NCBI GenBank assembly: GCA_947460595.1
Contig: CANHGS010000014.1
Coordinates: 1 to 64,000 of the forward strand
DNA length: 64,000 bases
From: Bacteroidota bacterium
GTDB lineage: Bacteria > Bacteroidota > Bacteroidia > Chitinophagales > Chitinophagaceae
Direction of reading: 5' to 3'
The first letter of the stretch is position 1. Every line of letters starts with the position of its first letter. A model generated the notes under the pieces. It was given only the letters and a program-made list of their open reading frames with translations. It had not been told where the DNA came from and did no database searches. The position numbers were made by a program, and so were the translations under genes. Of the stretch, positions 1 to 64,000 are shown piece after piece.

Positions 1-69
1 TTATTGAGGGAGTGCTCCTTCAGAACAGGATTACCTTCGGTGTTCCTCAAATGGAGGGCTTACCCAAAC

Positions 70-101
70 GCCTTCCACGCTGTCGCGTGGGGGCTTTTTT
101 A
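70..101 (+). terminator. Rho-independent terminator of a gene left of the window
   Basis: A hairpin with a perfect CCACGC/GCGTGG core, extended by T-G wobbles, is followed by CTTTTTT on the plus strand. It would end a rightward transcript that begins before base 1. The first 65 bases show no convincing complete gene. The ORF track line 4-228 runs through this hairpin and the tRNA and is not a real protein. Confidence 0.6.
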
Positions 102-141
102 TTTATTCGCTTATGAAAGCGAGCTTTCAACGCTTATAAAT

Positions 142-177
142 AAAAAAGCCCTTCCAACTTCGTTGGAAAGGCTTTTG
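142..177 (-). terminator. Terminator of tRNA-Leu
   Basis: On the minus strand the tRNA 3' end is followed at once by a stem GCC-TTTCCAAC / GTTGGAA-GGGC with a GAA loop and then a TTTTTTATTTAT run. Its position 1 nt behind the tRNA makes it the tRNA transcript terminator. Confidence 0.75.
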
Positions 178-261
178 TGCCCAGAACAGGAATCGAACCT
201 GCACTACCTTGCGATAACAAGATTTTGAGTCTAGCGCGTCTACCAATTCCGCCATCTGGGC
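178..261 (-). tRNA. tRNA-Leu (anticodon CAA)
   Basis: The minus strand folds as a class II tRNA. It has a 7-bp acceptor stem GCCCAGA/TCTGGGC, the leucine-type D arm GGCGGAATTGGTAGACGC, an anticodon loop CTCAAAA giving CAA, a long variable arm (TATC-GCAA-GGTA) and a T arm with TTCGATT. It decodes UUG. The discriminator base is A and the 3' CCA is not encoded, so it must be added post-transcriptionally. One T-T mismatch sits in the anticodon stem. A Bacteroidota-like promoter (TTG, 18 nt, ATGCTTTG) lies just upstream, near 268-297, but its -7 box is imperfect. Confidence 0.95.
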
Positions 262-361
262 TTTTCAGCTCAAAGCATTCAAGAAGATTGCTAAGTCAAG
301 GTGTAGAGGTTAGCCTCTGCTAACCAATCCGCTTTCGGCGGGATGCAATATTACGGTAACA

Positions 362-856
362 TTATAACTCAGCCAAAATCCTGTCTAAATATTTTTTACG
401 GAAATAATATTCTTTTACTTGCAACAGCTTTTCTTGGGTAAGCATATTGCCCGGATGATTTTCCAGAGTCGCTTTAACAGGTTCATAAATTTTGGTATTT
501 AATTGGTCAATGGCGGTTTTGATGGAGGATTTTGTCTCCGGCTCATCAGCGTCCATGAGTTGTTCGTTTAGATCCATGACTTCCATGAGAAAATCAGGAG
601 AGAGTTGGTATTTCTGGTCTTCTAGCTGGCCAGCTTCTTTTAAAACATATTTAACCAGCAGATCCTGATTTTGTAGGGTTTGATAGGCTTTATTGACAAG
701 GGCACTCATTTCAAGGGCCTTATCCTTTTCTTCCGCTGAGCCATTACCATAAAAGTCTGGATGGTACTGGCGGCTCAGTTGATAGAATTTCTTTTTAACC
801 AGGGCTTGGTCAGGTAAAAAGCTTTGTTCCAAATCAAATAATTCAAAATAGTTCAT
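362..856 (-). CDS. hscB: Fe-S cluster co-chaperone HscB
   Basis: This J-domain co-chaperone stimulates the ATPase of the Hsp70 protein that moves iron-sulfur clusters from the IscU/SufU-type scaffold to target proteins in the cytoplasm. I set the start at ATG 856, giving 164 residues beginning MNYFELF, the usual HscB start and length. The track's longer N terminus runs into the divergent neighbour and lacks homology. The J domain carries the HPD motif at residues 32-34, and the C-terminal part is the helical scaffold-binding domain. No isc or suf genes are adjacent. A -7 box TAGATTTG lies 45 nt upstream, inside the 58-bp divergent spacer. Confidence 0.88.
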   Translation of the reverse strand: MNYFELFDLEQSFLPDQALVKKKFYQLSRQYHPDFYGNGSAEEKDKALEMSALVNKAYQTLQNQDLLVKYVLKEAGQLEDQKYQLSPDFLMEVMDLNEQLMDADEPETKSSIKTAIDQLNTKIYEPVKATLENHPGNMLTQEKLLQVKEYYFRKKYLDRILAEL

Positions 857-901
857 GAATGTCCACTTATGTTGCTGCCTGAGATGGCGTAACTTTATAC
901 G

Positions 902-909
902 CAAATCTA
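902..909 (-). promoter_or_regulatory. -7 promoter box (TAGATTTG) for hscB
   Basis: This is an exact match to the Bacteroidota -7 consensus TAnnTTTG on the minus strand, 45 nt before the hscB ATG. I see no clear TTG -33 box at the ideal spacing. Confidence 0.4.
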
Positions 910-914
910 ACACA

Positions 915-2114
915 ATGCTGGTACTAGGGCTTATTAGAGAGGGAAAAATTCCTGCAGACAATCGCGTAGCACTAACTCCCGCCCAGTGCAAATTTTTGAC
1001 CGGCCATTTTCCTGATATTCAAATTAAAGTACAATCATCGCCCGATAGGTGTTTTAGTAACCAGGAATACTTGCACGCAGGTATGGAAATTACAGAAGAC
1101 CTAACTGACTGTGATGTATTATTGGGGATTAAAGAAGTGCCTATTAGCCAACTCATACCCAATAAGACCTATTTGTTTTTCTCGCATACCAAGAAAAAAC
1201 AGCCCTATAACCAAATCATGATGCATGCCATGATGGACAAGGGCATTACCCTCATTGACTATGAATGTTTGGAGCATAAAGACGGACAAAGAATTATTGG
1301 TTTTGGATTTTTTGCTGGAATTGTTGGTGCGCACAATGGCATCATGGCCTATGGCAATAGAACGGGTGCTTATCAGATTGGTAGGGTGGGTGATGTAAAA
1401 GATTATCGGGAATTAATCCATACTTATTTTGGGTTGAAGCTGCCGCCTATTAAGATTGCGGTTACTGGAAGTGGCAGGGTGGCCCATGGTATAGTAGAGA
1501 TCATGAACCTGATGGACGTGCAAGAAGTGGAGTCTGAAGATTACCTTGAAAGAGAATTTGACTATCCCGTGTATACGCATTTAAAAGGGAATGATCTTTA
1601 CAGGCACAAAACAAAGGGTACTTATTCCAGAGTCGAGTTCCATGAAAACCCAGACCAATTTGAATGCTTGTTTGTAGCTTATTTGTCCCAGACGGATGTA
1701 CTCATGAATGGCATTTATTGGGAGCCCCGGATTCCAAGATTGTTTGAGATGGAAGACTTGAAAAGGCCTGATTTTAGAATTCAGGCCATTGCCGACATCA
1801 CCGATGACAAAAACGGTTCCATTCCCTGTAACCTTGGCGATGCCACCATTCAAGATCCCATTTATGGGGTTAACAAAATCACGGGAGAAAAAACCGCAGC
1901 TTATCTGCAAGGTAGCGTTGACTTAATGGCTGTGGGTAATTTACCCAATGAACTACCCAGAGACGCCAGCCGATTTTTTGGAGAACAATTGATTAAACAC
2001 GTACTCAATCATATTAGAAATGGCGGTAGCCCCATTATAGCTAGTGCCACCATCCTAGATAAAGGGCAACTGACTGAAAATTTTAACTATTTATCAGATT
2101 ACGCAGCACACTAA
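915..2114 (+). CDS. NAD(P)-dependent dehydrogenase, alanine dehydrogenase/PNT (Lys1-like) fold
   Basis: The true start is probably ATG 915 (MLVLGLIREGK), giving 399 residues. The track's earlier start overlaps hscB and adds a Cys/Arg-rich stretch unlike any enzyme. The N-terminal AlaDH/PNT domain is recognisable from REGKIPADNRVALTP, the usual start of alanine dehydrogenases, saccharopine dehydrogenases and transhydrogenase alpha subunits. A Rossmann segment with a glycine-rich turn (VTGSGRVAHG) follows near residue 195. The family could be alanine dehydrogenase or NAD+/lysine-forming saccharopine dehydrogenase, and the substrate cannot be settled from sequence alone. It is monocistronic, ending at a strong bidirectional hairpin shared with the E2 gene. 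Confidence 0.75.
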   Translation: MLVLGLIREGKIPADNRVALTPAQCKFLTGHFPDIQIKVQSSPDRCFSNQEYLHAGMEITEDLTDCDVLLGIKEVPISQLIPNKTYLFFSHTKKKQPYNQIMMHAMMDKGITLIDYECLEHKDGQRIIGFGFFAGIVGAHNGIMAYGNRTGAYQIGRVGDVKDYRELIHTYFGLKLPPIKIAVTGSGRVAHGIVEIMNLMDVQEVESEDYLEREFDYPVYTHLKGNDLYRHKTKGTYSRVEFHENPDQFECLFVAYLSQTDVLMNGIYWEPRIPRLFEMEDLKRPDFRIQAIADITDDKNGSIPCNLGDATIQDPIYGVNKITGEKTAAYLQGSVDLMAVGNLPNELPRDASRFFGEQLIKHVLNHIRNGGSPIIASATILDKGQLTENFNYLSDYAAH

Positions 2115-2129
2115 GTAAAGGCCTAAAAA

Positions 2130-2157
2130 AAGCGGCTAATCAACAACTAGCCGCTTC
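2130..2157. terminator. Bidirectional terminator between convergent genes
   Basis: The stem AGCGGCTA/TAGCCGCT is flanked by an A-run on the left and TTCTATTTTG on the right. It lies between the 3' ends of the convergent dehydrogenase and E2 genes and can serve both. Confidence 0.75.
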
Positions 2158-2175
2158 TATTTTGTGTACATAAAT

Positions 2176-3729
2176 TTAAAGGTATTGGAACCACTGTTTG
2201 TTGGGATCCCAGCTTTCAAAAGCCTTGGCCACAGCCGTTAAGAAAGAAGCCCCAATGCTACCATCTACAATTCGGTGGTCATAACTCATGGAGAGGTACA
2301 TCATGTGACGGATAGCAATGATATCGCCTTCAGGCGTTTCCATAACCATGGGTCTTTTTTTAATGGCACCCACCGCTAGAATAGCCACTTGCGGTTGTGG
2401 AATAATGGGCGTACCCATCAGTGAACCAAAACTGCCCACATTGGTTAGCGTGAAAGTGCCACCCTGAGTATCTTCTGGCTTGAGTCTTGAGCTTCTGGCA
2501 GCATCGGCCAAGCCATTGACGGCCTTGCTCAAACCAACAATATTGAGTTGGTCAGCGCCTTTGATCACAGGCACAATTAGGTTGCCCGACGGTAGGGCAG
2601 TAGCCATACCAATATTAATATCCTTGCGTATGATCACATTGTCTCCATCAATAGAGCAATTAACTAATGGGAATTTTTTGATTACTTCTGCAATGCACTC
2701 CACAAACATGGGGGTGAAAGTTAGCTTGGTGCCTTCTCGTTTTTCAAACTCGTCTTTCACTTTTGTACGCCAGTTCACCATATTGGTTACATCGGCTTCT
2801 GTGAAGCTGGTTACGTGTGGGCTGATGTGCTTGCTGTCTACCATGTGCTTGGCAATCAGCTTGCGCATTCTGTCCATTTCCTGAATTTCAGTAGCACCGC
2901 TTAAGATTACTGAAGCAGGATTAGAGAGTTTTCCAGAACTAGCAACTGGTGCAGACAAAGGCACAGTTAATACTGGAGCCACAACAGAAATAGGAACAGC
3001 CACTGACGCAGTAGGAGACGGTGTTTGTGCCGCAACTGGAGCCATGTTTTCAATAGGTGCTGCTGCCAATATTGCCCCAGGTTGTTGATAGGAAAGTGAG
3101 GGAGTCTCTTGATGAACAGGAGCAGGTTGATAGACAGGAATTTTTCCTGCTTTCTTATCTGCCACATATTGCAAAATATCTTTTTTTGAAACCCGTCCTT
3201 CATTACCCGTGCCAGGAATTCTTTCTAATTCGCTCAAACTAATGCTCTCGCTATTAGCAATATTTAATACCAGGGGAGAATAAAACCGGTTGCCAATGGG
3301 CTTGTCGGGTAATTCGTATGCAGATGGTGTATAAGGAACCTGTGGTTCAGGTACTGGTGCAACAAATGTGGCAGCAGTTGGTGGTTCAACTGGAGCTTGA
3401 TTACTTTGAGGAGCAGGTGCAGCTACTGGTTCTGGTACAACTACTGGTTCAACAAGAGGAGCTGGAGCGCTAGGTGTAGCTTCTTCTACACTGGTTTGAA
3501 TACGTGCAATCACTGTGCCAATAGGCACCACATCGTTCACATTGAATAAAATTTCTAACAGAATCCCTTGTTCCGTAGATGGAACTTCACTATCCACTTT
3601 ATCAGTAGCAATGTCCAAAACGGTCTCATCATGTTTCACAAAATCGCCCACCTGTTTATGCCATTTCAAAATGGTGGCTTCCATGATACTTTCGCCCAAT
3701 TTGGGCATCACCAATTCAGCAATTGCCAT
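2176..3729 (-). CDS. 2-oxo acid dehydrogenase E2 (dihydrolipoamide acyltransferase)
   Basis: This is the acyltransferase core of a pyruvate, 2-oxoglutarate or branched-chain 2-oxoacid dehydrogenase complex. Residues 1-80 form a lipoyl domain with the lipoylated lysine in DKVDSEV (K44). A long Pro/Ala/Val linker follows, then the E3/E1-binding domain around residues 150-195 (SPLVLNIA...GTGNEGRVSKKDIL), a second linker and the catalytic domain. The active-site motif DHRIVDG is near the C terminus. The DKVDSEVPST signature is commonest in branched-chain or oxoglutarate E2s, so a bkd-type role is my preference. No E1 or E3 gene is adjacent; the pdhA-like gene lies 16 kb away. Confidence 0.88.
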   Translation of the reverse strand: MAIAELVMPKLGESIMEATILKWHKQVGDFVKHDETVLDIATDKVDSEVPSTEQGILLEILFNVNDVVPIGTVIARIQTSVEEATPSAPAPLVEPVVVPEPVAAPAPQSNQAPVEPPTAATFVAPVPEPQVPYTPSAYELPDKPIGNRFYSPLVLNIANSESISLSELERIPGTGNEGRVSKKDILQYVADKKAGKIPVYQPAPVHQETPSLSYQQPGAILAAAPIENMAPVAAQTPSPTASVAVPISVVAPVLTVPLSAPVASSGKLSNPASVILSGATEIQEMDRMRKLIAKHMVDSKHISPHVTSFTEADVTNMVNWRTKVKDEFEKREGTKLTFTPMFVECIAEVIKKFPLVNCSIDGDNVIIRKDINIGMATALPSGNLIVPVIKGADQLNIVGLSKAVNGLADAARSSRLKPEDTQGGTFTLTNVGSFGSLMGTPIIPQPQVAILAVGAIKKRPMVMETPEGDIIAIRHMMYLSMSYDHRIVDGSIGASFLTAVAKAFESWDPNKQWFQYL

Positions 3730-3822
3730 ACGATCGTCCTTTTTAATTTGGATAATTAATTATCCTAAAACCCTGAAACGCTTCCACAAAAATCAAGTAA
3801 CTAACAAATGTAGAAGTAAGTA

Positions 3823-5097
3823 TTATAAAATTGTTGAATGGTTATCCACAATTAACATTCTCAAGAGGTTTAATGCATTAGTGGCGGTAAGGGAAATATT
3901 TCTTTGTCTGTCAAATCGGAACTGAAAAGACTTAGCAATTACTTGTCTTTTATCGGCCACAGCCATCCATACCAAACCCACCGGTTTTTCTGCAGTACCC
4001 CCATCAGGCCCCATGATCCCACTAACGGCAATAGCATAATCAGTTTGCATAATTTCACGCACTTTGGTTGCCATTTGTTTTACCGTGGCTTGGCTCACAG
4101 CTCCATCCGTTTCCAATATTGCTTCTGAAACTTCTAACACATTGGTTTTGATACTATTGTCATAACTAACTACAGTTCCTTTGTAATAAGCAGATGCTCC
4201 TGGAGTACTAGTAATCAAATGGGCAATATAGCCGCCCGTACAACTTTCAGCAGTAGAAAGGGTACTGCCGCTCTTTTTCAATAATTGGGCCACCACAGTT
4301 TCCATTGACTCATCTTTGTCCGTGACCAAGAATTCCCCAACTGCTTTTTTTAGTATTTCAAAATGCTGCGCCACTTCATGTTGTAGCAAAGCTTTTTCAT
4401 AACCAAAAGCACTAAGACGCAAACGTACCATGCCATAATTGGGTAGGTAGGCCAATTTAATATGCTCTGGTAAAGCAGCTTCTTCTTTGGCAATTCTTTC
4501 TGCTAAAAAAGATTCTCCAATGCCATAAGTCAATAAGGTCTGGTGTTCTAGGTATCCTGTTTTAAAATAAGTGGGTAATAGGTCTAGTACATGATCCTTC
4601 ATCAATCCCTTCATTTCATGTGGCACACCGGGTAGAGAAATAAAAACTTTGCCTTCTTTTTCAAACCACATGCCAGGAGCCGTACCCTTTTCATTTTTGA
4701 GCACTTTGCAAACATCCGGTACTTCGGCCTGTTTGGCATTGCGTTCTATCATGGGTCTTTTAAGGATATTTTCAAAAATATGAATCACATGGGCTAGAGT
4801 GGGTTGATCCACCACCATCTTGCCGCCAAAATATTCACAAAGTAAGGGTTTGGTAATATCATCTGCCGTAGGACCCAAGCCGCCAGTAATAAAAATGATG
4901 GAAGCACGTTTGGCTTCTTGGTCTAGTGCTTCCCAAATATCGTCCCAATTGTCTCCAACTGCTACGCGATGGGTTACAGGAATCCCAATCTTATTGAGCT
5001 CCTGCGCCATCCAGGCACTATTGGTGTCTACCACTTGTCCAATCAATAATTCATCTCCAATAGTAATAATGGAAGCCAGAACTTTTTCCATAAACAT
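3823..5097 (-). CDS. cinA: CinA-family protein, nicotinamide-nucleotide amidohydrolase
   Basis: This 424-residue two-domain protein has an N-terminal MoCF/MoaB-like domain (ITIGDELLIGQ, then FITGGLGPTADD near residue 75) followed by the C-terminal PncC-type deamidase domain (STAESCTGGYIAHLI near residue 280). CinA proteins hydrolyse NMN to NaMN and ADP-ribose, salvaging damaged pyridine nucleotides. Any competence role here is not shown. ATG 5091 (MEKVLAS) is an equally good start. The gene stands alone, divergent from the DUF6526 gene. Confidence 0.9.
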   Translation of the reverse strand: MFMEKVLASIITIGDELLIGQVVDTNSAWMAQELNKIGIPVTHRVAVGDNWDDIWEALDQEAKRASIIFITGGLGPTADDITKPLLCEYFGGKMVVDQPTLAHVIHIFENILKRPMIERNAKQAEVPDVCKVLKNEKGTAPGMWFEKEGKVFISLPGVPHEMKGLMKDHVLDLLPTYFKTGYLEHQTLLTYGIGESFLAERIAKEEAALPEHIKLAYLPNYGMVRLRLSAFGYEKALLQHEVAQHFEILKKAVGEFLVTDKDESMETVVAQLLKKSGSTLSTAESCTGGYIAHLITSTPGASAYYKGTVVSYDNSIKTNVLEVSEAILETDGAVSQATVKQMATKVREIMQTDYAIAVSGIMGPDGGTAEKPVGLVWMAVADKRQVIAKSFQFRFDRQRNISLTATNALNLLRMLIVDNHSTIL

Positions 5098-5148
5098 GAT
5101 TTGAACTGCAAGTTAAGTGCTAGATTCGCTCAACTTAAAAAAATCGCT

Positions 5149-5577
5149 ATGCAAGATCAGAATTTTCAAAACCATTCCCGTTTGGTAACCCTATACCACA
5201 AAATTACTTATCCGGTTTTATTAGTAGTATTAGTAGGGTCAGTGATTAACCTAGGCAATAGTTCTAAAGACAATTTCATTGCTGCTTCTTTGATCTTTGC
5301 ATTGGCCTTGGTGGTTGCCATTACGCTTTTTTATGCCCGTGGTTTTGCCCTAAAAGCTAATGACCGCGCCATTAGGGCAGAAGAGAACTTTAGACATTAT
5401 TTATTAACAGGTAAGCCTTTGCCCAAGGGTTTGAAACTGTCTCAAATTGTAGCTTTGCGTTTTGCTTCTGACGAAGAGCTTCCGGGATTGGCCCAAGAAG
5501 CATTAGCCGATAACATGGGACAAAAAGCCATTAAAACTGCCATCAAAAACTGGAAGGCCGATTATGAAAGGGTCTGA
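5149..5577 (+). CDS. DUF6526 family membrane protein
   Basis: This is a 142-residue protein starting at ATG 5149 (MQDQNFQNH). The track's extra 16 residues overlap the cinA upstream region. Two hydrophobic segments at about residues 22-40 and 46-65 make a membrane hairpin. A soluble helical tail carries an RAEENFRHY motif and ends in KNWKADYERV. I recognise this as the Bacteroidota family DUF6526, whose function is unknown. Its 3' end overlaps that of the convergent thioesterase gene by 16 bp. Confidence 0.75.
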   Translation: MQDQNFQNHSRLVTLYHKITYPVLLVVLVGSVINLGNSSKDNFIAASLIFALALVVAITLFYARGFALKANDRAIRAEENFRHYLLTGKPLPKGLKLSQIVALRFASDEELPGLAQEALADNMGQKAIKTAIKNWKADYERV

Positions 5578-5981
5578 AAAAATGGTTCCAATTTAGACTT
5601 GAATTGGGGTGGCATGGCCACTCTTTTCATGGTTGCAATATCAATAAAATATAAAGTTACTTTCCCTGTGGTGAGTAACTTTTTCTTTTCATTAAAGACC
5701 TGGTGGTAAAAACTAATCTGGTGTTTATCAGGTAATTCTAGTAACTGGGTTTTAATAGTAATCAGGTCATCGTAGTGTGCCGGACGCAGAAAATTGGCAT
5801 GCATTTCTACCACCGGCATTTTCACGCCCATGGCCTCCATGTCTTTATAGGTAAATCCTAGGTCACGGATGCATTCTGATCTGCCTACTTCAAAATACTG
5901 GGCATAGTTACCGTAATAGACTATATCCATCTGGTCTGTCTCTGCATACCTGACCCTAATCTGTGTGCTGTGTTCGTACAT
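5562..5981 (-). CDS. YbgC/FadM-type acyl-CoA thioesterase (hotdog fold)
   Basis: The protein has 139 residues when started at ATG 5981 (MYEHSTQIRVRYAETDQM); the track's upstream M is a TTG codon. The N-terminal RYAETDQMDIVYYGNY segment is the classic 4-hydroxybenzoyl-CoA thioesterase signature with its catalytic aspartate, and the sheet and helix of a single hotdog domain follow. It hydrolyses acyl-CoA thioesters; in YbgC relatives this is linked to the Tol-Pal envelope system. The -7 box TAAGTTTG is 17 nt upstream. Confidence 0.85.
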   Translation of the reverse strand: MYEHSTQIRVRYAETDQMDIVYYGNYAQYFEVGRSECIRDLGFTYKDMEAMGVKMPVVEMHANFLRPAHYDDLITIKTQLLELPDKHQISFYHQVFNEKKKLLTTGKVTLYFIDIATMKRVAMPPQFKSKLEPFFQTLS

Positions 5982-5998
5982 AATTCCCAATTTGTTGA

Positions 5999-6006
5999 CA
6001 AACTTA
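5999..6006 (-). promoter_or_regulatory. -7 promoter box (TAAGTTTG) for the thioesterase
   Basis: This is an exact TAnnTTTG match on the minus strand, 17 nt before ATG 5981 in the divergent spacer to the TPR gene. Confidence 0.4.
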
Positions 6007-6134
6007 CGCCGCTTATCTGTTTTTCCACAAAACTTGGAACGGTGTTTGCATCAATTACACGAATCATACCTTTAAATACTTTTACTTTTTGTTTAGAAAT
6101 AAAGGGAAACCTTTGCTCAAAGCCTAATCCCAAT

Positions 6135-9100
6135 ATGAAGTCATTGATCCGTATAATTTTAGTCCTCTGCCTTTGGATAGGACAGCTTAATCACCTAGGG
6201 GCACAGTCAACCGCTATTTACAATGATCCAGACGCTAGTTTTAAACAGGCCAAAGATTGGTACCAACAAGAGCAATTTGGACTAGCCTATCCCTTGTTCA
6301 AATGGTTGAGTCAAAATGACCATGTAACAAGCCAGGTTCCAGACCAATTAAAAGCTGAATCACAGTTTTATGTCTTGGTTTGTGCGCTCAAGCAACAAGA
6401 CAAAACCCAGGAAAATGCGGCATTGGATTTTGCTTCCATGAATCAGCAAAAAACCTTAACGCAAAGAATGCACTATCACTTGGGGGAATACTATTTTCAA
6501 CAACAGGCTTTTGCTAAAGCACAGGAACAATATGAACAAACAGGTATTGACAATCTTTCCAATGCTGAAATTGCCAGTTTAAAATTTCATCAGGCTTATG
6601 GCTATTTTGTAATGAAAGATTTTAATAAAGCCAAACCACTTTTTAATGCTGTTAGACAATTAGAGCAGGATCCCAACAATATAGAAGCTAATTATTATTA
6701 TGGCTTTATCTGTTTTTACCAGAAAGATTATAAAGAAGCCCTGGCCGGATTTAGAATTTCAGAAAAAGATCCACGATATCAACTGGTAGTACCCTTTTAC
6801 TTATCAGAGATATATTATTTTAATGGTCAACCAGCATTGGCATTGCAAACAGCCCAGCAAGCTTTGCTAAAAGGCGGTCAGTTTTATGATTTGCAAATGA
6901 GGCAGTTGGCTGGTCATATTTTGTTTGAACAAAGATCCTATGACAAAGCATTGCCTTATTTGAAACAATATGTCAATGGCACGGAAAAAGTACGCAGAGA
7001 AGACCTTTATGAATTGTCTTATTGTTATTATGAAGCGGCCAATTGGCCCGGTGCTATTGAAGGCTTCAAGCAATTGGGGGGCGGGGCCGATTCCTTGGCG
7101 CAGAATAGCATGTACTTATTGGCCAATGCCTATTTAAAAATCAATGACAAGAACAATGCAAGAAATGCTTTTCAATTCTGCGCAGCCAATATTAGTAATG
7201 CGGTTCAAAAAGAAGTAGCCAGTTTTCACTATGCTAAACTGTCTTATGATTTAAATTTCATGGACCTGTCTTTGAAAGAATTGCAAGCATTTATGGCCAA
7301 GTATCCAAAGTCTGCGTACTTGCCAGAAGCCAGGGAATTGATGGTGAGTACGCTGAGCCATTCCAATAATTTTAAAGAGGCTTTGGTCTTGTATGAACAG
7401 ATTCCCAACAAAACAGAAAGCCTCAAGCAACTCTATCCATCCTTGGTCTTTGGTAGGGCAGTAGAGTATGTCAATGACCAACAATTACTCAAAGCAGATT
7501 CTTTATTTACAATTATTGAGCAATTGCCCAATAATAACCAACAATTGGCTTTGAGTCAGTTTTGGAAAGGTGAAATAGCTTACAGAATGGGAAAAAATGA
7601 AGCCGCTGTTTTGGAACTGAGTAGCTATTTGAAAAATCCTAGAACCAATGGACAAGCCACGGTACTGAATGCACAATATACCCTTGGTTATGCCCTGTTA
7701 AAGATGAATAACTATGCAGCAGCCAAAGCCAATTTTGAACCAGTAGCCAGTAGGGCTTCTGCAATTTCAAATACTATTGAACAAGACGCTTATCTGCGTT
7801 TAGCTGATTGCGAGTTCATGCTCAAGTTGTATAAAACAGCTTTAAAATCTTATGAACAAATTATTGCTTGGCAGTTGCCTGCTGCGGATTATGCGGCATT
7901 TCAAAAAACCATTATTACAGGGGCTTTAAACAGGCCTGCAGATAAATTGAATCAGTTAGAGCAATTCCAAAATCAATACCCACGCTCAACTTTGTTAGCA
8001 GATGTGCAAATGGAAATTGCCAATACCCAACTATCAAGTGAAAATTATGCTGGTGCCGTTGTAGCACTGGAAAAGATTTTGAACAATCCCAAAGCAACCA
8101 ACTATCATCCTGAAGTATTGCTCAAATTGGGTGTTGCCAATTTTAACTTAGACAAGAACACCGAGTCCTTGGATTATTTTAAGCAATTGGTTAAAAACTA
8201 TCCCAACGCATCTCAAAGTATTGATGCGGTAGATTATATCCGAAACCTGTTTGTAGCCAAACAACAGCCAGGTGATTATGTTAGTTTCATGAAAGAAAAC
8301 GGTAAAGACGTTTCTAACACCGAAGCCGATTCATTGAGTTATAAATCAGCCATCATCCGTTATGAGGCAAAAGATTTTATAGGTGCCCAACAAGGCTTTG
8401 AATTTTATTTAAAAGGGTTCCCACAAGGACGCTACCAAATGGAAGCACATTATTTTACGGCTGAAATTGCTTTGACCAATAAAAACAATACCCTTGCTTT
8501 GCAACAGTATCAAGCAGTTGCTGATCAAGCACCCAACAGGTATGCAGAGAGAAGTACTTTACAAGCAGCAAGAATCCTTTATTTTGACAATAAGGACTAT
8601 ACTAATGCCGCTAAATACTTTGGGCAATTAAAGTCAATGGCTTCTCAGCAAGAGAATAGATTAGAAGCCATGCGAGGTTTATTGCGCTGCCAATTCAAAA
8701 CAGAACAATGGCTTCAAGCGGCACCTAATGCCCAGGAGTTATTAGCTGAGAAAGGCATTGCCGCTGATGATAAAACCATGGCAAATCTAGTCTTGGCCAA
8801 GAACAACCAAATACAAGAATTATGGTTACCAGCAACTGAGGCCTACAAGACTGTTATTACAGCAGGAAGGTCTGAGTGGGCGGCGGAATCACAATATAGA
8901 TTGGCCGAGATTCAGTTTAAACAACACCGATTACCAGAAGCTGAAAAGGCCGCATTTGAAGTAATCAAGAAATGGGGGTCTTATGAAGCTTGGGTAACCA
9001 AGTCTTATTTACTCTTGGGCGATATTTATTTTGAACAAAAAGACCTCTTTAACGCAGAAGCCACATTTAAAAGTATTGTAGATAATGCTAGCACAGACGC

Positions 9101-9179
9101 TGTTAAAAAAGAAGCGCAATTAAAACTGGACCTAGTATTGGTAGAAAAAAATAAGACAAACAAAATTGAACAGCAGTAA
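6135..9179 (+). CDS. Large secreted tetratricopeptide-repeat protein
   Basis: I start this at ATG 6135 because it gives a Sec signal peptide (MKSLIRIILVLCLWIGQ... cleaved near GAQS). The remaining ~990 residues are TPR-like helical hairpins over the whole length (repeated A...Y...A..YF and alanine/tyrosine spacing such as KDYKEALAGF and ENYAGAVVAL). It is probably periplasmic or outer-membrane associated and acts as a scaffold. It heads an operon: the barrel protein starts 9 nt after its stop, then the HU-like and methyltransferase genes. Similar TPR/barrel pairs occur in Bacteroidota, but I do not know a demonstrated function. No enzymatic motif is visible. Confidence 0.8.
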   Translation: MKSLIRIILVLCLWIGQLNHLGAQSTAIYNDPDASFKQAKDWYQQEQFGLAYPLFKWLSQNDHVTSQVPDQLKAESQFYVLVCALKQQDKTQENAALDFASMNQQKTLTQRMHYHLGEYYFQQQAFAKAQEQYEQTGIDNLSNAEIASLKFHQAYGYFVMKDFNKAKPLFNAVRQLEQDPNNIEANYYYGFICFYQKDYKEALAGFRISEKDPRYQLVVPFYLSEIYYFNGQPALALQTAQQALLKGGQFYDLQMRQLAGHILFEQRSYDKALPYLKQYVNGTEKVRREDLYELSYCYYEAANWPGAIEGFKQLGGGADSLAQNSMYLLANAYLKINDKNNARNAFQFCAANISNAVQKEVASFHYAKLSYDLNFMDLSLKELQAFMAKYPKSAYLPEARELMVSTLSHSNNFKEALVLYEQIPNKTESLKQLYPSLVFGRAVEYVNDQQLLKADSLFTIIEQLPNNNQQLALSQFWKGEIAYRMGKNEAAVLELSSYLKNPRTNGQATVLNAQYTLGYALLKMNNYAAAKANFEPVASRASAISNTIEQDAYLRLADCEFMLKLYKTALKSYEQIIAWQLPAADYAAFQKTIITGALNRPADKLNQLEQFQNQYPRSTLLADVQMEIANTQLSSENYAGAVVALEKILNNPKATNYHPEVLLKLGVANFNLDKNTESLDYFKQLVKNYPNASQSIDAVDYIRNLFVAKQQPGDYVSFMKENGKDVSNTEADSLSYKSAIIRYEAKDFIGAQQGFEFYLKGFPQGRYQMEAHYFTAEIALTNKNNTLALQQYQAVADQAPNRYAERSTLQAARILYFDNKDYTNAAKYFGQLKSMASQQENRLEAMRGLLRCQFKTEQWLQAAPNAQELLAEKGIAADDKTMANLVLAKNNQIQELWLPATEAYKTVITAGRSEWAAESQYRLAEIQFKQHRLPEAEKAAFEVIKKWGSYEAWVTKSYLLLGDIYFEQKDLFNAEATFKSIVDNASTDAVKKEAQLKLDLVLVEKNKTNKIEQQ

Positions 9180-9188
9180 ACTAAATAT

Positions 9189-11072
9189 ATGTCTATCCTA
9201 AAAAAAATATTGTTCTTGCTGGTGTTGCTCATCTCATTTGCTCCATTGCTAGATGCACAGAAAAAAAAATCAGCTACTAAGACTACTAAGAGCAGCAAAC
9301 AAAAAAGCGGTTCTAAAAAGAAGTCTTCTAAGAAATCCAGTTCCAAAAAGTCAAGCTCAAAAAATAGCGCTAAAAAGTCTTCTTCAAAAAATAGCGCTAA
9401 AAAGTCTTCTCAAAAAAATAGCAGCAAAAAATCAACTTCTAAAAAAGTAAATCAGAATGAGGCGGATTTTATAGCGGCAACATTGACCAAGGAGGCTTTG
9501 GAAGATACTAGTCATCCAAAAGAAGTAGTGATTACATCTGCTTTTAAACCCTCTTTGAAAACGGCTGCCAAAATTAATTTTACCGCTGCAACGTCTTTGG
9601 CAGATACAGCCAGGTTGCAATTATTATACAGGGTACCTGCACAGAATCTCTTCTTTTCTTACCAGCCTGTTCCTATCAAGCCCATTGCCATGGCTTCGGA
9701 CTCCATAGAGCCTTGGAAGAATAGCCGCTATGTAAAAGTGGGTGTAGGTAATTTTAGCACTCCCTTTGCAGAAATGGGTTTGTCATTTGGAGACGGCCTT
9801 ACTAATACCGTTAGTATTCTTGCCACACATCTTTCATCCAAAGGCAATCTTGCTTTTCAGGAATTTGGCAGAAACAAATTATCCGTACTGGCCAATTTTC
9901 AAAAAAGTACCATCCATGATTGGACAGCCCATGCTTTTTTTGATAATAGCAGACAATACCTATATGGCTTTCAACCCGCTACCATTCCTTATAACAAGGA
10001 TGATTTATTGCAAAGATTCAATACACTGGGTGTTGACCTGAGCATGCACAACAAAATGTTAGGAGAGAATGGCTTTAGTTATCAACCCAAGATTGGCTTC
10101 AGGTATTTTTCAGACAATCGTCAGTCTAGTGAAATCAATTTCATTGCCCAATTGCCTTTTACAAAAACCTTTAGTAGGGTATCTTCCTTTAAAATGGGAT
10201 TCAACGCAGATATAGCTACTTACAAAGCACCCATGATTCCCAACAGTCTGAATATTCAGAATAACCTATTTTATGTAGATCCCAGTTTTGAATTTAAAAC
10301 CCCCAATCTGCGTTTTAATTTGGGAGTAACTCCTAGTTGGGATAATGCCACTTTTAAAATGTTGCCCAACTTAACTGCAGAAGCCAGCATCAAAGAAACA
10401 GGTATGATGGTTGAATTGGGCTGGAAGGGTAGCTATCAGAAAAATGGGTATAGAACCCTAGCTGAGTTTAATCCCTATATTGACAGACCTGATACCCTTT
10501 GGAATACCCGTATAGCGGAACAATATTTGGGTTTAAAAGGAGCTCTTGGTAATCATTTTAGCTTTTCAGGAAGGTTGTCTTTTATGCAGTTCTTTAATCA
10601 ACCCTTATTTGTCAATACCTTTTCAGACGGAAGAGCTTTTAATATCATTTATGACGGCAGGGTAGAAGCGCTCAGGATTAAGGGAGAACTGGGTTATAGG
10701 GTACAAGAACAGTTTTCCTTGATGGCAGGGGTAAATATTACCCAGTACACCAAACTGTCTAGCCATGACAAGGCTTATGGGTTGGTTCCTATGGAATTAA
10801 CAGGTTCTTTAAAATGGAAACTGCTCAAAGACCTACAAATTAAGGCCGATGTTTATTTTAGAGATGGGGTTCCTTATTTGTCCAAATCTTTGGTGAGTCA
10901 AAAGCTGGATCCCGCAGCTGACTTGAATTTGGGTGCAGAATTTACCGTTTTGCCCAGGCTCAATATCTGGTTCCAAATGAATAATTTGCTCAACAATACT
11001 TATCAACGTTGGAACCAATATGAAGTGTTGGGATTCAATGTTTTGGGAGGAGTTGTATATTCGCTACAGTAA
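9189..11072 (+). CDS. Outer-membrane beta-barrel protein with Lys/Ser tract (TonB-receptor-like)
   Basis: This 627-residue protein has a signal peptide (residues 1-24, ending LLDAQ). A strongly basic lysine/serine tract follows at about residues 25-92, then a short linker and roughly 450 residues of alternating amphipathic strands. The C-terminal region (LNIWFQMNNLLNNTYQRW...) resembles the last strands of TonB-dependent receptors, but no plug domain is evident. The barrel should sit in the outer membrane with the basic tract in the periplasm, perhaps contacting the TPR partner encoded just upstream. The tract contains a 27-bp direct duplication and could vary in length. Confidence 0.7.
   Translation: MSILKKILFLLVLLISFAPLLDAQKKKSATKTTKSSKQKSGSKKKSSKKSSSKKSSSKNSAKKSSSKNSAKKSSQKNSSKKSTSKKVNQNEADFIAATLTKEALEDTSHPKEVVITSAFKPSLKTAAKINFTAATSLADTARLQLLYRVPAQNLFFSYQPVPIKPIAMASDSIEPWKNSRYVKVGVGNFSTPFAEMGLSFGDGLTNTVSILATHLSSKGNLAFQEFGRNKLSVLANFQKSTIHDWTAHAFFDNSRQYLYGFQPATIPYNKDDLLQRFNTLGVDLSMHNKMLGENGFSYQPKIGFRYFSDNRQSSEINFIAQLPFTKTFSRVSSFKMGFNADIATYKAPMIPNSLNIQNNLFYVDPSFEFKTPNLRFNLGVTPSWDNATFKMLPNLTAEASIKETGMMVELGWKGSYQKNGYRTLAEFNPYIDRPDTLWNTRIAEQYLGLKGALGNHFSFSGRLSFMQFFNQPLFVNTFSDGRAFNIIYDGRVEALRIKGELGYRVQEQFSLMAGVNITQYTKLSSHDKAYGLVPMELTGSLKWKLLKDLQIKADVYFRDGVPYLSKSLVSQKLDPAADLNLGAEFTVLPRLNIWFQMNNLLNNTYQRWNQYEVLGFNVLGGVVYSLQ
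9358..9411 (+). repeat. In-frame 27-bp tandem duplication in the Lys/Ser tract
   Basis: Two adjacent identical 27-bp copies each encode nine residues around KNSAKKSSS. Further degenerate copies flank them. The unit is a multiple of three, so copy-number change would keep the frame. Confidence 0.85.
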
Positions 11073-11083
11073 ATTCCTTTTTC

Positions 11084-11659
11084 ATGCACCAGTATTTGTT
11101 GAAATACCTTGTTTTACATAAGCAATTGCCCCTACCAAAACTAGGTGTATTCAGCATTGAACAGGTTAGTGCTCAAATTGATGCTACCAACCACTTGCTT
11201 TATCCGCCTTCACAGGTCATCAGATTTACTCAGGAAACCGTTGCTGCAGACAGGCATTTTTATGATTTTATTGTCAATGAAACCGGCTGGGAACTGGTAG
11301 ACGTGATACGCCATATTCAAAAATTTGCCCAGCAATTACTTAACCAAGCACAAGATAAAGAAGGCGCTATTTTAGAAGGCATTGGCACTTTAAAACAAGA
11401 AGCTGATGGGCACTTACTATTTTTTGCGGATCGACCCTTAGACTATTTATTTTCTCAGGTAAAGATTGATAAATCTGTCAGCTTGGCCAAAGCCGATACA
11501 CTAAAACAATCTGCCTATAAGGCCCAGGAATTGGAAGGAGATGAATTAAGAGAATTATTGGGTCAAGCTACTGATTCAGACGCTTCCGATAACTGGTGGG
11601 TCTACGCATTTGCTTTATTGCTCTTAGGTGTAGGTGCACTTTTGTTTTATTACGTTTAG
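11084..11659 (+). CDS. HU-CCDC81-like protein with C-terminal membrane anchor
   Basis: This 191-residue protein follows the barrel gene by 11 nt. The N-terminal ~60 residues (LPLPKLGVFSIEQVSAQID...LLYPPSQVIRF) resemble the N-terminal HU-like domain of bacterial CCDC81-type proteins, and a second such unit may follow (residues 60-120). The C terminus is one transmembrane helix (WWVYAFALLLLGVGALLFYYV) with no SPOR domain behind it. Published analysis of this superfamily proposes that membrane-anchored HU-CCDC81 proteins link DNA or another partner to the envelope. The family assignment is from pattern recognition and is moderately secure; the role is inference. Confidence 0.55.
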   Translation: MHQYLLKYLVLHKQLPLPKLGVFSIEQVSAQIDATNHLLYPPSQVIRFTQETVAADRHFYDFIVNETGWELVDVIRHIQKFAQQLLNQAQDKEGAILEGIGTLKQEADGHLLFFADRPLDYLFSQVKIDKSVSLAKADTLKQSAYKAQELEGDELRELLGQATDSDASDNWWVYAFALLLLGVGALLFYYV

Positions 11660-11665
11660 TTCCAA

Positions 11666-12571
11666 ATGCTCATGGACCAGATCATACATTATCAACAATG
11701 CCCAGCCTGTGAAAGCGCTGATATTGAAAAAGTTTTAACCGCCAAAGACCATACGGTTTCTGGAGAAAACTTTGAGATCTGGCACTGCAATCATTGCTCT
11801 CTTAGATTTACCCAAGATATTCCAGTATTAGCGGCCATTGGACCCTATTACCAGTCTGAAGAATATGTTTCCCATTCAGATTCTCAAAAAGGGTTGATCA
11901 ATAGTTTATACCACCGGGTACGCAACCATACTTTACAAACCAAGCACCAACTTTTGGAAACCGTTACGGGCAAAAAGCAAGGAGCTTTACTTGATGTAGG
12001 TGCAGGTACAGGTGCTTTTACTAAAACCATGCAAGACGCTGGATGGCAGGTAACGGGTTTAGAGCCTGATGATACAGCAAGATCAAATGCCATGCAATTA
12101 CACGGGGTAGATTTACAGTCTCCTGATCAGATTTATTATTTAGCTGATGCACAGTTTGACGCTATCGCCCTTTGGCACGTACTAGAACATGTACACGATT
12201 TGCAAGGCTATTTAGCCAACTTTCATAGACTACTAAAAGCAACTGGGAAACTGGTTATTGCTGTTCCAAATTATACCAGTAAAGATGCATCTGCCTATGG
12301 TGCTTTTTGGGCGGCTTATGACGTACCCAGACATTTATACCATTTCTCGCCAGCTAGCATGGAGGCACTGGCCAAGTCTAAGGGGTTTCAAGTAGACCAA
12401 ATGCAACCCATGTGGTTTGATTCCGTGTATGTAAGTATGCTCAGTGAAAAATGTAAGACGGGTAGCACCAAATTAATACCAGCCATTTGGAATGGGCTGT
12501 TGTCAAATGCCAATGCCATTGGAAATGCTGCCAATTGTAGCTCGGTAATTTACATACTGTCTAAGCAATAG
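11666..12571 (+). CDS. Class I SAM-dependent methyltransferase with N-terminal zinc ribbon
   Basis: Residues 12-50 contain paired cysteines (CPACES and CNHCSLRF) typical of the small zinc-binding domain found in many bacterial C-methyl and O-methyltransferases. The Rossmann core follows with the SAM motif LLDVGAGTGAFTK (near residue 110), an acidic LEPDD and ALWHVLEHV. The C-terminal PRHLYHFSP segment is typical of Methyltransf_23-like enzymes acting on sugars or small metabolites. It is the last gene of the TPR/barrel/HU operon, 6 nt after the previous stop. The substrate is unknown. Confidence 0.8.
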   Translation: MLMDQIIHYQQCPACESADIEKVLTAKDHTVSGENFEIWHCNHCSLRFTQDIPVLAAIGPYYQSEEYVSHSDSQKGLINSLYHRVRNHTLQTKHQLLETVTGKKQGALLDVGAGTGAFTKTMQDAGWQVTGLEPDDTARSNAMQLHGVDLQSPDQIYYLADAQFDAIALWHVLEHVHDLQGYLANFHRLLKATGKLVIAVPNYTSKDASAYGAFWAAYDVPRHLYHFSPASMEALAKSKGFQVDQMQPMWFDSVYVSMLSEKCKTGSTKLIPAIWNGLLSNANAIGNAANCSSVIYILSKQ

Positions 12572-12572
12572 G

Positions 12573-13367
12573 TTAGTTGAACTTGATTTCAAACAAAGCT
12601 GGCCACCACTTACCCGTTATATAAAAGGTTTTACTAGTAGGATTATAGGCAATACCGTTTAATACGTCTGAACTGCTATCTGGTATATTGCTTTTCTTCA
12701 ACAAATTAGTAAAGTCTGCCTTGGCTTCTACCAAACCAGTTTGGGGATTGATTTTGATGATCTCATTGGTTTGCCAGATATTAGCATAAATAGATCCATC
12801 TACCCATTCCATTTCATTGATATTGGACACATAGCCATTGTTGTTACTTACACCCAATGTGCGTTCAATTTTAAAGGATTCGGGATTCACAAAATAGAGA
12901 TTGCTGCCACCGGTATTAATGATCAAAGATTTGCCATCGGTGGTCATACCCCAACCTTCATAAGGCCATTCAAATTCTTGGGGCAGTTTTTTAAAATTCA
13001 TATCATAGACAAAAACCTTATGCTCCTGATAAGTGAGTTGATAGATTTTGCCATTCAATATAGAAATGCCTTCACCAAAATAATCATAACTTAATTTGAC
13101 GCTTTTCTTAATCTTACCTGTTTTTACATCCACTTCCAAGAGCTTGCTGCGCCCCTTGTTTCCCGTACTTTCTAAAAATCTTCCTTCATGCAATAAAAGC
13201 CCCTCCGTAAAAGAACTGGTATCATGTGGATAAACATTTAACACGGTATAATTGAGTGTTGCTGGTGCAGAAATAGCTGGTAAGCTATGGTTACTGTTGG
13301 TATCTGTGTTGTTATTACAAGCTGCCAAACCAAGGGCTAAAACCAGGAGAGGAAAATAGTGCTTCAT
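12573..13367 (-). CDS. Glutaminyl-peptide cyclotransferase (lipoprotein)
   Basis: This enzyme converts N-terminal glutamine of exported proteins to pyroglutamate. The sequence shows a lipoprotein signal (LALGLAAC, Cys near residue 17) and then a five-bladed propeller of the plant/bacterial glutaminyl cyclase family. Signature segments are YPHDTSSFTEGLLL, WPYEGWGMTTDGKSLI and NEMEWVDGSIYANIW. Length (264) fits the family. Its stop is 1 nt from the convergent methyltransferase stop. Bacteroidota commonly secrete pyroglutamate-capped proteins, which fits an envelope location. Confidence 0.9.
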   Translation of the reverse strand: MKHYFPLLVLALGLAACNNNTDTNSNHSLPAISAPATLNYTVLNVYPHDTSSFTEGLLLHEGRFLESTGNKGRSKLLEVDVKTGKIKKSVKLSYDYFGEGISILNGKIYQLTYQEHKVFVYDMNFKKLPQEFEWPYEGWGMTTDGKSLIINTGGSNLYFVNPESFKIERTLGVSNNNGYVSNINEMEWVDGSIYANIWQTNEIIKINPQTGLVEAKADFTNLLKKSNIPDSSSDVLNGIAYNPTSKTFYITGKWWPALFEIKFN

Positions 13368-13412
13368 AGAATTTGATTGCTTAAAAATAGGAAAGTTCCT
13401 GATTGAGAATCG

Positions 13413-14552
13413 TTAAAAATAGCGTAGCATTAATTCGGCTGCTTTTTCACCCATGATTGGGGTAAGCGCCACACCCATACCATTACAGGCAATTGCCACA
13501 AATACATTATCACTTACTTGGGTTAGTAGCGGCTTTTTGTTTTCTGTAAAGCCCATGATCCCACTCCAATGGTCTTCAATAGAATATTCATAGGAGTGGT
13601 GAATATGTTCTTTTAAAAAGCCAATCAATTTGTTTTTAATTAAATCAGTAACCGCTATTTCGGTAGTTTTTTCTCCTTCAAAATCTGTGTTACGTGCGCC
13701 TCCCAATAAGATTCTATTGCCAAGGTTGCGCCAATAATAGAAACCTTCGTCAAAATGAAATGTGCCAGATAATTTCAAACCCTCAATAGGAGAAGTGAGA
13801 ATGACTTGGCCCCTAGCAGGAGTAATATTTAAATCAGGAAACAAGGTATTGCTATAAGCATTGGTGCAGAACAAGACCTGGTTACAAGTAAAGCGTATTT
13901 GTTGGGTTGTATGCAAAATGATGCCTTGCGGTTTTTTCTCCCAAAAAACTACTTCCATGCCATTCAAAATAGACACACCAGCGGCCTGCACTTTTTGAAT
14001 CAGAGCGCTTACTAATTTGCCACTATGTAAACCACCTTCCAAACTATTTTCTACCATGGCATCAAAGCCCATCATGCCTTTTTCAGCAATGGCGGCATCT
14101 CTTCTAACAAATGTTTGATCCTGATCAGTCAAGTCTTTCAGGTGCTTATTTAAGTCCGCTATTTTTTCATCCAATTGGCCAAAATAAGCATAGTCTTTGT
14201 TAATACATTCATAGCCGCCACAAGGATCAAAGTCTATCTGTGCCATGTCAAAATGCGACTTGATTTTTTCAATACCTAAATAGCGCATTTTAACCACTTC
14301 CAAACTGGTGTCTAAACCCATCTGTTCTATATCATGTATGATTTCTGTAGGGCTGCCAAAGCAAGCAAAACCCGCATTACGGGTAGAAGCACCTAATGGA
14401 ATAGTATTCCTTTCTAAGATGGTAATTTTAAGATAGGGGTTCCTCTTTTTAAGTTCATAAGCCGTCCACAAACCCATCAATCCTCCACCTACTAGTATGA
14501 TGTCCTGGGTAGAATAAAAACTCTCTTTTTCCCAAACCGATAGATTGCTCAT
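13413..14552 (-). CDS. FAD-dependent oxidoreductase, DAO/DadA family
   Basis: The N terminus has the dinucleotide-binding motif LVGGGLMGLWTAYEL and, slightly later, STRNAGFACFG, which is characteristic of the glycine oxidase, D-amino-acid dehydrogenase and PuuB-like group. The C terminus has HWSGIMGFTENKKPLL and IACNGMGVALTP, the second FAD-contact region. It oxidises an amine or amino acid of unknown identity. A -7 box TATCTTTG ends 4 nt before the ATG, so the mRNA is probably leaderless. The -33 side of this promoter overlaps the ychF terminator. Confidence 0.82.
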   Translation of the reverse strand: MSNLSVWEKESFYSTQDIILVGGGLMGLWTAYELKKRNPYLKITILERNTIPLGASTRNAGFACFGSPTEIIHDIEQMGLDTSLEVVKMRYLGIEKIKSHFDMAQIDFDPCGGYECINKDYAYFGQLDEKIADLNKHLKDLTDQDQTFVRRDAAIAEKGMMGFDAMVENSLEGGLHSGKLVSALIQKVQAAGVSILNGMEVVFWEKKPQGIILHTTQQIRFTCNQVLFCTNAYSNTLFPDLNITPARGQVILTSPIEGLKLSGTFHFDEGFYYWRNLGNRILLGGARNTDFEGEKTTEIAVTDLIKNKLIGFLKEHIHHSYEYSIEDHWSGIMGFTENKKPLLTQVSDNVFVAIACNGMGVALTPIMGEKAAELMLRYF

Positions 14553-14556
14553 GAAA

Positions 14557-14564
14557 CAAAGATA
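14557..14564 (-). promoter_or_regulatory. -7 promoter box (TATCTTTG) for the FAD oxidoreductase
   Basis: This exact TAnnTTTG match is separated from the ATG by only TTTC. A TTG lies 22 nt further upstream, inside the hairpin of the ychF terminator. Confidence 0.55.
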
Positions 14565-14574
14565 GTTAAATGAA

Positions 14575-14605
14575 AAAAGGAAGTACCAAGCGATACTTCC
14601 TTTTT
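14575..14605 (-). terminator. ychF terminator
   Basis: The perfect stem AAAAGGAAGTA/TACTTCCTTTT, with an 8-nt loop, lies 18 nt after the ychF stop on the minus strand and ends in a T-run. Confidence 0.8.
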
Positions 14606-14622
14606 ATTAGCACATTTTTGAA

Positions 14623-15726
14623 TTATACGTTAAACCTAAAATGCATTACGTCTCCGTCTTTTACCAGGTATTCCTTACCCTCAATGCGCAAACGTCCATT
14701 ATCACGGCAAGCTGCTTCACTACCGTATTTTACAAAGTCTTCATAGGCAATAACTTCTGCCTTGATAAAGCCTTTTTCAAAATCGGTATGGATCACACTG
14801 GCGGCTTGTGGCGCTTTCCAACCTTTGTGAATGGTCCAAGCTCGAACTTCTTGAACGCCAGCTGTAAAATAGGTATCCAGGTTTAGCAGTTTATAGGTAG
14901 TGCGAATCAAGCGGTTTAGAGCAGGCTCTACCATTTTGTATTCTTCCATAAACATCAGTTTATCTTCCTCAGCCTCCATTTCAGCAATCTGTGCTTCAAT
15001 ATTGTTGCACATAATAATTAGTTCCGCACCTTCCTTGGTAACGGCTTCTTTTAACATGTCTGAAAACTTATTTCCAGTATGCATGCTGGCTTCTTCTACA
15101 TTGGCCACATACAAAACGGGTTTGTCTGTGAGTAAAAACAAATCAGCAATGGCGTATTTTTCTTCCTTATCCAAGCCCAAAGAGTGAATGCTCTTACCTT
15201 TTTCCAAATGCTCTTTGCAACGGTTCAAGATATCAAATTCGGCCTTGGCCTTGGTATCAGTTCCCACACGAGCCATTTTCTCTACCCTAGACCATTTGCG
15301 TTCTACTGAATCTAAATCTTTTAACTGTAATTCGGTTTCAATAATTTCTTTATCGCTTATGGGGTTAATAGCACCTTCTTCTCTGAGTACATTCTCATCT
15401 TCAAAACAGCGAATCACATGAATAATGGCGTCTACTTCTCTAATATTGGCCAAGAATTTATTACCCAAACCCTCGCCCTTGCTGGCTCCACGCACCAAAC
15501 CTGCAATATCAACTATCTCTAGCTGGGTAGGAACTATTCTATTGGGTTGAACTAGTTCTGCTAATTTGGCCATACGCTCATCGGGTACGTCTACCAAACC
15601 CACATTGGGTTCAATGGTACAAAAACGATAGTTGCTAGCTTGTGCCTTGGCACTAATACTAACCGCATTAAATAAGGTTGATTTTCCAACATTGGGTAAA
15701 CCCACAATTCCTGCTTGTAAAGCCAT
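14623..15726 (-). CDS. ychF: Redox-regulated ATPase YchF (Obg/OLA1 family)
   Basis: This conserved ribosome-associated P-loop protein prefers ATP over GTP. It has 367 residues from ATG 15726 (MALQAGIVGLPNVGKST), where the P-loop begins at residue 9 as in all YchF proteins; the track's 11 extra residues are not conserved. The G domain shows DIAGLVRGAS and a coiled-coil insertion, and the C-terminal TGS domain ends KEYLVKDGDVMHFRFNV, the universal YchF tail. The -7 box TATATTTG is 18 nt upstream, and a strong terminator follows. Confidence 0.95.
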   Translation of the reverse strand: MALQAGIVGLPNVGKSTLFNAVSISAKAQASNYRFCTIEPNVGLVDVPDERMAKLAELVQPNRIVPTQLEIVDIAGLVRGASKGEGLGNKFLANIREVDAIIHVIRCFEDENVLREEGAINPISDKEIIETELQLKDLDSVERKWSRVEKMARVGTDTKAKAEFDILNRCKEHLEKGKSIHSLGLDKEEKYAIADLFLLTDKPVLYVANVEEASMHTGNKFSDMLKEAVTKEGAELIIMCNNIEAQIAEMEAEEDKLMFMEEYKMVEPALNRLIRTTYKLLNLDTYFTAGVQEVRAWTIHKGWKAPQAASVIHTDFEKGFIKAEVIAYEDFVKYGSEAACRDNGRLRIEGKEYLVKDGDVMHFRFNV

Positions 15727-15744
15727 GTTCAAAATTTTGAGCGG

Positions 15745-15752
15745 CAAATATA
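15745..15752 (-). promoter_or_regulatory. -7 promoter box (TATATTTG) for ychF
   Basis: This is an exact TAnnTTTG match on the minus strand, 18 nt before the chosen ychF ATG. It also supports the shorter start, because the longer ORF would overlap the box. Confidence 0.5.
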
Positions 15753-15798
15753 GCCCCATTTGCGCTTTCTTGGGGTAAAAAACGGATTGGTTCCAATT

Positions 15799-17115
15799 CT
15801 AGAGTACCAGCAGCACTTTAGTGCCTAAAATCTTGTACTGTTTGTCTCTATAAACCACTTGGTATCTTCCTTTTTGAAGGTAGAGATAATAATAGCCGTC
15901 TGGCGATGTGGCATAGGTTTGATCAGCGGGAACCAACAAACCCACAAGTTTGTCACTGTATTCCTTCTCGTAAAATGCCTGTACAAAGTACAGGTCTCTG
16001 AAAATGGGTTGTACCGCTGTTTCTTTTTTCCATCCATTCATGGTACTAAATAGTGGCCTACCGTTCTTGAATTTGGTAGGAGGATGGTAGACATAGATAT
16101 CAAATAAATGGTAGTCATAGAGGTCAACGGACTTAGCTGCTTTAAATGGCACCATGGGTATGTCATAAGCTAACCTAGGTGCGTATTGTTGGTACCAAAG
16201 CGCTCCATAAAGTCCATTACTACCTTCGGTCATGTTAGTCTGGTCAATGGTCAAGGGATCAATACCTGAGATGATTTTAAAATAGGCGGCCATGGGTATT
16301 CTACCGTCGCTTCCAGCGCCTTCTTCTAAACTTCCCTGGCCCGCGTGTACCAAGATTTTGGCCTTGGGTTCTTTCTCTAAAACGCGATAAATCTTTTGGG
16401 CCTGTGTATACGCTCGTTGGTTCACGGTATGGGTAGCACTGCTGTCTTCATAAGCTACTAACGTATAACCCAATTCCAATGCTTTGCGCACCAATTCTCC
16501 GGCCAATGGTTCGCAGGTATAATGCCCAAGTAGCATATTCACTTGTCTGAGAGATGCATTAGGAAAGGGGTTCAGGGTTTCCATGGCCAAATACCTAAAA
16601 CCCTGTTGGTGTAGTTCCTCTAACAAAGAAGCTGTAAATACCCGGTGCTGTGGTTTTTCGTGCGCTTCATTGATCATAACCACTTGTTGGTTGCTAGTTT
16701 TTTCTAAGATATAGGATTTAGCGTCTTTGAAACTAGCTCCAGCAAAGGGATTGCCCTGTTTGGCAATGGCTTTTTGTAAGGAATCGGTATAGGGTGAAAA
16801 CAATTCTATTTTTTCTATCTCTTGCACACCTGCATAGTCTCCTATAAAAGCAAGAGATTGTTGTAGATCTGCATAATAATCTGACCTGCCACTATTTTTA
16901 ATAAGCCAAGGTTCCTGTTTAAAAGACTTGTATAGCGGATAGAGATAGTGCAATTCCTGGTTATGATAAATGCTCAAGTATTGGCTACTGTCTAAAGCCA
17001 TTCCTTTCTGAGCCTGCACATATTCTTTGAGGTAATTGTAATTCTCACTCCACTGTGCTCTTAAAGTTTGTTGGGTAAGACATATCAGAACCAGCAAGAA
17101 AAAGGCTTTGCGCAT
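15799..17115 (-). CDS. Secreted protein, EreA/ChaN-like fold (putative)
   Basis: The protein has 438 residues from ATG 17115, with a signal peptide (MRKAFFLLVLICLTQQTLRAQ). The track's M is a TTG six codons earlier. The central region has VVMINEAHEKPQHR followed about 20 residues later by FRYLAMETLNPFP. This His/Glu pattern resembles the erythromycin-esterase, ChaN and TraB-like superfamily, where such residues bind metal or form the active site. A later KILVHAGQGS fits the same fold. The C-terminal ~100 residues look like a beta-rich add-on. Substrate and true activity are unknown. Confidence 0.5.
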   Translation of the reverse strand: MRKAFFLLVLICLTQQTLRAQWSENYNYLKEYVQAQKGMALDSSQYLSIYHNQELHYLYPLYKSFKQEPWLIKNSGRSDYYADLQQSLAFIGDYAGVQEIEKIELFSPYTDSLQKAIAKQGNPFAGASFKDAKSYILEKTSNQQVVMINEAHEKPQHRVFTASLLEELHQQGFRYLAMETLNPFPNASLRQVNMLLGHYTCEPLAGELVRKALELGYTLVAYEDSSATHTVNQRAYTQAQKIYRVLEKEPKAKILVHAGQGSLEEGAGSDGRIPMAAYFKIISGIDPLTIDQTNMTEGSNGLYGALWYQQYAPRLAYDIPMVPFKAAKSVDLYDYHLFDIYVYHPPTKFKNGRPLFSTMNGWKKETAVQPIFRDLYFVQAFYEKEYSDKLVGLLVPADQTYATSPDGYYYLYLQKGRYQVVYRDKQYKILGTKVLLVL

Positions 17116-17196
17116 GCGCGATATTTTTTGCAAGATTAAGCTTCTCCCTGTTAACGTGAACCAAATAATGGAACTAACAAAAAGCTTTAACAGTTG

Positions 17197-17607
17197 CTAT
17201 ATGGTCTTGGCGTATTGAAGTACTATTTCCCATTCTTCTGGTTTCACTGTTTGAACAGAAAGTCTACCCAAACGAATCAAGTCCATATTGGTGAGTCTGG
17301 GATCTTGTTTGAGTACCTGTAAGGACACAGGAACTTTGAGTTTTTTAAGGGGTTTAAAATCAACTACCAACCAGGCCGGATTATCTGTTGTGGGATCTTG
17401 ATAAGCTTCTTTAACCACTTTGGCAATACCTACAATTTCCATTCCCTCATTGCTATGATACCAAAAAGCCAGGTCGCCTTTTTTCATGGAACGCAGGTTA
17501 TTACGAGCACCATAATTACGCACCCCGTCCCACATGGTCAGGCCTTCTTGTTCAAACTGTTCCCAACTATACTTGAAAGGTTCTGATTTGATAAGCCAGT
17601 AGTTCAT
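17197..17607 (-). CDS. EVE domain-containing protein
   Basis: This is a 136-residue single-domain protein from ATG 17607 (MNYWLIKSEPFKYSWEQF). The track's 49 extra N-terminal residues are AT-rich spacer. The EVE fold (PUA-like superfamily, related to YTH) is shown by the N-terminal WLIKSEP, WDGVRNYGARNNLR and GDLAFWYHS motifs. These bind modified bases in DNA or RNA. Stand-alone EVE proteins like this are widespread and not obviously part of a defence system. A TTTTGAC/TTTTGAA heptamer tract lies directly upstream. Confidence 0.9.
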   Translation of the reverse strand: MNYWLIKSEPFKYSWEQFEQEGLTMWDGVRNYGARNNLRSMKKGDLAFWYHSNEGMEIVGIAKVVKEAYQDPTTDNPAWLVVDFKPLKKLKVPVSLQVLKQDPRLTNMDLIRLGRLSVQTVKPEEWEIVLQYAKTI

Positions 17608-17610
17608 ATA

Positions 17611-17632
17611 AAAAAATTCAAAAGTCAAAAAG
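17611..17632 (-). repeat. TTTTGAM heptamer tract upstream of the EVE gene
   Basis: On the minus strand the leader reads TTTTGAC-TTTTGAA-TTTTTT, just before the ATG. The same word order occurs upstream of xylA. Confidence 0.6.
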
Positions 17633-17684
17633 GTATGGGAAAGGAAAAAAATAAATATTAAAATTGAAATACAATAATCTAAAA

Positions 17685-18404
17685 TTAATACCCACTTGCC
17701 AATACATCGGCCAAATGAAGGGTCTGCATATTGGAACCATGATTTTGCAAACAACCATTAATGTGCATGAGACAACTCATGTCAGTGCTAATCAAATAAT
17801 CAGCACCAGTGGCACCTGCATTGGTAATTTTTTGTTCGCCCATAGCCACGCTAATGGGCTCAAATTTAACGGCAAATGTACCTCCAAAACCACAGCAGGT
17901 TTCTACGTCATTCATCTCTACTATTTCTAAACCAGCCACCTTACTCAATAATTGTCTAGGACCTTGTTTAATCTTGCATTCACGCAGGGCGGCACAACTA
18001 TCATGGTATGTGGCCTTGCCTTCAAATTTGGCGCCAAGATCATCTATTTTAAGAATGTCTATCAAGAATTCAGAGAGTTCAAAAATGCGAGTTCTGATTT
18101 TTTGAGCTTGTTGTAAGTGTGCAGAATTTTCAAAGAGTTTGGCGTATTCGTTGCGCACAAAACCAACACAAGAAGCAGAGGGAGCAACTATGTATTCAGC
18201 CCCTTCAAAATCGTTTAAAAATTTGGTGCAAACTTCTTTCGATTCCCCCCAGAACCCAGCATTAAAAGCGGGTTGACCACAACAGGTTTGTTGGGCATTG
18301 TACTTAACCTCGCAACCTGCTTTTTCCAATACTTTGACCATATTAAAAGCAACAGTAGGGTAGAGTTGGTCTACAAAACAAGGAACAAAGATTTGCACTT
18401 TCAT
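17685..18404 (-). CDS. (Fe-S)-binding protein, LutA/GlcF-like CCG-domain protein
   Basis: This 239-residue protein has two CCG (heterodisulfide-reductase C-terminal) domains: QTCCGQPAFNAGF near residue 41 and ETCCGFGGTFAVKF near residue 168, with SASCVGF and DSCAALRE between them. The length matches LutA/YkgE, the small subunit of the LutABC lactate oxidase. The usual lutB and lutC partners are absent here. It sits at the end of a pdhA-TPR-ribH-lutA-like run, 12 nt after ribH, so it may serve a different electron-transfer role. Confidence 0.85.
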   Translation of the reverse strand: MKVQIFVPCFVDQLYPTVAFNMVKVLEKAGCEVKYNAQQTCCGQPAFNAGFWGESKEVCTKFLNDFEGAEYIVAPSASCVGFVRNEYAKLFENSAHLQQAQKIRTRIFELSEFLIDILKIDDLGAKFEGKATYHDSCAALRECKIKQGPRQLLSKVAGLEIVEMNDVETCCGFGGTFAVKFEPISVAMGEQKITNAGATGADYLISTDMSCLMHINGCLQNHGSNMQTLHLADVLASGY

Positions 18405-18416
18405 ATCCTAAATGGT

Positions 18417-18896
18417 TTATTTCAATTTTCTATTCAAAGCAATCATCTTGATAGCAGTTACAGCAGCTTCCTCACCCTTGTGTCCGTGTTTTCCGCCCAC
18501 GCGTTCTAAAGCCTGTTGCTCATTCTCTAGGGTTAAAACACCAAAGATCACGGGAACATCTAAACTTAGATTGAGTTGTAATACGCCATCTGTCACCGCT
18601 TTGCATACATAGTCAAAGTGTGGTGTGTCTCCACGAATCACTGTGCCTAAAGTAATATAGGCATCGGGAGGAGTCTTGCAATAGGCGTAATGATTTTTAA
18701 CAGCAAAAGGAATTTCAAATGCTCCTGGAACGGTTAGTGTTTTACAGGCAATTCCTTGTGCTTTTAAAACGCGTTTAACACCTGCTTCTAGTTTATTGAT
18801 GATAGAAGCATTCCATTCTGTTTTCACTATAACAACAAAGGCATCCTTGATAACAGGGATGCCTTTGCTTAATGCAGTATTACTTTGAGTAGCCAT
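18417..18896 (-). CDS. ribH: 6,7-dimethyl-8-ribityllumazine synthase
   Basis: This enzyme makes lumazine from the ribityl-pyrimidine and dihydroxybutanone phosphate in riboflavin synthesis. Hallmarks are WNASII, the VPGAFEIPFAV loop, LGTVIRGDTPHFDYV with the catalytic histidine, and GVLTLENEQQALERVGG near the phosphate site. The length of 159 matches the family. No other rib gene is adjacent and no FMN riboswitch is visible. It starts 6 nt after the TPR gene stop and is likely cotranscribed with it. Confidence 0.95.
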   Translation of the reverse strand: MATQSNTALSKGIPVIKDAFVVIVKTEWNASIINKLEAGVKRVLKAQGIACKTLTVPGAFEIPFAVKNHYAYCKTPPDAYITLGTVIRGDTPHFDYVCKAVTDGVLQLNLSLDVPVIFGVLTLENEQQALERVGGKHGHKGEEAAVTAIKMIALNRKLK

Positions 18897-18902
18897 TAGC
18901 TA

Positions 18903-19586
18903 TTAGTCGTTTTTTTCAACACTTAAACGGTAAATATATTTATCAGCCTGGAAACCTTTGTCGGTTTTAGGGAATTTGGTTTTGATTTCTTTATACAGAT
19001 CCAAAGCTTCCTTGTTTTTACCCAATGTTTCACTTAACAAAGCAGCACGGAATAGGTATTCAGAAGAATTGGCTTCGTCTGTATCAAAAGAAGCGCCTGC
19101 TTTTTTATAAGTAGCAATGGCGTCGTCATTTTGCTTTAATTCAGCATAAGCATCACCTAAATTACCCAAGGCCAATAATTGAATTTGCTTAGCATCGGTA
19201 GAAAAATCTTTTAGGTATTTAACAGCGTTACTAAAATCGCCCAAGTGCAAATAACTTACACCTGCATAATATTTAGCAAGGTTAGCAGTTTTGGTACCAC
19301 TAAAATTATTGATAATGTATAAAGCCCCTTTGCTTTGGCCATCGCCATTCAATACTAGGTTAGAAGAATCCATCATAAAATAGCCTTGTACTTTAATGAT
19401 GGCTTCAGCAGCTTTATCTTCCTTTGGTTTAACTATGTATTGGGTATATCCAATCCATCCAGCAACTATAACCAATATGGCTACTAATACGCCCAACATG
19501 GTTTTGCCATTCTGTTGTAAAAAATGTTGTGCTTTTGCTACTGGTTCCTGTTCCAAATGGGTATGTTCTTTGTGATGCTCGCTCAT
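18903..19586 (-). CDS. Membrane-anchored TPR protein (YfgM-like)
   Basis: This 227-residue protein has a His/Glu-rich cytoplasmic N terminus (SEHHKEHTH). One transmembrane helix lies at about residues 32-52 (TMLGVLVAILVIVAGWIGYT), and four or so TPR-like hairpins follow (e.g. NLGDAYAELKQNDDAIATYKKA). The layout resembles YfgM, the ancillary SecYEG/PpiD chaperone partner. This is a topology resemblance and not a firm orthology. It lies between pdhA (33 nt) and ribH (6 nt) and is probably in one operon with them. Confidence 0.7.
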   Translation of the reverse strand: MSEHHKEHTHLEQEPVAKAQHFLQQNGKTMLGVLVAILVIVAGWIGYTQYIVKPKEDKAAEAIIKVQGYFMMDSSNLVLNGDGQSKGALYIINNFSGTKTANLAKYYAGVSYLHLGDFSNAVKYLKDFSTDAKQIQLLALGNLGDAYAELKQNDDAIATYKKAGASFDTDEANSSEYLFRAALLSETLGKNKEALDLYKEIKTKFPKTDKGFQADKYIYRLSVEKND

Positions 19587-19619
19587 GATTGTATTTTATA
19601 AAATAATTTATTAATGGGA

Positions 19620-20609
19620 TTAGTCCACAATAAAGGGATAGTTAGCGTCTATATAAACGTCTTTGTAAACTTCGCTATCATCTGGCCATGGGCTTTCTTC
19701 AGCAAATTTTACGCTCTGGTCCACAACTGCGTTAATTCTATCATCAATGGTTTTAAGGTCTTCTTCAGTTCCAAATCCATTTTCTAAAATGGTGTTTTTA
19801 ACCTTGATAATTGGATCTTGGTCTTTATACTCTTCTACTTCTTCCTTGGAGCGGTATTTCTGAGGATCAGATACAGAGTGACCTTTATAACGATAGGTTT
19901 TTAATTCTAATAGGGTTGGACCATCACCTTCACGAGCCCTTTTCACGGCGCGTGCAACAGCTTCATGAACAGCTTCAGGTGTCATTCCATCTACTTTATC
20001 AGCAGGCATTTCATAGGCGTCTGCTAATTTGTAAATATCAATTACGTTAGAAGTTCTTTCAATGCTCGTACCCATGGCGTAGTTATTGTTCTCGCAGATA
20101 AACACTACTGGCAATTTCCACAACATGGCGAGGTTAAAAGTTTCGTGCAACATACCTTGACGGGCAGCGCCATCTCCAAAATAAGTCAAACATACATTAT
20201 CTGTACCCTTGTATTTTTCAGCAAAAGCCAGACCCGCACCAGTACCAATTTGGGCACCTACAATACCGTGTCCGCCAAAGAAAAAATGTTCAGCGCTAAA
20301 AAAGTGCATGCTTCCACCCTTGCCCTTAGAGCAACCAGTGGCTTTTCCATATAATTCAGCCATACAAGCATCCGCAGATACACCCTTAGCCAAGGCCAAA
20401 CCGTGGTCACGATAAGCCGTAATAAAAGGATCAGACTGTTGGGTGGCTGTCATACAACCGGCTGCAATGGCTTCTTGTCCAATATAAGCATGGAAGAATC
20501 CGCGGATTTTTCCTGCCATTTTGTACATTTCTTCCGACTTCAATTCAAACTGACGAATCAGTTGCATCAGTTCGTACCAGTAGAGGTAGGTTTCTTTTGA
20601 GAATTTCAT
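19620..20609 (-). CDS. pdhA: Pyruvate dehydrogenase E1 component, alpha subunit
   Basis: This is the thiamine-diphosphate-binding subunit that decarboxylates pyruvate. It has 329 residues from ATG 20609 (MKFSKETYLYWYELM). The ThDP fold shows GFFHAYIGQEAIAAG, FGGHGIVGAQIGTGAG and the Mg/ThDP motif GDGAARQGMLHETFNLA...ENNNYAMGT. The TYRYKGHSVSDPQKYRSKEE segment carries the phosphorylation-loop region of E1-alpha proteins. The beta subunit is not adjacent. The -7 box TATATTTG is 24 nt upstream. Confidence 0.92.
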   Translation of the reverse strand: MKFSKETYLYWYELMQLIRQFELKSEEMYKMAGKIRGFFHAYIGQEAIAAGCMTATQQSDPFITAYRDHGLALAKGVSADACMAELYGKATGCSKGKGGSMHFFSAEHFFFGGHGIVGAQIGTGAGLAFAEKYKGTDNVCLTYFGDGAARQGMLHETFNLAMLWKLPVVFICENNNYAMGTSIERTSNVIDIYKLADAYEMPADKVDGMTPEAVHEAVARAVKRAREGDGPTLLELKTYRYKGHSVSDPQKYRSKEEVEEYKDQDPIIKVKNTILENGFGTEEDLKTIDDRINAVVDQSVKFAEESPWPDDSEVYKDVYIDANYPFIVD

Positions 20610-20633
20610 GGACAATCTTGCAAATTTTGGACG

Positions 20634-20641
20634 CAAATATA
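20634..20641 (-). promoter_or_regulatory. -7 promoter box (TATATTTG) for the pdhA operon
   Basis: This is an exact TAnnTTTG match on the minus strand, 24 nt before the pdhA ATG. Confidence 0.5.
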
Positions 20642-20703
20642 GGGGTTAGTTGCTAAAAAAGCCCCGATTGTGGAAAAGCCTTAGCCTATGAACCTGAATT
20701 TAA

Positions 20704-21177
20704 TTAGAAGCTATATGCGCCTTCAGGAATAGCATTAGGATCAGGGATGCGTATTTGTGCTAAAAATTGGTTTTCCAAGAGCTGAGCATAGGTATTAAAA
20801 TAAACAATCACGTCTTCCCGCTGGTTTCTTTTTAACCACCTAAAACCACCCGGCAATTGTTCCAAAACTTCTCGGTTATTCAAATATTCAAGGTGATGTA
20901 TGTCTGTAGGGGTAAGACTAATTTCTTCTAATTTTTTCAAAAGAAGTGAAAAAGGAGCATGTGACACAGCACAAGACTCTTGGCTTAATTCTGTCCATTC
21001 CCCAATTCCAGTATGCGCATAGGTCAAAATTTCTTCCTGACTTAATTGGGCTACTACTTGTAATAGATTCCCACAATTGCAAGCCCCATGATTACCCCAA
21101 GCATAGTGGACCCCAGTAGATAGACGTGTGGCAGTAAGTCTTAAAGCATCAATTAGAGCAAGGTTTGGATAGGCCAT
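20704..21177 (-). CDS. Conserved hypothetical protein (157 aa)
   Basis: I do not recognise a named family. From ATG 21177 the protein begins MAYPNLALIDALR. It contains HYAWGNHGACNCGNLLQVVA, with two close cysteines and two histidines, and later HHLEYLNNREVL and LKRNQREDVIVYFNTYAQLLE. It has no signal peptide or membrane segment and is probably cytoplasmic. It is monocistronic between pdhA and a divergent fasciclin gene. The Cys/His cluster could bind metal, but that is speculation. Confidence 0.65.
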   Translation of the reverse strand: MAYPNLALIDALRLTATRLSTGVHYAWGNHGACNCGNLLQVVAQLSQEEILTYAHTGIGEWTELSQESCAVSHAPFSLLLKKLEEISLTPTDIHHLEYLNNREVLEQLPGGFRWLKRNQREDVIVYFNTYAQLLENQFLAQIRIPDPNAIPEGAYSF

Positions 21178-21325
21178 AGTTGTTAATTTTTTAAATAACA
21201 CCTGATTTTTTAAAAAGTTGTAAAAAAAGTATCAGACTATCTTTTACCATTCAAAATAAAAAATAGGGTTTTCTGAACCATATCTATGTTTAACCGTTAG
21301 AGATGTATAATTAAACAAAATTAAT

Positions 21326-21838
21326 ATGAAAATGAAATTTTTAGCCACATTGATGATTGCCGTAGTAGGTTTATTTGGAACCGTATCTGCACAAAAAACG
21401 GTTGTTGATATTGCTGTAGGATCTAAAGACCATAGCACTTTAGTTGCAGCGGTAAAAGCAGCTGGTTTGGTTGAAACCTTACAGAGCGCTGGACCCTTTA
21501 CCGTATTTGCACCAACAAATGCAGCTTTTGCAAAATTGCCTGCTGGAACTGTTGAGACTTTATTAAAAGCAGAGAACAAAGCAACCCTTGCTAAAATCTT
21601 GACTTACCACGTGGTAGCTGGAAACTTAGATGCTGCAGCAGTTGTAGCAGCTATTAAAGCTGGTAATGGTAAAGCCGTAGTGAAAACAGTAAGTGGTGGT
21701 TCTTTAACTGCTTCTATTAAAGAAGGAAAAGTTATCCTAACAGATGAAAAAGGTGGTGTTGCAACTGTAGTTGCTACTGATCTTAAAGCTGGTAATGGTA
21801 TTGTACACGTGATTGACACCGTAGTATTGCCTAAATAA
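21326..21838 (+). CDS. Secreted fasciclin (FAS1) domain protein
   Basis: This 170-residue protein has a Sec signal peptide ([22 protein letters not shown]) followed by one complete FAS1 domain. The diagnostic H1 region reads [15 protein letters not shown], then come YHVVAGN and the H2 region [12 protein letters not shown] at the very C terminus. FAS1 domains mediate adhesion or ligand binding outside the cytoplasm. It is monocistronic, ended by a long perfect hairpin. Codon use looks like that of a well-expressed gene (many GCT/GCA/GTA codons). Confidence 0.92.
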
Positions 21839-21860
21839 TTGGTTGGTTTGATACTTATTA

Positions 21861-21897
21861 AAAAGGGTAAGCAATTTGTTTTGCTTACCCTTTTTTA
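21861..21897. terminator. Bidirectional terminator between the fasciclin gene and pruA
   Basis: A 14-bp stem AAAAGGGTAAGCAA/TTGCTTACCCTTTT with a 6-nt loop is followed by further T residues. It lies between convergent 3' ends and suits both. Confidence 0.9.
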
Positions 21898-21910
21898 GCT
21901 TTATATACAA

Positions 21911-23542
21911 TTATGCTTCATTCAAAAACGCATAGCGATAGTCAGTAGGCGGATTGAAGGTTTCTTTAATAGTTCTAGCACTTAACCAACGATATAGGTT
22001 CAATTGGCTACCTGCTTTGTCATTGGTACCAGAAGCTCTTGCTCCACCAAATGGTTGCTGACCAACCACAGCACCTGTTGGTTTGTCATTGATATAGAAA
22101 TTACCAGCAGCATTGCGCAACTTATTGGTAGCCAGTTCAACAGCGGCCCTATCTTGACTTAAAATAGCACCAGTTAAGGCGTAATTAGAAGTGCCATCTA
22201 ATAGTTCCAAAGTGGCTTCAAATTTCTCAGCATCGTAAACATAGAGGGTTAGTACTGGCCCAAAGATTTCTTCACACATGGTAGTGTATTTTGGATCCTT
22301 GGTTACAATTACCGTAGGTTCTACAAAATAACCCTTGGTCTTGCTATAACCACCACCCACTAGAATACTGGCTTTCTTATTTTTCTTTACGTTATTGATA
22401 TAGCGCGTGATATTGGTAAATGATTTTTCATCAATCACGGCGTTCACAAAATTGCTAAAGTCTTCTACTGTACCCATTTTCATGCTCTTGATAGCAGCCA
22501 CCAATTTGGTCTTTACTTCTTCTGCCATGTTGCTTGGAATATAGGCTCTTGATGCTGCAGAACATTTTTGACCTTGGTATTCAAATGCACCACGAGCAAG
22601 GGCTGTTACCACTGCGTCTACATTGGCACTCTTGTGCGCAATTACAAAATCCTTACCACCGGTTTCACCTACAATACGAGGATAGCTACGGTACTTGCCC
22701 ATATTCTCACCAATGGTCTTCCACATATTGTTGAAGACACCAGTAGAACCAGTAAAATGCACCCCAGCAAAATCGCGGTGATTAAAACAAATAGATCCAA
22801 TGGTTGGACCATCCACATAAATTAGGTTGATCACACCATCTGGTAGACCTGCCTCTTTTAAAATACGCATAAATAATTGTGCAGAATAGATTTGGGTATT
22901 GGCTGGTTTCCAAACCACCACATTGCCACACATTGCAGCAGATGTTGGAAGGTTACCACCAATGGCAGTAAAATTGAAAGGAGTAATGGCTAATACAAAA
23001 CCTTCCAATGGACGCCATTCCAAACGGTTGTGCATGCCTGGGGCAGAAAGGGGTTGTTCTTTATAAATATTGCTTAAGAAATGCACGTTAAAACGCAAGA
23101 AGTCAATGAGCTCGCAAGCAGCATCAATCTCTGCTTGATACGCATTCTTACTTTGCCCCAACATAGTTGCCGCATTCATTTGAAAGCGATACTTGGTAGC
23201 CAATAAATCAGCGGCTTTCAAGAAAATATGAGCACGGTTTTCCCAACTCATATCGGCCCAAGCCTGTTTGGCTTTTAAAGCTGCATCAATGGCTTGGTTT
23301 ACATGGGTTGCATTACCTGCATGAAAGGTTCCCAAAGTATGGGCCAATTCATGTGGGGGATGAATATCGTGTTTAACACCTGTTCTAACAGATTTAGAAC
23401 CAATATACATGGGAATGTCAATTGGTTTCTTTTTCAAATCGGCCAAAGCCTTTTTTAAACTGGCTCTTTCAGTACTTCCGGGAGCATAATTCAATACCGG
23501 CTCGTTGGCAGGCATGGGATAGGAAAAATATCCAAGACTCAT
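21911..23542 (-). CDS. pruA: L-glutamate gamma-semialdehyde dehydrogenase (P5C dehydrogenase)
   Basis: This performs the second step of proline catabolism, oxidising glutamate semialdehyde to glutamate with NAD+. The 543-residue length and N terminus (PANEPVLNYAPGSTERASLKKAL) match the stand-alone eukaryote-type P5CDH found in Bacteroidota. Catalytic motifs are RIVGETGGKDFVIAH (Glu) and FEYQGQKCSAASRAYIP (Cys). The C-terminal PTGAVVGQQPFGGARASGTNDKAG loop is typical of the family. No putA/prodh gene is next to it. Confidence 0.95.
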   Translation of the reverse strand: MSLGYFSYPMPANEPVLNYAPGSTERASLKKALADLKKKPIDIPMYIGSKSVRTGVKHDIHPPHELAHTLGTFHAGNATHVNQAIDAALKAKQAWADMSWENRAHIFLKAADLLATKYRFQMNAATMLGQSKNAYQAEIDAACELIDFLRFNVHFLSNIYKEQPLSAPGMHNRLEWRPLEGFVLAITPFNFTAIGGNLPTSAAMCGNVVVWKPANTQIYSAQLFMRILKEAGLPDGVINLIYVDGPTIGSICFNHRDFAGVHFTGSTGVFNNMWKTIGENMGKYRSYPRIVGETGGKDFVIAHKSANVDAVVTALARGAFEYQGQKCSAASRAYIPSNMAEEVKTKLVAAIKSMKMGTVEDFSNFVNAVIDEKSFTNITRYINNVKKNKKASILVGGGYSKTKGYFVEPTVIVTKDPKYTTMCEEIFGPVLTLYVYDAEKFEATLELLDGTSNYALTGAILSQDRAAVELATNKLRNAAGNFYINDKPTGAVVGQQPFGGARASGTNDKAGSQLNLYRWLSARTIKETFNPPTDYRYAFLNEA

Positions 23543-23591
23543 GGTAATTGGTTTAGTTTAGGTGCGCAAGTTAAGAAACAAAATGAATCCT

Positions 23592-23599
23592 TAAATTTG
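23592..23599 (+). promoter_or_regulatory. -7 promoter box (TAAATTTG) for the GlmU-like gene
   Basis: This exact TAnnTTTG match ends 4 nt before the ATG at 23604, so transcription should begin at or beside the start codon. Confidence 0.55.
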
Positions 23600-23603
23600 T
23601 AGT

Positions 23604-24764
23604 ATGGCATTGATTCTTTTTGACCCAACAATTAGGGAATCTCTTTTTCCCTTAACCAGCACCAAGGCTTTTGCCAGTTTAAGATTTGGTATTTTTTCCA
23701 TCGCGGAACGCTGGCAATGGAAAACCCAAAAAGAAATATTTGTACATACAGCAACCTATTTACAACCCTTATACACCGTTCCATCTGAAGCAGCCCATTA
23801 CTGGGTAAACGCTGCAGTAATGCCCGATGATGCGCTAATAGAGCGCATTTTGGATCTGCCTTTGGAACACTGTCTTTGTGATGAAAACGGATTGATTGCT
23901 GCTAAATCAACTATAGCATTTGCAGACTTTCAGGCAAAAGCTGCCCAGTTTCAGCAGTGCCACCCTTATCAAATAGTTAAGCGTTTGCAGCATCCTTGGG
24001 AAATGATGTTGTGGAACGATGCCATGATTAGGGAAGACTTTAAACTAGTCACCAAGGGGAGGGCTTCACAACCCATTTCTCCCACAGTGAATGTATTGCA
24101 ACAGGCTGATATTTTTATTGAAGAAGGAGCCAAGATTGAGTTCTGTACCCTCAATTCAACAACAGGCCCCATTTATATTGGTAAGGACGCGGAGATCATG
24201 GAAGGGTCTTCTATTAGAGGACCATTTGCACTTGGAACCAATGCCCTGGTAAAAATGAATAGTCGCATTTATGGTGCTACCTCATTAGGCCCTGGCGTAC
24301 TGGGCGGGGGAGAGATTAAGAATTCTGTGATCATGGGTTTTACTAATAAAGCACACGATGGTTATCTGGGCGATGCCGTAATTGGTGAGTGGTGTAATTT
24401 TGGCGCAGGTACTTCCAATAGCAATGTAAAAAATACCGCGGCTGACGTGAAAGTTTGGGACTATGGTACCAATACTTACCAATCAGTTGGACAAAAATGT
24501 GGATTGATTATGGGAGACTATAGCCGTATTTCTATCAATAGTTCCATTAACACAGGATCACTAATAGGCGTGAGTTGTAACGTGTTTGGAGCAGGGTTGT
24601 TACCCACTATTATTGAAGATTTTAGTTGGGGTGCCAGTGGTAACCGATACGATTTTCAAAAAGCCTTACATGCCATTGACAATTGGAAGAAAATGAAAGG
24701 TTCCTCTCTCTCAGAGGAGGAATCTAGCGTTTTGAAAGTTATCTTTGACAAAGTTCAACACTGA
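23604..24764 (+). CDS. GlmU-like sugar nucleotidyltransferase family protein
   Basis: This 386-residue protein belongs to the Bacteroidota 'alternative GlmU' group. It has a divergent N-terminal nucleotidyltransferase-like domain followed by a left-handed beta-helix from about residue 160 (hexapeptides such as IYIGKDAEIMEGSSIRGP). GLIMGDYSRISINSSINTGSLIGV lies in the C-terminal acyltransferase-like part. The classical pyrophosphorylase signature GxGTxMxS is not visible. The likely role is in UDP-GlcNAc or another NDP-sugar pathway for cell wall or LPS. It lies 29 nt upstream of tpiA and is probably cotranscribed with it. Confidence 0.8.
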   Translation: MALILFDPTIRESLFPLTSTKAFASLRFGIFSIAERWQWKTQKEIFVHTATYLQPLYTVPSEAAHYWVNAAVMPDDALIERILDLPLEHCLCDENGLIAAKSTIAFADFQAKAAQFQQCHPYQIVKRLQHPWEMMLWNDAMIREDFKLVTKGRASQPISPTVNVLQQADIFIEEGAKIEFCTLNSTTGPIYIGKDAEIMEGSSIRGPFALGTNALVKMNSRIYGATSLGPGVLGGGEIKNSVIMGFTNKAHDGYLGDAVIGEWCNFGAGTSNSNVKNTAADVKVWDYGTNTYQSVGQKCGLIMGDYSRISINSSINTGSLIGVSCNVFGAGLLPTIIEDFSWGASGNRYDFQKALHAIDNWKKMKGSSLSEEESSVLKVIFDKVQH

Positions 24765-24793
24765 TTTTTATTTAGCACTTATATACATAGATT

Positions 24794-25555
24794 ATGAGAC
24801 AACAAATTGCCGCAGCAAACTGGAAAATGAATTTGACCCTACAACAGGGAGAACAATTGTTAAACGAGATTCTTGCAAAACCACATAGTTTGTCTGCGCA
24901 TCAGTCAGCCGTATTTGCGGTTCCTTTTCCATACCTGCCCATGTCCCAGGCCAAATTGGTTGGTAAAACCAATGTATTTGTTGCCGCACAAAATTGTTCT
25001 AACAAAAAATCTGGCGCATACACAGGTGAAGTTTCTGTAGAGATATTACAATCAGTAGGTATTCAATATGTGGTATTAGGTCACTCAGAAAGAAGGGAAT
25101 ATTTTTTGGAGAGCAATCAGTTGTTAGCTGAAAAGTTAGACATCTGTTTAGCTAATGGTATGAAGCCTATTTTCTGCTGCGGAGAACCTCTAGAAATTAG
25201 AGAAGCTGGAACACAAAATGAATTTGTAGCCAAACAATTGGCAGAGTCTTTATACCATTTGAGTGCAGAACAATTACAACAAGTGGTCATAGCTTACGAA
25301 CCCATCTGGGCTATTGGTACTGGTAAAACTGCAAGTAGCGCACAGGCACAAGAAATTCACGCCTTTATCCGCGCAGAATTGGCTGCCAAATATGGCGTTG
25401 AAGTTGCCAATAATATAAGCATCTTATATGGCGGTAGCGTAAAAGCATCCAATGCCCTAGAACTGTTTTCTCAACAAGATGTAGACGGGGGGCTTGTTGG
25501 TGGAGCTTCCTTAATTGCAGACGAATTTGTAGCTATCATCAACGCACTTAAATAA
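24794..25555 (+). CDS. tpiA: Triose-phosphate isomerase
   Basis: This interconverts dihydroxyacetone phosphate and glyceraldehyde 3-phosphate. All catalytic elements are present: AANWKMN with Lys11, the histidine in LGHSERREYF (near residue 97), and the glutamate in AYEPIWAIGTGKTAS, which also contains loop 6. The C-terminal phosphate loops are SILYGGSVKASNA and DGGLVGGASL. The length of 253 is normal. A weak hairpin (ACCTGC/GCAGGT, 25577-25597) follows the stop. Confidence 0.97.
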   Translation: MRQQIAAANWKMNLTLQQGEQLLNEILAKPHSLSAHQSAVFAVPFPYLPMSQAKLVGKTNVFVAAQNCSNKKSGAYTGEVSVEILQSVGIQYVVLGHSERREYFLESNQLLAEKLDICLANGMKPIFCCGEPLEIREAGTQNEFVAKQLAESLYHLSAEQLQQVVIAYEPIWAIGTGKTASSAQAQEIHAFIRAELAAKYGVEVANNISILYGGSVKASNALELFSQQDVDGGLVGGASLIADEFVAIINALK

Positions 25556-25623
25556 TGGCTTTATATAGAAATCAAGACCTGCAACCCTTAAGCAGGTAAA
25601 ATTCTTGTGAATTTTGGGAATAA

Positions 25624-26583
25624 TTATTTATGTAAGGCTTGGGCTCTTTCTAAACGGTCATTGATGGCCCTTCCCAAACCCTTGTCAGGAAAGCGTTCTG
25701 CAATAATTAAGTCAAAACCAAGTTCATCAATGCTGCGCATCACCGAAAAAAGCTGTTGCGCAGCTTCATTGATATCAGATTTGGGAGAAAGAATGAATTG
25801 CTGCCCGCTAATTAAACCTTCATAAAACGTACAAAAAGAAATGGTAGCCACATGTTTGTTGGCATGTTGCCTTAATAGGGTTGGTATATCACCCAAGTAC
25901 AAGGGCGTTTTGGTAGCATAATGGCTTTTGAGTTGACCCGGGGTATCAATCTTGGTTTCTTGCATTTTACGAACCACTTTTAATCCCGTTACCGCTTCCA
26001 TTTCTTCTGCTGTAACTGCGCCAAGGCGATGCAACATAATCTGACCATCTACTACTTCTGCAATAGTAGATTCAACCCCTACTTGACAGGGGCCACCATC
26101 TAAAATATAGTCTACACGGTTATTCAAACCGTCCAATACATGTTTGGCATTGGTGGGACTCACATATCCAAAGGGATTAGCACTTGGTGCCGCCAAGGGG
26201 AAATTGAGTTTGTGTAATAATTGTAAGGCAAGCGGATGCTTAGGAATACGCACTGCTACTTTAGCACTACCAGCGGTAACCAAATCAGGAATAATCAATT
26301 TTTTGGGAAGTAGTAAAGTAAAGGGACCAGGCATAAATGCATCTGCCAATTGTTGACTAATACGGTCTAGTGCTGCATAATCTTTAATGGCTGCTACCGT
26401 TGGAACATGAATGATCAAAGGGTTAAAACTAGGTCTGTCTTTTGCACTATAAATTTTAACTACGGCTGCTTCACTCAATGCATTACCAGCCAATCCATAC
26501 ACGGTTTCTGTTGGTATGGCTACCAGCTCATTTCTACTTAAAATAGCTACTGCAATTTCTATATTTTTTCCAACCGTAGTCAT
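25624..26583 (-). CDS. L-threonylcarbamoyladenylate synthase (Sua5/YwlC type)
   Basis: This makes threonylcarbamoyl-AMP for t6A37 modification of ANN-decoding tRNAs. The N-terminal YrdC domain has IPTETVYGLAGNALSE, KDRPSFNPLIIHV, the S/A-rich APSANPFGYVSPT loop and ILDGGPCQVGVESTI. From about residue 215 onward it has the extra Sua5 C-terminal domain (SHYATKTPLYLG...), so the 319-residue length is the Sua5 form and not the short TsaC form. It begins 5 nt after the Kir channel stop. Confidence 0.93.
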   Translation of the reverse strand: MTTVGKNIEIAVAILSRNELVAIPTETVYGLAGNALSEAAVVKIYSAKDRPSFNPLIIHVPTVAAIKDYAALDRISQQLADAFMPGPFTLLLPKKLIIPDLVTAGSAKVAVRIPKHPLALQLLHKLNFPLAAPSANPFGYVSPTNAKHVLDGLNNRVDYILDGGPCQVGVESTIAEVVDGQIMLHRLGAVTAEEMEAVTGLKVVRKMQETKIDTPGQLKSHYATKTPLYLGDIPTLLRQHANKHVATISFCTFYEGLISGQQFILSPKSDINEAAQQLFSVMRSIDELGFDLIIAERFPDKGLGRAINDRLERAQALHK

Positions 26584-26588
26584 CTATA

Positions 26589-27554
26589 TTAATATTGAAT
26601 GGATAATTCCGCAGGGGCAAAATGATCCAGTTTATCCAATTCCAAAACGGTTCCGGTTCCTGCTTCATTGGGATGATACATGGGTACAAATCTGGCCCCA
26701 TATACAAATTCCTCAAACCTGTAGGAGGCTTTTGAAATAACCGTATTGGAAAAACTCTCGTCAAAACCTTGTACAAAAATTAATAATTCTGTTTCTGCAG
26801 CCTCTAAATCTAACTTGCTCAATTGATACAATGGGCTTTCTTCATTAATAGGATGCACCAGTGTCCAGTTAGTAGTCATGGTACTGGCTTTGGCAATATC
26901 TAGAGGCATATTAAAAAATTGATTCTTGATCACCCCATCTTCCTGCACTTTCATGGCAATGGTTACTTTCACTTCTACATTCACCAAATAGTTCTTGGTA
27001 TAGGGTGCCATTCTAAACATGAGTGCCACACCATCTTTAAATGGAGTAAATAGGGCATTATTACTAAATCTAATAAAAGACCTAGGACGGGAAAAGCGGC
27101 CATAGATCATTCCGGTAACCAGGGCAAAACTCATTAAACCGGTTAGGGCTTCAAAACTGGCTACAAAACTGGTCAGAAATCCTACGGGATTAATTCTTCC
27201 ATAACCCACGGTGGTAAAAGTCTGGGCACTAAAAAAGAAGGCTTCTCCAAACTGCTCACCCATGGTATTAGCCACCAGGCCACTTAAGTGTTCCAGACCA
27301 ATAAGCAAGTAAATTCCGGCAAAAATCAGGTTGATGCCAATAAAGAATAGCATGATATAGGCTAGGAATTTCCACCTTTTCATGCTCAGCATGGTATGGA
27401 AGAGGTTTAATCTTTGCCAAAAATGCAATCCCCTTACTTCAATATTGGCCCTGCCGTCTTTGGCAAAAAAACGGCCGCCACTCAAGCTAGTATTGGTTCC
27501 CAAGCCAGTTTCATGGTTGATTTGGGCCCGTCTATTGAGTTTTCTAAAAGCCAT
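26589..27554 (-). CDS. Prokaryotic inward-rectifier potassium channel (KirBac-like)
   Basis: The protein has 321 residues from ATG 27554 (MAFRKLNRR); the track start 14 codons earlier overlaps the promoter. An N-terminal slide-helix region precedes TM1 (FLAYIMLFFIGINLIFAGIYLL). The pore carries the selectivity filter TVGYGRINP near residue 113, followed by TM2 (ALTGLMSFALVTGMIYGRF) and the RPRSFIRFS linker. An immunoglobulin-like cytoplasmic domain of about 190 residues follows. This is the Kir architecture, gating K+ flux across the inner membrane. A -7 box TATTTTTG is 20 nt upstream, and the Sua5 gene is downstream in the same operon. Confidence 0.92.
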   Translation of the reverse strand: MAFRKLNRRAQINHETGLGTNTSLSGGRFFAKDGRANIEVRGLHFWQRLNLFHTMLSMKRWKFLAYIMLFFIGINLIFAGIYLLIGLEHLSGLVANTMGEQFGEAFFFSAQTFTTVGYGRINPVGFLTSFVASFEALTGLMSFALVTGMIYGRFSRPRSFIRFSNNALFTPFKDGVALMFRMAPYTKNYLVNVEVKVTIAMKVQEDGVIKNQFFNMPLDIAKASTMTTNWTLVHPINEESPLYQLSKLDLEAAETELLIFVQGFDESFSNTVISKASYRFEEFVYGARFVPMYHPNEAGTGTVLELDKLDHFAPAELSIQY

Positions 27555-27574
27555 TCTAGGAAATTGATTTGTTT

Positions 27575-27582
27575 CAAAAATA
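27575..27582 (-). promoter_or_regulatory. -7 promoter box (TATTTTTG) for the Kir channel/Sua5 operon
   Basis: This is an exact TAnnTTTG match on the minus strand, 20 nt before ATG 27554. The divergent lepA promoter lies about 70 bp away. Confidence 0.4.
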
Positions 27583-27652
27583 ATGCCTTTCTGCAAATTC
27601 TAGATAATCCTGTCTTTAATGACTAATTGTTTCGTTTTCTGCTTCCTGCTCC

Positions 27653-27660
27653 TATCTTTG
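27653..27660 (+). promoter_or_regulatory. -7 promoter box (TATCTTTG) for lepA
   Basis: This exact TAnnTTTG match ends 7 nt before the lepA ATG. A TTG lies 23 nt upstream of it (27627-27629). Confidence 0.5.
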
Positions 27661-27667
27661 CAGCCTT

Positions 27668-29452
27668 ATGAAAAATATCAGGAATTTTTGCATTATTGCG
27701 CATATTGACCATGGTAAGAGTACTTTGGCCGATAGGTTATTGGAACATACCAAGACCATCGGTGAAAGAGACATGATGAACCAAGTGTTAGATGATATGG
27801 ATTTGGAGCGGGAAAAAGGCATCACCATCAAGAGTCACGCCATTCAAATCAACTATCCCTTCAAAGGGGAGCAATACGTGTTCAACCTCATTGATACACC
27901 CGGTCACGTAGACTTTAGCTATGAAGTAAGCCGTGCCTTAGCTGCTTGTGAAGGAGCCTTGCTTTTAGTGGATGCTTCTCAAGGGATTCAAGCACAGACT
28001 ATTTCTAATTTGTATTTGGCCATTGATAATAATTTGGAAATCATTCCTGTAATCAACAAGATTGACATGGATGGTGCCAAGATTCCAGAAGTAACGGATC
28101 AAATTGTAGACCTAATTGGTTGCAAGGCAGAAGATATTTTATTAGCCAGTGGAAAAAGTGGCATTGGCATTGACGAGATTCTAGCTGCCATTGTTGAACG
28201 TATTCCAGCCCCTCAGGGTAGTTATGAAGCGCCATTACAAGCATTGATTTTTGATTCGGTTTTCAATAGTTTCCGTGGAATCATTGTTTACTACCGTATC
28301 ATGAACGGGGTTTTGAAAAAAGGTGACAAGATTCGTTTTGTAGCATCCGGACAGGATTATATAGCCGATGAAGTGGGCGTATTGAAACTCAGTATGACAC
28401 CCAAGGATGAAGTGAAAGCGGGAGACGTGGGCTATATTATAACCGGTATTAAAGTAGCACGTGAAGTAAAAGTAGGAGATACCATTACACTAGCTAATAA
28501 TCCAGGACTAATGATCCATGGATTTGAAGAAGTAAAACCCATGGTATTTGCAGGAATCTATCCTGTAAACACAGATGAGTTTGAAGAATTGCGCGAATGC
28601 ATGGACAAACTGCAGTTAAATGATGCTTCACTCACTTTTGAACTAGAAACTTCACAAGCCCTGGGCTTTGGATTCCGTTGCGGATTCTTAGGCCTCCTGC
28701 ACATGGAGATTATTCAAGAGCGTTTAGAAAGAGAGTTTAACCAAACCGTGATTACTACGGTACCAAACGTGAGCTTCTTGGCGTACACTTCAAAAGGAGA
28801 CAAGCTAATCGTGAACAATCCTTCTGAAATGCCTGATCCAACCAAATTGGATAAGATTGAAGAGCCCTTTATTAGGGCACAGATTATTACCGTTTCTGAT
28901 TATATTGGAAATATTATGACCCTTTGCTTGGGCAAACGCGGAATCCTGATTGGTCAAACTTATTTGACCCCAACTAGGGTAGAACTTACTTTTGAAATGC
29001 CATTAACTGAGATTGTATTTGACTTTTATGATAAATTAAAAAGTCAGACCAGGGGTTATGCCTCATTTGACTATTCACCCATTGGCTATAGAGATGCCGA
29101 TATTGTGAAAATGGATATCCTCTTGAACAATGAAAAAGTGGATGCTTTAAGTGCATTGATTCACCGCAGCCGCGCTACCGATTTTGGCCGCAAGCTTTGC
29201 GAGAAATTAAAGGAACTCTTAACCAAACAACAATTCCAAATTGCCATTCAAGCTGCTATTGGTGCCAAAGTAATTGCGCGTGAAAATATCAGTGCTTTAC
29301 GCAAAGACGTAACTGCCAAATGTTATGGCGGTGACGTTAGCCGTAAGCGTAAACTCTTGGAGAAGCAGAAAGAAGGTAAGAAAAGGATGCGCTTGGTTGG
29401 TAACGTAGAAGTTCCGCAAGAAGCTTTTTTAGCGGTCTTGAAACTGGACTAA
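27668..29452 (+). CDS. lepA: Elongation factor 4 (LepA)
   Basis: This ribosome-associated GTPase back-translocates or helps resolve stalled and assembling ribosomes. It has 594 residues with G1 AHIDHGKST (near residue 12), G3 [13 protein letters not shown]4 NKIDMDGA, then EF-G-like domains II, III and V. The LepA-specific C-terminal domain contains [24 protein letters not shown]. It starts with [12 protein letters not shown], the usual N terminus. The gene stands alone, with a near-leaderless promoter and a GTGAAGA repeat array after its stop. Confidence 0.97.
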
Positions 29453-29453
29453 T

Positions 29454-29580
29454 CTTAAAGTGAAGAGGAAGAAAGTGAAGAGATAAGAGGAGGAAAGTGA
29501 AGAGTGAAGAGTGGAGGAAGAAAGTGAAAAGTGAAAGAAGAAAGTGAAGAGATAAGAGTGAAGAATGGAAAGAAGAAACT
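29454..29580 (+). repeat. GTGAAGA-type heptamer repeat array behind lepA
   Basis: About 120 bp of purine-only sequence is built from the words GTGAAGAG, ATAAGAG, GAAGAAAGTGAAG and GAATGG. It begins within 10 bp of the lepA stop and reads GTGAAGA in lepA sense. It is more degenerate than the array at 31150-31248 and shares a composite word with the array at 60515-60549. Confidence 0.85.
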
Positions 29581-29604
29581 GATTCGTATAACCTAGGGCT
29601 TTGG

Positions 29605-30492
29605 TTATTGGGTAATAGGAACCGGTTTGGGATCTAATTCATCCACGTTTTTCTCGTGAATCCATTTCCCATTCTGCCAACGGAAACCCTCATAAGTGCC
29701 ATAAGGAATTAGGCTATAGCGTTCCTTTACCTCACCTGTTTCACTAACCAAGTGAGCAAAGACAATCTTGTCTAGTTCTGGGTCATAATTAAACTTGGCA
29801 CCAGCTTGTTTTTTAAACTCCAAACAGAAGCGAAACGCGGGTTGCGGGGGTTTAATGCTGTCTTGTGTATAGGTGAAAAATTTGCCTCCAAACAAGGGTT
29901 TTCCCTGTGCATCAAAATGTAATACTTCCATCCATTTTTTAGTACTACGAGCATTACTCTCATCATATCCCAACAGGGTATAGTACTGTTTGTTGTTAAA
30001 TGATTTCTGCACAATGCCATAGTACACTGCACCAATCCAATTGGCAGGAGTACGAATAGAATCAATAGGATTCTCACTATAATCAGAATGGTCAAATAAG
30101 GGGAAGAGTTTTAAAGAACCATCATTGGTGCGCATCTGAATAGCGCCATGTTGTCTATAAGCAGAAAAGTCTTTCATGACCTGCCAGGTAAAAATTCTAA
30201 AACTACTATCTGGTGCATATACTTTGGAAATAGTAGTTAAGGAATCAAAGCGATAATGAAAACTATTAGGCTGACGTAGTGCTTGCACCAAACCACGAGT
30301 AAACAAACTATCGGCCCTAAAGCGATCAATCATATCTTCTGCATTCATGATACCCAGTGCATAATCCTTGATGCTTTCCTCTATTTGTGCAATGGCACTT
30401 AAAGGAGCAACCACTGCTTTTGAATCAGACTTGCGCTGAGCAGACATTTGCAAACAAAACATTACCAGAACTAAAGAAAGAAAAGGCTTCAT
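29605..30492 (-). CDS. Hypothetical exported protein (295 aa)
   Basis: I do not recognise the family by name. It has a Sec signal peptide (MKPFLSLVLVMFCLQMSAQ) and then a mostly beta-rich soluble domain with many aromatic residues: SFRIFTWQVMKDFSAYRQ, WIGAVYYGIVQKSFNNKQYYTLLGYD and YGTYEGFRWQNGKWIHE. No catalytic motif stands out. It is last in the leftward glycan cluster, 39 nt after the HAD phosphatase stop, but its own function may be unrelated. Its location should be periplasm or outer membrane. Confidence 0.65.
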   Translation of the reverse strand: MKPFLSLVLVMFCLQMSAQRKSDSKAVVAPLSAIAQIEESIKDYALGIMNAEDMIDRFRADSLFTRGLVQALRQPNSFHYRFDSLTTISKVYAPDSSFRIFTWQVMKDFSAYRQHGAIQMRTNDGSLKLFPLFDHSDYSENPIDSIRTPANWIGAVYYGIVQKSFNNKQYYTLLGYDESNARSTKKWMEVLHFDAQGKPLFGGKFFTYTQDSIKPPQPAFRFCLEFKKQAGAKFNYDPELDKIVFAHLVSETGEVKERYSLIPYGTYEGFRWQNGKWIHEKNVDELDPKPVPITQ

Positions 30493-30531
30493 GGCACTAA
30501 GTTAAAGCAATGCGCTATACCCAAACATGTT

Positions 30532-31095
30532 TTAGGATTTTCTTAAAGCTGCAATAGATTGGGCAAATTCCAAGAGGTTATTGAAACGAAAGTCTATCTG
30601 AGGGTGTGGATCTTCCGTTTGCGGATGCGTTGTGGCTACAAATACAGTATGCATCCCGGCGTTTTTTCCAAAAGCCATATCAGAAGGTCTATTCCCTACC
30701 ATAATGCTCTTAGTAAAATCAACTTCAGGGTAGAGGTGCTTTGCCTGAAAAGCCATGCCAGGATTGGGTTTACGGTTTGGCGATTCAGTTTCTATATCAG
30801 CACAAAAAAACAAATGATCCAAATTGCCACCCTTTTCTTGAATAGCGGCCAACATATTGGCGTGAATATTTTCCAAATCTTCTAAACTCATCAAACCCTT
30901 ACCAACCCCTTTTTGATTGGTCACTAAAAAAATCCTTGCAAATTGATTGCGCAATAAGGCCAATGCTTCTAGGGTAGTAGGATAAAATTGAAACTCCTCC
31001 CAATTCATTATATAGTCATTCTCCTTTTCAACATTAATCACGCCATCCCTGTCCAAGAACAATATCCAATCAGTTGAAATTTCTCTTAAATCCAT
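30532..31095 (-). CDS. HAD-IIIA phosphatase, GmhB-like
   Basis: This should dephosphorylate a sugar bisphosphate, by family analogy D-glycero-D-manno-heptose 1,7-bisphosphate. The start is ATG 31095 (MDLREISTDWILFLDRDGVIN); the track begins at a TTG four codons earlier. HAD motif I is FLDRDGVIN, motif II LVTNQKGVG, motif III NRKPNPGM and motif IV IMVGNRPSDMAFG. The usual GmhB zinc ligands (CxH...CxC before motif III) are missing; only one Cys (FFCADIE) is present. A sedoheptulose-7-phosphate isomerase gene precedes it, which supports the heptose pathway. Confidence 0.78.
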   Translation of the reverse strand: MDLREISTDWILFLDRDGVINVEKENDYIMNWEEFQFYPTTLEALALLRNQFARIFLVTNQKGVGKGLMSLEDLENIHANMLAAIQEKGGNLDHLFFCADIETESPNRKPNPGMAFQAKHLYPEVDFTKSIMVGNRPSDMAFGKNAGMHTVFVATTHPQTEDPHPQIDFRFNNLLEFAQSIAALRKS

Positions 31096-31137
31096 AATCA
31101 CATTCAATTCTTTTTTTTCATCGCAATCATCACTTTC

Positions 31138-31248
31138 TTCTTCCTCATCTCTTCACTCTTCACTCTTCACTCTTCACTCTTCACTCTTCACTCTTCACTC
31201 TTCACTCTTCACTTTCTTCCTCCACTCTTCACTCTTCACTCTTCACTA
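31138..31248 (-). repeat. GTGAAGA heptanucleotide tandem array behind the SIS gene
   Basis: On the minus strand, directly at the TAG stop of the SIS gene, the sequence is a run of GAGTGAA heptamers. Three to four units are followed by an 11-bp purine interruption and then eight consecutive perfect units plus a partial one. The TAG stop overlaps the first unit (TAGTGAAGAG). Because 7 is not a multiple of 3, every reading frame meets TGA inside the array. Confidence 0.95.
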
Positions 31249-31827
31249 ATCTTCAAAGAAGATAGCCGCTTCTACAAGTTCGCATACAATATGACCAATC
31301 ATCATATGTGCTTCCTGAATTCGAGGTGTAACACTTGAAGGTACATTGATTAAATAATCGCTTAAGCCTTTCATGTCACCGCCGCTTTCTCCCGTTAAAC
31401 CAACGGTGATAATACCCTTGGCCCTTGCGGTTTCAAAAGCTTTGACAATATTTTTAGAATTTCCAGATGTGCTAATGCCAATCAATACATCGCCTTTTTC
31501 CATAATGCCATCTACTAGCCTAGCATAAATCATATCATAGCTATAATCATTGGCCACAGCTGTTAAATAAGAAGTATTGCAATGCAGGGCTTCAGATGGA
31601 AGTGCCCTGCGATTTTTGTAAAACCTACCAGAGAATTCAGCCGCCAAGTGTTGTGCATCGGCAGCGGAACCGCCATTTCCACAGAAATGTACCCTCTGCC
31701 CATTATTAAAAGCAGGTACTATCATTTTAATGACACTGTCAATAGTTGTTACCAATTCCTCATCTTCCAATATGGCTTGCTTCAGTTCTATGGAAGCCTT
31801 CATTAATTTTTTGATTGCTACTTTCAT
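31246..31827 (-). CDS. gmhA: D-sedoheptulose-7-phosphate isomerase type SIS protein (GmhA-like)
   Basis: This is a sugar isomerase domain protein of 193 residues. It has HFCGNGGSAADAQHLAAEFSGRF (substrate-binding loop, near residue 46), VLIGISTSGNSKNIVKAFE, TVGLTGESGG and a C-terminal EAHMMIGHIVCELVE. These are the GmhA signatures for the first step of ADP-heptose synthesis. It follows GT4 by 5 nt and precedes the HAD gene, consistent with one LPS core or S-layer glycan precursor operon. Its stop codon is fused to a heptamer repeat array. Confidence 0.88.
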   Translation of the reverse strand: MKVAIKKLMKASIELKQAILEDEELVTTIDSVIKMIVPAFNNGQRVHFCGNGGSAADAQHLAAEFSGRFYKNRRALPSEALHCNTSYLTAVANDYSYDMIYARLVDGIMEKGDVLIGISTSGNSKNIVKAFETARAKGIITVGLTGESGGDMKGLSDYLINVPSSVTPRIQEAHMMIGHIVCELVEAAIFFED

Positions 31828-31832
31828 GATAT

Positions 31833-32978
31833 TTATTTTTCCGCCAAATCTTCAATAGTCTGCACCAATTGGGGCCAACCATATTTGATTTTCTCTGCAC
31901 GAAGTTGGGGCAAAAAATGTTTTTCTCCTAATGAATACAGATTTTTAATGCCTTCAGCAATAGCTTTAACATTTGGTTCTACAACTAATCCTACTTGACC
32001 ATTTGGTACTAGTTCAGCCAGTCCTCCAACATTGGTCACCAGCATAGGTTTTTCAAAATGATAGGCTAGGGGAGTTACCCCTGATTGGGTAGCATGTTTA
32101 TAAGGTTGAATCACAAAATCAGCCGCGCTCAAATAATAACGCACTTGATCATCGGCAATAAAATCTGTTTTCAAGATCAAAAGGTCTCTTATATTTAATT
32201 GGTCAATCTGTTCTTGATAGCCTTTTTCATCGTCATAGAATTCTCCGGCTACCAAGAGCTTGGGCACTAACATTTCTGGAATAGACCGAGCCTCTTTTTT
32301 TAATTGAGCCATGGCGTCTAACAACAAATCTAATCCTTTGTATTTGCGTATAAAACCAAAGAATAATATAATGGGTTGCTCCACTTCAATGCCCAAATGT
32401 TTCTTGGCCATGGCCTTATCCAAAGGATCCCCAAAATTATCATACAGTGGGTGAACCGATTGAATGGCGGAGGTTTGGGTGAATTGTTTCAGGTCTGCTA
32501 AAACCTTGGCACTCATGGTCACAAAACCATCCATGGGCCCTACAAAATATTGGGTAAAGGTTTTGTCACCCGGCCTTTTCTCGTGTGGAATAATATTGTC
32601 TGCAATGCAAATGAGTTTGGAGTGTTTGTTTCTCTTGATGATTCTTAAAATGGTACCCAAACAAGGCCCCATGAGTGGTAACCAATATCTGACCAGTACT
32701 AGGTCTGGTTTGGTGTCTCTGATTTTTCTGCCCACGCTTATCCAGTTCAAAGGATTCATGCTATTGATGCAAACCTCAATGGTCAAATCTTTAGGAGCGG
32801 GCTGATCACTATATTGTGTCTTACCTGGAAACAAAAAACTAGGGTATTGTAAGCTAAAAGTATAAATGGTAACTTGATAGCCTTGGGCCTGAAACTGCCG
32901 GGCCAGACGCTCATTAAAACTGGCAATGCCGCCACCTCTAAAAGGCCAGGAGGTTCCAATAAGGGCCAGTTTTTTCAT
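31833..32978 (-). CDS. Glycosyltransferase family 4
   Basis: This 381-residue GT-B retaining glycosyltransferase has an N-terminal acceptor domain (WPFRGGGIASFNERLARQF) and a central start of the donor domain at IILFFGFIRKYKGLDLLL. The C-terminal sugar-nucleotide site is SGVTPLAYHFEKPMLVTNVGGLAELV. There is no membrane helix. It lies between the GT2 gene (10 nt) and the SIS gene (5 nt) in the leftward glycan operon. Donor and acceptor are unknown. Confidence 0.88.
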   Translation of the reverse strand: MKKLALIGTSWPFRGGGIASFNERLARQFQAQGYQVTIYTFSLQYPSFLFPGKTQYSDQPAPKDLTIEVCINSMNPLNWISVGRKIRDTKPDLVLVRYWLPLMGPCLGTILRIIKRNKHSKLICIADNIIPHEKRPGDKTFTQYFVGPMDGFVTMSAKVLADLKQFTQTSAIQSVHPLYDNFGDPLDKAMAKKHLGIEVEQPIILFFGFIRKYKGLDLLLDAMAQLKKEARSIPEMLVPKLLVAGEFYDDEKGYQEQIDQLNIRDLLILKTDFIADDQVRYYLSAADFVIQPYKHATQSGVTPLAYHFEKPMLVTNVGGLAELVPNGQVGLVVEPNVKAIAEGIKNLYSLGEKHFLPQLRAEKIKYGWPQLVQTIEDLAEK

Positions 32979-32988
32979 ACCCTTGGTT

Positions 32989-33936
32989 TTAGTCTTGGAT
33001 GCTCAATTTACTAGCAATCAGGTACACATTTCTTTCAGGAGCATTTCTAGCTACCAGCTCAGCAATAAAGCCAGCTAAGAAGAGCTGCATGCCAATGACC
33101 ATGGTAGTTAGGGCAATAAAAAAAGCAGGTTTATTAGTGAGTGCAAATTCTGCATCTATGAATTTCTCTACTATTAAGTAAGCACTAGAACCCAGCCCCA
33201 TCATAAAAAATAAAGTGCCCAACAATCCAAATAATTGCATGGGACGTTTACCAAATTTACCCAAGAACATAATGGTAGCCAGATCCAAAAAACCATTTAC
33301 AAAACGCTGCCATCCAAATTTGGTGACGCCATATTTACGTGGCCTATGTTCTACTACTTTCTCTCCAATCTTTCTAAATCCACTCCATTTAGCCAAAATA
33401 GGAATATAGCGGTGCATCTCACCATAAACTTCAATGCTTTTAACCACATTGTGCTGATAGGCTTTGAGACCACAGTTGAAATCATTTAATTGAATACCTG
33501 ATGCCCATCGCGCTACCGCGTTAAATAATTTTGAAGGAATATTCTTGGTGAGGGTATTGTCATAACGCACTTTTTTCCAGCCGCTAACCATATCATAACC
33601 CTCATTGATTATCATATTTCTAAGTCCTGGAATTTCATCGGGAGAGTCTTGCATATCCGCATCCATGGTTATTACCACATTTCCCAAAGCAGCTTTAAAC
33701 CCCTCATTCAATGCGGCAGATTTACCATAGTTGCGGCGGAATCGAATGCCTTTGAATGCTTGATTATTTTGTGCAATACCTTCTATTACTTTCCAGCTAT
33801 TATCGGTGCTACCATCATCTACCATGATCACTTCAAAGCTCCATTGGTTTTCGTGCATCACGCGTTCAATCCAGGCACAGAGCTCCGGTAAAGATTCGTC
33901 TTCATTCAATAATGGTACAACAACACTTAGATCCAT
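32989..33936 (-). CDS. Glycosyltransferase family 2, DPM1/ArnC-like, with two C-terminal TM helices
   Basis: This 315-residue inverting GT-A enzyme begins DLSVVVPLLNEDESLPEL. It has the nucleotide-binding VDDGSTDNSW, the metal-binding TMDADMQDSPDEIP (DxD) and NDFNCGLKAYQ. Two transmembrane helices occupy about residues 235-295 (FGLLGTLFFMMGLGSSAYLI and AFFIALTTMVIGMQLFLAGF). Enzymes of this type transfer a sugar to undecaprenyl phosphate at the inner membrane, feeding glycan assembly. Gaps to DUF4199 (18 nt) and GT4 (10 nt) indicate one operon. Confidence 0.9.
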   Translation of the reverse strand: MDLSVVVPLLNEDESLPELCAWIERVMHENQWSFEVIMVDDGSTDNSWKVIEGIAQNNQAFKGIRFRRNYGKSAALNEGFKAALGNVVITMDADMQDSPDEIPGLRNMIINEGYDMVSGWKKVRYDNTLTKNIPSKLFNAVARWASGIQLNDFNCGLKAYQHNVVKSIEVYGEMHRYIPILAKWSGFRKIGEKVVEHRPRKYGVTKFGWQRFVNGFLDLATIMFLGKFGKRPMQLFGLLGTLFFMMGLGSSAYLIVEKFIDAEFALTNKPAFFIALTTMVIGMQLFLAGFIAELVARNAPERNVYLIASKLSIQD

Positions 33937-33954
33937 AACAGTACTTAAATCTTA

Positions 33955-34464
33955 TTAGAAAGGATTTTGCTTAGGGGTCTTTTTAGCCACACCTGCGCCA
34001 ATGGCAGAAGAAATGGCACCTAAAAAACCATACATCAAAATAATGCCACCAATGGCAAAAGGCATCATGAATTTACGGGTCATATCTAAAGCTGCTTTCA
34101 CTTGATCATCCGTTAGCTTTTGGTTCTTTTCCATTTCTGTAGCAGCATTTTCAATAATCTTATCGGTCATTTCTGGGAAAAGTACTTTCATGGATAATAC
34201 AGTATAGATAACTGTAATTACAATTAAAGTTGCAGTTACTTTAAAACCATGTGCAAATACATTTCCATAAGTAACATCGCCCTGCATTTGCTTGGCATAG
34301 TGAATACAAGACCAGATAATTCCAGCTATCACTACAACCCAGCTTATAGCACCCAATGCCTTGTTCTGCATTTGGTCAGTTAAATACAATGCTACACTGA
34401 TAACTATAGTAATTAAACTTAAGATGAGCCCTTTCATCCAGGGTTGTACAATTTTTTCTTCCAT
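33955..34464 (-). CDS. DUF4199 family membrane protein
   Basis: This 169-residue protein has about four transmembrane helices (LILSLITIVISVALYL, ISWVVVIAGIIWSCIHY, ATLIVITVIYTVLSM and a C-terminal FAIGGIILMYGFLGAISSAIGAG). The YAKQMQGDVTYGNVFAHGF loop between helices 2 and 3 is typical of DUF4199. The family is restricted to Bacteroidota and has unknown function. It is often found, as here, between a dihydroorotase-like gene and a GT2, which hints at a shared envelope role. Confidence 0.85.
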   Translation of the reverse strand: MEEKIVQPWMKGLILSLITIVISVALYLTDQMQNKALGAISWVVVIAGIIWSCIHYAKQMQGDVTYGNVFAHGFKVTATLIVITVIYTVLSMKVLFPEMTDKIIENAATEMEKNQKLTDDQVKAALDMTRKFMMPFAIGGIILMYGFLGAISSAIGAGVAKKTPKQNPF

Positions 34465-34475
34465 TTTGGTTGCTT

Positions 34476-35738
34476 TTAATTGGTGAATAGTTTGCCCTTA
34501 TGAACAATAGCTATTGCCTTACCTGTTAGGGGCTTATCTAGGAATGGACTATTGGCCGATTTACTTTGGTTGTTTCCAGAATTCAACAAGGTTTCAGCCG
34601 TTCTGGAAAACAAAGTCAGTTCCGCCTTGGAACCAACCGACACATGGGTAGTTGGAAGATCGAAAATATTACGGGCATTCCCGCTAAATAGCTTGATTAT
34701 TTTTTCGTTACTCAAATTGGGTAAAACAGTATTCACTACGGCAAATGCTGTTTGCAAACCAATCATCCCGCTCTTAGCGTATTCAAATTCACAAATTTTA
34801 TTGTCCCAATTCTGAGGCAAATGGTGGGTTGCAATACAATCTACCAATCCATTTTCCACCGCCTCTCTCAAAGCCGCTCTATCACTCACCGTTCTGAGCG
34901 GCGGATTCAATTTTAAATTGGTATCATAGCTCACCAGATCCTCATCTGCAAAGTACAAGTGATAGGGGGTAACGCTACAACTAATCTGCAAACCCTCTTG
35001 TTTTGCCTGGGCAATCAAGTCAATACTGGTCTTGGTAGACACCCCAGTAATATGCAGTTTAGACCCCGTATACCTAGCCAAATCAATATCTCTCTTAATA
35101 ATGGTCTCTTCACTAATAGCAGGAATACCTGGCAAACCCAATTGTGTAGAGATAATCCCCTCATTGATCAGTCCACCCGCACCAATGCTCTTATCAATGG
35201 GAATCTGAATCAGCACACCGTCAAAAGCTTTTACATATTGCAATGCTTTCAGAAATAGTCCAGCTGTTTGCACCGGAACCAATCCATCAGAAAAAGCCAC
35301 AGCCCCGCTATTCTTCATATCATACATCTCGGCCAAGTCCTTACCCTCCAATTTCTTAGTAATGGCGCCAATAGGGTGGATGCTCACCGGCAAACAAGCC
35401 GATTGCTGCACCACATAACTCACCTGGCTTTTATTATCCACCACTGGGTCTGTATTGGGCATGCTAAACACACGAGTGTAACCACCCGCTGCTGCTGCAT
35501 TAGCCCCAGTTTCCAAAGTCTCTTTATACTCAATACCCGGATCACAAAAATGGGAGAAAGGATCTACCCAACCACCACTGACCAACAAATCTTCACCAGC
35601 CACAACCTGTGCGTCCTGTTGGTCAATTTTGTCTTCAATGCTGGAAATGATTCCGTCTGTAATTAGAATATCTTTTGTCTGGCCATTATATGGCGAAGAG
35701 CTATCAATGATTTTCGCTTGCCTAAGGAGAATTTGCAT
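34476..35738 (-). CDS. Dihydroorotase-like protein, probably catalytically inactive
   Basis: This 420-residue amidohydrolase-fold protein starts at ATG 35738 (MQILLRQAKIID); the track's longer N terminus is spacer. It aligns with class I dihydroorotases (VFSMPNTDPVVDN, LPGIPAISEE, LKLNPPLRTVSDR), but key residues are changed. The metal motif DxHxH reads DPFSHF, TPHHL reads TPYHL, and ATDHAPH reads ATHHLPQ, losing the catalytic Asp. Inactive DHOases (PyrX-like) act as structural partners of aspartate carbamoyltransferase in other bacteria. Here it heads the glycan/DUF4199 operon and no pyrB is adjacent. Confidence 0.8.
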   Translation of the reverse strand: MQILLRQAKIIDSSSPYNGQTKDILITDGIISSIEDKIDQQDAQVVAGEDLLVSGGWVDPFSHFCDPGIEYKETLETGANAAAAGGYTRVFSMPNTDPVVDNKSQVSYVVQQSACLPVSIHPIGAITKKLEGKDLAEMYDMKNSGAVAFSDGLVPVQTAGLFLKALQYVKAFDGVLIQIPIDKSIGAGGLINEGIISTQLGLPGIPAISEETIIKRDIDLARYTGSKLHITGVSTKTSIDLIAQAKQEGLQISCSVTPYHLYFADEDLVSYDTNLKLNPPLRTVSDRAALREAVENGLVDCIATHHLPQNWDNKICEFEYAKSGMIGLQTAFAVVNTVLPNLSNEKIIKLFSGNARNIFDLPTTHVSVGSKAELTLFSRTAETLLNSGNNQSKSANSPFLDKPLTGKAIAIVHKGKLFTN

Positions 35739-35789
35739 GCTGCTGCGATAAAATTTAGTGCAATATAACCTGAAAATTTCTTTTACCCC

Positions 35790-35797
35790 TATATTTG
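35790..35797 (+). promoter_or_regulatory. -7 promoter box (TATATTTG) for tRNA-Pro
   Basis: This exact TAnnTTTG match lies 70 nt before the mature tRNA-Pro 5' end, leaving a plausible 5' leader for RNase P processing. Confidence 0.5.
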
Positions 35798-35867
35798 CAC
35801 CCAATTAATAAGGAAAACGCTTTGTTTTACCCCCAGTTATCAAAGCTTTAAACCCTGATGGACAGTT

Positions 35868-35944
35868 CGGGACGTAGCGCAGCCCGGTAGCGCACACGTC
35901 TGGGGGGCGTGGGGTCGCAAGTTCAAATCTTGTCGTCCCGACCA
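35868..35944 (+). tRNA. tRNA-Pro (anticodon GGG)
   Basis: The sequence folds as a standard cloverleaf. It has acceptor CGGGACG/CGTCCCG, D arm GCGCAGCCCGGTAGCGC, anticodon stem CACGT/GCGTG with loop CTGGGGG giving GGG, T arm with TTCAAAT, discriminator A, and an encoded 3' CCA. It decodes CCC/CCU. The minus-strand ORF 35840-36142 is an antisense artefact of this gene. Confidence 0.97.
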
Positions 35945-35966
35945 ATGAAACCGGAAACGGAAACCG

Positions 35967-35998
35967 CCGCCAGCTAAAGCTGGCGGTATTTTTTTGCG
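35967..35998 (+). terminator. tRNA-Pro terminator
   Basis: The stem CCGCCAGCT/AGCTGGCGG with a 2-nt loop, followed by TATTTTTTT, starts 22 nt after the tRNA CCA end. Confidence 0.85.
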
Positions 35999-36044
35999 CA
36001 GACGTGTCCCGAATTCATTCGGGTAAACGGATGCGCAAAAAAAT
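35988..36044. repeat. Nested inverted repeat downstream of tRNA-Pro
   Basis: Perfect 12-bp outer arms (ATTTTTTTGCGC and GCGCAAAAAAAT) enclose a second perfect hairpin CCCGAA-TTCA-TTCGGG. The left arm shares its T-run with the tRNA-Pro terminator. Confidence 0.7.
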
Positions 36045-36046
36045 AC

Positions 36047-36076
36047 AAACCGCGCAGGGCGCGGTGCGGTTTTTTC
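36047..36076 (+). terminator. Second terminator-like hairpin
   Basis: AAACCGC/GCGGTTT arms, which can alternatively pair as ACCGCGC/GCGCGGT, are followed by TTTTT. It is redundant with the stronger hairpin at 35967, so it may belong to a duplicated or imported segment. Confidence 0.5.
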
Positions 36077-36312
36077 TGATCTAGGTTTTATTGAGCTCCC
36101 CCCTAACAGCGATTCGCGAGCTCCGCGAGCAAATCTAAACATCTTAGGAACGGGCGGCGGTTTCTGATCTAGGTTACATTGAGCTCCCCCCTAACAGCGA
36201 TTCGCGAGCCCCGCGAGCAAATCTAAACATCTTAGGAACGGGCGGCGGTTTCTGATCTAGGTTTTATTGAGCTCCCCCCTAACAGCGATTCGCGAGCCCC
36301 GCGAGCAAATCT
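36073..36312. repeat. 88-bp tandem repeat, about 2.7 copies
   Basis: Units start at 36073, 36161 and 36249 with TTTCTGATCTAGGTT, giving an exact 88-bp period. The unit contains GAGCTCCCCCCTAACAGCG and the GC-rich word TTCGCGAGC[TC]CCGCGAGC. The first two copies differ at only a few positions and the third is cut off near 36312. A short GCGAGCCCCGCGAGCAAATCT echo follows at 36361-36381. There are no spacers, so it is not CRISPR. Confidence 0.92.
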
Positions 36313-36382
36313 GATATTCATTCAAAATCTCAATTTTTTTGCGAATGAACTCCGAGCCCCGCGAGCCCCGCGAGCAAATCTG

Positions 36383-36754
36383 AAGAGCCCCTTATAAAAA
36401 CATAAAAAATTATAAAATAGAATCAATTAATTATATAACAGATTCATTCTTTCTAAAGATTGCTCTTTCTTATAAATCATTAACTATTTGATTAATAAAT
36501 TGCTAGAAATAATTGGTTAAAAGTATTATGACTTGATGATATAACTAGTTTACTAATTAAAATATTTAGGAGTCATTTCAATAGACTCAAAATAAGACTA
36601 TAATAGGTTTCGCGTCTTGGTGGTTTATTGTTCCTATTAATACAAAGATGAATTTATAGGAATTGCTGAATGGTATTAGCTTTAACTATTTTGAATTATA
36701 AATTTTATAAGATTTTATAATAATTATTCTCTTACTTTCTATTTAATCATTTCA
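36383..36754. other. Very AT-rich intergenic stretch, no gene seen
   Basis: About 370 bases of TA-rich sequence separate the 88-bp repeats from a small AT-rich ORF. I see no start/stop pair with coding character, no tRNA-like fold and no terminator. Base composition differs sharply from neighbouring genes, as expected for recently acquired or relaxed DNA. Confidence 0.6.
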
Positions 36755-37105
36755 ATGAATATTTTAAAATTACCGTTTACATTTAAAAATCGTTTAAATG
36801 ATGCTGAATCGCTTAATGAAATTCATCTGGCATTAAATATTTCTTTTTATACATCTGGTCAAGTAAAATATACTGATGCAAGTGGCAGATCAAAAATCAT
36901 TGAATTTTTTGGATCAAATTGGAGTATAGATTTACTTTTAAAAAAAGGAGCTGATACAAGTTTTAGCGTATTTATTAATAATCCTAAAAAGATTGAAAAT
37001 CAAATATTAACTCTTACAAAAAAAATTAACACAAAAATCACTGCAGATAAAACTTTTGAAATATCCATTTTGAACGATTACGATGGTTGGTTTAAATTGG
37101 ATTAA
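36755..37105 (+). CDS. Hypothetical protein, AT-rich orphan (116 aa)
   Basis: I do not recognise this protein. It reads MNILKLPFTFKNRLNDAESL and contains DASGRSKIIEFFGSNWSIDLLLKKG and a C-terminal NDYDGWFKLD. It is soluble, Lys/Asn/Ile-rich and has no signal peptide. GC is far below the neighbours. It sits alone between the tRNA-Pro repeat zone and a convergent regulator gene, a typical place for acquired cargo. The intact 117-codon frame argues it is real, but nothing shows what it does. Confidence 0.5.
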   Translation: MNILKLPFTFKNRLNDAESLNEIHLALNISFYTSGQVKYTDASGRSKIIEFFGSNWSIDLLLKKGADTSFSVFINNPKKIENQILTLTKKINTKITADKTFEISILNDYDGWFKLD

Positions 37106-37134
37106 ACAAATATAAACCATCGCCACAGGCAAAA

Positions 37135-38019
37135 TTACCCTACCTCTATCTTATACCCAATCCCCCTCACCGCCACAATCTTCACCCTTTCATCCATCTC
37201 TAATTTCTTCCGCAACTTAGAAATAAACATATCCAAACTCCTCCCTACAATCACCCCCTCATCTTCCCAAATCTCTTTCTGAATCCTATTTCTTTCAATA
37301 ACCAGATTCGGGCTCTCCGCAAAAATCCTGAGCACCCTAGACTCTGTAGCAGTTAAGTCAACAGTTAGTTCCTTCATCACCAATTTCCTCAGTTTAGCAT
37401 CAAATAAAATTCCACCCAACTGAAACTGATCAACATCATGAATAACCTCATCCTCCTTCTTAGTCTTAGCCGTTCTAAAAAACAGTAAACCAATAAAAGC
37501 CAAAATAGGCAGACTACCCAGAAGGTATCCACTCTTAGCACTGATCCAAGCATCTTTAAATTGAATACTAATCACATAACAAGCTTTAGGAAGCCTTCTC
37601 CCTTTACAGGATACAATGGTTTCCTTTTCTTTATTGGAAATGGCATATCCATAAGCCACTTTCTGGGTTCCGCAGTTCAGTACATTTACCACATAATCGG
37701 GGACTCCAGCATCCTTACCCAATAAACCTAAAGTGGTGTTCACCAAAGAATCTGGTAAAAACCCAAACTCCCGCTCAAAACTCAACTGGAATTCATTGTC
37801 CGATATTATATTCACAGGCAGTACCCTAGAAACACTATCGCCAGATTGTAAGAGCAGTTCATGCCCAACTTTACGAATCAAAATTTCCCTTCTGGCTATT
37901 TCAAAATCGTCAGTAACCGTAAAGCTAAACGCCAAACAAATACCAGCAACCAATAGCAGGGAAACTGATCCAAACAGGTATTTATCATTACTAAAAAGCT
38001 TATTTTGACGCTGAGACAT
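37135..38019 (-). CDS. Membrane-tethered winged-helix regulator (ToxR-like topology)
   Basis: This 294-residue protein has TM1 at about residues 14-34 (LFGSVSLLLVAGICLAFSF). A periplasmic region of about 130 residues carries three cysteines (LNCG, VSCK, KACY). TM2 is near residues 167-185 (GSLPILAFIGLLFF), and a cytoplasmic C-terminal OmpR/PhoB-type winged helix follows (LTATESRVLRIFAESPNLVIERNRIQKEIW...SLDMFISKLRKKL...VRGIGYKIEVG). There is no receiver or kinase domain, so sensing should pass directly through the membrane. It is divergent from the propeller-YceI lipoprotein (115-bp spacer), which may be its target or signal partner. Confidence 0.85.
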   Translation of the reverse strand: MSQRQNKLFSNDKYLFGSVSLLLVAGICLAFSFTVTDDFEIARREILIRKVGHELLLQSGDSVSRVLPVNIISDNEFQLSFEREFGFLPDSLVNTTLGLLGKDAGVPDYVVNVLNCGTQKVAYGYAISNKEKETIVSCKGRRLPKACYVISIQFKDAWISAKSGYLLGSLPILAFIGLLFFRTAKTKKEDEVIHDVDQFQLGGILFDAKLRKLVMKELTVDLTATESRVLRIFAESPNLVIERNRIQKEIWEDEGVIVGRSLDMFISKLRKKLEMDERVKIVAVRGIGYKIEVG

Positions 38020-38134
38020 AGTTTTTACGCAATATTTACAAAGTTGACAGTTTTATTTACAATACAAATTCCCTTTGATGAAAGGTACCGAACTACTTTA
38101 GCCAAGTCAATTTTAAAAGGATAAAAATCTAACT

Positions 38135-39703
38135 ATGAATTACAAAAACCTACTTGCGCTAATCTTAATCCCCGTTTTGTATGTTTCCTGTAAAGAAAAG
38201 CAAAGCACTGTTACCCTGACTCTGGAAATCATCCAACCCGCTGTCAAAAACCTAGTCAGTGCCTACGGCCCAACCAGAATGGTACGCAGCGTAAAACAAG
38301 CAAAGAACGGAGACATTTTAATAGCTTCTTACACTGGCCTATGGCGATATGATGGAAAAATGTTCACCAATATCACCACCACCATTGCTGTTCCCAGCAT
38401 TTGGGATGTATTGGAAGACAAGAAGGGAAATCTTTGGATAGGCACCAAGGATTCAGGTCTCTATTATTATGATGGAAAATCCTTTCTGCATTATACCACC
38501 CGTCAGGGACTTCCCTCTAATATGGCGCTGCATTTATATGAAGACAGGGCTGGTAATATTTGGACAAATGCCGGAGGCGCCACCCGTTTTGACGGAAAAT
38601 CCTTTAAAACCTATACCACCAAAGACGGGCTTCCCGATAATGCTGTAAATACATTCATGGAAGATAAAGACGGTAAAATATGGATAGGCACTAGGGGAGA
38701 TGCTTGTTATTTTGATGGCAAAACCTTTATTATTTTAAAAAACAACGAAGGCAAACCATTTCACAATGTCTGGTCAATAGTAGAAGATCAAAAAGGTACT
38801 ATTTGGTTTGGTGCAGAAATCATCAAAGAAATTAAAAACAGTACCTATTATATGGATGGAGCTCCCGGCCTATGGCGATATGATGGGACTAACTATGCCA
38901 AAGTATCGGAAATGAGCGCATCTGCAATTATGCAAGACAAGCAAGGAAATATCTGGACTACCGGTGCTGAAAAAAATATTGGAATGAGCGCTTGGAAACT
39001 GTTGCGTTATGATCAAAGCACATTAAACAATGAAAAGCCTGCTGTAACTGAAATGGCATCCATAGATAAAATGCTTTGCAGAATTATTGAAGCTACAGAT
39101 GGCAGCATTTGGTTTGGATCCATCAACGGAGTTTACCGGTTTGATGGAAAAGACCTCACAAACTTTCAAGGAAAACAAGAACAGGTTTACAATATTGATC
39201 AAAAGGAAAGCCGAATTACCTGGAAGGGCTCTATGAAAATTTCTGCAGCAGAAAAGCATGTAGGTTATGTATCTATCTCAAAAGGAGAGCTTTGGGTAGA
39301 AAATAATCGCTTAGTTGGTGGAGCCGCTACCATAGACATGAACGCTATGGAATTTGCAGATAAGAATGATAAAAATAACCCCATTCAACACTTACAATCG
39401 GCTGACTATTTTGATGTAAAAAGATTCCCATTTGCTACTATTGAAATTTCACAAGTAGATTCCTTAACTGATAAAACAGTTCAAATTACCGGTTACTTAA
39501 CCATTAAAACAGTTTCACGATTGGTGAGTTTTCCAGCAACCATTGAAGTTAAAAGTGGAATATTGAACGCCAATGCTAAACTCACTATTGATAGAACCAA
39601 TTGGGGGATCAATTTTCAATCTGGAAAGTTTTATAAAAAAATGGCGGATCAAATTGTTTCTGATGAGATTGATTTTGAAATTAAAATAGTGGCAAAGAAA
39701 TAA
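38135..39703 (+). CDS. Lipoprotein fusing reg_prop beta-propeller and YceI domain
   Basis: This 522-residue protein has a lipobox (LIPVLYVSC, Cys near residue 19). It continues with about seven propeller repeats of the two-component-regulator type (IWIGTKDSGLYYYDGKSF, IWIGTRGDACYFDGKTF, IWFGSINGVYRFDGKDL) spanning residues 55-345. From about residue 355 a complete YceI lipocalin-like domain follows (WKGSMKISAAEKHVGYVSISKG...MNAMEF...HLQSADYFDVKRFPFATIEI...LTIDRTNWGINFQSG). Reg_prop domains usually form the sensor of hybrid two-component systems; YceI binds isoprenoid-type lipids. The combination is unusual and should be anchored in a periplasm-facing leaflet. Confidence 0.85.
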   Translation: MNYKNLLALILIPVLYVSCKEKQSTVTLTLEIIQPAVKNLVSAYGPTRMVRSVKQAKNGDILIASYTGLWRYDGKMFTNITTTIAVPSIWDVLEDKKGNLWIGTKDSGLYYYDGKSFLHYTTRQGLPSNMALHLYEDRAGNIWTNAGGATRFDGKSFKTYTTKDGLPDNAVNTFMEDKDGKIWIGTRGDACYFDGKTFIILKNNEGKPFHNVWSIVEDQKGTIWFGAEIIKEIKNSTYYMDGAPGLWRYDGTNYAKVSEMSASAIMQDKQGNIWTTGAEKNIGMSAWKLLRYDQSTLNNEKPAVTEMASIDKMLCRIIEATDGSIWFGSINGVYRFDGKDLTNFQGKQEQVYNIDQKESRITWKGSMKISAAEKHVGYVSISKGELWVENNRLVGGAATIDMNAMEFADKNDKNNPIQHLQSADYFDVKRFPFATIEISQVDSLTDKTVQITGYLTIKTVSRLVSFPATIEVKSGILNANAKLTIDRTNWGINFQSGKFYKKMADQIVSDEIDFEIKIVAKK

Positions 39704-39759
39704 GCTGGAGAAACTGATTTTGAGTAAATTGAATTTTCAATGAAATTCAAATCACCCAC

Positions 39760-41253
39760 ATGAAGTCTCTAAAATCATCACTGTCATTCACTTTAGTTTG
39801 TTTAGTTCTATTGATGTTCAATGATTCAATAGCCCAATCTTCCAAATCCAATGGTGCTCAAACCTTTGAAAAATACATAGATGCTAATCAAGACGCCCAT
39901 TTAAAAGAATTTTTAGAACTGATTTCCATACCCAGTATTTCATCCATTCCTGCCAATAAACCAGATGTTCAAAGAGCAGCGGTTTGGATAGTGAACAAAC
40001 TAAAATCCATTGGAATTAGTAATGCCCAAGTAATACCAACGGCTGGTCAACCAGCTGTATTTGGTTCCTGGGAAAATGCACCAGGTAAACCCACTGTGCT
40101 CATTTATGCGCATTACGATGTACAACCCGTTAAAGAATCAGAATGGCTTATCCCTCCATTTGCCCCACAAATAAAAGACGGCAAAATATTTGGACGTGGC
40201 GCCAGTGATGATAAATCCGGTGTAATGATGAGCATTTGGGCAGTAGAAGCCATGCTCAAAACAAATGGCAAATTACCCGTGAATGTCAAGTTTATTTTTG
40301 AAGGTGAAGAAGAAGCTGGTAGTCCCAATTTCAAAAATATGGCCATAGCCAACAAGGCATTATTGAAAGCCGATTTTGGGCTAAATGCCGATGGAGGACA
40401 GTACGATGAAAATACCCCTGAAATCTTGATGAGTTTAAGAGGAACAGCTGCCATGGAATTTTCTATTAAGACCGCGGATATAGACGCGCATTCTGGACAA
40501 TTTGGTGGTAAGACCCTTAACTCAGCTTTAATTTTGTCTCAAATAATATCCTCTTTTTATACCAAGGAAGGTAATGTAGCAGTAGCCGGATTTTATGATA
40601 AAGTAATACCACCAACGGCAAAGGAAAAAGCCATGATGCAAAAAGTACCTTATAACAAAGAAGAAGATAGAAAGATCTTGGGTTCTACTGCAGAAACAGG
40701 AGACACTACCTATTCTGCTTTAGAGCGTATTTGGTATAGGCCCACCTTAGAAATCATTGGCATGCAAAGTGGTTATACTGCAGCTGAAGGACATTCCAAC
40801 ATCATTCCAGGTAACGCCATGGCTAGGATTACTTGTAGACTGGTGAATAATCAAGATCCTTCAGAGATTCAAGATTTGATTGTAAAACATGTCAATAGTC
40901 ACTTGCCCACTGGTGCAACGGCTAGTTTCAAATTTACCAGGGGCAAAGGTGGCGCAAGTCCCATGAAATTTCCCTCTGATACCAAAGAATACAAGTATGT
41001 AACTGATGTTTTAGAGAAAGTATATGGCAAACAACCTATTCAGGTGGGAACAGGTGGTAGCATTGGCTCCTTGATTTCTGTCAAAGACATTTTGGGTATT
41101 TATATGTATTCTATGGGTTTGGAACAAAAAGATGAAAAATGGCATGCATCAAATGAGTTCTTTAAAATTGCCAGCGTGCGGAAAGGGCAAATACTGTATT
41201 GTAATTATTTTGAGCACTTGGCTCTAGAGGAAGCTAAATTGAAAAAGCAGTAA
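39760..41253 (+). CDS. Secreted M20 family dipeptidase
   Basis: This 497-residue metallopeptidase has a signal peptide (SLSFTLVCLVLLMFNDSIAQ). The M20 zinc sites are visible: YAHYDVQP (His/Asp), GRGASDDKSGVMM (bridging Asp), EGEEEAGS (catalytic Glu and metal Glu) and a C-terminal metal-binding His region (EKWHASNEFF). The dimerisation lid domain lies between. The family includes carnosinase-like dipeptidases and succinyl-diaminopimelate desuccinylases; the dipeptidase subfamily fits best. It follows the propeller-YceI gene by 56 nt. Confidence 0.92.
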   Translation: MKSLKSSLSFTLVCLVLLMFNDSIAQSSKSNGAQTFEKYIDANQDAHLKEFLELISIPSISSIPANKPDVQRAAVWIVNKLKSIGISNAQVIPTAGQPAVFGSWENAPGKPTVLIYAHYDVQPVKESEWLIPPFAPQIKDGKIFGRGASDDKSGVMMSIWAVEAMLKTNGKLPVNVKFIFEGEEEAGSPNFKNMAIANKALLKADFGLNADGGQYDENTPEILMSLRGTAAMEFSIKTADIDAHSGQFGGKTLNSALILSQIISSFYTKEGNVAVAGFYDKVIPPTAKEKAMMQKVPYNKEEDRKILGSTAETGDTTYSALERIWYRPTLEIIGMQSGYTAAEGHSNIIPGNAMARITCRLVNNQDPSEIQDLIVKHVNSHLPTGATASFKFTRGKGGASPMKFPSDTKEYKYVTDVLEKVYGKQPIQVGTGGSIGSLISVKDILGIYMYSMGLEQKDEKWHASNEFFKIASVRKGQILYCNYFEHLALEEAKLKKQ

Positions 41254-41303
41254 TTACACAATCCCATTCAAAACCTATATCAACTTTTAATCATCAATTT
41301 TTT

Positions 41304-41498
41304 ATGAATAGTTTTTATCTAGTACTTATCATCATTAGTTCTATAACACTTAAAAAAAGGATAAAAGCATTGAATCTATCTATTAAATCAGGTAACAAAG
41401 AAATGATTAAAATGGAATGGCTCTTTTTAGGATTAACTGTAACCTTAATTTTAGGTTTAATTTTTATAAAGAATTACAGCTTTTTTAAAAGTATCTAG
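41304..41498 (+). CDS. Small membrane protein (64 aa)
   Basis: The ORF encodes two hydrophobic segments (SFYLVLIIISSITL and WLFLGLTVTLILGLIFI) separated by a basic loop with KKRIKALNLSIKSGNKEMIK. Composition is AT-rich. No family is recognised. Its reading frame and two-helix pattern make a real protein plausible, but there is no independent support such as a clear promoter. Confidence 0.4.
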   Translation: MNSFYLVLIIISSITLKKRIKALNLSIKSGNKEMIKMEWLFLGLTVTLILGLIFIKNYSFFKSI

Positions 41499-41594
41499 TA
41501 ATATAATCCCATGCTCCTCAAACAATATCGTCAACCTGAATAGATTTCCCCAATCCCCCCATCTAACGTAAATTCATGCTCCATTCAACCAAGC

Positions 41595-44500
41595 ATGAAA
41601 AAAACAGCCAAAACAAGCTCACAGCTTCTATTAGCCGCCGCACTGTTGACCCTATCGGCGCAGGCCCAACATCAAAACCGTGATTATCCCATACAGCCCG
41701 TGACTTTTAACCATGTTCATGTAAATGATCAATTCTGGGCGCCACGCATAGATATTAATGCAGACATTACCATTCCTTATGTATTGCAGAAATGCCGCGA
41801 ACAGGGACGCATTGACAATTTCTTAAAAGCTGCCGGCAAAAAGGATCCAACCAATATTACTGAATACCCTTTTGACGATACTGATATCTATAAGCTTATT
41901 GAAGGTGCTTCCTATTCCTTACAAGTAAAACCTAATCCTTCACTGGAGCGCAGCATTGATACCCTCATAGGCATCATTGCCGACGCCCAAGAACCAGATG
42001 GGTATCTATATACGTTTAGAACCATGAAACCCCAGAAGCTACATCCTTGGGTAGGAGCTAAGCGTTGGGAAAAAGATCCTGACCTAAGCCACGAATTATA
42101 CAATAGCGGACATTTATACGAAGCCGCAACGGCACACTATATTTCTACTGGTAAGAAATCCTTATTGAATATTGCCATCAAGAATGCGGATTTGCTTGTC
42201 AAAGATTTTGGCCCAGGCAAAGCCGATTATTTTCCTGGTCACCAAGTAGTAGAAATGGGGCTGGCGCGATTGTATAGAGTAACAGGCAAACAAGCCTACC
42301 TAGATTTAGCCAAATTCTTTTTAGATACTAGGGGCAAGGGTGCAGGGAAATATTCAGAATACAACCAATCACAAAAGCCCGTAACTCAGCAACACGAAGC
42401 CGTTGGACACGCAGTACGTGCAGCCTATATGTATACAGGCATGGCCGATGTGGCAGCCTTAACAGGCGATGCTTCTTATATAAAAGCCATTGACGATATC
42501 TGGACAGATGTAGTGAGTAAGAAAATGTACCTAACTGGAGGTATTGGCGCTACCGGTGCTGGTGAAGCATTTGGCGCGGCTTATCACTTACCCAATATGA
42601 GTGCTTATGCAGAAACCTGTGCATCCATTGCCAACGTGTACTGGAATAACCGTATGTTTTTATTGCATGGCGATGCTAGTTATATAGACGTGATGGAGCG
42701 GGTCATGTACAATGGATTATTATCTGGTGTTTCTCAAAACGGCACCAAATTTTTTTATCCCAATCCGCTAGCTTCCATGGGGCAGCACCAACGCAGTGCT
42801 TGGTTTGGCTGTGCTTGTTGCATTTCTAATATGACCAGGTTTATGCCATCGATTCCAGGTTATGTATATGCCCAAAATGCCAATAACCTCTATGTCAATC
42901 TCTTTATGTCTAACCAGTCAGACATCAAACTGCCTGCAGGTAAACTGAGTATTGCCCAAGAAACGGCTTATCCTTGGAAGGGTAAAGTGACCTTAAAAAT
43001 TGATCCTGCAAAATCAATGGATTTTGTATTGCGTGTGCGTATTCCGGGTTGGGCCAGACAGGAAGCAGTGCCCAGTAATTTGTATCGCTTTGCGGATACC
43101 AAATTGGTAACTATTCCCATTAGCATCAATGGCAAAACCCAAGAATACATTGTTGAAAAAGGCTACGCTGTTTTTAGCCGCACTTGGAAAAAAGGTGATC
43201 TAGTAGAAATAGATCTTCCCATGGAAGTAGAAAAAGTATTGGCCAATGAAAATGTAAAAGAAGATAAGGGCAGATTTGCTTTTCAAAAAGGGCCACTGGT
43301 CTATTGCTTAGAAGGACCAGATAACCAAGGTGGTACGGTGCAGAATATTGTGATGAGTAAAGACGCTTCCATCTCTGAAAACTATGAGCAACAATTACTC
43401 AATGGTGTCTTGGTATTAAGTGGGCAAGGGGTTGCTACCAAAAGACAGGTAGCTAGTACAGAATTGCAAACAACACCTCTACAAGCCAAAGCCATTCCTT
43501 ACTATGCATGGAATAATAGGGAAGCTTCTGAAATGCAGGTCTGGATTCCTTTTGAAACATCCGCTGCAAGACCTAGCCCAGCTGCTACCATTGCTTCTAA
43601 AAGTGTAGTTTCCGCTTCTATTAACAACAAAAGAATGTTGTCTGCTTTGAATGACCAATTTGAACCGGCTTCTTCTGAAGATAAATCTGGTTTGTATATG
43701 CATTGGTGGCCCAAGAAAGACACCAAGGAATGGATTCAATATGATTTTGACAAAGCTTATACCGTGTCTGAATCCAAAGTCTATTGGTATGACGATGCGC
43801 CTTTTGGTGGTTGCAGAATTCCAGCAAACTACACCATCTTATATAAGCAGGGGGATGCTTGGGTTCCTGTTAAAAATTTGACACCCTATACACCAGTAAA
43901 AGATACATACGATGTGCTGAAATTTGAACCTGTTAGTACCACAGCTATTCGTATGGAAATTCAACTACCCAAAGATCATGCAACAGGTGTACACGAGTGG
44001 ATTATTCAAAATCCGCGACCTGAAAGAAAGCAGGAAGAATTACCAAAGTTTGCAGAGAACTATCCCCAATTATACAATGCCTTTTTAACCAGTGTGGCTG
44101 ATGTTAAACTGAGTACAAATCTTGGTGTTTTACCAACCCTTCCTAGTTATTTGAATGGAACTTATTCGGGGATTCAACAAGGCCCTCCAGTAAGGGTTAT
44201 TTGGCCTGCACCTAGTGATAATTCATCTGTACTTAAACCCGGAACTTATTCCATTGAAGGTCGCGTTCCCGGTACCACATTAAAACCAAAAGCCATTGTT
44301 ACGGTTAAAGCAAGTTTTGATCAGATAGCATCGCCGAAGGCAAAATTGGTAACTTTTAATTTGAACCAGGTTTCTTTAAATACCAATACACTTGGTCAAC
44401 AAACAAAATTTACGGAGAACAGGGATAAGTTTGTTCAAACCTTAGCCAAGACTGACCCCAATGCTTTTTTATACATGTTTCGTCATGCTTTTGGCCAGCC

Positions 44501-46301
44501 ACAACCTTCTGGTACCAAGGCTTTAGGCGTTTGGGATAGCAAGGATACCAAATTAAGAGGTCATGCAACGGGTCATTATCTATCTGCATTAGCTCAAGCT
44601 TATGCTGGCACAGGATATGACAAAAACCTTCAGCAGATATTTGCTCAAAAAATGGATTACATGGTTAATGCCTTGTATGATTTGGCGCAATTATCAGGCA
44701 AATCAAAAGAAGCAGACGGCCCCTTTGTAGCCGATGCTAGATGGGTACCCATGGGTCCTGGTAAGAAAAGCTATGACTCTGATATTAGCGATACAGGTAT
44801 TAGAAACGATTATTGGAATTGGGGCAAGGGCTTTATCAGCGCCTATCCGCCAGACCAATTTATTATGTTAGAAGCGGGTGCTAAATATGGTACCCAACCC
44901 ACTCAAATCTGGGCGCCTTATTATACCCTACACAAAATCTTGGCTGGCTTAATTGACATCTATGAAGTGAGAGGCAACAAAAAAGCTTTGGATATTGCCA
45001 CAGGGATGAGCAATTGGGTCTATGCCCGTTTGAGTCAAGTGCCCACCAATACTAGGATCAGCATGTGGAATACTTATATAGCCGGAGAATTTGGAGGCAT
45101 GAATGAAGTAATGGCGCATTTATACCGCATTACCAAAGAGCCTAATTATCTAAAAACCGCACAATTGTTTGACAATATTAAAGTATTCTTTGGCGATACC
45201 ACACATAACAGTGGGCTAGCCAAAAATGTTGACTTGTTTAGGGGTTTACACGCCAACCAACATATTCCTCAAATGGTGGGTAGTATGGAAACCTATCGCG
45301 TTTCTATTAATCCTGAATATTACCAAGTGGCTAATAATTTTTGGCACAAAGCTGTTTACGATTATTCCTATAGCATTGGGGGAGTAGCTGGTGCTAGTAA
45401 TCCCAATAACCCAGAATGTTTTACCAGTGAGCCTGGTACCCTCTATGCAAATGGTCTTTCTGCGGGTGGACAAAATGAAACATGCGCCACTTATAATATG
45501 CTCAAATTAACAAGTGATATATTTCAGTATGACCAGCGAGGTGAACTGATGGATTATTATGAACGCGCTTTATACAATGATATCCTGGCTTCTGTTGCAG
45601 AACATAGTCCTGCTAACACATACCATATTCCGCTCAGACCTGGATCTGAAAAAGATTTTGGCAACCCCAATATGGATGGTTTTACCTGCTGCAATGGAAC
45701 TGCCATGGAGAGCAATACCAAGTTTCAAAATAGCATTTATTTTAAATCTATTGATGGCAAAGCCTTGTACGTGAATCTCTTTATTCCATCTACTTTAAAT
45801 TGGAGTAATAAGAAGGTAACCGTTGAACAGAAAACTAATTTTCCAATAGAAGACAATACCCAACTCTTGATTAAGGGTAGTGGTAGTTTTAATCTATTGG
45901 TTCGCGTACCGGGATGGGCTACCAAGGGATTCATGATAACCATTAATGGCATAGCTCAGGCATTAGAAGCAATTCCTGGAACCTATCTGACAATTGGTCG
46001 TAAATGGAAAGACGGTGACATCATTGAACTAAAAATGCCATTTCAATTTCATTTAGAACCTTTGATGGATCAGCAAAATATTGCCAGTCTATTTTATGGC
46101 CCCATTTTGTTGGCAGCTCAAGAAACAGAGGCTAGAAAGGATTTTCGCAAAATTACGCTCAACGCCAATGACTTGGGTAAGACCATTAAAGGAGATGCCC
46201 AACAATTGCAGTTTAGTATTGACAACGTTCCATTCAAACCTTTTTACGATACTTTTGGGAGGCATTCGGTGTATCTAGACGTTGCCTTAACAAAGGAATA
46301 A
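41595..46301 (+). CDS. Giant two-domain beta-L-arabinofuranosidase-type hydrolase (GH127-like + GH146-like)
   Basis: This 1568-residue secreted protein starts with a signal peptide (LLLAAALLTLSAQA). Residues ~30-650 form one DUF1680 (alpha/alpha)6-barrel with its beta domains. Residues ~670-810 look like a discoidin-type module (WWPKKDTKEWIQYDF...), followed by an Ig-like linker (VRVIWPAPSDNSS). Residues ~920-1560 are a second, distinct DUF1680 catalytic domain. Both retain the zinc-thiolate machinery of HypBA1-type enzymes: a Glu 16 residues before ExC (GEAFG...ETC; SEPGT...ETC) and a later CC (GCACC near 405; FTCCNG near 1364). The predicted role is removing arabinofuranose from plant polysaccharides. 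Confidence 0.88.
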   Translation: MKKTAKTSSQLLLAAALLTLSAQAQHQNRDYPIQPVTFNHVHVNDQFWAPRIDINADITIPYVLQKCREQGRIDNFLKAAGKKDPTNITEYPFDDTDIYKLIEGASYSLQVKPNPSLERSIDTLIGIIADAQEPDGYLYTFRTMKPQKLHPWVGAKRWEKDPDLSHELYNSGHLYEAATAHYISTGKKSLLNIAIKNADLLVKDFGPGKADYFPGHQVVEMGLARLYRVTGKQAYLDLAKFFLDTRGKGAGKYSEYNQSQKPVTQQHEAVGHAVRAAYMYTGMADVAALTGDASYIKAIDDIWTDVVSKKMYLTGGIGATGAGEAFGAAYHLPNMSAYAETCASIANVYWNNRMFLLHGDASYIDVMERVMYNGLLSGVSQNGTKFFYPNPLASMGQHQRSAWFGCACCISNMTRFMPSIPGYVYAQNANNLYVNLFMSNQSDIKLPAGKLSIAQETAYPWKGKVTLKIDPAKSMDFVLRVRIPGWARQEAVPSNLYRFADTKLVTIPISINGKTQEYIVEKGYAVFSRTWKKGDLVEIDLPMEVEKVLANENVKEDKGRFAFQKGPLVYCLEGPDNQGGTVQNIVMSKDASISENYEQQLLNGVLVLSGQGVATKRQVASTELQTTPLQAKAIPYYAWNNREASEMQVWIPFETSAARPSPAATIASKSVVSASINNKRMLSALNDQFEPASSEDKSGLYMHWWPKKDTKEWIQYDFDKAYTVSESKVYWYDDAPFGGCRIPANYTILYKQGDAWVPVKNLTPYTPVKDTYDVLKFEPVSTTAIRMEIQLPKDHATGVHEWIIQNPRPERKQEELPKFAENYPQLYNAFLTSVADVKLSTNLGVLPTLPSYLNGTYSGIQQGPPVRVIWPAPSDNSSVLKPGTYSIEGRVPGTTLKPKAIVTVKASFDQIASPKAKLVTFNLNQVSLNTNTLGQQTKFTENRDKFVQTLAKTDPNAFLYMFRHAFGQPQPSGTKALGVWDSKDTKLRGHATGHYLSALAQAYAGTGYDKNLQQIFAQKMDYMVNALYDLAQLSGKSKEADGPFVADARWVPMGPGKKSYDSDISDTGIRNDYWNWGKGFISAYPPDQFIMLEAGAKYGTQPTQIWAPYYTLHKILAGLIDIYEVRGNKKALDIATGMSNWVYARLSQVPTNTRISMWNTYIAGEFGGMNEVMAHLYRITKEPNYLKTAQLFDNIKVFFGDTTHNSGLAKNVDLFRGLHANQHIPQMVGSMETYRVSINPEYYQVANNFWHKAVYDYSYSIGGVAGASNPNNPECFTSEPGTLYANGLSAGGQNETCATYNMLKLTSDIFQYDQRGELMDYYERALYNDILASVAEHSPANTYHIPLRPGSEKDFGNPNMDGFTCCNGTAMESNTKFQNSIYFKSIDGKALYVNLFIPSTLNWSNKKVTVEQKTNFPIEDNTQLLIKGSGSFNLLVRVPGWATKGFMITINGIAQALEAIPGTYLTIGRKWKDGDIIELKMPFQFHLEPLMDQQNIASLFYGPILLAAQETEARKDFRKITLNANDLGKTIKGDAQQLQFSIDNVPFKPFYDTFGRHSVYLDVALTKE

Positions 46302-46388
46302 AATGACTATCAAACTTCAGGGTATGGCATTCATTGGCCTTTAATAGATGAAGATTTAGTAGCAGATGCTAATTTAAAATCAATTTAA
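46302..46388 (+). pseudogene. Remnant C-terminal tail of a DUF2442-like protein
   Basis: Directly after the hydrolase stop, in the same frame, the sequence reads NDYQTSGYGIHWPLIDEDLV... to a TAA at 46388. The GYGIHWPxIDEDL motif is the hallmark C terminus of DUF2442 proteins, which are ~80-100 residues and often paired with DUF4160 in small TA-like units. Only the last ~28 residues exist here and there is no start codon or N-terminal part. Its end overlaps the stop of the convergent GMC gene. Confidence 0.55.
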
Positions 46389-48085
46389 ATGTCACCTCTT
46401 TTCAAAGCCTTTACCGCATAATCACAGGCCCTTGCGGTAAGCGCCATAAAAGTAATGGATGGATTCACGCAGGAGATGGAACTCATGCAAGACCCATCAG
46501 TAATAAAGACATTTTTTACCGCGTGCATTTGGTTAAAACTGTTGAGCACGGAGGTCTTAGGGTCCTTACCCATTCGGGCCGTACCCATCTCGTGATTGGC
46601 ATTACCTGGTGCAGCAATAGCACTATTGTCTTTTACATTTTTATATCCAACGGTAGAAAGAATTTCTACTCCGGTTTCACGCATATTTTTATGCATGGCC
46701 AGTTCATTTTCTTTAAAACTGCAGTCAATGCTTAATTGCGGACGGCCATAGATATCTTGCTTAGAAGTATGGAGCGTAATACGATTATCAGCATAGGGCA
46801 AACACTCGCCATAGGCATATAAGTTCATATGCCATTTACCCGCTTCCGTCATGGATTCCTTTAATTGCACACCAATCCCATTGCTGCCATTGCCTCTGCC
46901 TCGGTTAGCATTGCCAGCCAAATGAAATCCTCTAAGAAAATCCTTTTCTTGACTAAACAAATTCTTAAACCTGGGAATATAAATATTGGTAGGTCTTCTT
47001 CCAGAATAATAACTGTCTTCAAAACCCTCTACATCTGCATTTATAGAAACGCCCTTGTGGTGATCCATTAAATTTCTACCCACTTGATCACTATCATTTC
47101 CCAATCCATTCGGGAATCTATGAGAAGTTGAATTCAACAAGATAAAAGTAGTGGCAACCGTTGCTGCATTCAGAAATAGGATCTTGGCGTGAAAGACTTC
47201 TGTTTGCTTGGTCTGTGTATCAAGAATCTCTACTCCGGTAGCCCTTTGTAATTGCTCATCATAAATAACGCGGTTAACCAAAGAATAAGGTCTTAACGTT
47301 AAATTACCCGTTTCAAAAGCTGCTGGCAGGGTAGAGGAATTGGTACTAAAATAAGCACCAAATGGACAACCACGATGGCAGAGATTTCTAGCCTGACAAA
47401 CCCCACGTCCTTTTACCGGTGCCGTTAAATTAGCAGACCTACCCATAATCACATGTCTATCTGAAAATTTGGAAGTCACTCTTTTTTGAAAATCCTTCTC
47501 CACCATATTCATCTCAAATGCGGGCTGGGTTTCACTATCGTTAAAATAGGAGAGTTTGTCTTTATTACCATTAACGCCTACAAATCGTTCTACATAACTA
47601 TACCAAGTTTCCAAATCCTTGTATCTAATGGGCCAATCAACCCCATAACCATCTTTGGCATTGGCTTCAAAATCAGTTTCTGTCCAACGGTAAGAAGCCC
47701 TAGCCCACAAAAGGGAGCGGCCACCTACTACGTTTGGTCTAATCCAATCAAAGCGTTTAATCTCTTCGTAAGGATTTTCCTTATCCTTGATATAAAAATG
47801 CTTGGTATCTTCTTTAAATGAATAGTGTCTACTCTGCACATATTGATCCCAAGCTTCTTGCTTGGTAACTGCTCCTCTATGTGGAAACTCCCAAGGATCC
47901 ATGCTAGTAGTAGGGTAATTGGGATGCACCATGGGGCCACCTCTTTCTAATAACAATACCTTCAAACCCTTTTCACTGAGTTCTTTGGCAGCCCAGCCGC
48001 CACTGATGCCGGATCCAACCACAATGGCATCAAAGGTGTTTTTTTCTTTTGCAGATGTATTTAAGTAACTAGAATCGCCGGGCAT
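46385..48085 (-). CDS. GMC family oxidoreductase
   Basis: This 566-residue FAD enzyme has the N-terminal dinucleotide motif AIVVGSGISGGWAAKELSEKG near residue 20, NVVGGRSLLWARASYRW (substrate/FAD loop), CHRGCPFGAYFS and a C-terminal catalytic region NHEMGTARMG...NPSITFMALTARACDYAV. It resembles the Bacteroidota glucose-methanol-choline enzymes thought to oxidise sugars or sugar alcohols, often with a gluconate-2-dehydrogenase subunit 3 partner that is absent here. There is no signal peptide at its own N terminus. A sugar epimerase-like gene lies directly upstream (33 nt), suggesting co-transcription. Confidence 0.9.
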   Translation of the reverse strand: MPGDSSYLNTSAKEKNTFDAIVVGSGISGGWAAKELSEKGLKVLLLERGGPMVHPNYPTTSMDPWEFPHRGAVTKQEAWDQYVQSRHYSFKEDTKHFYIKDKENPYEEIKRFDWIRPNVVGGRSLLWARASYRWTETDFEANAKDGYGVDWPIRYKDLETWYSYVERFVGVNGNKDKLSYFNDSETQPAFEMNMVEKDFQKRVTSKFSDRHVIMGRSANLTAPVKGRGVCQARNLCHRGCPFGAYFSTNSSTLPAAFETGNLTLRPYSLVNRVIYDEQLQRATGVEILDTQTKQTEVFHAKILFLNAATVATTFILLNSTSHRFPNGLGNDSDQVGRNLMDHHKGVSINADVEGFEDSYYSGRRPTNIYIPRFKNLFSQEKDFLRGFHLAGNANRGRGNGSNGIGVQLKESMTEAGKWHMNLYAYGECLPYADNRITLHTSKQDIYGRPQLSIDCSFKENELAMHKNMRETGVEILSTVGYKNVKDNSAIAAPGNANHEMGTARMGKDPKTSVLNSFNQMHAVKNVFITDGSCMSSISCVNPSITFMALTARACDYAVKALKRGDI

Positions 48086-48118
48086 AGTGGGAATATTTCT
48101 ACCGCATAAATATAAGCC

Positions 48119-49036
48119 TTAGTAGCCAAAATGCTTTTGCATCTTAACAGGAAAATCGGCCAAAGCCAATTCTGGTTCGGGGATTTCTGGATGCCAAAGC
48201 TTCTCCCACTCAAAACTAAAATAGCTTTTGTAACCATCTTTGACTAAAAGATCCATAGCCTGAAAAATAGGCACTTCGCCTTCTCCCAGAAAACGGAAAT
48301 CTAGTTTGCCCTCTTTTTTAGCGGCATCCTTAATATGGGTATGATGGATATAGGGTTTAAGAGCAGCATATACTTGTTTGGGGTCTTCACCCGTTTCTAG
48401 CCACATATTGGCAATATCCCAAATCAGCCCCACTTGTGGGTGATTGGCCGCTTGCATAATGCTTTGTAGGTCTGCATAATGAACCACTTCTCCATGCGTT
48501 TCCATGAGCACTTTTACCTTCATGCCTTTGGCGTAATCCGCTAGTTCTAACAATCCCTTAGTAATCAAATCCATGGTCTGTTGTTTGCTTTGCTCCTTTG
48601 GAAACTTATTGGGATAGACACGCACATTGGGGCAGTTGATGGCAGCTGCCAAGTCTAGAAAACGCTTGCCCTCATCAATGTTTTTTTGCCTTTCTGCACC
48701 TTCTGCAAAATGGAGGTTACAAGAAGAACCAAGGTCTACAAACTGCAATTGTTTGTCGGCCATTTCTTGGCAAGTTGTTTTAATGGCTGAAGCCGATGCA
48801 AATTCCGGACACTTGGGCAAATACAATTCTTTAAGTATGCCACGCATCTCCAGTCCTTGATACCCATGTGCTTTGGCAAAATTGGTAATTTGAGTAAAAT
48901 TCCAAGCGGGGCATCCCAAAGTAGAAAAACTCAGTAAGGGTCTTTTTACCTTATTGGTCAATGACATTCCCGCCATGGCACCAGTCAGGAGTATACCAGA
49001 CTGAAGCAAAAAATCTTTTCTAACAATCTTTTTCAT
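48119..49036 (-). CDS. Secreted sugar phosphate isomerase/epimerase-like TIM barrel protein
   Basis: This 305-residue xylose-isomerase-like (AP endonuclease 2) TIM barrel sits behind a signal-like N terminus (KKIVRKDFLLQSGILLTGAMAGM). Metal-binding and catalytic residues are suggested by ALMETHGEV-like VLMETHGEVVHYADL, WDIANMWLETGEDP, HTHIKDAAKKEGKLDFRFLGEGEVP and FSFEWEKLWHPEIPEP. Relatives act on oxidised sugars, inositols or 3-keto-glycosides. Its pairing with the GMC oxidoreductase, which could make the keto-sugar, supports that idea but does not prove it. Confidence 0.82.
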   Translation of the reverse strand: MKKIVRKDFLLQSGILLTGAMAGMSLTNKVKRPLLSFSTLGCPAWNFTQITNFAKAHGYQGLEMRGILKELYLPKCPEFASASAIKTTCQEMADKQLQFVDLGSSCNLHFAEGAERQKNIDEGKRFLDLAAAINCPNVRVYPNKFPKEQSKQQTMDLITKGLLELADYAKGMKVKVLMETHGEVVHYADLQSIMQAANHPQVGLIWDIANMWLETGEDPKQVYAALKPYIHHTHIKDAAKKEGKLDFRFLGEGEVPIFQAMDLLVKDGYKSYFSFEWEKLWHPEIPEPELALADFPVKMQKHFGY

Positions 49037-49124
49037 GATAGCAATTTACAAATTAGTTAGCCAATTAATAATAGTTATGATGCCAAACTGGATGCAATTC
49101 AAGGGGGGTTTATATTGAAATGGT

Positions 49125-50303
49125 TTATGATTTCACAGCTAATGATTGTTTTAAAATAACTGTTTTCATGGCATCAAACAATTGATCCAAATCTGATTGA
49201 CTATTAAAGCCTTGCAAGGAATACCTCAAATAGAATTGTCCTTCATGTGATGGAACTGGTACTTGTATTTTATAGGTGGCATACAAGTGGTCATGCAATT
49301 TTTCTGGATGAGAAATCTCAATAGGAATAGAAAATAATTGCCCAATAAAATGGTCGTTGATAGGACTTTTTGGCTTAGTACCCATTAAATCACAAAACCT
49401 TAGCGCATTGTCTTGGCAAAGTTGTCTGCAATAGGCATTAACCTGATTCCATTGATGTGTTTGCATAAATTCAATAGCTTTTGGAATGGTTAAAAATGCA
49501 GCATAATCTCTTGTTCCTTGCAATTGATGATTGTCTATTAACAATGACCCAGACGGATTTGCAGTTTTGTATCCCCAACTAATCACGAGTGGTTCAAATA
49601 AATGATGCAATGATTTTTTTACATACAGAAAAGAAGAACCCTTGGGTGTCATCATCCATTTATGACAAGCGCCAGTATAAATATCTGCTCCTAATTTTTC
49701 AAGATCAATGGGTAATTGTCCTGGCGCATGAGCACCATCTACAAATACCATAATGCCACGCTCATTGGCAATGGCACATATTTCTTCTACGGGTAATCTT
49801 AAAGCCGTAGAACTAGTTAAATGACTGATAAAAATGAGTTTGGTCTTAGCGCTGATGCCAGCACAAAACTGTGCAATAAAATCTTCCTTACTTTCAAGTG
49901 GAAACCTGATTTTCTGTCTTATATAAGTTGCACCAGTTTGTTCACAATAAAAGTTTAAAGTTTTATCGCAAGGACCATATTCCAAATTAGTGGTGAGTAT
50001 TTCATCACCTGGGCCAATTTGCAAACTCTTGGCAATAATATTTACAGCATAAGAGGGGTTGGTTATATACACTAATTCATCTGCCTGGCAGTGTAAATAA
50101 GTGGCCAATGCCTCTCTGGCAGTTTTTAAATAGGCTGGCCCAGTTTCATTGACAAATACCGTTGGTTCTGTTTCTAGTTCTAACTGAAACTGTTGGTATG
50201 CTTCAAAAATGGGTTTTGGGCAGGAACCATAAGCTCCAAAATTCAAATAGGTAATGTCTTTTTTAATCAGGAATAATTCCTTTAACGCAGCTGAATCAAT
50301 CAT
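49125..50303 (-). CDS. Class V PLP-dependent enzyme (isopenicillin-N epimerase-like)
   Basis: This 392-residue fold-type I enzyme has an N-terminal YLNFGAYGSCPKPIFEAYQQF and the central cofactor pocket FVDGAHAPGQLPIDLEKLGADIYTGACHKWMMTPKGSSFLY, where the lysine of CHKW forms the internal aldimine (near residue 222). The C-terminal small domain ends VPVPSHEGQFYLRYSLQGFNS. The family includes isopenicillin-N epimerases and cysteine desulfurase-like enzymes; the substrate is unknown. It is the last gene of a tight four-gene operon, 1 nt after the DinB stop. Confidence 0.88.
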   Translation of the reverse strand: MIDSAALKELFLIKKDITYLNFGAYGSCPKPIFEAYQQFQLELETEPTVFVNETGPAYLKTAREALATYLHCQADELVYITNPSYAVNIIAKSLQIGPGDEILTTNLEYGPCDKTLNFYCEQTGATYIRQKIRFPLESKEDFIAQFCAGISAKTKLIFISHLTSSTALRLPVEEICAIANERGIMVFVDGAHAPGQLPIDLEKLGADIYTGACHKWMMTPKGSSFLYVKKSLHHLFEPLVISWGYKTANPSGSLLIDNHQLQGTRDYAAFLTIPKAIEFMQTHQWNQVNAYCRQLCQDNALRFCDLMGTKPKSPINDHFIGQLFSIPIEISHPEKLHDHLYATYKIQVPVPSHEGQFYLRYSLQGFNSQSDLDQLFDAMKTVILKQSLAVKS

Positions 50304-50304
50304 A

Positions 50305-50772
50305 CTATTTATTTTGAGCTAAAATGTCTTGAACAATCTTTAAATGATGCTGGTTGTGAACAAACAAAAAACGGATAGTAGTTTTTAAATTCAGCATTCC
50401 AAAAAATGGGTGTTGAAAATTGGCATTGGGGTGTAATTGGGTTAGAGATGCCAATTTCAATTTCAAACCAGGAATCCTTTGTTTTAATTCCTCAGCTGTT
50501 TGATTTCCTTCGGGTCTAGCCGTTTTTGGCGCTTTTGCCTTTCCCCTTGGGATATTATTAGTGAATAAGACTACCGTTTTATGCCAATTAAAGCTCCATT
50601 GATAATTTGCCGGATTGGATTGTTTCAAAGCTTCTGCAATCCTGCCATTCACCAAAATCAAATGTTCCAAATGCCATCCTACAGATGCCTCTGAAACAGA
50701 TGGAGCTTTTGAATCAAATTCACTTAATAATTCACTGATGGTATCAAGTTGGTGATATACAGGTTGTAGCAT
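50305..50772 (-). CDS. DinB-like protein
   Basis: The protein has 155 residues from ATG 50772 (MLQPVYHQLDTISELL). The track's upstream part overlaps the MFS gene in another frame and is not coding. It is a four-helix bundle of the DinB/YfiT type with histidine pairs suitable for metal binding: VGWHLEHLILVNGRI and FLFVHNQHHLKIVQDIL. Members bind divalent metal and some are thiol transferases. The gene lies between the MFS gene (2 nt) and the PLP gene (1 nt). Confidence 0.72.
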   Translation of the reverse strand: MLQPVYHQLDTISELLSEFDSKAPSVSEASVGWHLEHLILVNGRIAEALKQSNPANYQWSFNWHKTVVLFTNNIPRGKAKAPKTARPEGNQTAEELKQRIPGLKLKLASLTQLHPNANFQHPFFGMLNLKTTIRFLFVHNQHHLKIVQDILAQNK

Positions 50773-50774
50773 AT

Positions 50775-51935
50775 TTACTTGTTTTTTAAATGCAAAGCAG
50801 TCAAACCAAAAATGGGACCGATTGCTAAAACAAGATACAAAAACCTGGGTGCTACCAAAATCGATAATTGTTGAACGGTTAAGATGCTCAAAATAGTAAT
50901 GCCAAATCCAATACAATTAACAATAGTTAAGGCGGAGCCCCTGCTTTGGATTGGGGCATATTTGGCAACCAAACTTGAAAACAAGGGAGAATCAGCTATG
51001 ACCATCATGCTCCAGAAAAATAGAAATCCTATAAATATTATGGGACTTGATTGTTCTAAGAATAAGGGAGAGGTCAAACAACAAATTCCAGAACAGGCTA
51101 AAGCAATACTTGCAATAGTTTTAGCGCCATATTTAATTGACAATTGACCACTGATCACACAGGCGGGAAAACCAAGCGCTATGACTAAAAAGGAAACTAA
51201 TGGAATATTGAGTTGTTGACCTGAATATTGGTTCCATGCCTGTAAGATCCAAGGCAGAAAAGCCCAAAAACTATAGAGTTCCCACATATGTCCAAAATAG
51301 CCAAAGGCTGCAGATCTAAAAGCAGACAAACGAAAACCTTCTAAAAAAGCAGTGAATTTTAAAGTAGCAGGCATCGCCGCTGGCTGATTGGGTTTGACCA
51401 ATAAAAACATCAACCATCCACCCAATATGGCCAAGGCCGATGTGCTGGCAAAGACCCATTGCCATGGAAGGGCATGTGTAAAAGATTTGACTAAGTGCGG
51501 AAAAGCCGTTCCCAAAACTAGGGCACCCACCAACCATCCAAGAACGGCACCTAATTTTTCCTTAAAATGGTCTGCGGCAATTTTCATTCCCACAGGGTAG
51601 ATTCCTGCCAAGAAAAATCCTGTTCCAAAGCGCAATACAAAAATGGTTTCAGGATCAATTAAGGTAAACAGAAGCCCTAGATTAAATGCAGCAGCTATAA
51701 TTGCAGAAACAAAATAAACCTTGGTTGCTGCAATCCTATCTGAAAGCGCCAACAAAGCAAAAACCAGGGTTCCTGCTACGAACCCTAACTGAACAGCGCT
51801 AGTAGCCTGAGCCAAAAACTGGGGTGCAACCCCCATCTCTTGTATCAGGTCTGGCATGACTGCATTACCCGCAAACCAAAGCGATGTGCAAAGGAATTGC
51901 GTAACAACAATGGTGGGTAATACTGCTTTGGACAA
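50775..51935 (-). CDS. MFS transporter
   Basis: This 386-residue protein has about twelve transmembrane helices and the MFS motifs ALLALSDRIAATK (loop 2-3) and GWLVGALVLGTAFPHLV. The frame starts at a TTG codon (TTG TCC AAA GCA), 3 nt after the previous stop, and no ATG is close enough to keep TM1 (LPTIVVTQFLCTSLWF), so TTG is the likely start. It resembles CynX/NimT or nitrate/sugar efflux permeases, but substrate is unknown. Its operon partners (DinB, PLP enzyme) hint at export or import of an amine-containing small molecule. Confidence 0.85.
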   Translation of the reverse strand: MSKAVLPTIVVTQFLCTSLWFAGNAVMPDLIQEMGVAPQFLAQATSAVQLGFVAGTLVFALLALSDRIAATKVYFVSAIIAAAFNLGLLFTLIDPETIFVLRFGTGFFLAGIYPVGMKIAADHFKEKLGAVLGWLVGALVLGTAFPHLVKSFTHALPWQWVFASTSALAILGGWLMFLLVKPNQPAAMPATLKFTAFLEGFRLSAFRSAAFGYFGHMWELYSFWAFLPWILQAWNQYSGQQLNIPLVSFLVIALGFPACVISGQLSIKYGAKTIASIALACSGICCLTSPLFLEQSSPIIFIGFLFFWSMMVIADSPLFSSLVAKYAPIQSRGSALTIVNCIGFGITILSILTVQQLSILVAPRFLYLVLAIGPIFGLTALHLKNK

Positions 51936-51938
51936 GGA

Positions 51939-52301
51939 TTAAGATTGTTTTATCAAGGCCGATTTAAAACGTAAGCCCTGTTCATCATCCACCACTTTTT
52001 TCATGATTTTTTGCAATCCAATAGGAATTTGCTCGGTTTCTTTTTCATTCAGCACATGGGTTAGTTCATGAAACTCATCTTCATCGTCATAATATCCCAG
52101 GAATAGGTCAAAATGCTTGTCTAAATGCAAACGCAGAGAAATTTCTAGGTCTTCTTCATACTGATGCATACTCACAACAGACCATTGGTCTTCATCCTGA
52201 AAGTCAAAATGTACTTCAACAGATTCTTCTCCTAATACATGCACCAACAGCTGGTCAATCAGCTTGTCTGCATGGTTATTCATCAGTTCTTCGTACTTCA
52301 T
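51939..52301 (-). CDS. Small acidic hypothetical protein (120 aa)
   Basis: I do not recognise a named family. The start is ATG 52301 (MKYEELMNNHADKLIDQLL). The protein is strongly acidic with repeated Asp/Glu clusters (FDFQDEDQW, GYYDDEDEFHEL) and alternating strand-like segments such as LEISLRLHLDKHFDLFLGYYDD. It has no signal peptide or TM. It is first in the four-gene operon, 3 nt before the MFS gene. A degenerate -7 box (TTAATTTG) lies upstream. Confidence 0.65.
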   Translation of the reverse strand: MKYEELMNNHADKLIDQLLVHVLGEESVEVHFDFQDEDQWSVVSMHQYEEDLEISLRLHLDKHFDLFLGYYDDEDEFHELTHVLNEKETEQIPIGLQKIMKKVVDDEQGLRFKSALIKQS

Positions 52302-52382
52302 AAAGGCGTTTTGGCAAATTAACAACAAAACTGCGAGCTTTGCTTTGTGACTTCTGTTACCAAACAGCCCATTAGGGTATTG

Positions 52383-52390
52383 TATTTTTG
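52383..52390 (+). promoter_or_regulatory. -7 promoter box (TATTTTTG) for the small membrane protein/trx operon
   Basis: This exact TAnnTTTG match ends 4 nt before ATG 52395, the same spacing seen at the GlmU-like and FAD oxidoreductase genes. It predicts a leaderless mRNA. Confidence 0.5.
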
Positions 52391-52394
52391 ATGT

Positions 52395-52634
52395 ATGAAA
52401 AACCTATTGATCAATTGGAACCTGATGCGTGCCTTACGTTTGGTATTGGGTCTCATCATTTTGGTTCAAGGCATTCAGGCGCATGAAACCATGTATGCCA
52501 TTGCTGGATTGCTCTTGAGTGGCATGGCCTTAGCCAATATTGGTTGTTGTGGCCCTGGCGGTTGTGGAGTGTCTCAGCGTCCTATCAATTCTAAAGAACC
52601 GGTTAAAGACATTGAATATGAAGAAATTCGTTAA
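52395..52634 (+). CDS. Small inner-membrane protein with C-terminal CCxPxxC motif
   Basis: This 79-residue protein begins MKNLLINWNLMRALR and has two hydrophobic helices (LVLGLIILVQGIQA and AIAGLLLSGMALANIG). The cysteine motif CCGPGGCG and a polar tail follow. It looks like the YgaP/DUF2892-type two-helix membrane domain. Thioredoxin begins 11 nt downstream in the same direction. The clustered cysteines next to a thioredoxin suggest a membrane-side redox partner, which is inference. Confidence 0.7.
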   Translation: MKNLLINWNLMRALRLVLGLIILVQGIQAHETMYAIAGLLLSGMALANIGCCGPGGCGVSQRPINSKEPVKDIEYEEIR

Positions 52635-52645
52635 ATATAAAACCC

Positions 52646-52957
52646 ATGCCCAACAATAGTTTTCAAGACCTAATTAACGGAGACAAACCCGTATTGGTAG
52701 ATTTTACAGCCACTTGGTGTGGACCTTGTAAAATGCAAGCACCCATTCTCAAAGAATTAAAAGATCAGGTACAGGATGCTGTAACCATTATCAAGATTGA
52801 CGTGGATAAAAATCCCCAAGCAGCTCAGGCCTATCAAGTGCAAGGGGTTCCAACCTTAATTGTGTTCCAAAAAGGACAGATCCTTTGGCGTAAATCAGGT
52901 GTTAGTACTGCTAAAGAACTCAAACAGGTTTTGGATACCAAAACGCTTCCTGTTTAG
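52646..52957 (+). CDS. trxA: Thioredoxin
   Basis: This 103-residue cytoplasmic thiol-disulfide reductase has the active site FTATWCGPCKMQAP near residue 25-35, the buried Asp in VDFTA, the cis-Pro in VQGVPTLIVFQKG and the terminal GVSTAKEL. Size and lack of a signal peptide fit a canonical Trx. It follows the small Cys-motif membrane protein by 11 nt and precedes the GH2 gene by 71 nt. The N-terminal NSFQDLINGDKPVLVDF matches Bacteroidota thioredoxins. Confidence 0.95.
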   Translation: MPNNSFQDLINGDKPVLVDFTATWCGPCKMQAPILKELKDQVQDAVTIIKIDVDKNPQAAQAYQVQGVPTLIVFQKGQILWRKSGVSTAKELKQVLDTKTLPV

Positions 52958-53028
52958 ATTCAGGATGAAACAGGATGCCAAGGCCGTCATCTGCCAGTAA
53001 TTTACAGGTTGATTGCAAAATAGCTTTT

Positions 53029-55332
53029 ATGAGAAAATCCTGTTTGTTGCTGGTACTGATCGGCTTTCTAACCTTACCAAGTTTTGCCCAAAGAACCATT
53101 ACTGATTTTGACTTGGATTGGAAATTTATCCAATCAGATATTACTGGCGCAGAAGCAACTGTATTTAATGATGCTGCTTGGAGATCTCTAAGGGTACCAC
53201 ATGACTGGATGATAGAAGGGCCCTATGACCGCAACAATCCCACCAATAGAGGTGGGGGTTATTTGCCTTCTGGGATTGGTTGGTATAGAAAAACATTCAC
53301 TATTCCAGCTTCAGAATCCAATAAAAAAATCAGCATTGAATTTGATGGCGTCATGGCCAATTCCGAGGTTTGGATCAATGGTAAATCCTTGGGAAAAAGA
53401 CCTTATGGTTATATCAGTTTTGCTTTTGACCTAACACCCTATTTGAACTTTGGCAAACCCAATACCATTGCAGTTAGAGCAGATAATTTAGTACAACCTG
53501 CATCGCGCTATTATACTGGTGCAGGCATTTATAGACATACCAGACTTGTTAGTACTAACCCCTCTCATTTTGATCATTGGGGTGTGTTTGTAACCACGCC
53601 AGAAGCATCGGCCCAGCAGGCCTTAGTTAAACTCTCCTTGAAAATTATTCAGGAAACCAAACCGCAGTCAGGGTTGTGGGCTCAAACGGTTTTATTAGAT
53701 GCTAATCAACAACAGGTGGCTATTTCAGAGAAAACCAATCTCTCTACACTCAGCATCCAAACAGTTTTTCATCAAATCAAATTAAACCAACCCAAATTAT
53801 GGAGTCTGGAAAATACCCATCTCTACACTGCGGTAACCAAACTGTATTTAAAAAACCAATTGATTGACCAGCAGTCAACAGCTTTTGGTGTTCGTGATGC
53901 CAAATTTGAAGCAGCTACTGGATTCTGGCTGAATGGCAAGAATATCAAACTCAAAGGAGTTTGTTTGCACCACGACGGAGGAGCCGTGGGTGCTGCTGTA
54001 CCATTGGGTGTTTGGGAAGAAAGATTTAAACTATTAAAGCAAGCAGGGGTAAATGCCATTAGAACTTCTCATAATCCAGTGGCTCCAGAGTTTTTAGACC
54101 TCTGTGACAAAATGGGATTCCTAGTTATGGATGAAACATTTGATACTTGGACTGCCCCCAAACACAATGGTGAAAAGGGTTATAATCTCATCTTTAGAGA
54201 ATGGTGGGAAAGAGATACTAGAGATATGGTGCTGCGCGATAGAAATCACCCATCCATTGTTATTTACAGTGTGGGTAATGAAATTCACGATGACTTAAGC
54301 TATCCCAAAGGCTATGAACTATATAAGGCTCAACAGGACAAAATCCATGAATTTGATAGTACTAGGCCGGTAACGATGGCGCTATTTAGACCAGCCAATT
54401 CTAAAGTTTATTTTAGTGGCTATGCCGAGCATATGGAAGTAGTGGGACAGAATTATCGTGAGAAAGAATTGATTGTAGCACATGAAAATAATCCACACTG
54501 GAAAGTGATTGGTACTGAAAATACCCATGTATTAGACCAGTGGCTAGCCCTGCGTGACAAGCCTTATATGGCTGGACAATTTCTTTGGACGGGCATAGAT
54601 TATTTGGGTGAAGAAGACTGGCCTGCAGTAACTAATAGCCAAGGCTTATTTGATAGAGCCGGTAATTGGAAACAGCAAAGTTTGCAAAGACAAAGCTGGT
54701 GGTTAGATCAACCGGTAGTGCACTTGATGCGAAAATCTGATAATGCGGGAGCAGGTGTTTGGGTCAATAATTGGACGCCCACAGACTTTGATACTTATGA
54801 TAATGCCAAGCTCAATATTTATACCAATTGTGAAGAAGTAGAACTTTTTTTGAATGGCAAGTCTCAGGGCAAAAAAATCAAGAATGCCAATGATGCTCCT
54901 ATTGATTGGGAATTAGCTTTTGAGAAAGGGACCATTGAAGTGGTTGGATTCAACAAAGGAAAAGAAGCTGTAAGAGAAACATTGAAAACCGCTGGCAAAC
55001 CTGCTCAATTAAAGATTCAACTAAGTAAATCCAATTTGAAAAATCATTGGGATGATGTGGTGATGGCACAAGTTCAAGTTTTGGATGAAGCTGGTTTGCC
55101 CTGCCCTAATGCTGACAACCTGATTCAATTTGAACTTACGGGCAATGGACAAATTGCTGGCGTTGATAATGGAGACATTAATAGCCATGAATCCTACCAA
55201 GGCAAACAAAGAACTGCTTATAAGGGTAAAACTTTGGTTATCTTAAAAGCAACTGCTTCAAAAGGAAGCATTGGGTTTACGGCTAGTTCAAATGGATTAA
55301 TGGCAGCAAGCGCCGTTATAACCATCAATTAG
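53029..55332 (+). CDS. Secreted glycoside hydrolase family 2 (beta-galactosidase-like)
   Basis: The protein has 767 residues from ATG 53029, which gives a signal peptide (KSCLLLVLIGFLTLPSFAQ); the track start 18 codons earlier does not. The GH2 layout is visible: a sugar-binding jelly roll (LRVPHDWMIEGPYD...GIGWYRKTF), an Ig-like domain, and a TIM barrel with INAIRTSHNPVAPEFLDLCDKMGFLVMDE. The acid/base Glu is in SVGNEIHDD and the likely nucleophile in VIGTENTHVLD, followed by MAGQFLWTGIDYLGE. Extra C-terminal beta domains follow. Beta-galactosidase is the best guess; other GH2 specificities are possible. Confidence 0.88.
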   Translation: MRKSCLLLVLIGFLTLPSFAQRTITDFDLDWKFIQSDITGAEATVFNDAAWRSLRVPHDWMIEGPYDRNNPTNRGGGYLPSGIGWYRKTFTIPASESNKKISIEFDGVMANSEVWINGKSLGKRPYGYISFAFDLTPYLNFGKPNTIAVRADNLVQPASRYYTGAGIYRHTRLVSTNPSHFDHWGVFVTTPEASAQQALVKLSLKIIQETKPQSGLWAQTVLLDANQQQVAISEKTNLSTLSIQTVFHQIKLNQPKLWSLENTHLYTAVTKLYLKNQLIDQQSTAFGVRDAKFEAATGFWLNGKNIKLKGVCLHHDGGAVGAAVPLGVWEERFKLLKQAGVNAIRTSHNPVAPEFLDLCDKMGFLVMDETFDTWTAPKHNGEKGYNLIFREWWERDTRDMVLRDRNHPSIVIYSVGNEIHDDLSYPKGYELYKAQQDKIHEFDSTRPVTMALFRPANSKVYFSGYAEHMEVVGQNYREKELIVAHENNPHWKVIGTENTHVLDQWLALRDKPYMAGQFLWTGIDYLGEEDWPAVTNSQGLFDRAGNWKQQSLQRQSWWLDQPVVHLMRKSDNAGAGVWVNNWTPTDFDTYDNAKLNIYTNCEEVELFLNGKSQGKKIKNANDAPIDWELAFEKGTIEVVGFNKGKEAVRETLKTAGKPAQLKIQLSKSNLKNHWDDVVMAQVQVLDEAGLPCPNADNLIQFELTGNGQIAGVDNGDINSHESYQGKQRTAYKGKTLVILKATASKGSIGFTASSNGLMAASAVITIN

Positions 55333-55428
55333 TCCTTGTTTTTATTCTAAACTAAAGATTCCTAATACTGGCAACAAATGACCATTAAAATGTGTCCATT
55401 TTCACAAATTGAACTGAAAAAGGATTAA

Positions 55429-56460
55429 CTAATTTCTACTTGTAGACTTTCTTACCTGTAATTCTGTGGGAATAGACACCTGTTTAAAACTGGTAACTGG
55501 GCGTTTACTCTCTACTAGTTCTAACAGTAATTCCATGGCCTGTTTACCCATTTCAAAAGCAGGTTGTTTTACGGTAGTCAATCCAGGATTAAAAAGTTGG
55601 GGGGCGCTAAAATTGCTAAACCCTGCAAAAGCTAATTGATCAGGTATTTTAATTCCTTTTTGTTGCAAATAATCAAAGCTGGACAAACTAATCAAATCGG
55701 ATGCCGCAAAAATTGCATCTGGCGGATTATCCAATTCCAGTAAGGTGGACAATTGTTTTTCAACTTCCTTGGTATCAACACCACCCTGTTCGCAATACCT
55801 AATCAGATGTTGATCAAATGGAATTCCTGCTAGTTTTAGTGCATCGGTATAACCAGTTAAACGTGCTTTGGTAGTGAAAATTTCTTCTGAACTGGTAATA
55901 TGTGCTATGCGTTTGAAGCCCTGATCAATTAAATGTTTGGTCAAGTCAAATGCGCCCTGGTGATTGTCTGCAATCACAGTATGTGTTTCTAGTTCATTGG
56001 TAATCCTATCAAAAAAAACAATGGGTGTTCCAGATTCCTGAATGGATTTAAACTGAGAAAAATTGGTGGTCTGTGCAGAAATAGAAACTAATAAACCATC
56101 AATGGAACGCCAGGTCAGTTGATCAAGGTTATTCTTTTCCTTTTCAAAATTCTCCATACTCTGGGTAATAATTACGTGATAATCTTTAGCAGATGCTACA
56201 GATTCAATACCAGTAATTACTTCAGCAAAAAAGACCTTTGAAACAGAACTAAGAATGACACCAATACTTCTTGTCTTTTGGTTTTTAAGACCCTGAGCCA
56301 TCAAGTTGGGATGATAATTATGCGCTTTGGCGTAAGCTTTTACCCTTTTCTTGGTCTCTTCACCAATTTGATAACTATCTTTTAAGGCACGAGAAATAGT
56401 GGAATGAGACAGTTTGAGTGCCTTAGCAATATCCTTAATGGTAATAGATGCTTTACTCAT
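55429..56460 (-). CDS. LacI family transcriptional regulator
   Basis: This 343-residue regulator has an N-terminal helix-turn-helix and hinge (ITIKDIAKALKLSHSTISRALKDSYQIGEETKKRV, then YHPNLMAQGLKNQKTRSIGVIL) and a periplasmic-binding-protein-like effector domain (DGLLVSISAQTTNF, PPDAIFAASDLIS). It overlaps the upstream AraC gene by ATGA, so the two are translationally coupled. Placed divergent from xylBA and convergent with the GH2 gene, it probably controls local pentose or galactoside genes. Confidence 0.93.
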   Translation of the reverse strand: MSKASITIKDIAKALKLSHSTISRALKDSYQIGEETKKRVKAYAKAHNYHPNLMAQGLKNQKTRSIGVILSSVSKVFFAEVITGIESVASAKDYHVIITQSMENFEKEKNNLDQLTWRSIDGLLVSISAQTTNFSQFKSIQESGTPIVFFDRITNELETHTVIADNHQGAFDLTKHLIDQGFKRIAHITSSEEIFTTKARLTGYTDALKLAGIPFDQHLIRYCEQGGVDTKEVEKQLSTLLELDNPPDAIFAASDLISLSSFDYLQQKGIKIPDQLAFAGFSNFSAPQLFNPGLTTVKQPAFEMGKQAMELLLELVESKRPVTSFKQVSIPTELQVRKSTSRN

Positions 56461-57293
56461 ATAAATTGTTTGCGATAGGCCGATGGAGCCATTCCTTTAA
56501 TCTGTTTGAATTGTTTGCTAAAATGGGCCCAACTATTGTATCCGCTATTATAACAGATCTCCAAAATAGGCTTTTCAGTATCGTTTAACAATTTACAAGC
56601 ATGCCCAATGCGCAATTCTTGTAAGAAATTAAAATAAGTCTTCTTAATATTTTTCTTAAAAAACCTACAAAATCCAGGAACACTCATTTCTGCAACAGTT
56701 GCAATTTCTGTTAAACTAATGGGTTCTAAAAAATGCTTGAAGGAATAAGCAATAATCTTTTCTATAGCTGGATTGGTTTTTTCATTGGCAATATTAAAAT
56801 TGCTACTTAATACCTTGTATTCTTTTGAAATTGCTAAGTCTAAAATGGTTTGCAACAGCAGGAGCATTCGCTGAAAACCTTGGGCTGTAGCAATCTTATC
56901 TAAATTAAGGGGTATAGTTTGCAATAATTTCTCCTCCAATGCAATAGCATCTTTTCTTTGTAAAAATTGTTGCATGCCCTTCCATTCTGGAAAACCATCA
57001 AATGCTTCTAACAAAATAGCTGGTTTGCATTGTAAAACTTTGGCGGCACCTATTTGTTTAGTATCGGCTTTGCGGAACCAGTGGGGTAGGTTACCAGCAA
57101 TAAAGAAAGTATCGCCAGGAGCATATGTACCTACATAATCCCCAATCATGGCCGTACCCGTACCTTCTATTATACTAATCAGTTCAAACTCTTCATGGGT
57201 ATGCCAACTGGTTTCAAACTCTGGCGTACGATAAGTTCTACAAGCAAATGAATGCTGCGGATCCACATGTACTTTCTGTAAAAGGGTTTGCAT
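56457..57293 (-). CDS. AraC family transcriptional regulator
   Basis: This 278-residue protein has an N-terminal cupin sensor (SWHTHEEFELISIIEGTGTAMIGDY...FIAGNLPHWFRKAD) and a C-terminal double HTH (LTEIATVAEMSVPGFCRFFKKNIKKTYFNFLQELRIGHACKLL and the second CYNSGYNSWAHFSKQFKQIKGMAPSAYRKQF). It is the first gene of an AraC-LacI operon with a 4-bp ATGA overlap, and divergent (138 bp) from xylB. A xylose- or arabinose-responsive role is likely from context. The -7 box TATATTTG is 31 nt upstream. Confidence 0.92.
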   Translation of the reverse strand: MQTLLQKVHVDPQHSFACRTYRTPEFETSWHTHEEFELISIIEGTGTAMIGDYVGTYAPGDTFFIAGNLPHWFRKADTKQIGAAKVLQCKPAILLEAFDGFPEWKGMQQFLQRKDAIALEEKLLQTIPLNLDKIATAQGFQRMLLLLQTILDLAISKEYKVLSSNFNIANEKTNPAIEKIIAYSFKHFLEPISLTEIATVAEMSVPGFCRFFKKNIKKTYFNFLQELRIGHACKLLNDTEKPILEICYNSGYNSWAHFSKQFKQIKGMAPSAYRKQFI

Positions 57294-57324
57294 AAAACAG
57301 CCGTTATCTTATCCTTAAATCTAA

Positions 57325-57332
57325 CAAATATA
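57325..57332 (-). promoter_or_regulatory. -7 promoter box (TATATTTG) for the AraC-LacI operon
   Basis: This exact TAnnTTTG match lies on the minus strand, 31 nt before the AraC ATG. On the plus strand a one-mismatch box (CATATTTG, 57353-57360) could serve xylB, so the two divergent promoters would nearly abut. Confidence 0.45.
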
Positions 57333-57431
57333 ACTGAATAGGGTTAAGATAGCATATTTGATGTCAAAAATAGCAGTTGTAATTAGCGCTGGAAAGGTGA
57401 AATTTTACTGAATTGTTAAAGCCATAGCACC

Positions 57432-58910
57432 ATGTTATTATTAGGATTAGATATAGGAACTTCTTCCATTAAAGTAGCCATTGTAGACGCTCAAACCCAG
57501 CAAACCATTGTTACTGTTCAGTATCCGGATAAGGAAACACCCATTATTTCTTTACAAAAAGGTTGGGCGGAACAATCACCCAATGATTGGTGGGAACACG
57601 CCAAACTGGCCATAAAAAAAGCACATGCCACCAATTTGTACCATGCTTCCGAGATTGGAGCTATTGGTATTGCTTATCAAATGCATGGTCTAGTATGTGT
57701 AGACAAGCAAGGCCATTTGCTGCGCGATAGTATTATCTGGTGTGATAGCCGAGCTGTTGCATTGGGTAATCAAGCATTTGACAGCATTGGTCATGAACAA
57801 GCCCTTTCTCATTTACTCAATTCACCGGGTAATTTTACTGCATCCAAACTGGCTTGGGTTAAACAACAGGAACCTGAAGTTTATAGAAAGATTGCACAAG
57901 TGATGTTACCGGGAGATTATATAGCCTTACAATTAACCGGCAATGCTACCACTAGCATTGCTTCTTTGAGTGAAGGCATTTTTTGGGATTTTCAAACCAA
58001 GTCTTTATCTAAAGACGTATTCCAATATTATGGTCTTGATAAAACCCATATTCCAGCTATTCAAAATGTTTTTTCTGAACATGGGCTGGTATCTGCTTCA
58101 GTAGCAGTAGAATTGGGTTTAAAAGCAGGTATTCCTGTCTCCTACAAAGCAGGAGACCAACCCAATAATGCTTTATCCTTAAATGTTTTGGAGCCGGGTG
58201 AAGTTGCTGCCACGGCAGGAACTTCCGGAGTTATTTATGGTGTTACTGATCAATTACGCTATGACCAACAATCAAGGGTCAATAGTTTTGCACACGTAAA
58301 TCATACCAGCGCAAATCCAAGAATTGGCGTATTACTTTGCATTAATGGTACGGGTATTTTGAATAGTTGGATCAAACAAATTGCAGGTGCAGGAATGTCT
58401 TACGCCGCAATGAACCAAGCTGCTACTAGTGTTGCACCAGGATCCGATGGGTTGTATTTATTACCCTTTGGAAATGGAGCAGAAAGAATGCTAGAAAACA
58501 AAACCATTGACGCGCATATGAGTCATATTAACTTGAACAAACATGGTGCAGCCCATTTATTCCGTGCGGCCCAAGAAGGCATAGCATTTGCCTTTAGGTA
58601 CGGACTAGATATTATGCGTTCTAATGGTATGCAACCCGCAGTGATTAGAGCAGGTAAAGCCAATATGTTCTTGAGTAATGTTTTTATCAAAGCTTTTGTG
58701 AATGCTACCAATACCAAAGTAGAATTGCATGACTGTGATGGTAGTGTAGGTGCCGCTATTGGAGCAGGCATTGGAGCAGGTGTTTTCAAAAACGCACAGG
58801 AGGCTTTTAGTTTGAAAAAAGCTTTGGAAACTATTGAACCTGATCAAGCATCTGCCTATGATCAATTATACGGTGAATGGTTGCAAGTGCTAAACAAACA
58901 ATTACATTAA
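57432..58910 (+). CDS. xylB: Xylulokinase
   Basis: This FGGY kinase phosphorylates D-xylulose to xylulose 5-phosphate. The 492-residue sequence has the N-terminal phosphate loop LGLDIGTSSIKVAIVD, the catalytic region IGIAYQMHGLVCVD and IIWCDSRA, the GDQPNNALSLN loop and the adenosine-site EVAATAGTSGVIYG. The C-terminal signature is GKANMFLSNVFIKAFVNATNTKVELHDCDGSVGAAIGAG. Xylose isomerase follows 95 nt downstream, which fixes the substrate. Control is probably by the divergent AraC-LacI pair. Confidence 0.95.
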   Translation: MLLLGLDIGTSSIKVAIVDAQTQQTIVTVQYPDKETPIISLQKGWAEQSPNDWWEHAKLAIKKAHATNLYHASEIGAIGIAYQMHGLVCVDKQGHLLRDSIIWCDSRAVALGNQAFDSIGHEQALSHLLNSPGNFTASKLAWVKQQEPEVYRKIAQVMLPGDYIALQLTGNATTSIASLSEGIFWDFQTKSLSKDVFQYYGLDKTHIPAIQNVFSEHGLVSASVAVELGLKAGIPVSYKAGDQPNNALSLNVLEPGEVAATAGTSGVIYGVTDQLRYDQQSRVNSFAHVNHTSANPRIGVLLCINGTGILNSWIKQIAGAGMSYAAMNQAATSVAPGSDGLYLLPFGNGAERMLENKTIDAHMSHINLNKHGAAHLFRAAQEGIAFAFRYGLDIMRSNGMQPAVIRAGKANMFLSNVFIKAFVNATNTKVELHDCDGSVGAAIGAGIGAGVFKNAQEAFSLKKALETIEPDQASAYDQLYGEWLQVLNKQLH

Positions 58911-58956
58911 AGTTTTATTTTAATTATTTTTTCATCCATTTTCACAACCCCTTTCA

Positions 58957-58982
58957 TTTTTGAATTTTGACTTTTGAATTTT
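58957..58982 (+). repeat. TTTTGAM heptamer tract upstream of xylA
   Basis: The xylB-xylA spacer contains TTTTGAA-TTTTGAC-TTTTGAA-TTTT, 23 nt before the xylA ATG. The EVE gene has the related tract in the same sense. Confidence 0.65.
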
Positions 58983-59005
58983 ATAACATTCTAAATTAAA
59001 CAATC

Positions 59006-60337
59006 ATGAGTATCGTACTTGGAGACAAATCCTATTTTAAATCTGTTGGCCAGATCAATTATGAAGGCCCTGATTCCGATAACCCATTGGCATTTCAATA
59101 TTACAAGGCTTCACAAGTGGTAGCAGGAAAAACCATGCAAGAATGGTTGCGTTTTGCTTGTGCTTACTGGCATAGTTTTGTAGGAAATGGAGGAGATCCA
59201 TTTGGTGAACCCACCCATATTTATCCATGGAATGCTGCTTCCGATGCCATTGGTAGGGCAAAAGACAAGGCCGATGCCGCTTTTGAATTCATGACCAAAT
59301 TAGGCCTGCCTTATTACTGTTTTCACGATGTTGATGTTGTAGAATATACCAATGACATTGCAGACAATGAAAAACGCTTAGCTACTATTACTGCTTACTT
59401 AAAAGAAAAACAAGCAGCTAGTGGGGTTAAATTACTTTGGGGCACTGCAAACCTATTTTCCAACAGGCGTTATATGAATGGTGCATCTACCAATCCTGAT
59501 TTTAGTGTATTGGCGCATGGTGGTGCTCAAGTAAAAGCCGCTCTGGATGCTACTATAGCACTAGGAGGGGAGAACTATGTATTCTGGGGTGGAAGAGAAG
59601 GTTATATGACTTTACTCAACACCAATATGAAACGCGAGAAAGAACATTTGGCTCGTTTTTTACAAACTGCTAGAGACTATGCACGCAAACAAGGTTTTAA
59701 AGGAACCTTTTTTATTGAACCAAAACCGTGTGAGCCAAGCAAACACCAATATGATTATGACGTTGAAACCGTTATTGGTTTTTTGCGTCAATATGATTTG
59801 CTCAATGACTTTAAATTAAATATAGAAGTAAACCATGCAACCCTAGCAGGTCATACCTTCCAACACGAATTACAAGTGGCTGCAGATGCTGGTTTATTGG
59901 GCAGTATGGATGCCAACCGTGGTGACTATCAAAATGGATGGGATACCGATCAATTTCCTACCAATATCAATGAATTAGTAGAAGCTATGTTGATTATCTT
60001 GGACGCTGGTGGTTTTGCAGGTGGTGGTATTAACTTTGACGCCAAACGCCGCAGAAATAGTACCGATGAACAAGACCTGTTTTATGCCCATATTGGAGGA
60101 ATGGATGCATTTGCCCGTTCTTTAATTATTGCAGACAATATTTTACAAAAATCGGACTACCAAAAAATCCGTTCAGACCGATATGCCTCTTTTGATAGCG
60201 GTAAGGGTAAAGATTTTGAAAATGGCTTATTGAGTTTGGAAGACCTCCGCAATCTGGCAGTAGCTGCTGGTGAACCAGCAGTAATTAGTGGAAAGCAGGA
60301 GTACTTAGAGAATTTAATTAATAGGTACATCAAGTAA
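59006..60337 (+). CDS. xylA: Xylose isomerase
   Basis: This converts D-xylose to D-xylulose with two divalent metals. It is 443 residues, the class II length, starting [30 protein letters not shown]. Catalytic His and Asp lie in [12 protein letters not shown], metal ligands in [36 protein letters not shown] and [20 protein letters not shown], with [10 protein letters not shown] near the end. Together with xylB it forms the isomerase pathway. GTGAAGA repeats and a strong terminator follow the stop. Confidence 0.97.
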
Positions 60338-60392
60338 GTGAAGAGAAGAAATAGAAGAAAGTGAAGAGTGAAGAGTGAAGAATGAAGAGTGA
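60338..60392 (+). repeat. GTGAAGA heptamer array behind xylA
   Basis: Starting at the base after the xylA TAA, the sequence runs GTGAAGAGAAG... then GTGAAGAGTGAAGAGTGAAGAATGAAGAGTG. Orientation is the sense of xylA. Confidence 0.9.
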
Positions 60393-60411
60393 TTTTATTA
60401 GACTAAACAAA

Positions 60412-60440
60412 GAAACCCTTGGCGTTGCCAAGGGTTTCTC
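60412..60440 (+). terminator. xylBA terminator
   Basis: An 11-bp stem GAAACCCTTGG/CCAAGGGTTTC with a 5-nt loop is followed by TCTTTA. It lies behind the heptamer array, so the array is transcribed as part of the xylA 3' UTR. Confidence 0.75.
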
Positions 60441-60471
60441 TTTAGGAATAAGTTTGCCTGTTTTTAATAAA

Positions 60472-60502
60472 ACCTAGGCACAGCCTAGGTAAACTCGTTT
60501 AC
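60472..60502. repeat. Paired small hairpins between xylA and ndk
   Basis: The perfect stem ACCTAGGC-ACA-GCCTAGGT is followed directly by GTAAAC-TC-GTTTAC. No gene is associated with them. They lie in the 325-bp convergent spacer, which otherwise holds only terminators and heptamer arrays. Confidence 0.55.
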
Positions 60503-60514
60503 TTAGATCAACGT

Positions 60515-60549
60515 CCATTCTTCACTCTTAACTCTTATCTCTTCACTAA
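60515..60549 (-). repeat. GTGAAGA heptamer array behind ndk (minus sense)
   Basis: On the minus strand it reads TAGTGAAGAGATAAGAGTTAAGAGTGAAGAATGG, downstream of ndk and its terminator. The composite word is shared with the array behind lepA. Confidence 0.85.
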
Positions 60550-60613
60550 ATCTTTCTTATATATGTACCAAGTATTTCAATAAGACAATATAAAAGTTAA
60601 GTTGATTAGTAAA

Positions 60614-60645
60614 AAAAAGCCGTCTCGAATATCGGGACGGCTTTT
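60614..60645. terminator. ndk terminator (bidirectional)
   Basis: The stem GCCGTCTCG/CGGGACGGC, with one T-G pair and flanking A-run and T-run, lies 17 nt beyond the ndk stop on the minus strand. Confidence 0.85.
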
Positions 60646-60662
60646 TCAATAAGGATCTATGA

Positions 60663-61079
60663 TTAGAAACGCTCTAACTTAGAGAAGAAGAAATCTCCTT
60701 CAATCATGGCATTCTCATCGCTATCACTTCCGTGAACTGCATTTTCTCCAATAGAAGCGGCAAAGTTTTTACGGATAGTACCTTCTGCAGCATTGGCTGG
60801 ATTGGTAGCTCCAATTAGTTCTCTAAAATCAGCAACTGCATTCTCTTTTTCCAAAATGGCAGCCACAATAGGTCCGCTGCTCATAAAATTAACTAGTTCA
60901 CCAAAAAATGGTCTTTCACGGTGAATATCATAGAAAAGACCTGCTTGTTCTTCAGACAATTTGATCCATTTCATGGCTTTAATGGAAAAACCGGCTTTAA
61001 TGATTTGGTCAAGAATGGCACCAGTATAACCCTTAGAAGTGGCATCCGGCTTAATCATGGTAAAAGTTCTGTTACTCAT
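60663..61079 (-). CDS. ndk: Nucleoside diphosphate kinase
   Basis: This transfers the gamma-phosphate between nucleoside di- and triphosphates through a phosphohistidine. The 138-residue sequence has [13 protein letters not shown] (near residue 5), the [21 protein letters not shown] segment, [15 protein letters not shown] and the catalytic histidine in [12 protein letters not shown]. The gene is monocistronic. The -7 box TAAATTTG is 19 nt upstream and a strong terminator follows. Confidence 0.97.
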
Positions 61080-61098
61080 ATATTATAAATTTCGTATG

Positions 61099-61106
61099 CA
61101 AATTTA
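61099..61106 (-). promoter_or_regulatory. -7 promoter box (TAAATTTG) for ndk
   Basis: This exact TAnnTTTG match lies on the minus strand, 19 nt before the ndk ATG. On the plus strand a one-mismatch box CAATTTTG (61193-61200), with TTG 20 nt upstream, lies 10 nt before nrnA. Confidence 0.5.
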
Positions 61107-61210
61107 CGAACAAATCCCCGAAGAATGCTGCAGATTTGCTTTGTTTTTGTTAATTAGGGATAAATTGTTTTGATATAATAAGTTCAAACCCGCAATTTTG
61201 CGGCCAATCT

Positions 61211-62218
61211 ATGCAAGACATCAGTCAATTTTATCACTTACTCAACACCCCCAAAAAAGCGGTTATTACCATGCATCAAAAGCCAGACGGCGATGCCATG
61301 GGCTCTGCGCTGGGATTGTATCATTTTTTGGTGGCCTTGGGCCACGATGTTCAAGTGATTTCTCCCACTAACTGGGCTGATTTTTTAGACTGGATGCCTG
61401 GGGTAAAAACATTGATTGACTTTGAAAGAAATCGAGAAAAGTGTTTAAATATTATAGAAACCACCGATTGGTTGTTCTGTTTAGATTTTAATGTGCTGCA
61501 TAGAACCAAGCACATGGAAAAGCCCTTAACAGAAGCCAAATGTGTAAAAATCTTGATAGACCATCATGAACAGCCACAGGTTGCTGCATTTGATTATGGA
61601 GTAAGTATTACGTCTAAAAGCTCCACATGTGAGATGGTTTATGACTTTATCATGGCATCCGGCCATGGCCCATTATTAGATACCACTATGGCGCAATGCC
61701 TCTATACTGGTTTGATGACCGATACGGGTTCTTTTCGTTTTCCTGCAACTACTGCATCTGTTCATAGGGCTATTGCTCATTTTAAAGACCTTGGTTTAGA
61801 CCATCGTCAGATTCATGAAGAGATTTATGACAATTTCTTAGAAAGCAGGTTGCGATTTATTGGCTATGCATTGTTGAACAGAATGGAAGTTTTGTATGAA
61901 TACAATACGGCAATTATGTATATCACTCACGCAGATTTACATAAATTTGATATCAAGACAGGAGATACAGAAGGGTTGGTAAATTATTTATTAACCATTA
62001 AGGGTATCCGTTTTGGCGCAATTTGTATAGATAGGGATGAAGAAAGAAAGTGGAGCTTTAGAAGCAAGGGTGGTTTTGACGTAAATACCTTTGCAAGAAA
62101 GCATTTTGAAGGTGGCGGACATTTTAATGCTTCTGGCGGTAGAAGCAGTGATAGTTTGGAAAATACCGTATTGAAATTTAAACAAGTAATAAAAGAATAT
62201 CAAAATCAACTCCAGTAA
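61211..62218 (+). CDS. nrnA: DHH/DHHA1 phosphoesterase, NrnA-like nanoRNase/pAp phosphatase
   Basis: This degrades 2-5 nt RNA fragments and may remove the 3' phosphate of pAp. The 335-residue sequence has the N-terminal DHH domain metal motifs MHQKPDGDAMGSALGL, CLDFN, ILIDHHEQPQ and YTGLMTDTGSFRFP. The DHHA1 substrate-binding part follows, ending GGGHFNASGGRSSDSLE. The FKBP lipoprotein gene starts 1 nt after its stop, so they share an mRNA. Confidence 0.93.
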   Translation: MQDISQFYHLLNTPKKAVITMHQKPDGDAMGSALGLYHFLVALGHDVQVISPTNWADFLDWMPGVKTLIDFERNREKCLNIIETTDWLFCLDFNVLHRTKHMEKPLTEAKCVKILIDHHEQPQVAAFDYGVSITSKSSTCEMVYDFIMASGHGPLLDTTMAQCLYTGLMTDTGSFRFPATTASVHRAIAHFKDLGLDHRQIHEEIYDNFLESRLRFIGYALLNRMEVLYEYNTAIMYITHADLHKFDIKTGDTEGLVNYLLTIKGIRFGAICIDRDEERKWSFRSKGGFDVNTFARKHFEGGGHFNASGGRSSDSLENTVLKFKQVIKEYQNQLQ

Positions 62219-62219
62219 C

Positions 62220-63146
62220 ATGATCAAAAACACCATCAAGCTTTTATTAGCAATTGTATTGTTTGCAAGTTGTAACCAATATGAAAAATCTCCTAGCGGC
62301 CTTGCTTACAAAATAACTAAGGGCAATGGAAAAGAGAAATTGAAACACGGACAAGCTATTAAATTGAACATTCAATACAAACTGCCCGCAAAAGACAGCA
62401 TATTGAGCTCTTCTTTTGAGCATATTCCCGTTTATTTTGTGCTTGATACCGCCAATTTGGGTAAATACAATTTCACTGAATTATTGACTTCTGTTTCTGA
62501 AGGAGATAAAATTGAATTCCGTTTGAGCATTGATACCTTAAAGAAAATGGGTATGGTAGAATACAATACTATTTTCCACAAAGGCGATTTTATTGCCGGT
62601 AAAGTAGATATTGTTAAAACATTCCCAGGTCAACCAGAAATGATGGCCGATTATACCAAGGAAGTTGAAGCAGAAAAGCAAAAAGAAATTGCTGCTTTAA
62701 AAGCGTATACTGATAAAAAAGGTATCAAAACGCAGTCTACTCCAGGTGGTGTATTGGTAGAAATCATTACTCCAGGTGAAGGAGCAAAAGCCGATTCTGG
62801 AATGCAAGCATCTGTATTGTACAGAGGTGCGTTCTTAGATAGCAAAAAGGCATTTGATTCCAATATGGTTAACGGTGCTGGTCAACCATATGACGTAGTG
62901 GTTGGTTCACATAGTGTTATTCAAGGTTGGGAAGAAGGTTTGAAATTGTTGAGCAAGGGCGCCAAAGCTCGTTTCTTTATCCCAGCAATGCTAGCTTATG
63001 GACCACAAGGTTCTCAGCCAGTGATTCCTCCTTATGCTAATCTAACTTTTGACATTCAGATAACTGATGTTAAAGTGCCAGCACCTAAACCAGCACAACA
63101 AACCATGCCAGGGGCACAACCGCAAGGTCAACCGGTTGGTAAATAA
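62220..63146 (+). CDS. FKBP-type peptidyl-prolyl isomerase lipoprotein
   Basis: This 308-residue protein has a lipobox (IVLFASC, Cys near residue 18). An N-terminal FKBP-like domain appears degenerate (residues ~25-130). A Lys/Glu-rich helical linker (EVEAEKQKEIAALKAY) is followed by a canonical C-terminal FKBP domain, VLYRGAFLDSKKAFDSNM...VIQGWEEGLKLLSKGAKARFFIPAMLAYG...IPPYANLTFDIQI. The tail is Pro/Gln-rich. Such proteins help fold outer-membrane or secreted proteins. It is translationally close-coupled to nrnA (1-nt gap). Confidence 0.92.
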   Translation: MIKNTIKLLLAIVLFASCNQYEKSPSGLAYKITKGNGKEKLKHGQAIKLNIQYKLPAKDSILSSSFEHIPVYFVLDTANLGKYNFTELLTSVSEGDKIEFRLSIDTLKKMGMVEYNTIFHKGDFIAGKVDIVKTFPGQPEMMADYTKEVEAEKQKEIAALKAYTDKKGIKTQSTPGGVLVEIITPGEGAKADSGMQASVLYRGAFLDSKKAFDSNMVNGAGQPYDVVVGSHSVIQGWEEGLKLLSKGAKARFFIPAMLAYGPQGSQPVIPPYANLTFDIQITDVKVPAPKPAQQTMPGAQPQGQPVGK

Positions 63147-63167
63147 TTCTGACAGATGATTTTTATG

Positions 63168-63204
63168 ATAGGTCCCTCCGGAATTCCGGAGGGACCTATT
63201 TTTA
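63168..63204. terminator. Bidirectional terminator, perfect 32-bp palindrome
   Basis: ATAGGTCCCTCCGGAA is followed immediately by its exact reverse complement (63168-63199), then a T-rich run on the plus strand and the mirror A-run for the minus strand. It ends the FKBP transcript and starts 3 nt after the convergent folP stop. Confidence 0.88.
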
Positions 63205-64000
63205 TTTTAAGTAAGTAGTGAGTGTAATAGCTTCCTTAGCTTCCTTTACATCATGTACACGTAATAGATTAGCACCTGCTAATAATCCAGCTGTATGTAA
63301 TACGGTTGTTCCATTTAAGGCTTCTGCTGCGCTTACTCCCAAAGTTTTATAAATGCTGGATTTGCGTGAAACACCTAATAAAATAGGACAGTCTAGTATT
63401 TTTAATAATCCTAGGTCTCTGATCAATTGAAAATTTTCTTCTGCGGTATTACCAAATCCAAAACCTGGATCAATGATCACATCTTTTATTCCAGCAGCAA
63501 TACAAGCAGCTTTTCTTTCAATGAAAAAATCTAGCACGGTTTGGCTAATATTATCTGTTGGTTTTCTACGGTGCATATTTTCCATACTTCCTCCCATATG
63601 CATAGCTATATAGGGGGTATTTAAAGCAGCAACTGTAGAAAGCATCTCAGGATAAAAGAGACCCGCACTAATATCATTGACTATATCGGCTCCAGCCATT
63701 ACGGCTTCCTGAACCACAGCAGGGTAGAAGCTATCAATAGAGATTAGAACCTGAGGATAAGCTAATTTAAGGGCATTGATCAGTGGTACAACCCTACTAA
63801 TTTCCATATCTGGCCCTACCATCTCTGCGCCAGGCCTAGTACTTTGCCCCCCAATATCTAAAATGACTGCTCCGGCTGTAATCATGGTTTGAGCCCTCTC
63901 CAAAACGGTATTCAAAGCAGTTCTGCTCTCGGCATGGAAACTGTCTGGGGTGGCATTGAGAATGCCCATTATTTGGGCAGTTGGCCAATGAACCAATCTT
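63202..64000 (-). CDS. folP: Dihydropteroate synthase (5' end outside window)
   Basis: This condenses p-aminobenzoate with hydroxymethyl-dihydropterin diphosphate in folate synthesis. Visible motifs are MGILNATPDSFHAESR, LDIGGQSTRPGAE (pABA loop), ISIDSFYPAVVQEA, DIVNDISAG, IDPGFGFGNTAEENFQLI, LGVSRKSSIY and a C-terminal LRVHDVKEAKEAI. The frame is open to the window edge. The track's first residue is a TTG with no conserved start context, so the true ATG is probably a few codons beyond base 64000. Confidence 0.93.
   Translation of the reverse strand, partial: RLVHWPTAQIMGILNATPDSFHAESRTALNTVLERAQTMITAGAVILDIGGQSTRPGAEMVGPDMEISRVVPLINALKLAYPQVLISIDSFYPAVVQEAVMAGADIVNDISAGLFYPEMLSTVAALNTPYIAMHMGGSMENMHRRKPTDNISQTVLDFFIERKAACIAAGIKDVIIDPGFGFGNTAEENFQLIRDLGLLKILDCPILLGVSRKSSIYKTLGVSAAEALNGTTVLHTAGLLAGANLLRVHDVKEAKEAITLTTYLK

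Follow-up and report, generated by a model that had tools for sequence, protein, structure and literature searches.

The β-L-arabinofuranosidases, which release a rare sugar (β-L-arabinofuranose), are few among enzymes that work through a zinc-bound cysteine, and come mostly from gut bacteria and from one plant pathogen. Among the closest described systems is the HypBA2 (GH121)/HypBA1/HypAA set of Bifidobacterium longum and Xanthomonas euvesicatoria, which acts on hydroxyproline arabinosides, the presumed substrate of the protein reported here, and shares its cysteine-glycosidase chemistry (PMC6085000, PMC10850190). Those enzymes are separate proteins and include a GH121 β-arabinobiosidase, whereas our protein carries two exo-acting families in one chain. 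With regard to linkage, the GH127 enzyme HypBA1 cuts Araf-β1,2-Ara, and Araf-β1-Hyp is the target of two GH146 enzymes, XeHypBA1 and Bll4HypBA1 (PMC10850190, PMC6085000). Two catalytic domains in one secreted protein are also known from the CE15-GH8 multicatalytic enzyme of Bacteroidota (PMC8417218); unlike in CE15-GH8, the domains of our protein share clan GH-P and one Pfam family and differ in GH family.

Our analysis concerns one gene in the window, which is the whole 64,000-nucleotide stretch of DNA analysed here (genome G000, from a bacterium of the Chitinophagaceae). The first-pass annotation had described a single 1568-residue polypeptide with two DUF1680 catalytic domains. Both points were confirmed, since the open reading frame occupies exactly 41595-46301 (+) and Pfam PF07944 was found at residues ~40-421 and ~938-1378 (Table 1). 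Between the two catalytic domains, Pfam recognised an F5/8-type C domain (~703-793) and a Big_4 domain (835-893). The protein would thus join a GH127 and a GH146 retaining β-L-arabinofuranosidase, each of the zinc-thiolate (cysteine-nucleophile) type, through F5/8-type C and Ig-like domains. Its N-terminus, judged by eye, resembles a signal peptide, and the protein is probably secreted.

Table 1 Position of the fused gene, its domains and its predicted active-site residues in the window.
Feature	Position	Strand	Basis
Whole fused ORF, 1568 aa (P0001)	41595..46301	+	Single frame without interruption
Putative signal peptide, residues 1-25	41595..41669	+	Translation inspected by eye
GH127 catalytic (alpha/alpha)6 domain, residues 40-421	41712..42857	+	Pfam PF07944; 6ex6 BT3674 743 bits
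N half acid/base E324 (HypBA1 E322)	42564..42566	+	Alignment
N half Zn ligands E340, C342 (HypBA1 E338, C340)	42612..42620	+	Alignment
N half nucleophile C408, Zn ligand C409 (HypBA1 C417, C418)	42816..42821	+	Alignment
GH127 C-terminal domain, residues 545-652	43227..43550	+	Pfam PF20737
F5/8 type C (galactose-binding-like) domain, residues 703-793	43701..43973	+	Pfam PF22633, 31.6 bits (cutoff, 27.8)
Junction and linker, residues 807-834	44013..44096	+	Comparison with stand-alone genes
Big_4 Ig-like domain, residues 835-893	44097..44273	+	Pfam PF07532, 23.8 bits (cutoff, 22.1)
GH146-side catalytic domain, residues 938-1378	44406..45728	+	Pfam PF07944 243 bits; 5opj 224 bits; Foldseek; tree
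C half E1165 (Bll3HypBA1 E578, essential; PMC10850190)	45087..45089	+	Alignment
C half probable acid/base E1274, E-C-F motif	45414..45416	+	Invariant 40/40; analogy with E694 (E-H-F) of Bll3HypBA1
E1279, acid/base candidate of the first-pass annotation, rejected	45429..45431	+	Gln in 33/40 aligned sequences
C half Zn ligands E1295, C1297 (Bll3HypBA1 E723, C725)	45477..45485	+	Alignment
C half nucleophile C1365, Zn ligand C1366 (Bll3HypBA1 C804, C805)	45687..45692	+	Alignment
Beta-sandwich 'GH127 middle' domain of C half, residues 1391-1482	45765..46040	+	Pfam PF20736

The two halves belong to different glycoside hydrolase families. When searched against PDB chains (phmmer), the N half best matched BT3674 (6ex6; 743 bits) and the C half best matched the GH146 enzyme BT0349 (5opj; 224 bits, with 72 bits to 6ex6). 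An AlphaFold model of residues 660-1568 (mean pLDDT 62.5, moderate) was used as the Foldseek query, and its top matches were all GH146 (6yqh, E 1.6e-25); this model supports the fold, but its quality near the active site does not allow distances to be measured, and the N-half model (mean pLDDT 36.5) was set aside. In a maximum-likelihood tree of 46 domains with six solved references, GH127 and GH146 were separated with 100/100 support and the two halves fell on opposite sides. Specifically, the N half was placed in the BT3674 clade, among GH127-F5/8 genes from the same bacterial family that form a clade, and the C half in a distinct clade on the GH146 side that consists of LamG-Big_4-GH146 proteins, although the position of the references is unsure in fine detail because of long branches among them (a warning of the tree tool). 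The structure matches and the tree agree with the earlier reading of a GH127-like N half and a GH146-like C half. The local identity of only ~25-28% between the halves, together with their places on either side of the split, likewise upholds its view of a fusion as opposed to a tandem duplication.

Compared with the solved GH127 enzymes BT3674 (6ex6), Ara127N (4qjy) and HypBA1 (3wkw), the N half has the same domains and the same E322/E338/C340/C417/C418 set; it is distinct from all three in carrying an F5/8 domain and in being fused to GH146. The C half shares the Zn Cys3-Glu set, the W/Y/E/N residues and the fold with the GH146 enzymes BT0349 (5opj, 6yqh) and Bll3HypBA1 (8k7x), but it branches separately, next to the clades of characterised enzymes, has an insertion before the presumed acid/base and has lost its LamG domain in the fusion. 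We also considered whether the N half could be an aceric acid hydrolase of the BT1003 type, which was rejected (NCBIfam NF049879, 551 bits vs a cut-off of 950). RG-II is not favoured as a substrate, given that the paralogue of the window genome that groups with BT1003 is a separate protein. This GH127 protein (L002:1333-3357, G000 contig C24) has, like BT1003 itself, a Gln where other GH127 enzymes have the acid/base Glu.

To the extent that alignments can tell, the active sites of both halves appear well preserved, with all four zinc ligands and the nucleophile intact in each, as well as most of the residues that contact the substrate. In the N half, the predicted acid/base E324 and the ETC Glu E340 match HypBA1 E322 and E338, in agreement with the 16-residue spacing that had been noted, and the HypBA1 substrate residues H142, Y145, H194 and R273 are kept. 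In the C half, W429, Y526, E578, H628 and N630 of Bll3HypBA1 are kept; mutating most of these and of the zinc and nucleophile residues abolishes or weakens that enzyme (PMC10850190).

For the C half, the first-pass annotation was right about the ETC motif and the Cys pair, both of which are borne out by the GH146 alignment, but not about the acid/base. It had placed this residue 16 positions before the ETC Glu as well, at E1279, in a column that is not conserved (Gln in 33/40 aligned sequences and Glu in 7/40, with the fusion proteins among the seven). The only invariant acidic residue within 1255-1294 is E1274 (40/40), which lies 21 residues ahead of E1295. Bll3HypBA1 uses E694, the Glu of an E-H-F motif, as acid/base (PMC10850190), and E1274 is most likely its counterpart. 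The C-clade insertion just ahead of E1274 keeps it from lining up exactly with known acid/base residues, and AlphaFold confidence is low around this position. Since E1279 is unconserved and the distance from acid/base to ETC Glu is not fixed in GH146 (by counting along the sequences, 29 residues in Bll3HypBA1 and 19 in BT0349), the equal spacing in the two halves is a coincidence.

These comparisons suggest that both halves are catalytically active. It can be argued that only one half is an active glycosidase and that the other is retained as a binding or structural module, in view of the insertion before the presumed acid/base in the C clade and of the Q that this clade has in place of T at Bll3HypBA1 T631. 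We regard this as improbable, because the zinc ligands, nucleophile and most substrate contacts are kept in both halves and because dN/dS between fused orthologues is low in both (GH127, 0.06-0.07; GH146, 0.07-0.09). Both catalytic domains of the fusion are under strong purifying selection, and the Big_4 domain is less constrained.

A search for the same fusion in other genomes had been proposed, and it was successful. We scanned 85,000 species genomes with an alignment of the C part and kept the best 80 of 356 relatives, of which four were fused (L083-L086) and 76 were LamG-Big_4-GH146 proteins, mostly of ~1000-1050 aa. The fusion is thus present in five genomes, including that of the window, always with the same junction. 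One of them is Chitinophagaceae bacterium BSSC1 (L084), and the three complete copies measure 1568, 1568 and 1569 aa (1568 in L084 and 1569 in L085). Across the Chitinophagaceae, the C part was detected in 27/399 genomes and was fused in two only, the window genome and G089. Taken together, these data support well a genuine and conserved GH127 and GH146 fusion, as read from the sequences. The enzyme families are known and their arrangement in one protein is new; the phrases GH127-GH146 and GH146-GH127 were not found in the literature searched, an absence that is weak evidence.

Elsewhere, the halves are separate genes encoding a ~800-aa GH127-F5/8 protein and a ~1030-aa LamG-Big_4-GH146 protein. 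The boundary is sharp: homology to the stand-alone GH127-F5/8 proteins stops at residue ~806, where these have their own stop codon, and similarity with the stand-alone GH146 proteins sets in at residue ~811. The fusion most probably arose by linking the end of a GH127-F5/8 gene, at the stop codon, with the Big_4-GH146 portion of a LamG-Big_4-GH146 gene broken in the LamG/Big_4 linker, so that LamG was lost and GH127-F5/8 took its place. The two source genes did not adjoin each other at any of the loci examined, and the sole GH127 neighbour of a stand-alone C gene (L099) is of another GH127 type. Because nearly every relative has the two halves as separate genes, a merger of neighbouring genes by a sequencing or assembly error could also be suspected. 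The chance of this is negligible, as the identical junction in five genomes refutes an error and as the source genes do not adjoin in the relatives examined. A lone remnant of the C gene (~127 aa, 68% identity) was seen in a species of the same genus (G236, L053:5919-6299, -).

A second fusion, in reversed order, was identified in genome G148. Its 1592-aa ORF (L035:1525-6303, +) has the order GH146-DUF4986-DUF6805-GH127-F5/8. In the tree, the GH127-F5/8 clade of the window protein also includes the GH127 half of this ORF, but the GH146 half falls in another GH146 clade; two origins of the GH146 partner are required by these well-supported branches. In several relatives, the G148-type GH146 gene adjoins the GH127-F5/8 gene, which makes adjacency followed by gene fusion the simple route in this case. 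Other long open frames (G205, G253, G227, G052, G613, G661) were rejected as fusions because they are adjacent genes with stop codons between them. G148 is the only true independent fusion among the candidate long frames.

The genomic neighbourhoods of the unfused genes point to hydroxyproline (Hyp). In 13/33 genomes (9/24 genera), no more than 20 kb separated the unfused GH127-F5/8 gene from the only gene of the hydroxyproline epimerase family (PF05544) in the genome; ~0.26 genomes would be expected. Clusters L175, L176 and L177 bring together GH127-F5/8, GH146, Hyp epimerase, a DAO-type oxidase and a DapA-like enzyme, and a row at L168 consists of GH51, GH127-F5/8, GH146, an S9 peptidase and DUF885. 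For the C gene, an operon of Flagellimonas (L138) combines LamG-Big_4-GH146 with a 4-hydroxyproline epimerase (592 bits vs a cutoff of 376), an oxidase, an aldehyde dehydrogenase and an S9 peptidase; an epimerase within 7 kb of a stand-alone GH146 was seen at 7/76 loci only, mostly in Flavobacteriaceae. No description of loci combining GH127-F5/8 and/or GH146 with GH51, peptidases and hydroxyproline catabolism was found in the literature searched.

A canonical GH146 gene lies within ~9 kb of GH127-F5/8 in none of 12 genomes with the C gene vs 11/20 without it (Fisher p 0.0016; G015, G024, G049 and G111 left out, and related genomes not independent), which is no more than suggestive of the C gene replacing a neighbouring GH146. 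A DUF5695 protein (937 aa) recurs near LamG-Big_4-GH146 at 19/76 stand-alone loci (e.g., L101:9457-12270).

In the two genomes checked, the fused gene lies away from the hydroxyproline genes (on different contigs in G000 and ~180 kb apart in G089), and no SusC/SusD family was present among the neighbours scanned in the window (34 to 63 kb). As a result, the substrate is deduced from the unfused relatives. The window genome does encode a Hyp catabolic cluster (L174), two GH51-type genes and an L-arabinose isomerase, all on other contigs than the fusion.

On balance, we lean slightly towards a bifunctional enzyme that trims Hyp-linked β-arabinosides of extensin, a plant cell-wall protein. Its target would be the consecutive β-arabinofuranosides on hydroxyproline-rich glycoproteins, as in extensin-type Araf-β1,2-Araf-β1,2-Araf-β1-Hyp. 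Cleavage of the outer β1,2-linked residues may fall to the GH127 half and that of the innermost residue, linked to Hyp, to the GH146 half, after which peptidases and hydroxyproline catabolism would deal with the peptide or Hyp that is left. Both the substrate and this order of action are deductions from sequence comparisons. The first-pass annotation had proposed consecutive linkages of the same side chain. This is plausible, and it can be narrowed to Hyp-linked arabinosides through the Hyp gene context of unfused relatives and the characterised GH127 and GH146 precedents (PMC10850190, PMC6085000).

Several points count against this reading. Besides the inexact alignment of E1274, the distance of the fused gene from hydroxyproline genes and the small share of stand-alone GH146 loci with an epimerase nearby (7/76), the N half's nearest solved relative, BT3674, comes from a gut Bacteroides, and the LamG-bearing Bll3HypBA1, with which the unfused C gene shares its LamG and Ig-like modules, is β1,3-specific and hardly active on Hyp arabinosides (PMC10850190). 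This raises an alternative, in which both halves are active on a pectic or arabinogalactan side chain (arabinan, AGP, RG-I) and the GH146 half takes terminal β1,3-Araf like Bll3HypBA1. It would fit with the nearest GH146 structure, BT0349, which acts on arabinan-derived oligosaccharides (PMC10850190), and with the GH51, GH43-F5/8-LamG and SusC/SusD-like genes beside some unfused copies. However, the unfused genes are enriched beside hydroxyproline catabolism and peptidases, Bll3HypBA1 branches with BT0349 and away from the C clade in the tree, and no galactanase was recognised in the sample of neighbour proteins scanned. We consider a pectic or arabinogalactan substrate rather unlikely.

Returning to Hyp-linked arabinosides of extensin, a broader proposal can be put forward only tentatively, at clearly less than an even chance. 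One chain might strip extensin-type Hyp β-arabinofuranosides without GH121, by way of an exo-acting β1,2 GH127 and a Hyp-Araf GH146. Alongside it, Bacteroidota may hold an undescribed class of Hyp-arabinoside loci (GH127-F5/8, GH146, GH51, peptidases and Hyp catabolism) in which the two β-arabinofuranosidases were fused at least twice, in opposite orders. The recurrent GH127/GH146 fusion, with both partners repeatedly near Hyp catabolism, points to a way in which Bacteroidota of the environment may recover the amino acid of extensins as well as their sugar. For two enzyme clades about which little has been characterised, it also offers a substrate that can be tested directly.

Two further features of the window were observed. 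The region 52975-60337 encodes a GH2 β-galactosidase-like enzyme, LacI and AraC regulators, an FGGY kinase (best match, xylulokinase) and a xylose isomerase, and is probably a xylose or galactoside utilisation locus. At 38135-39703, a 522-aa protein shows an unusual pairing of two-component-regulator propeller repeats with a YceI-like domain.
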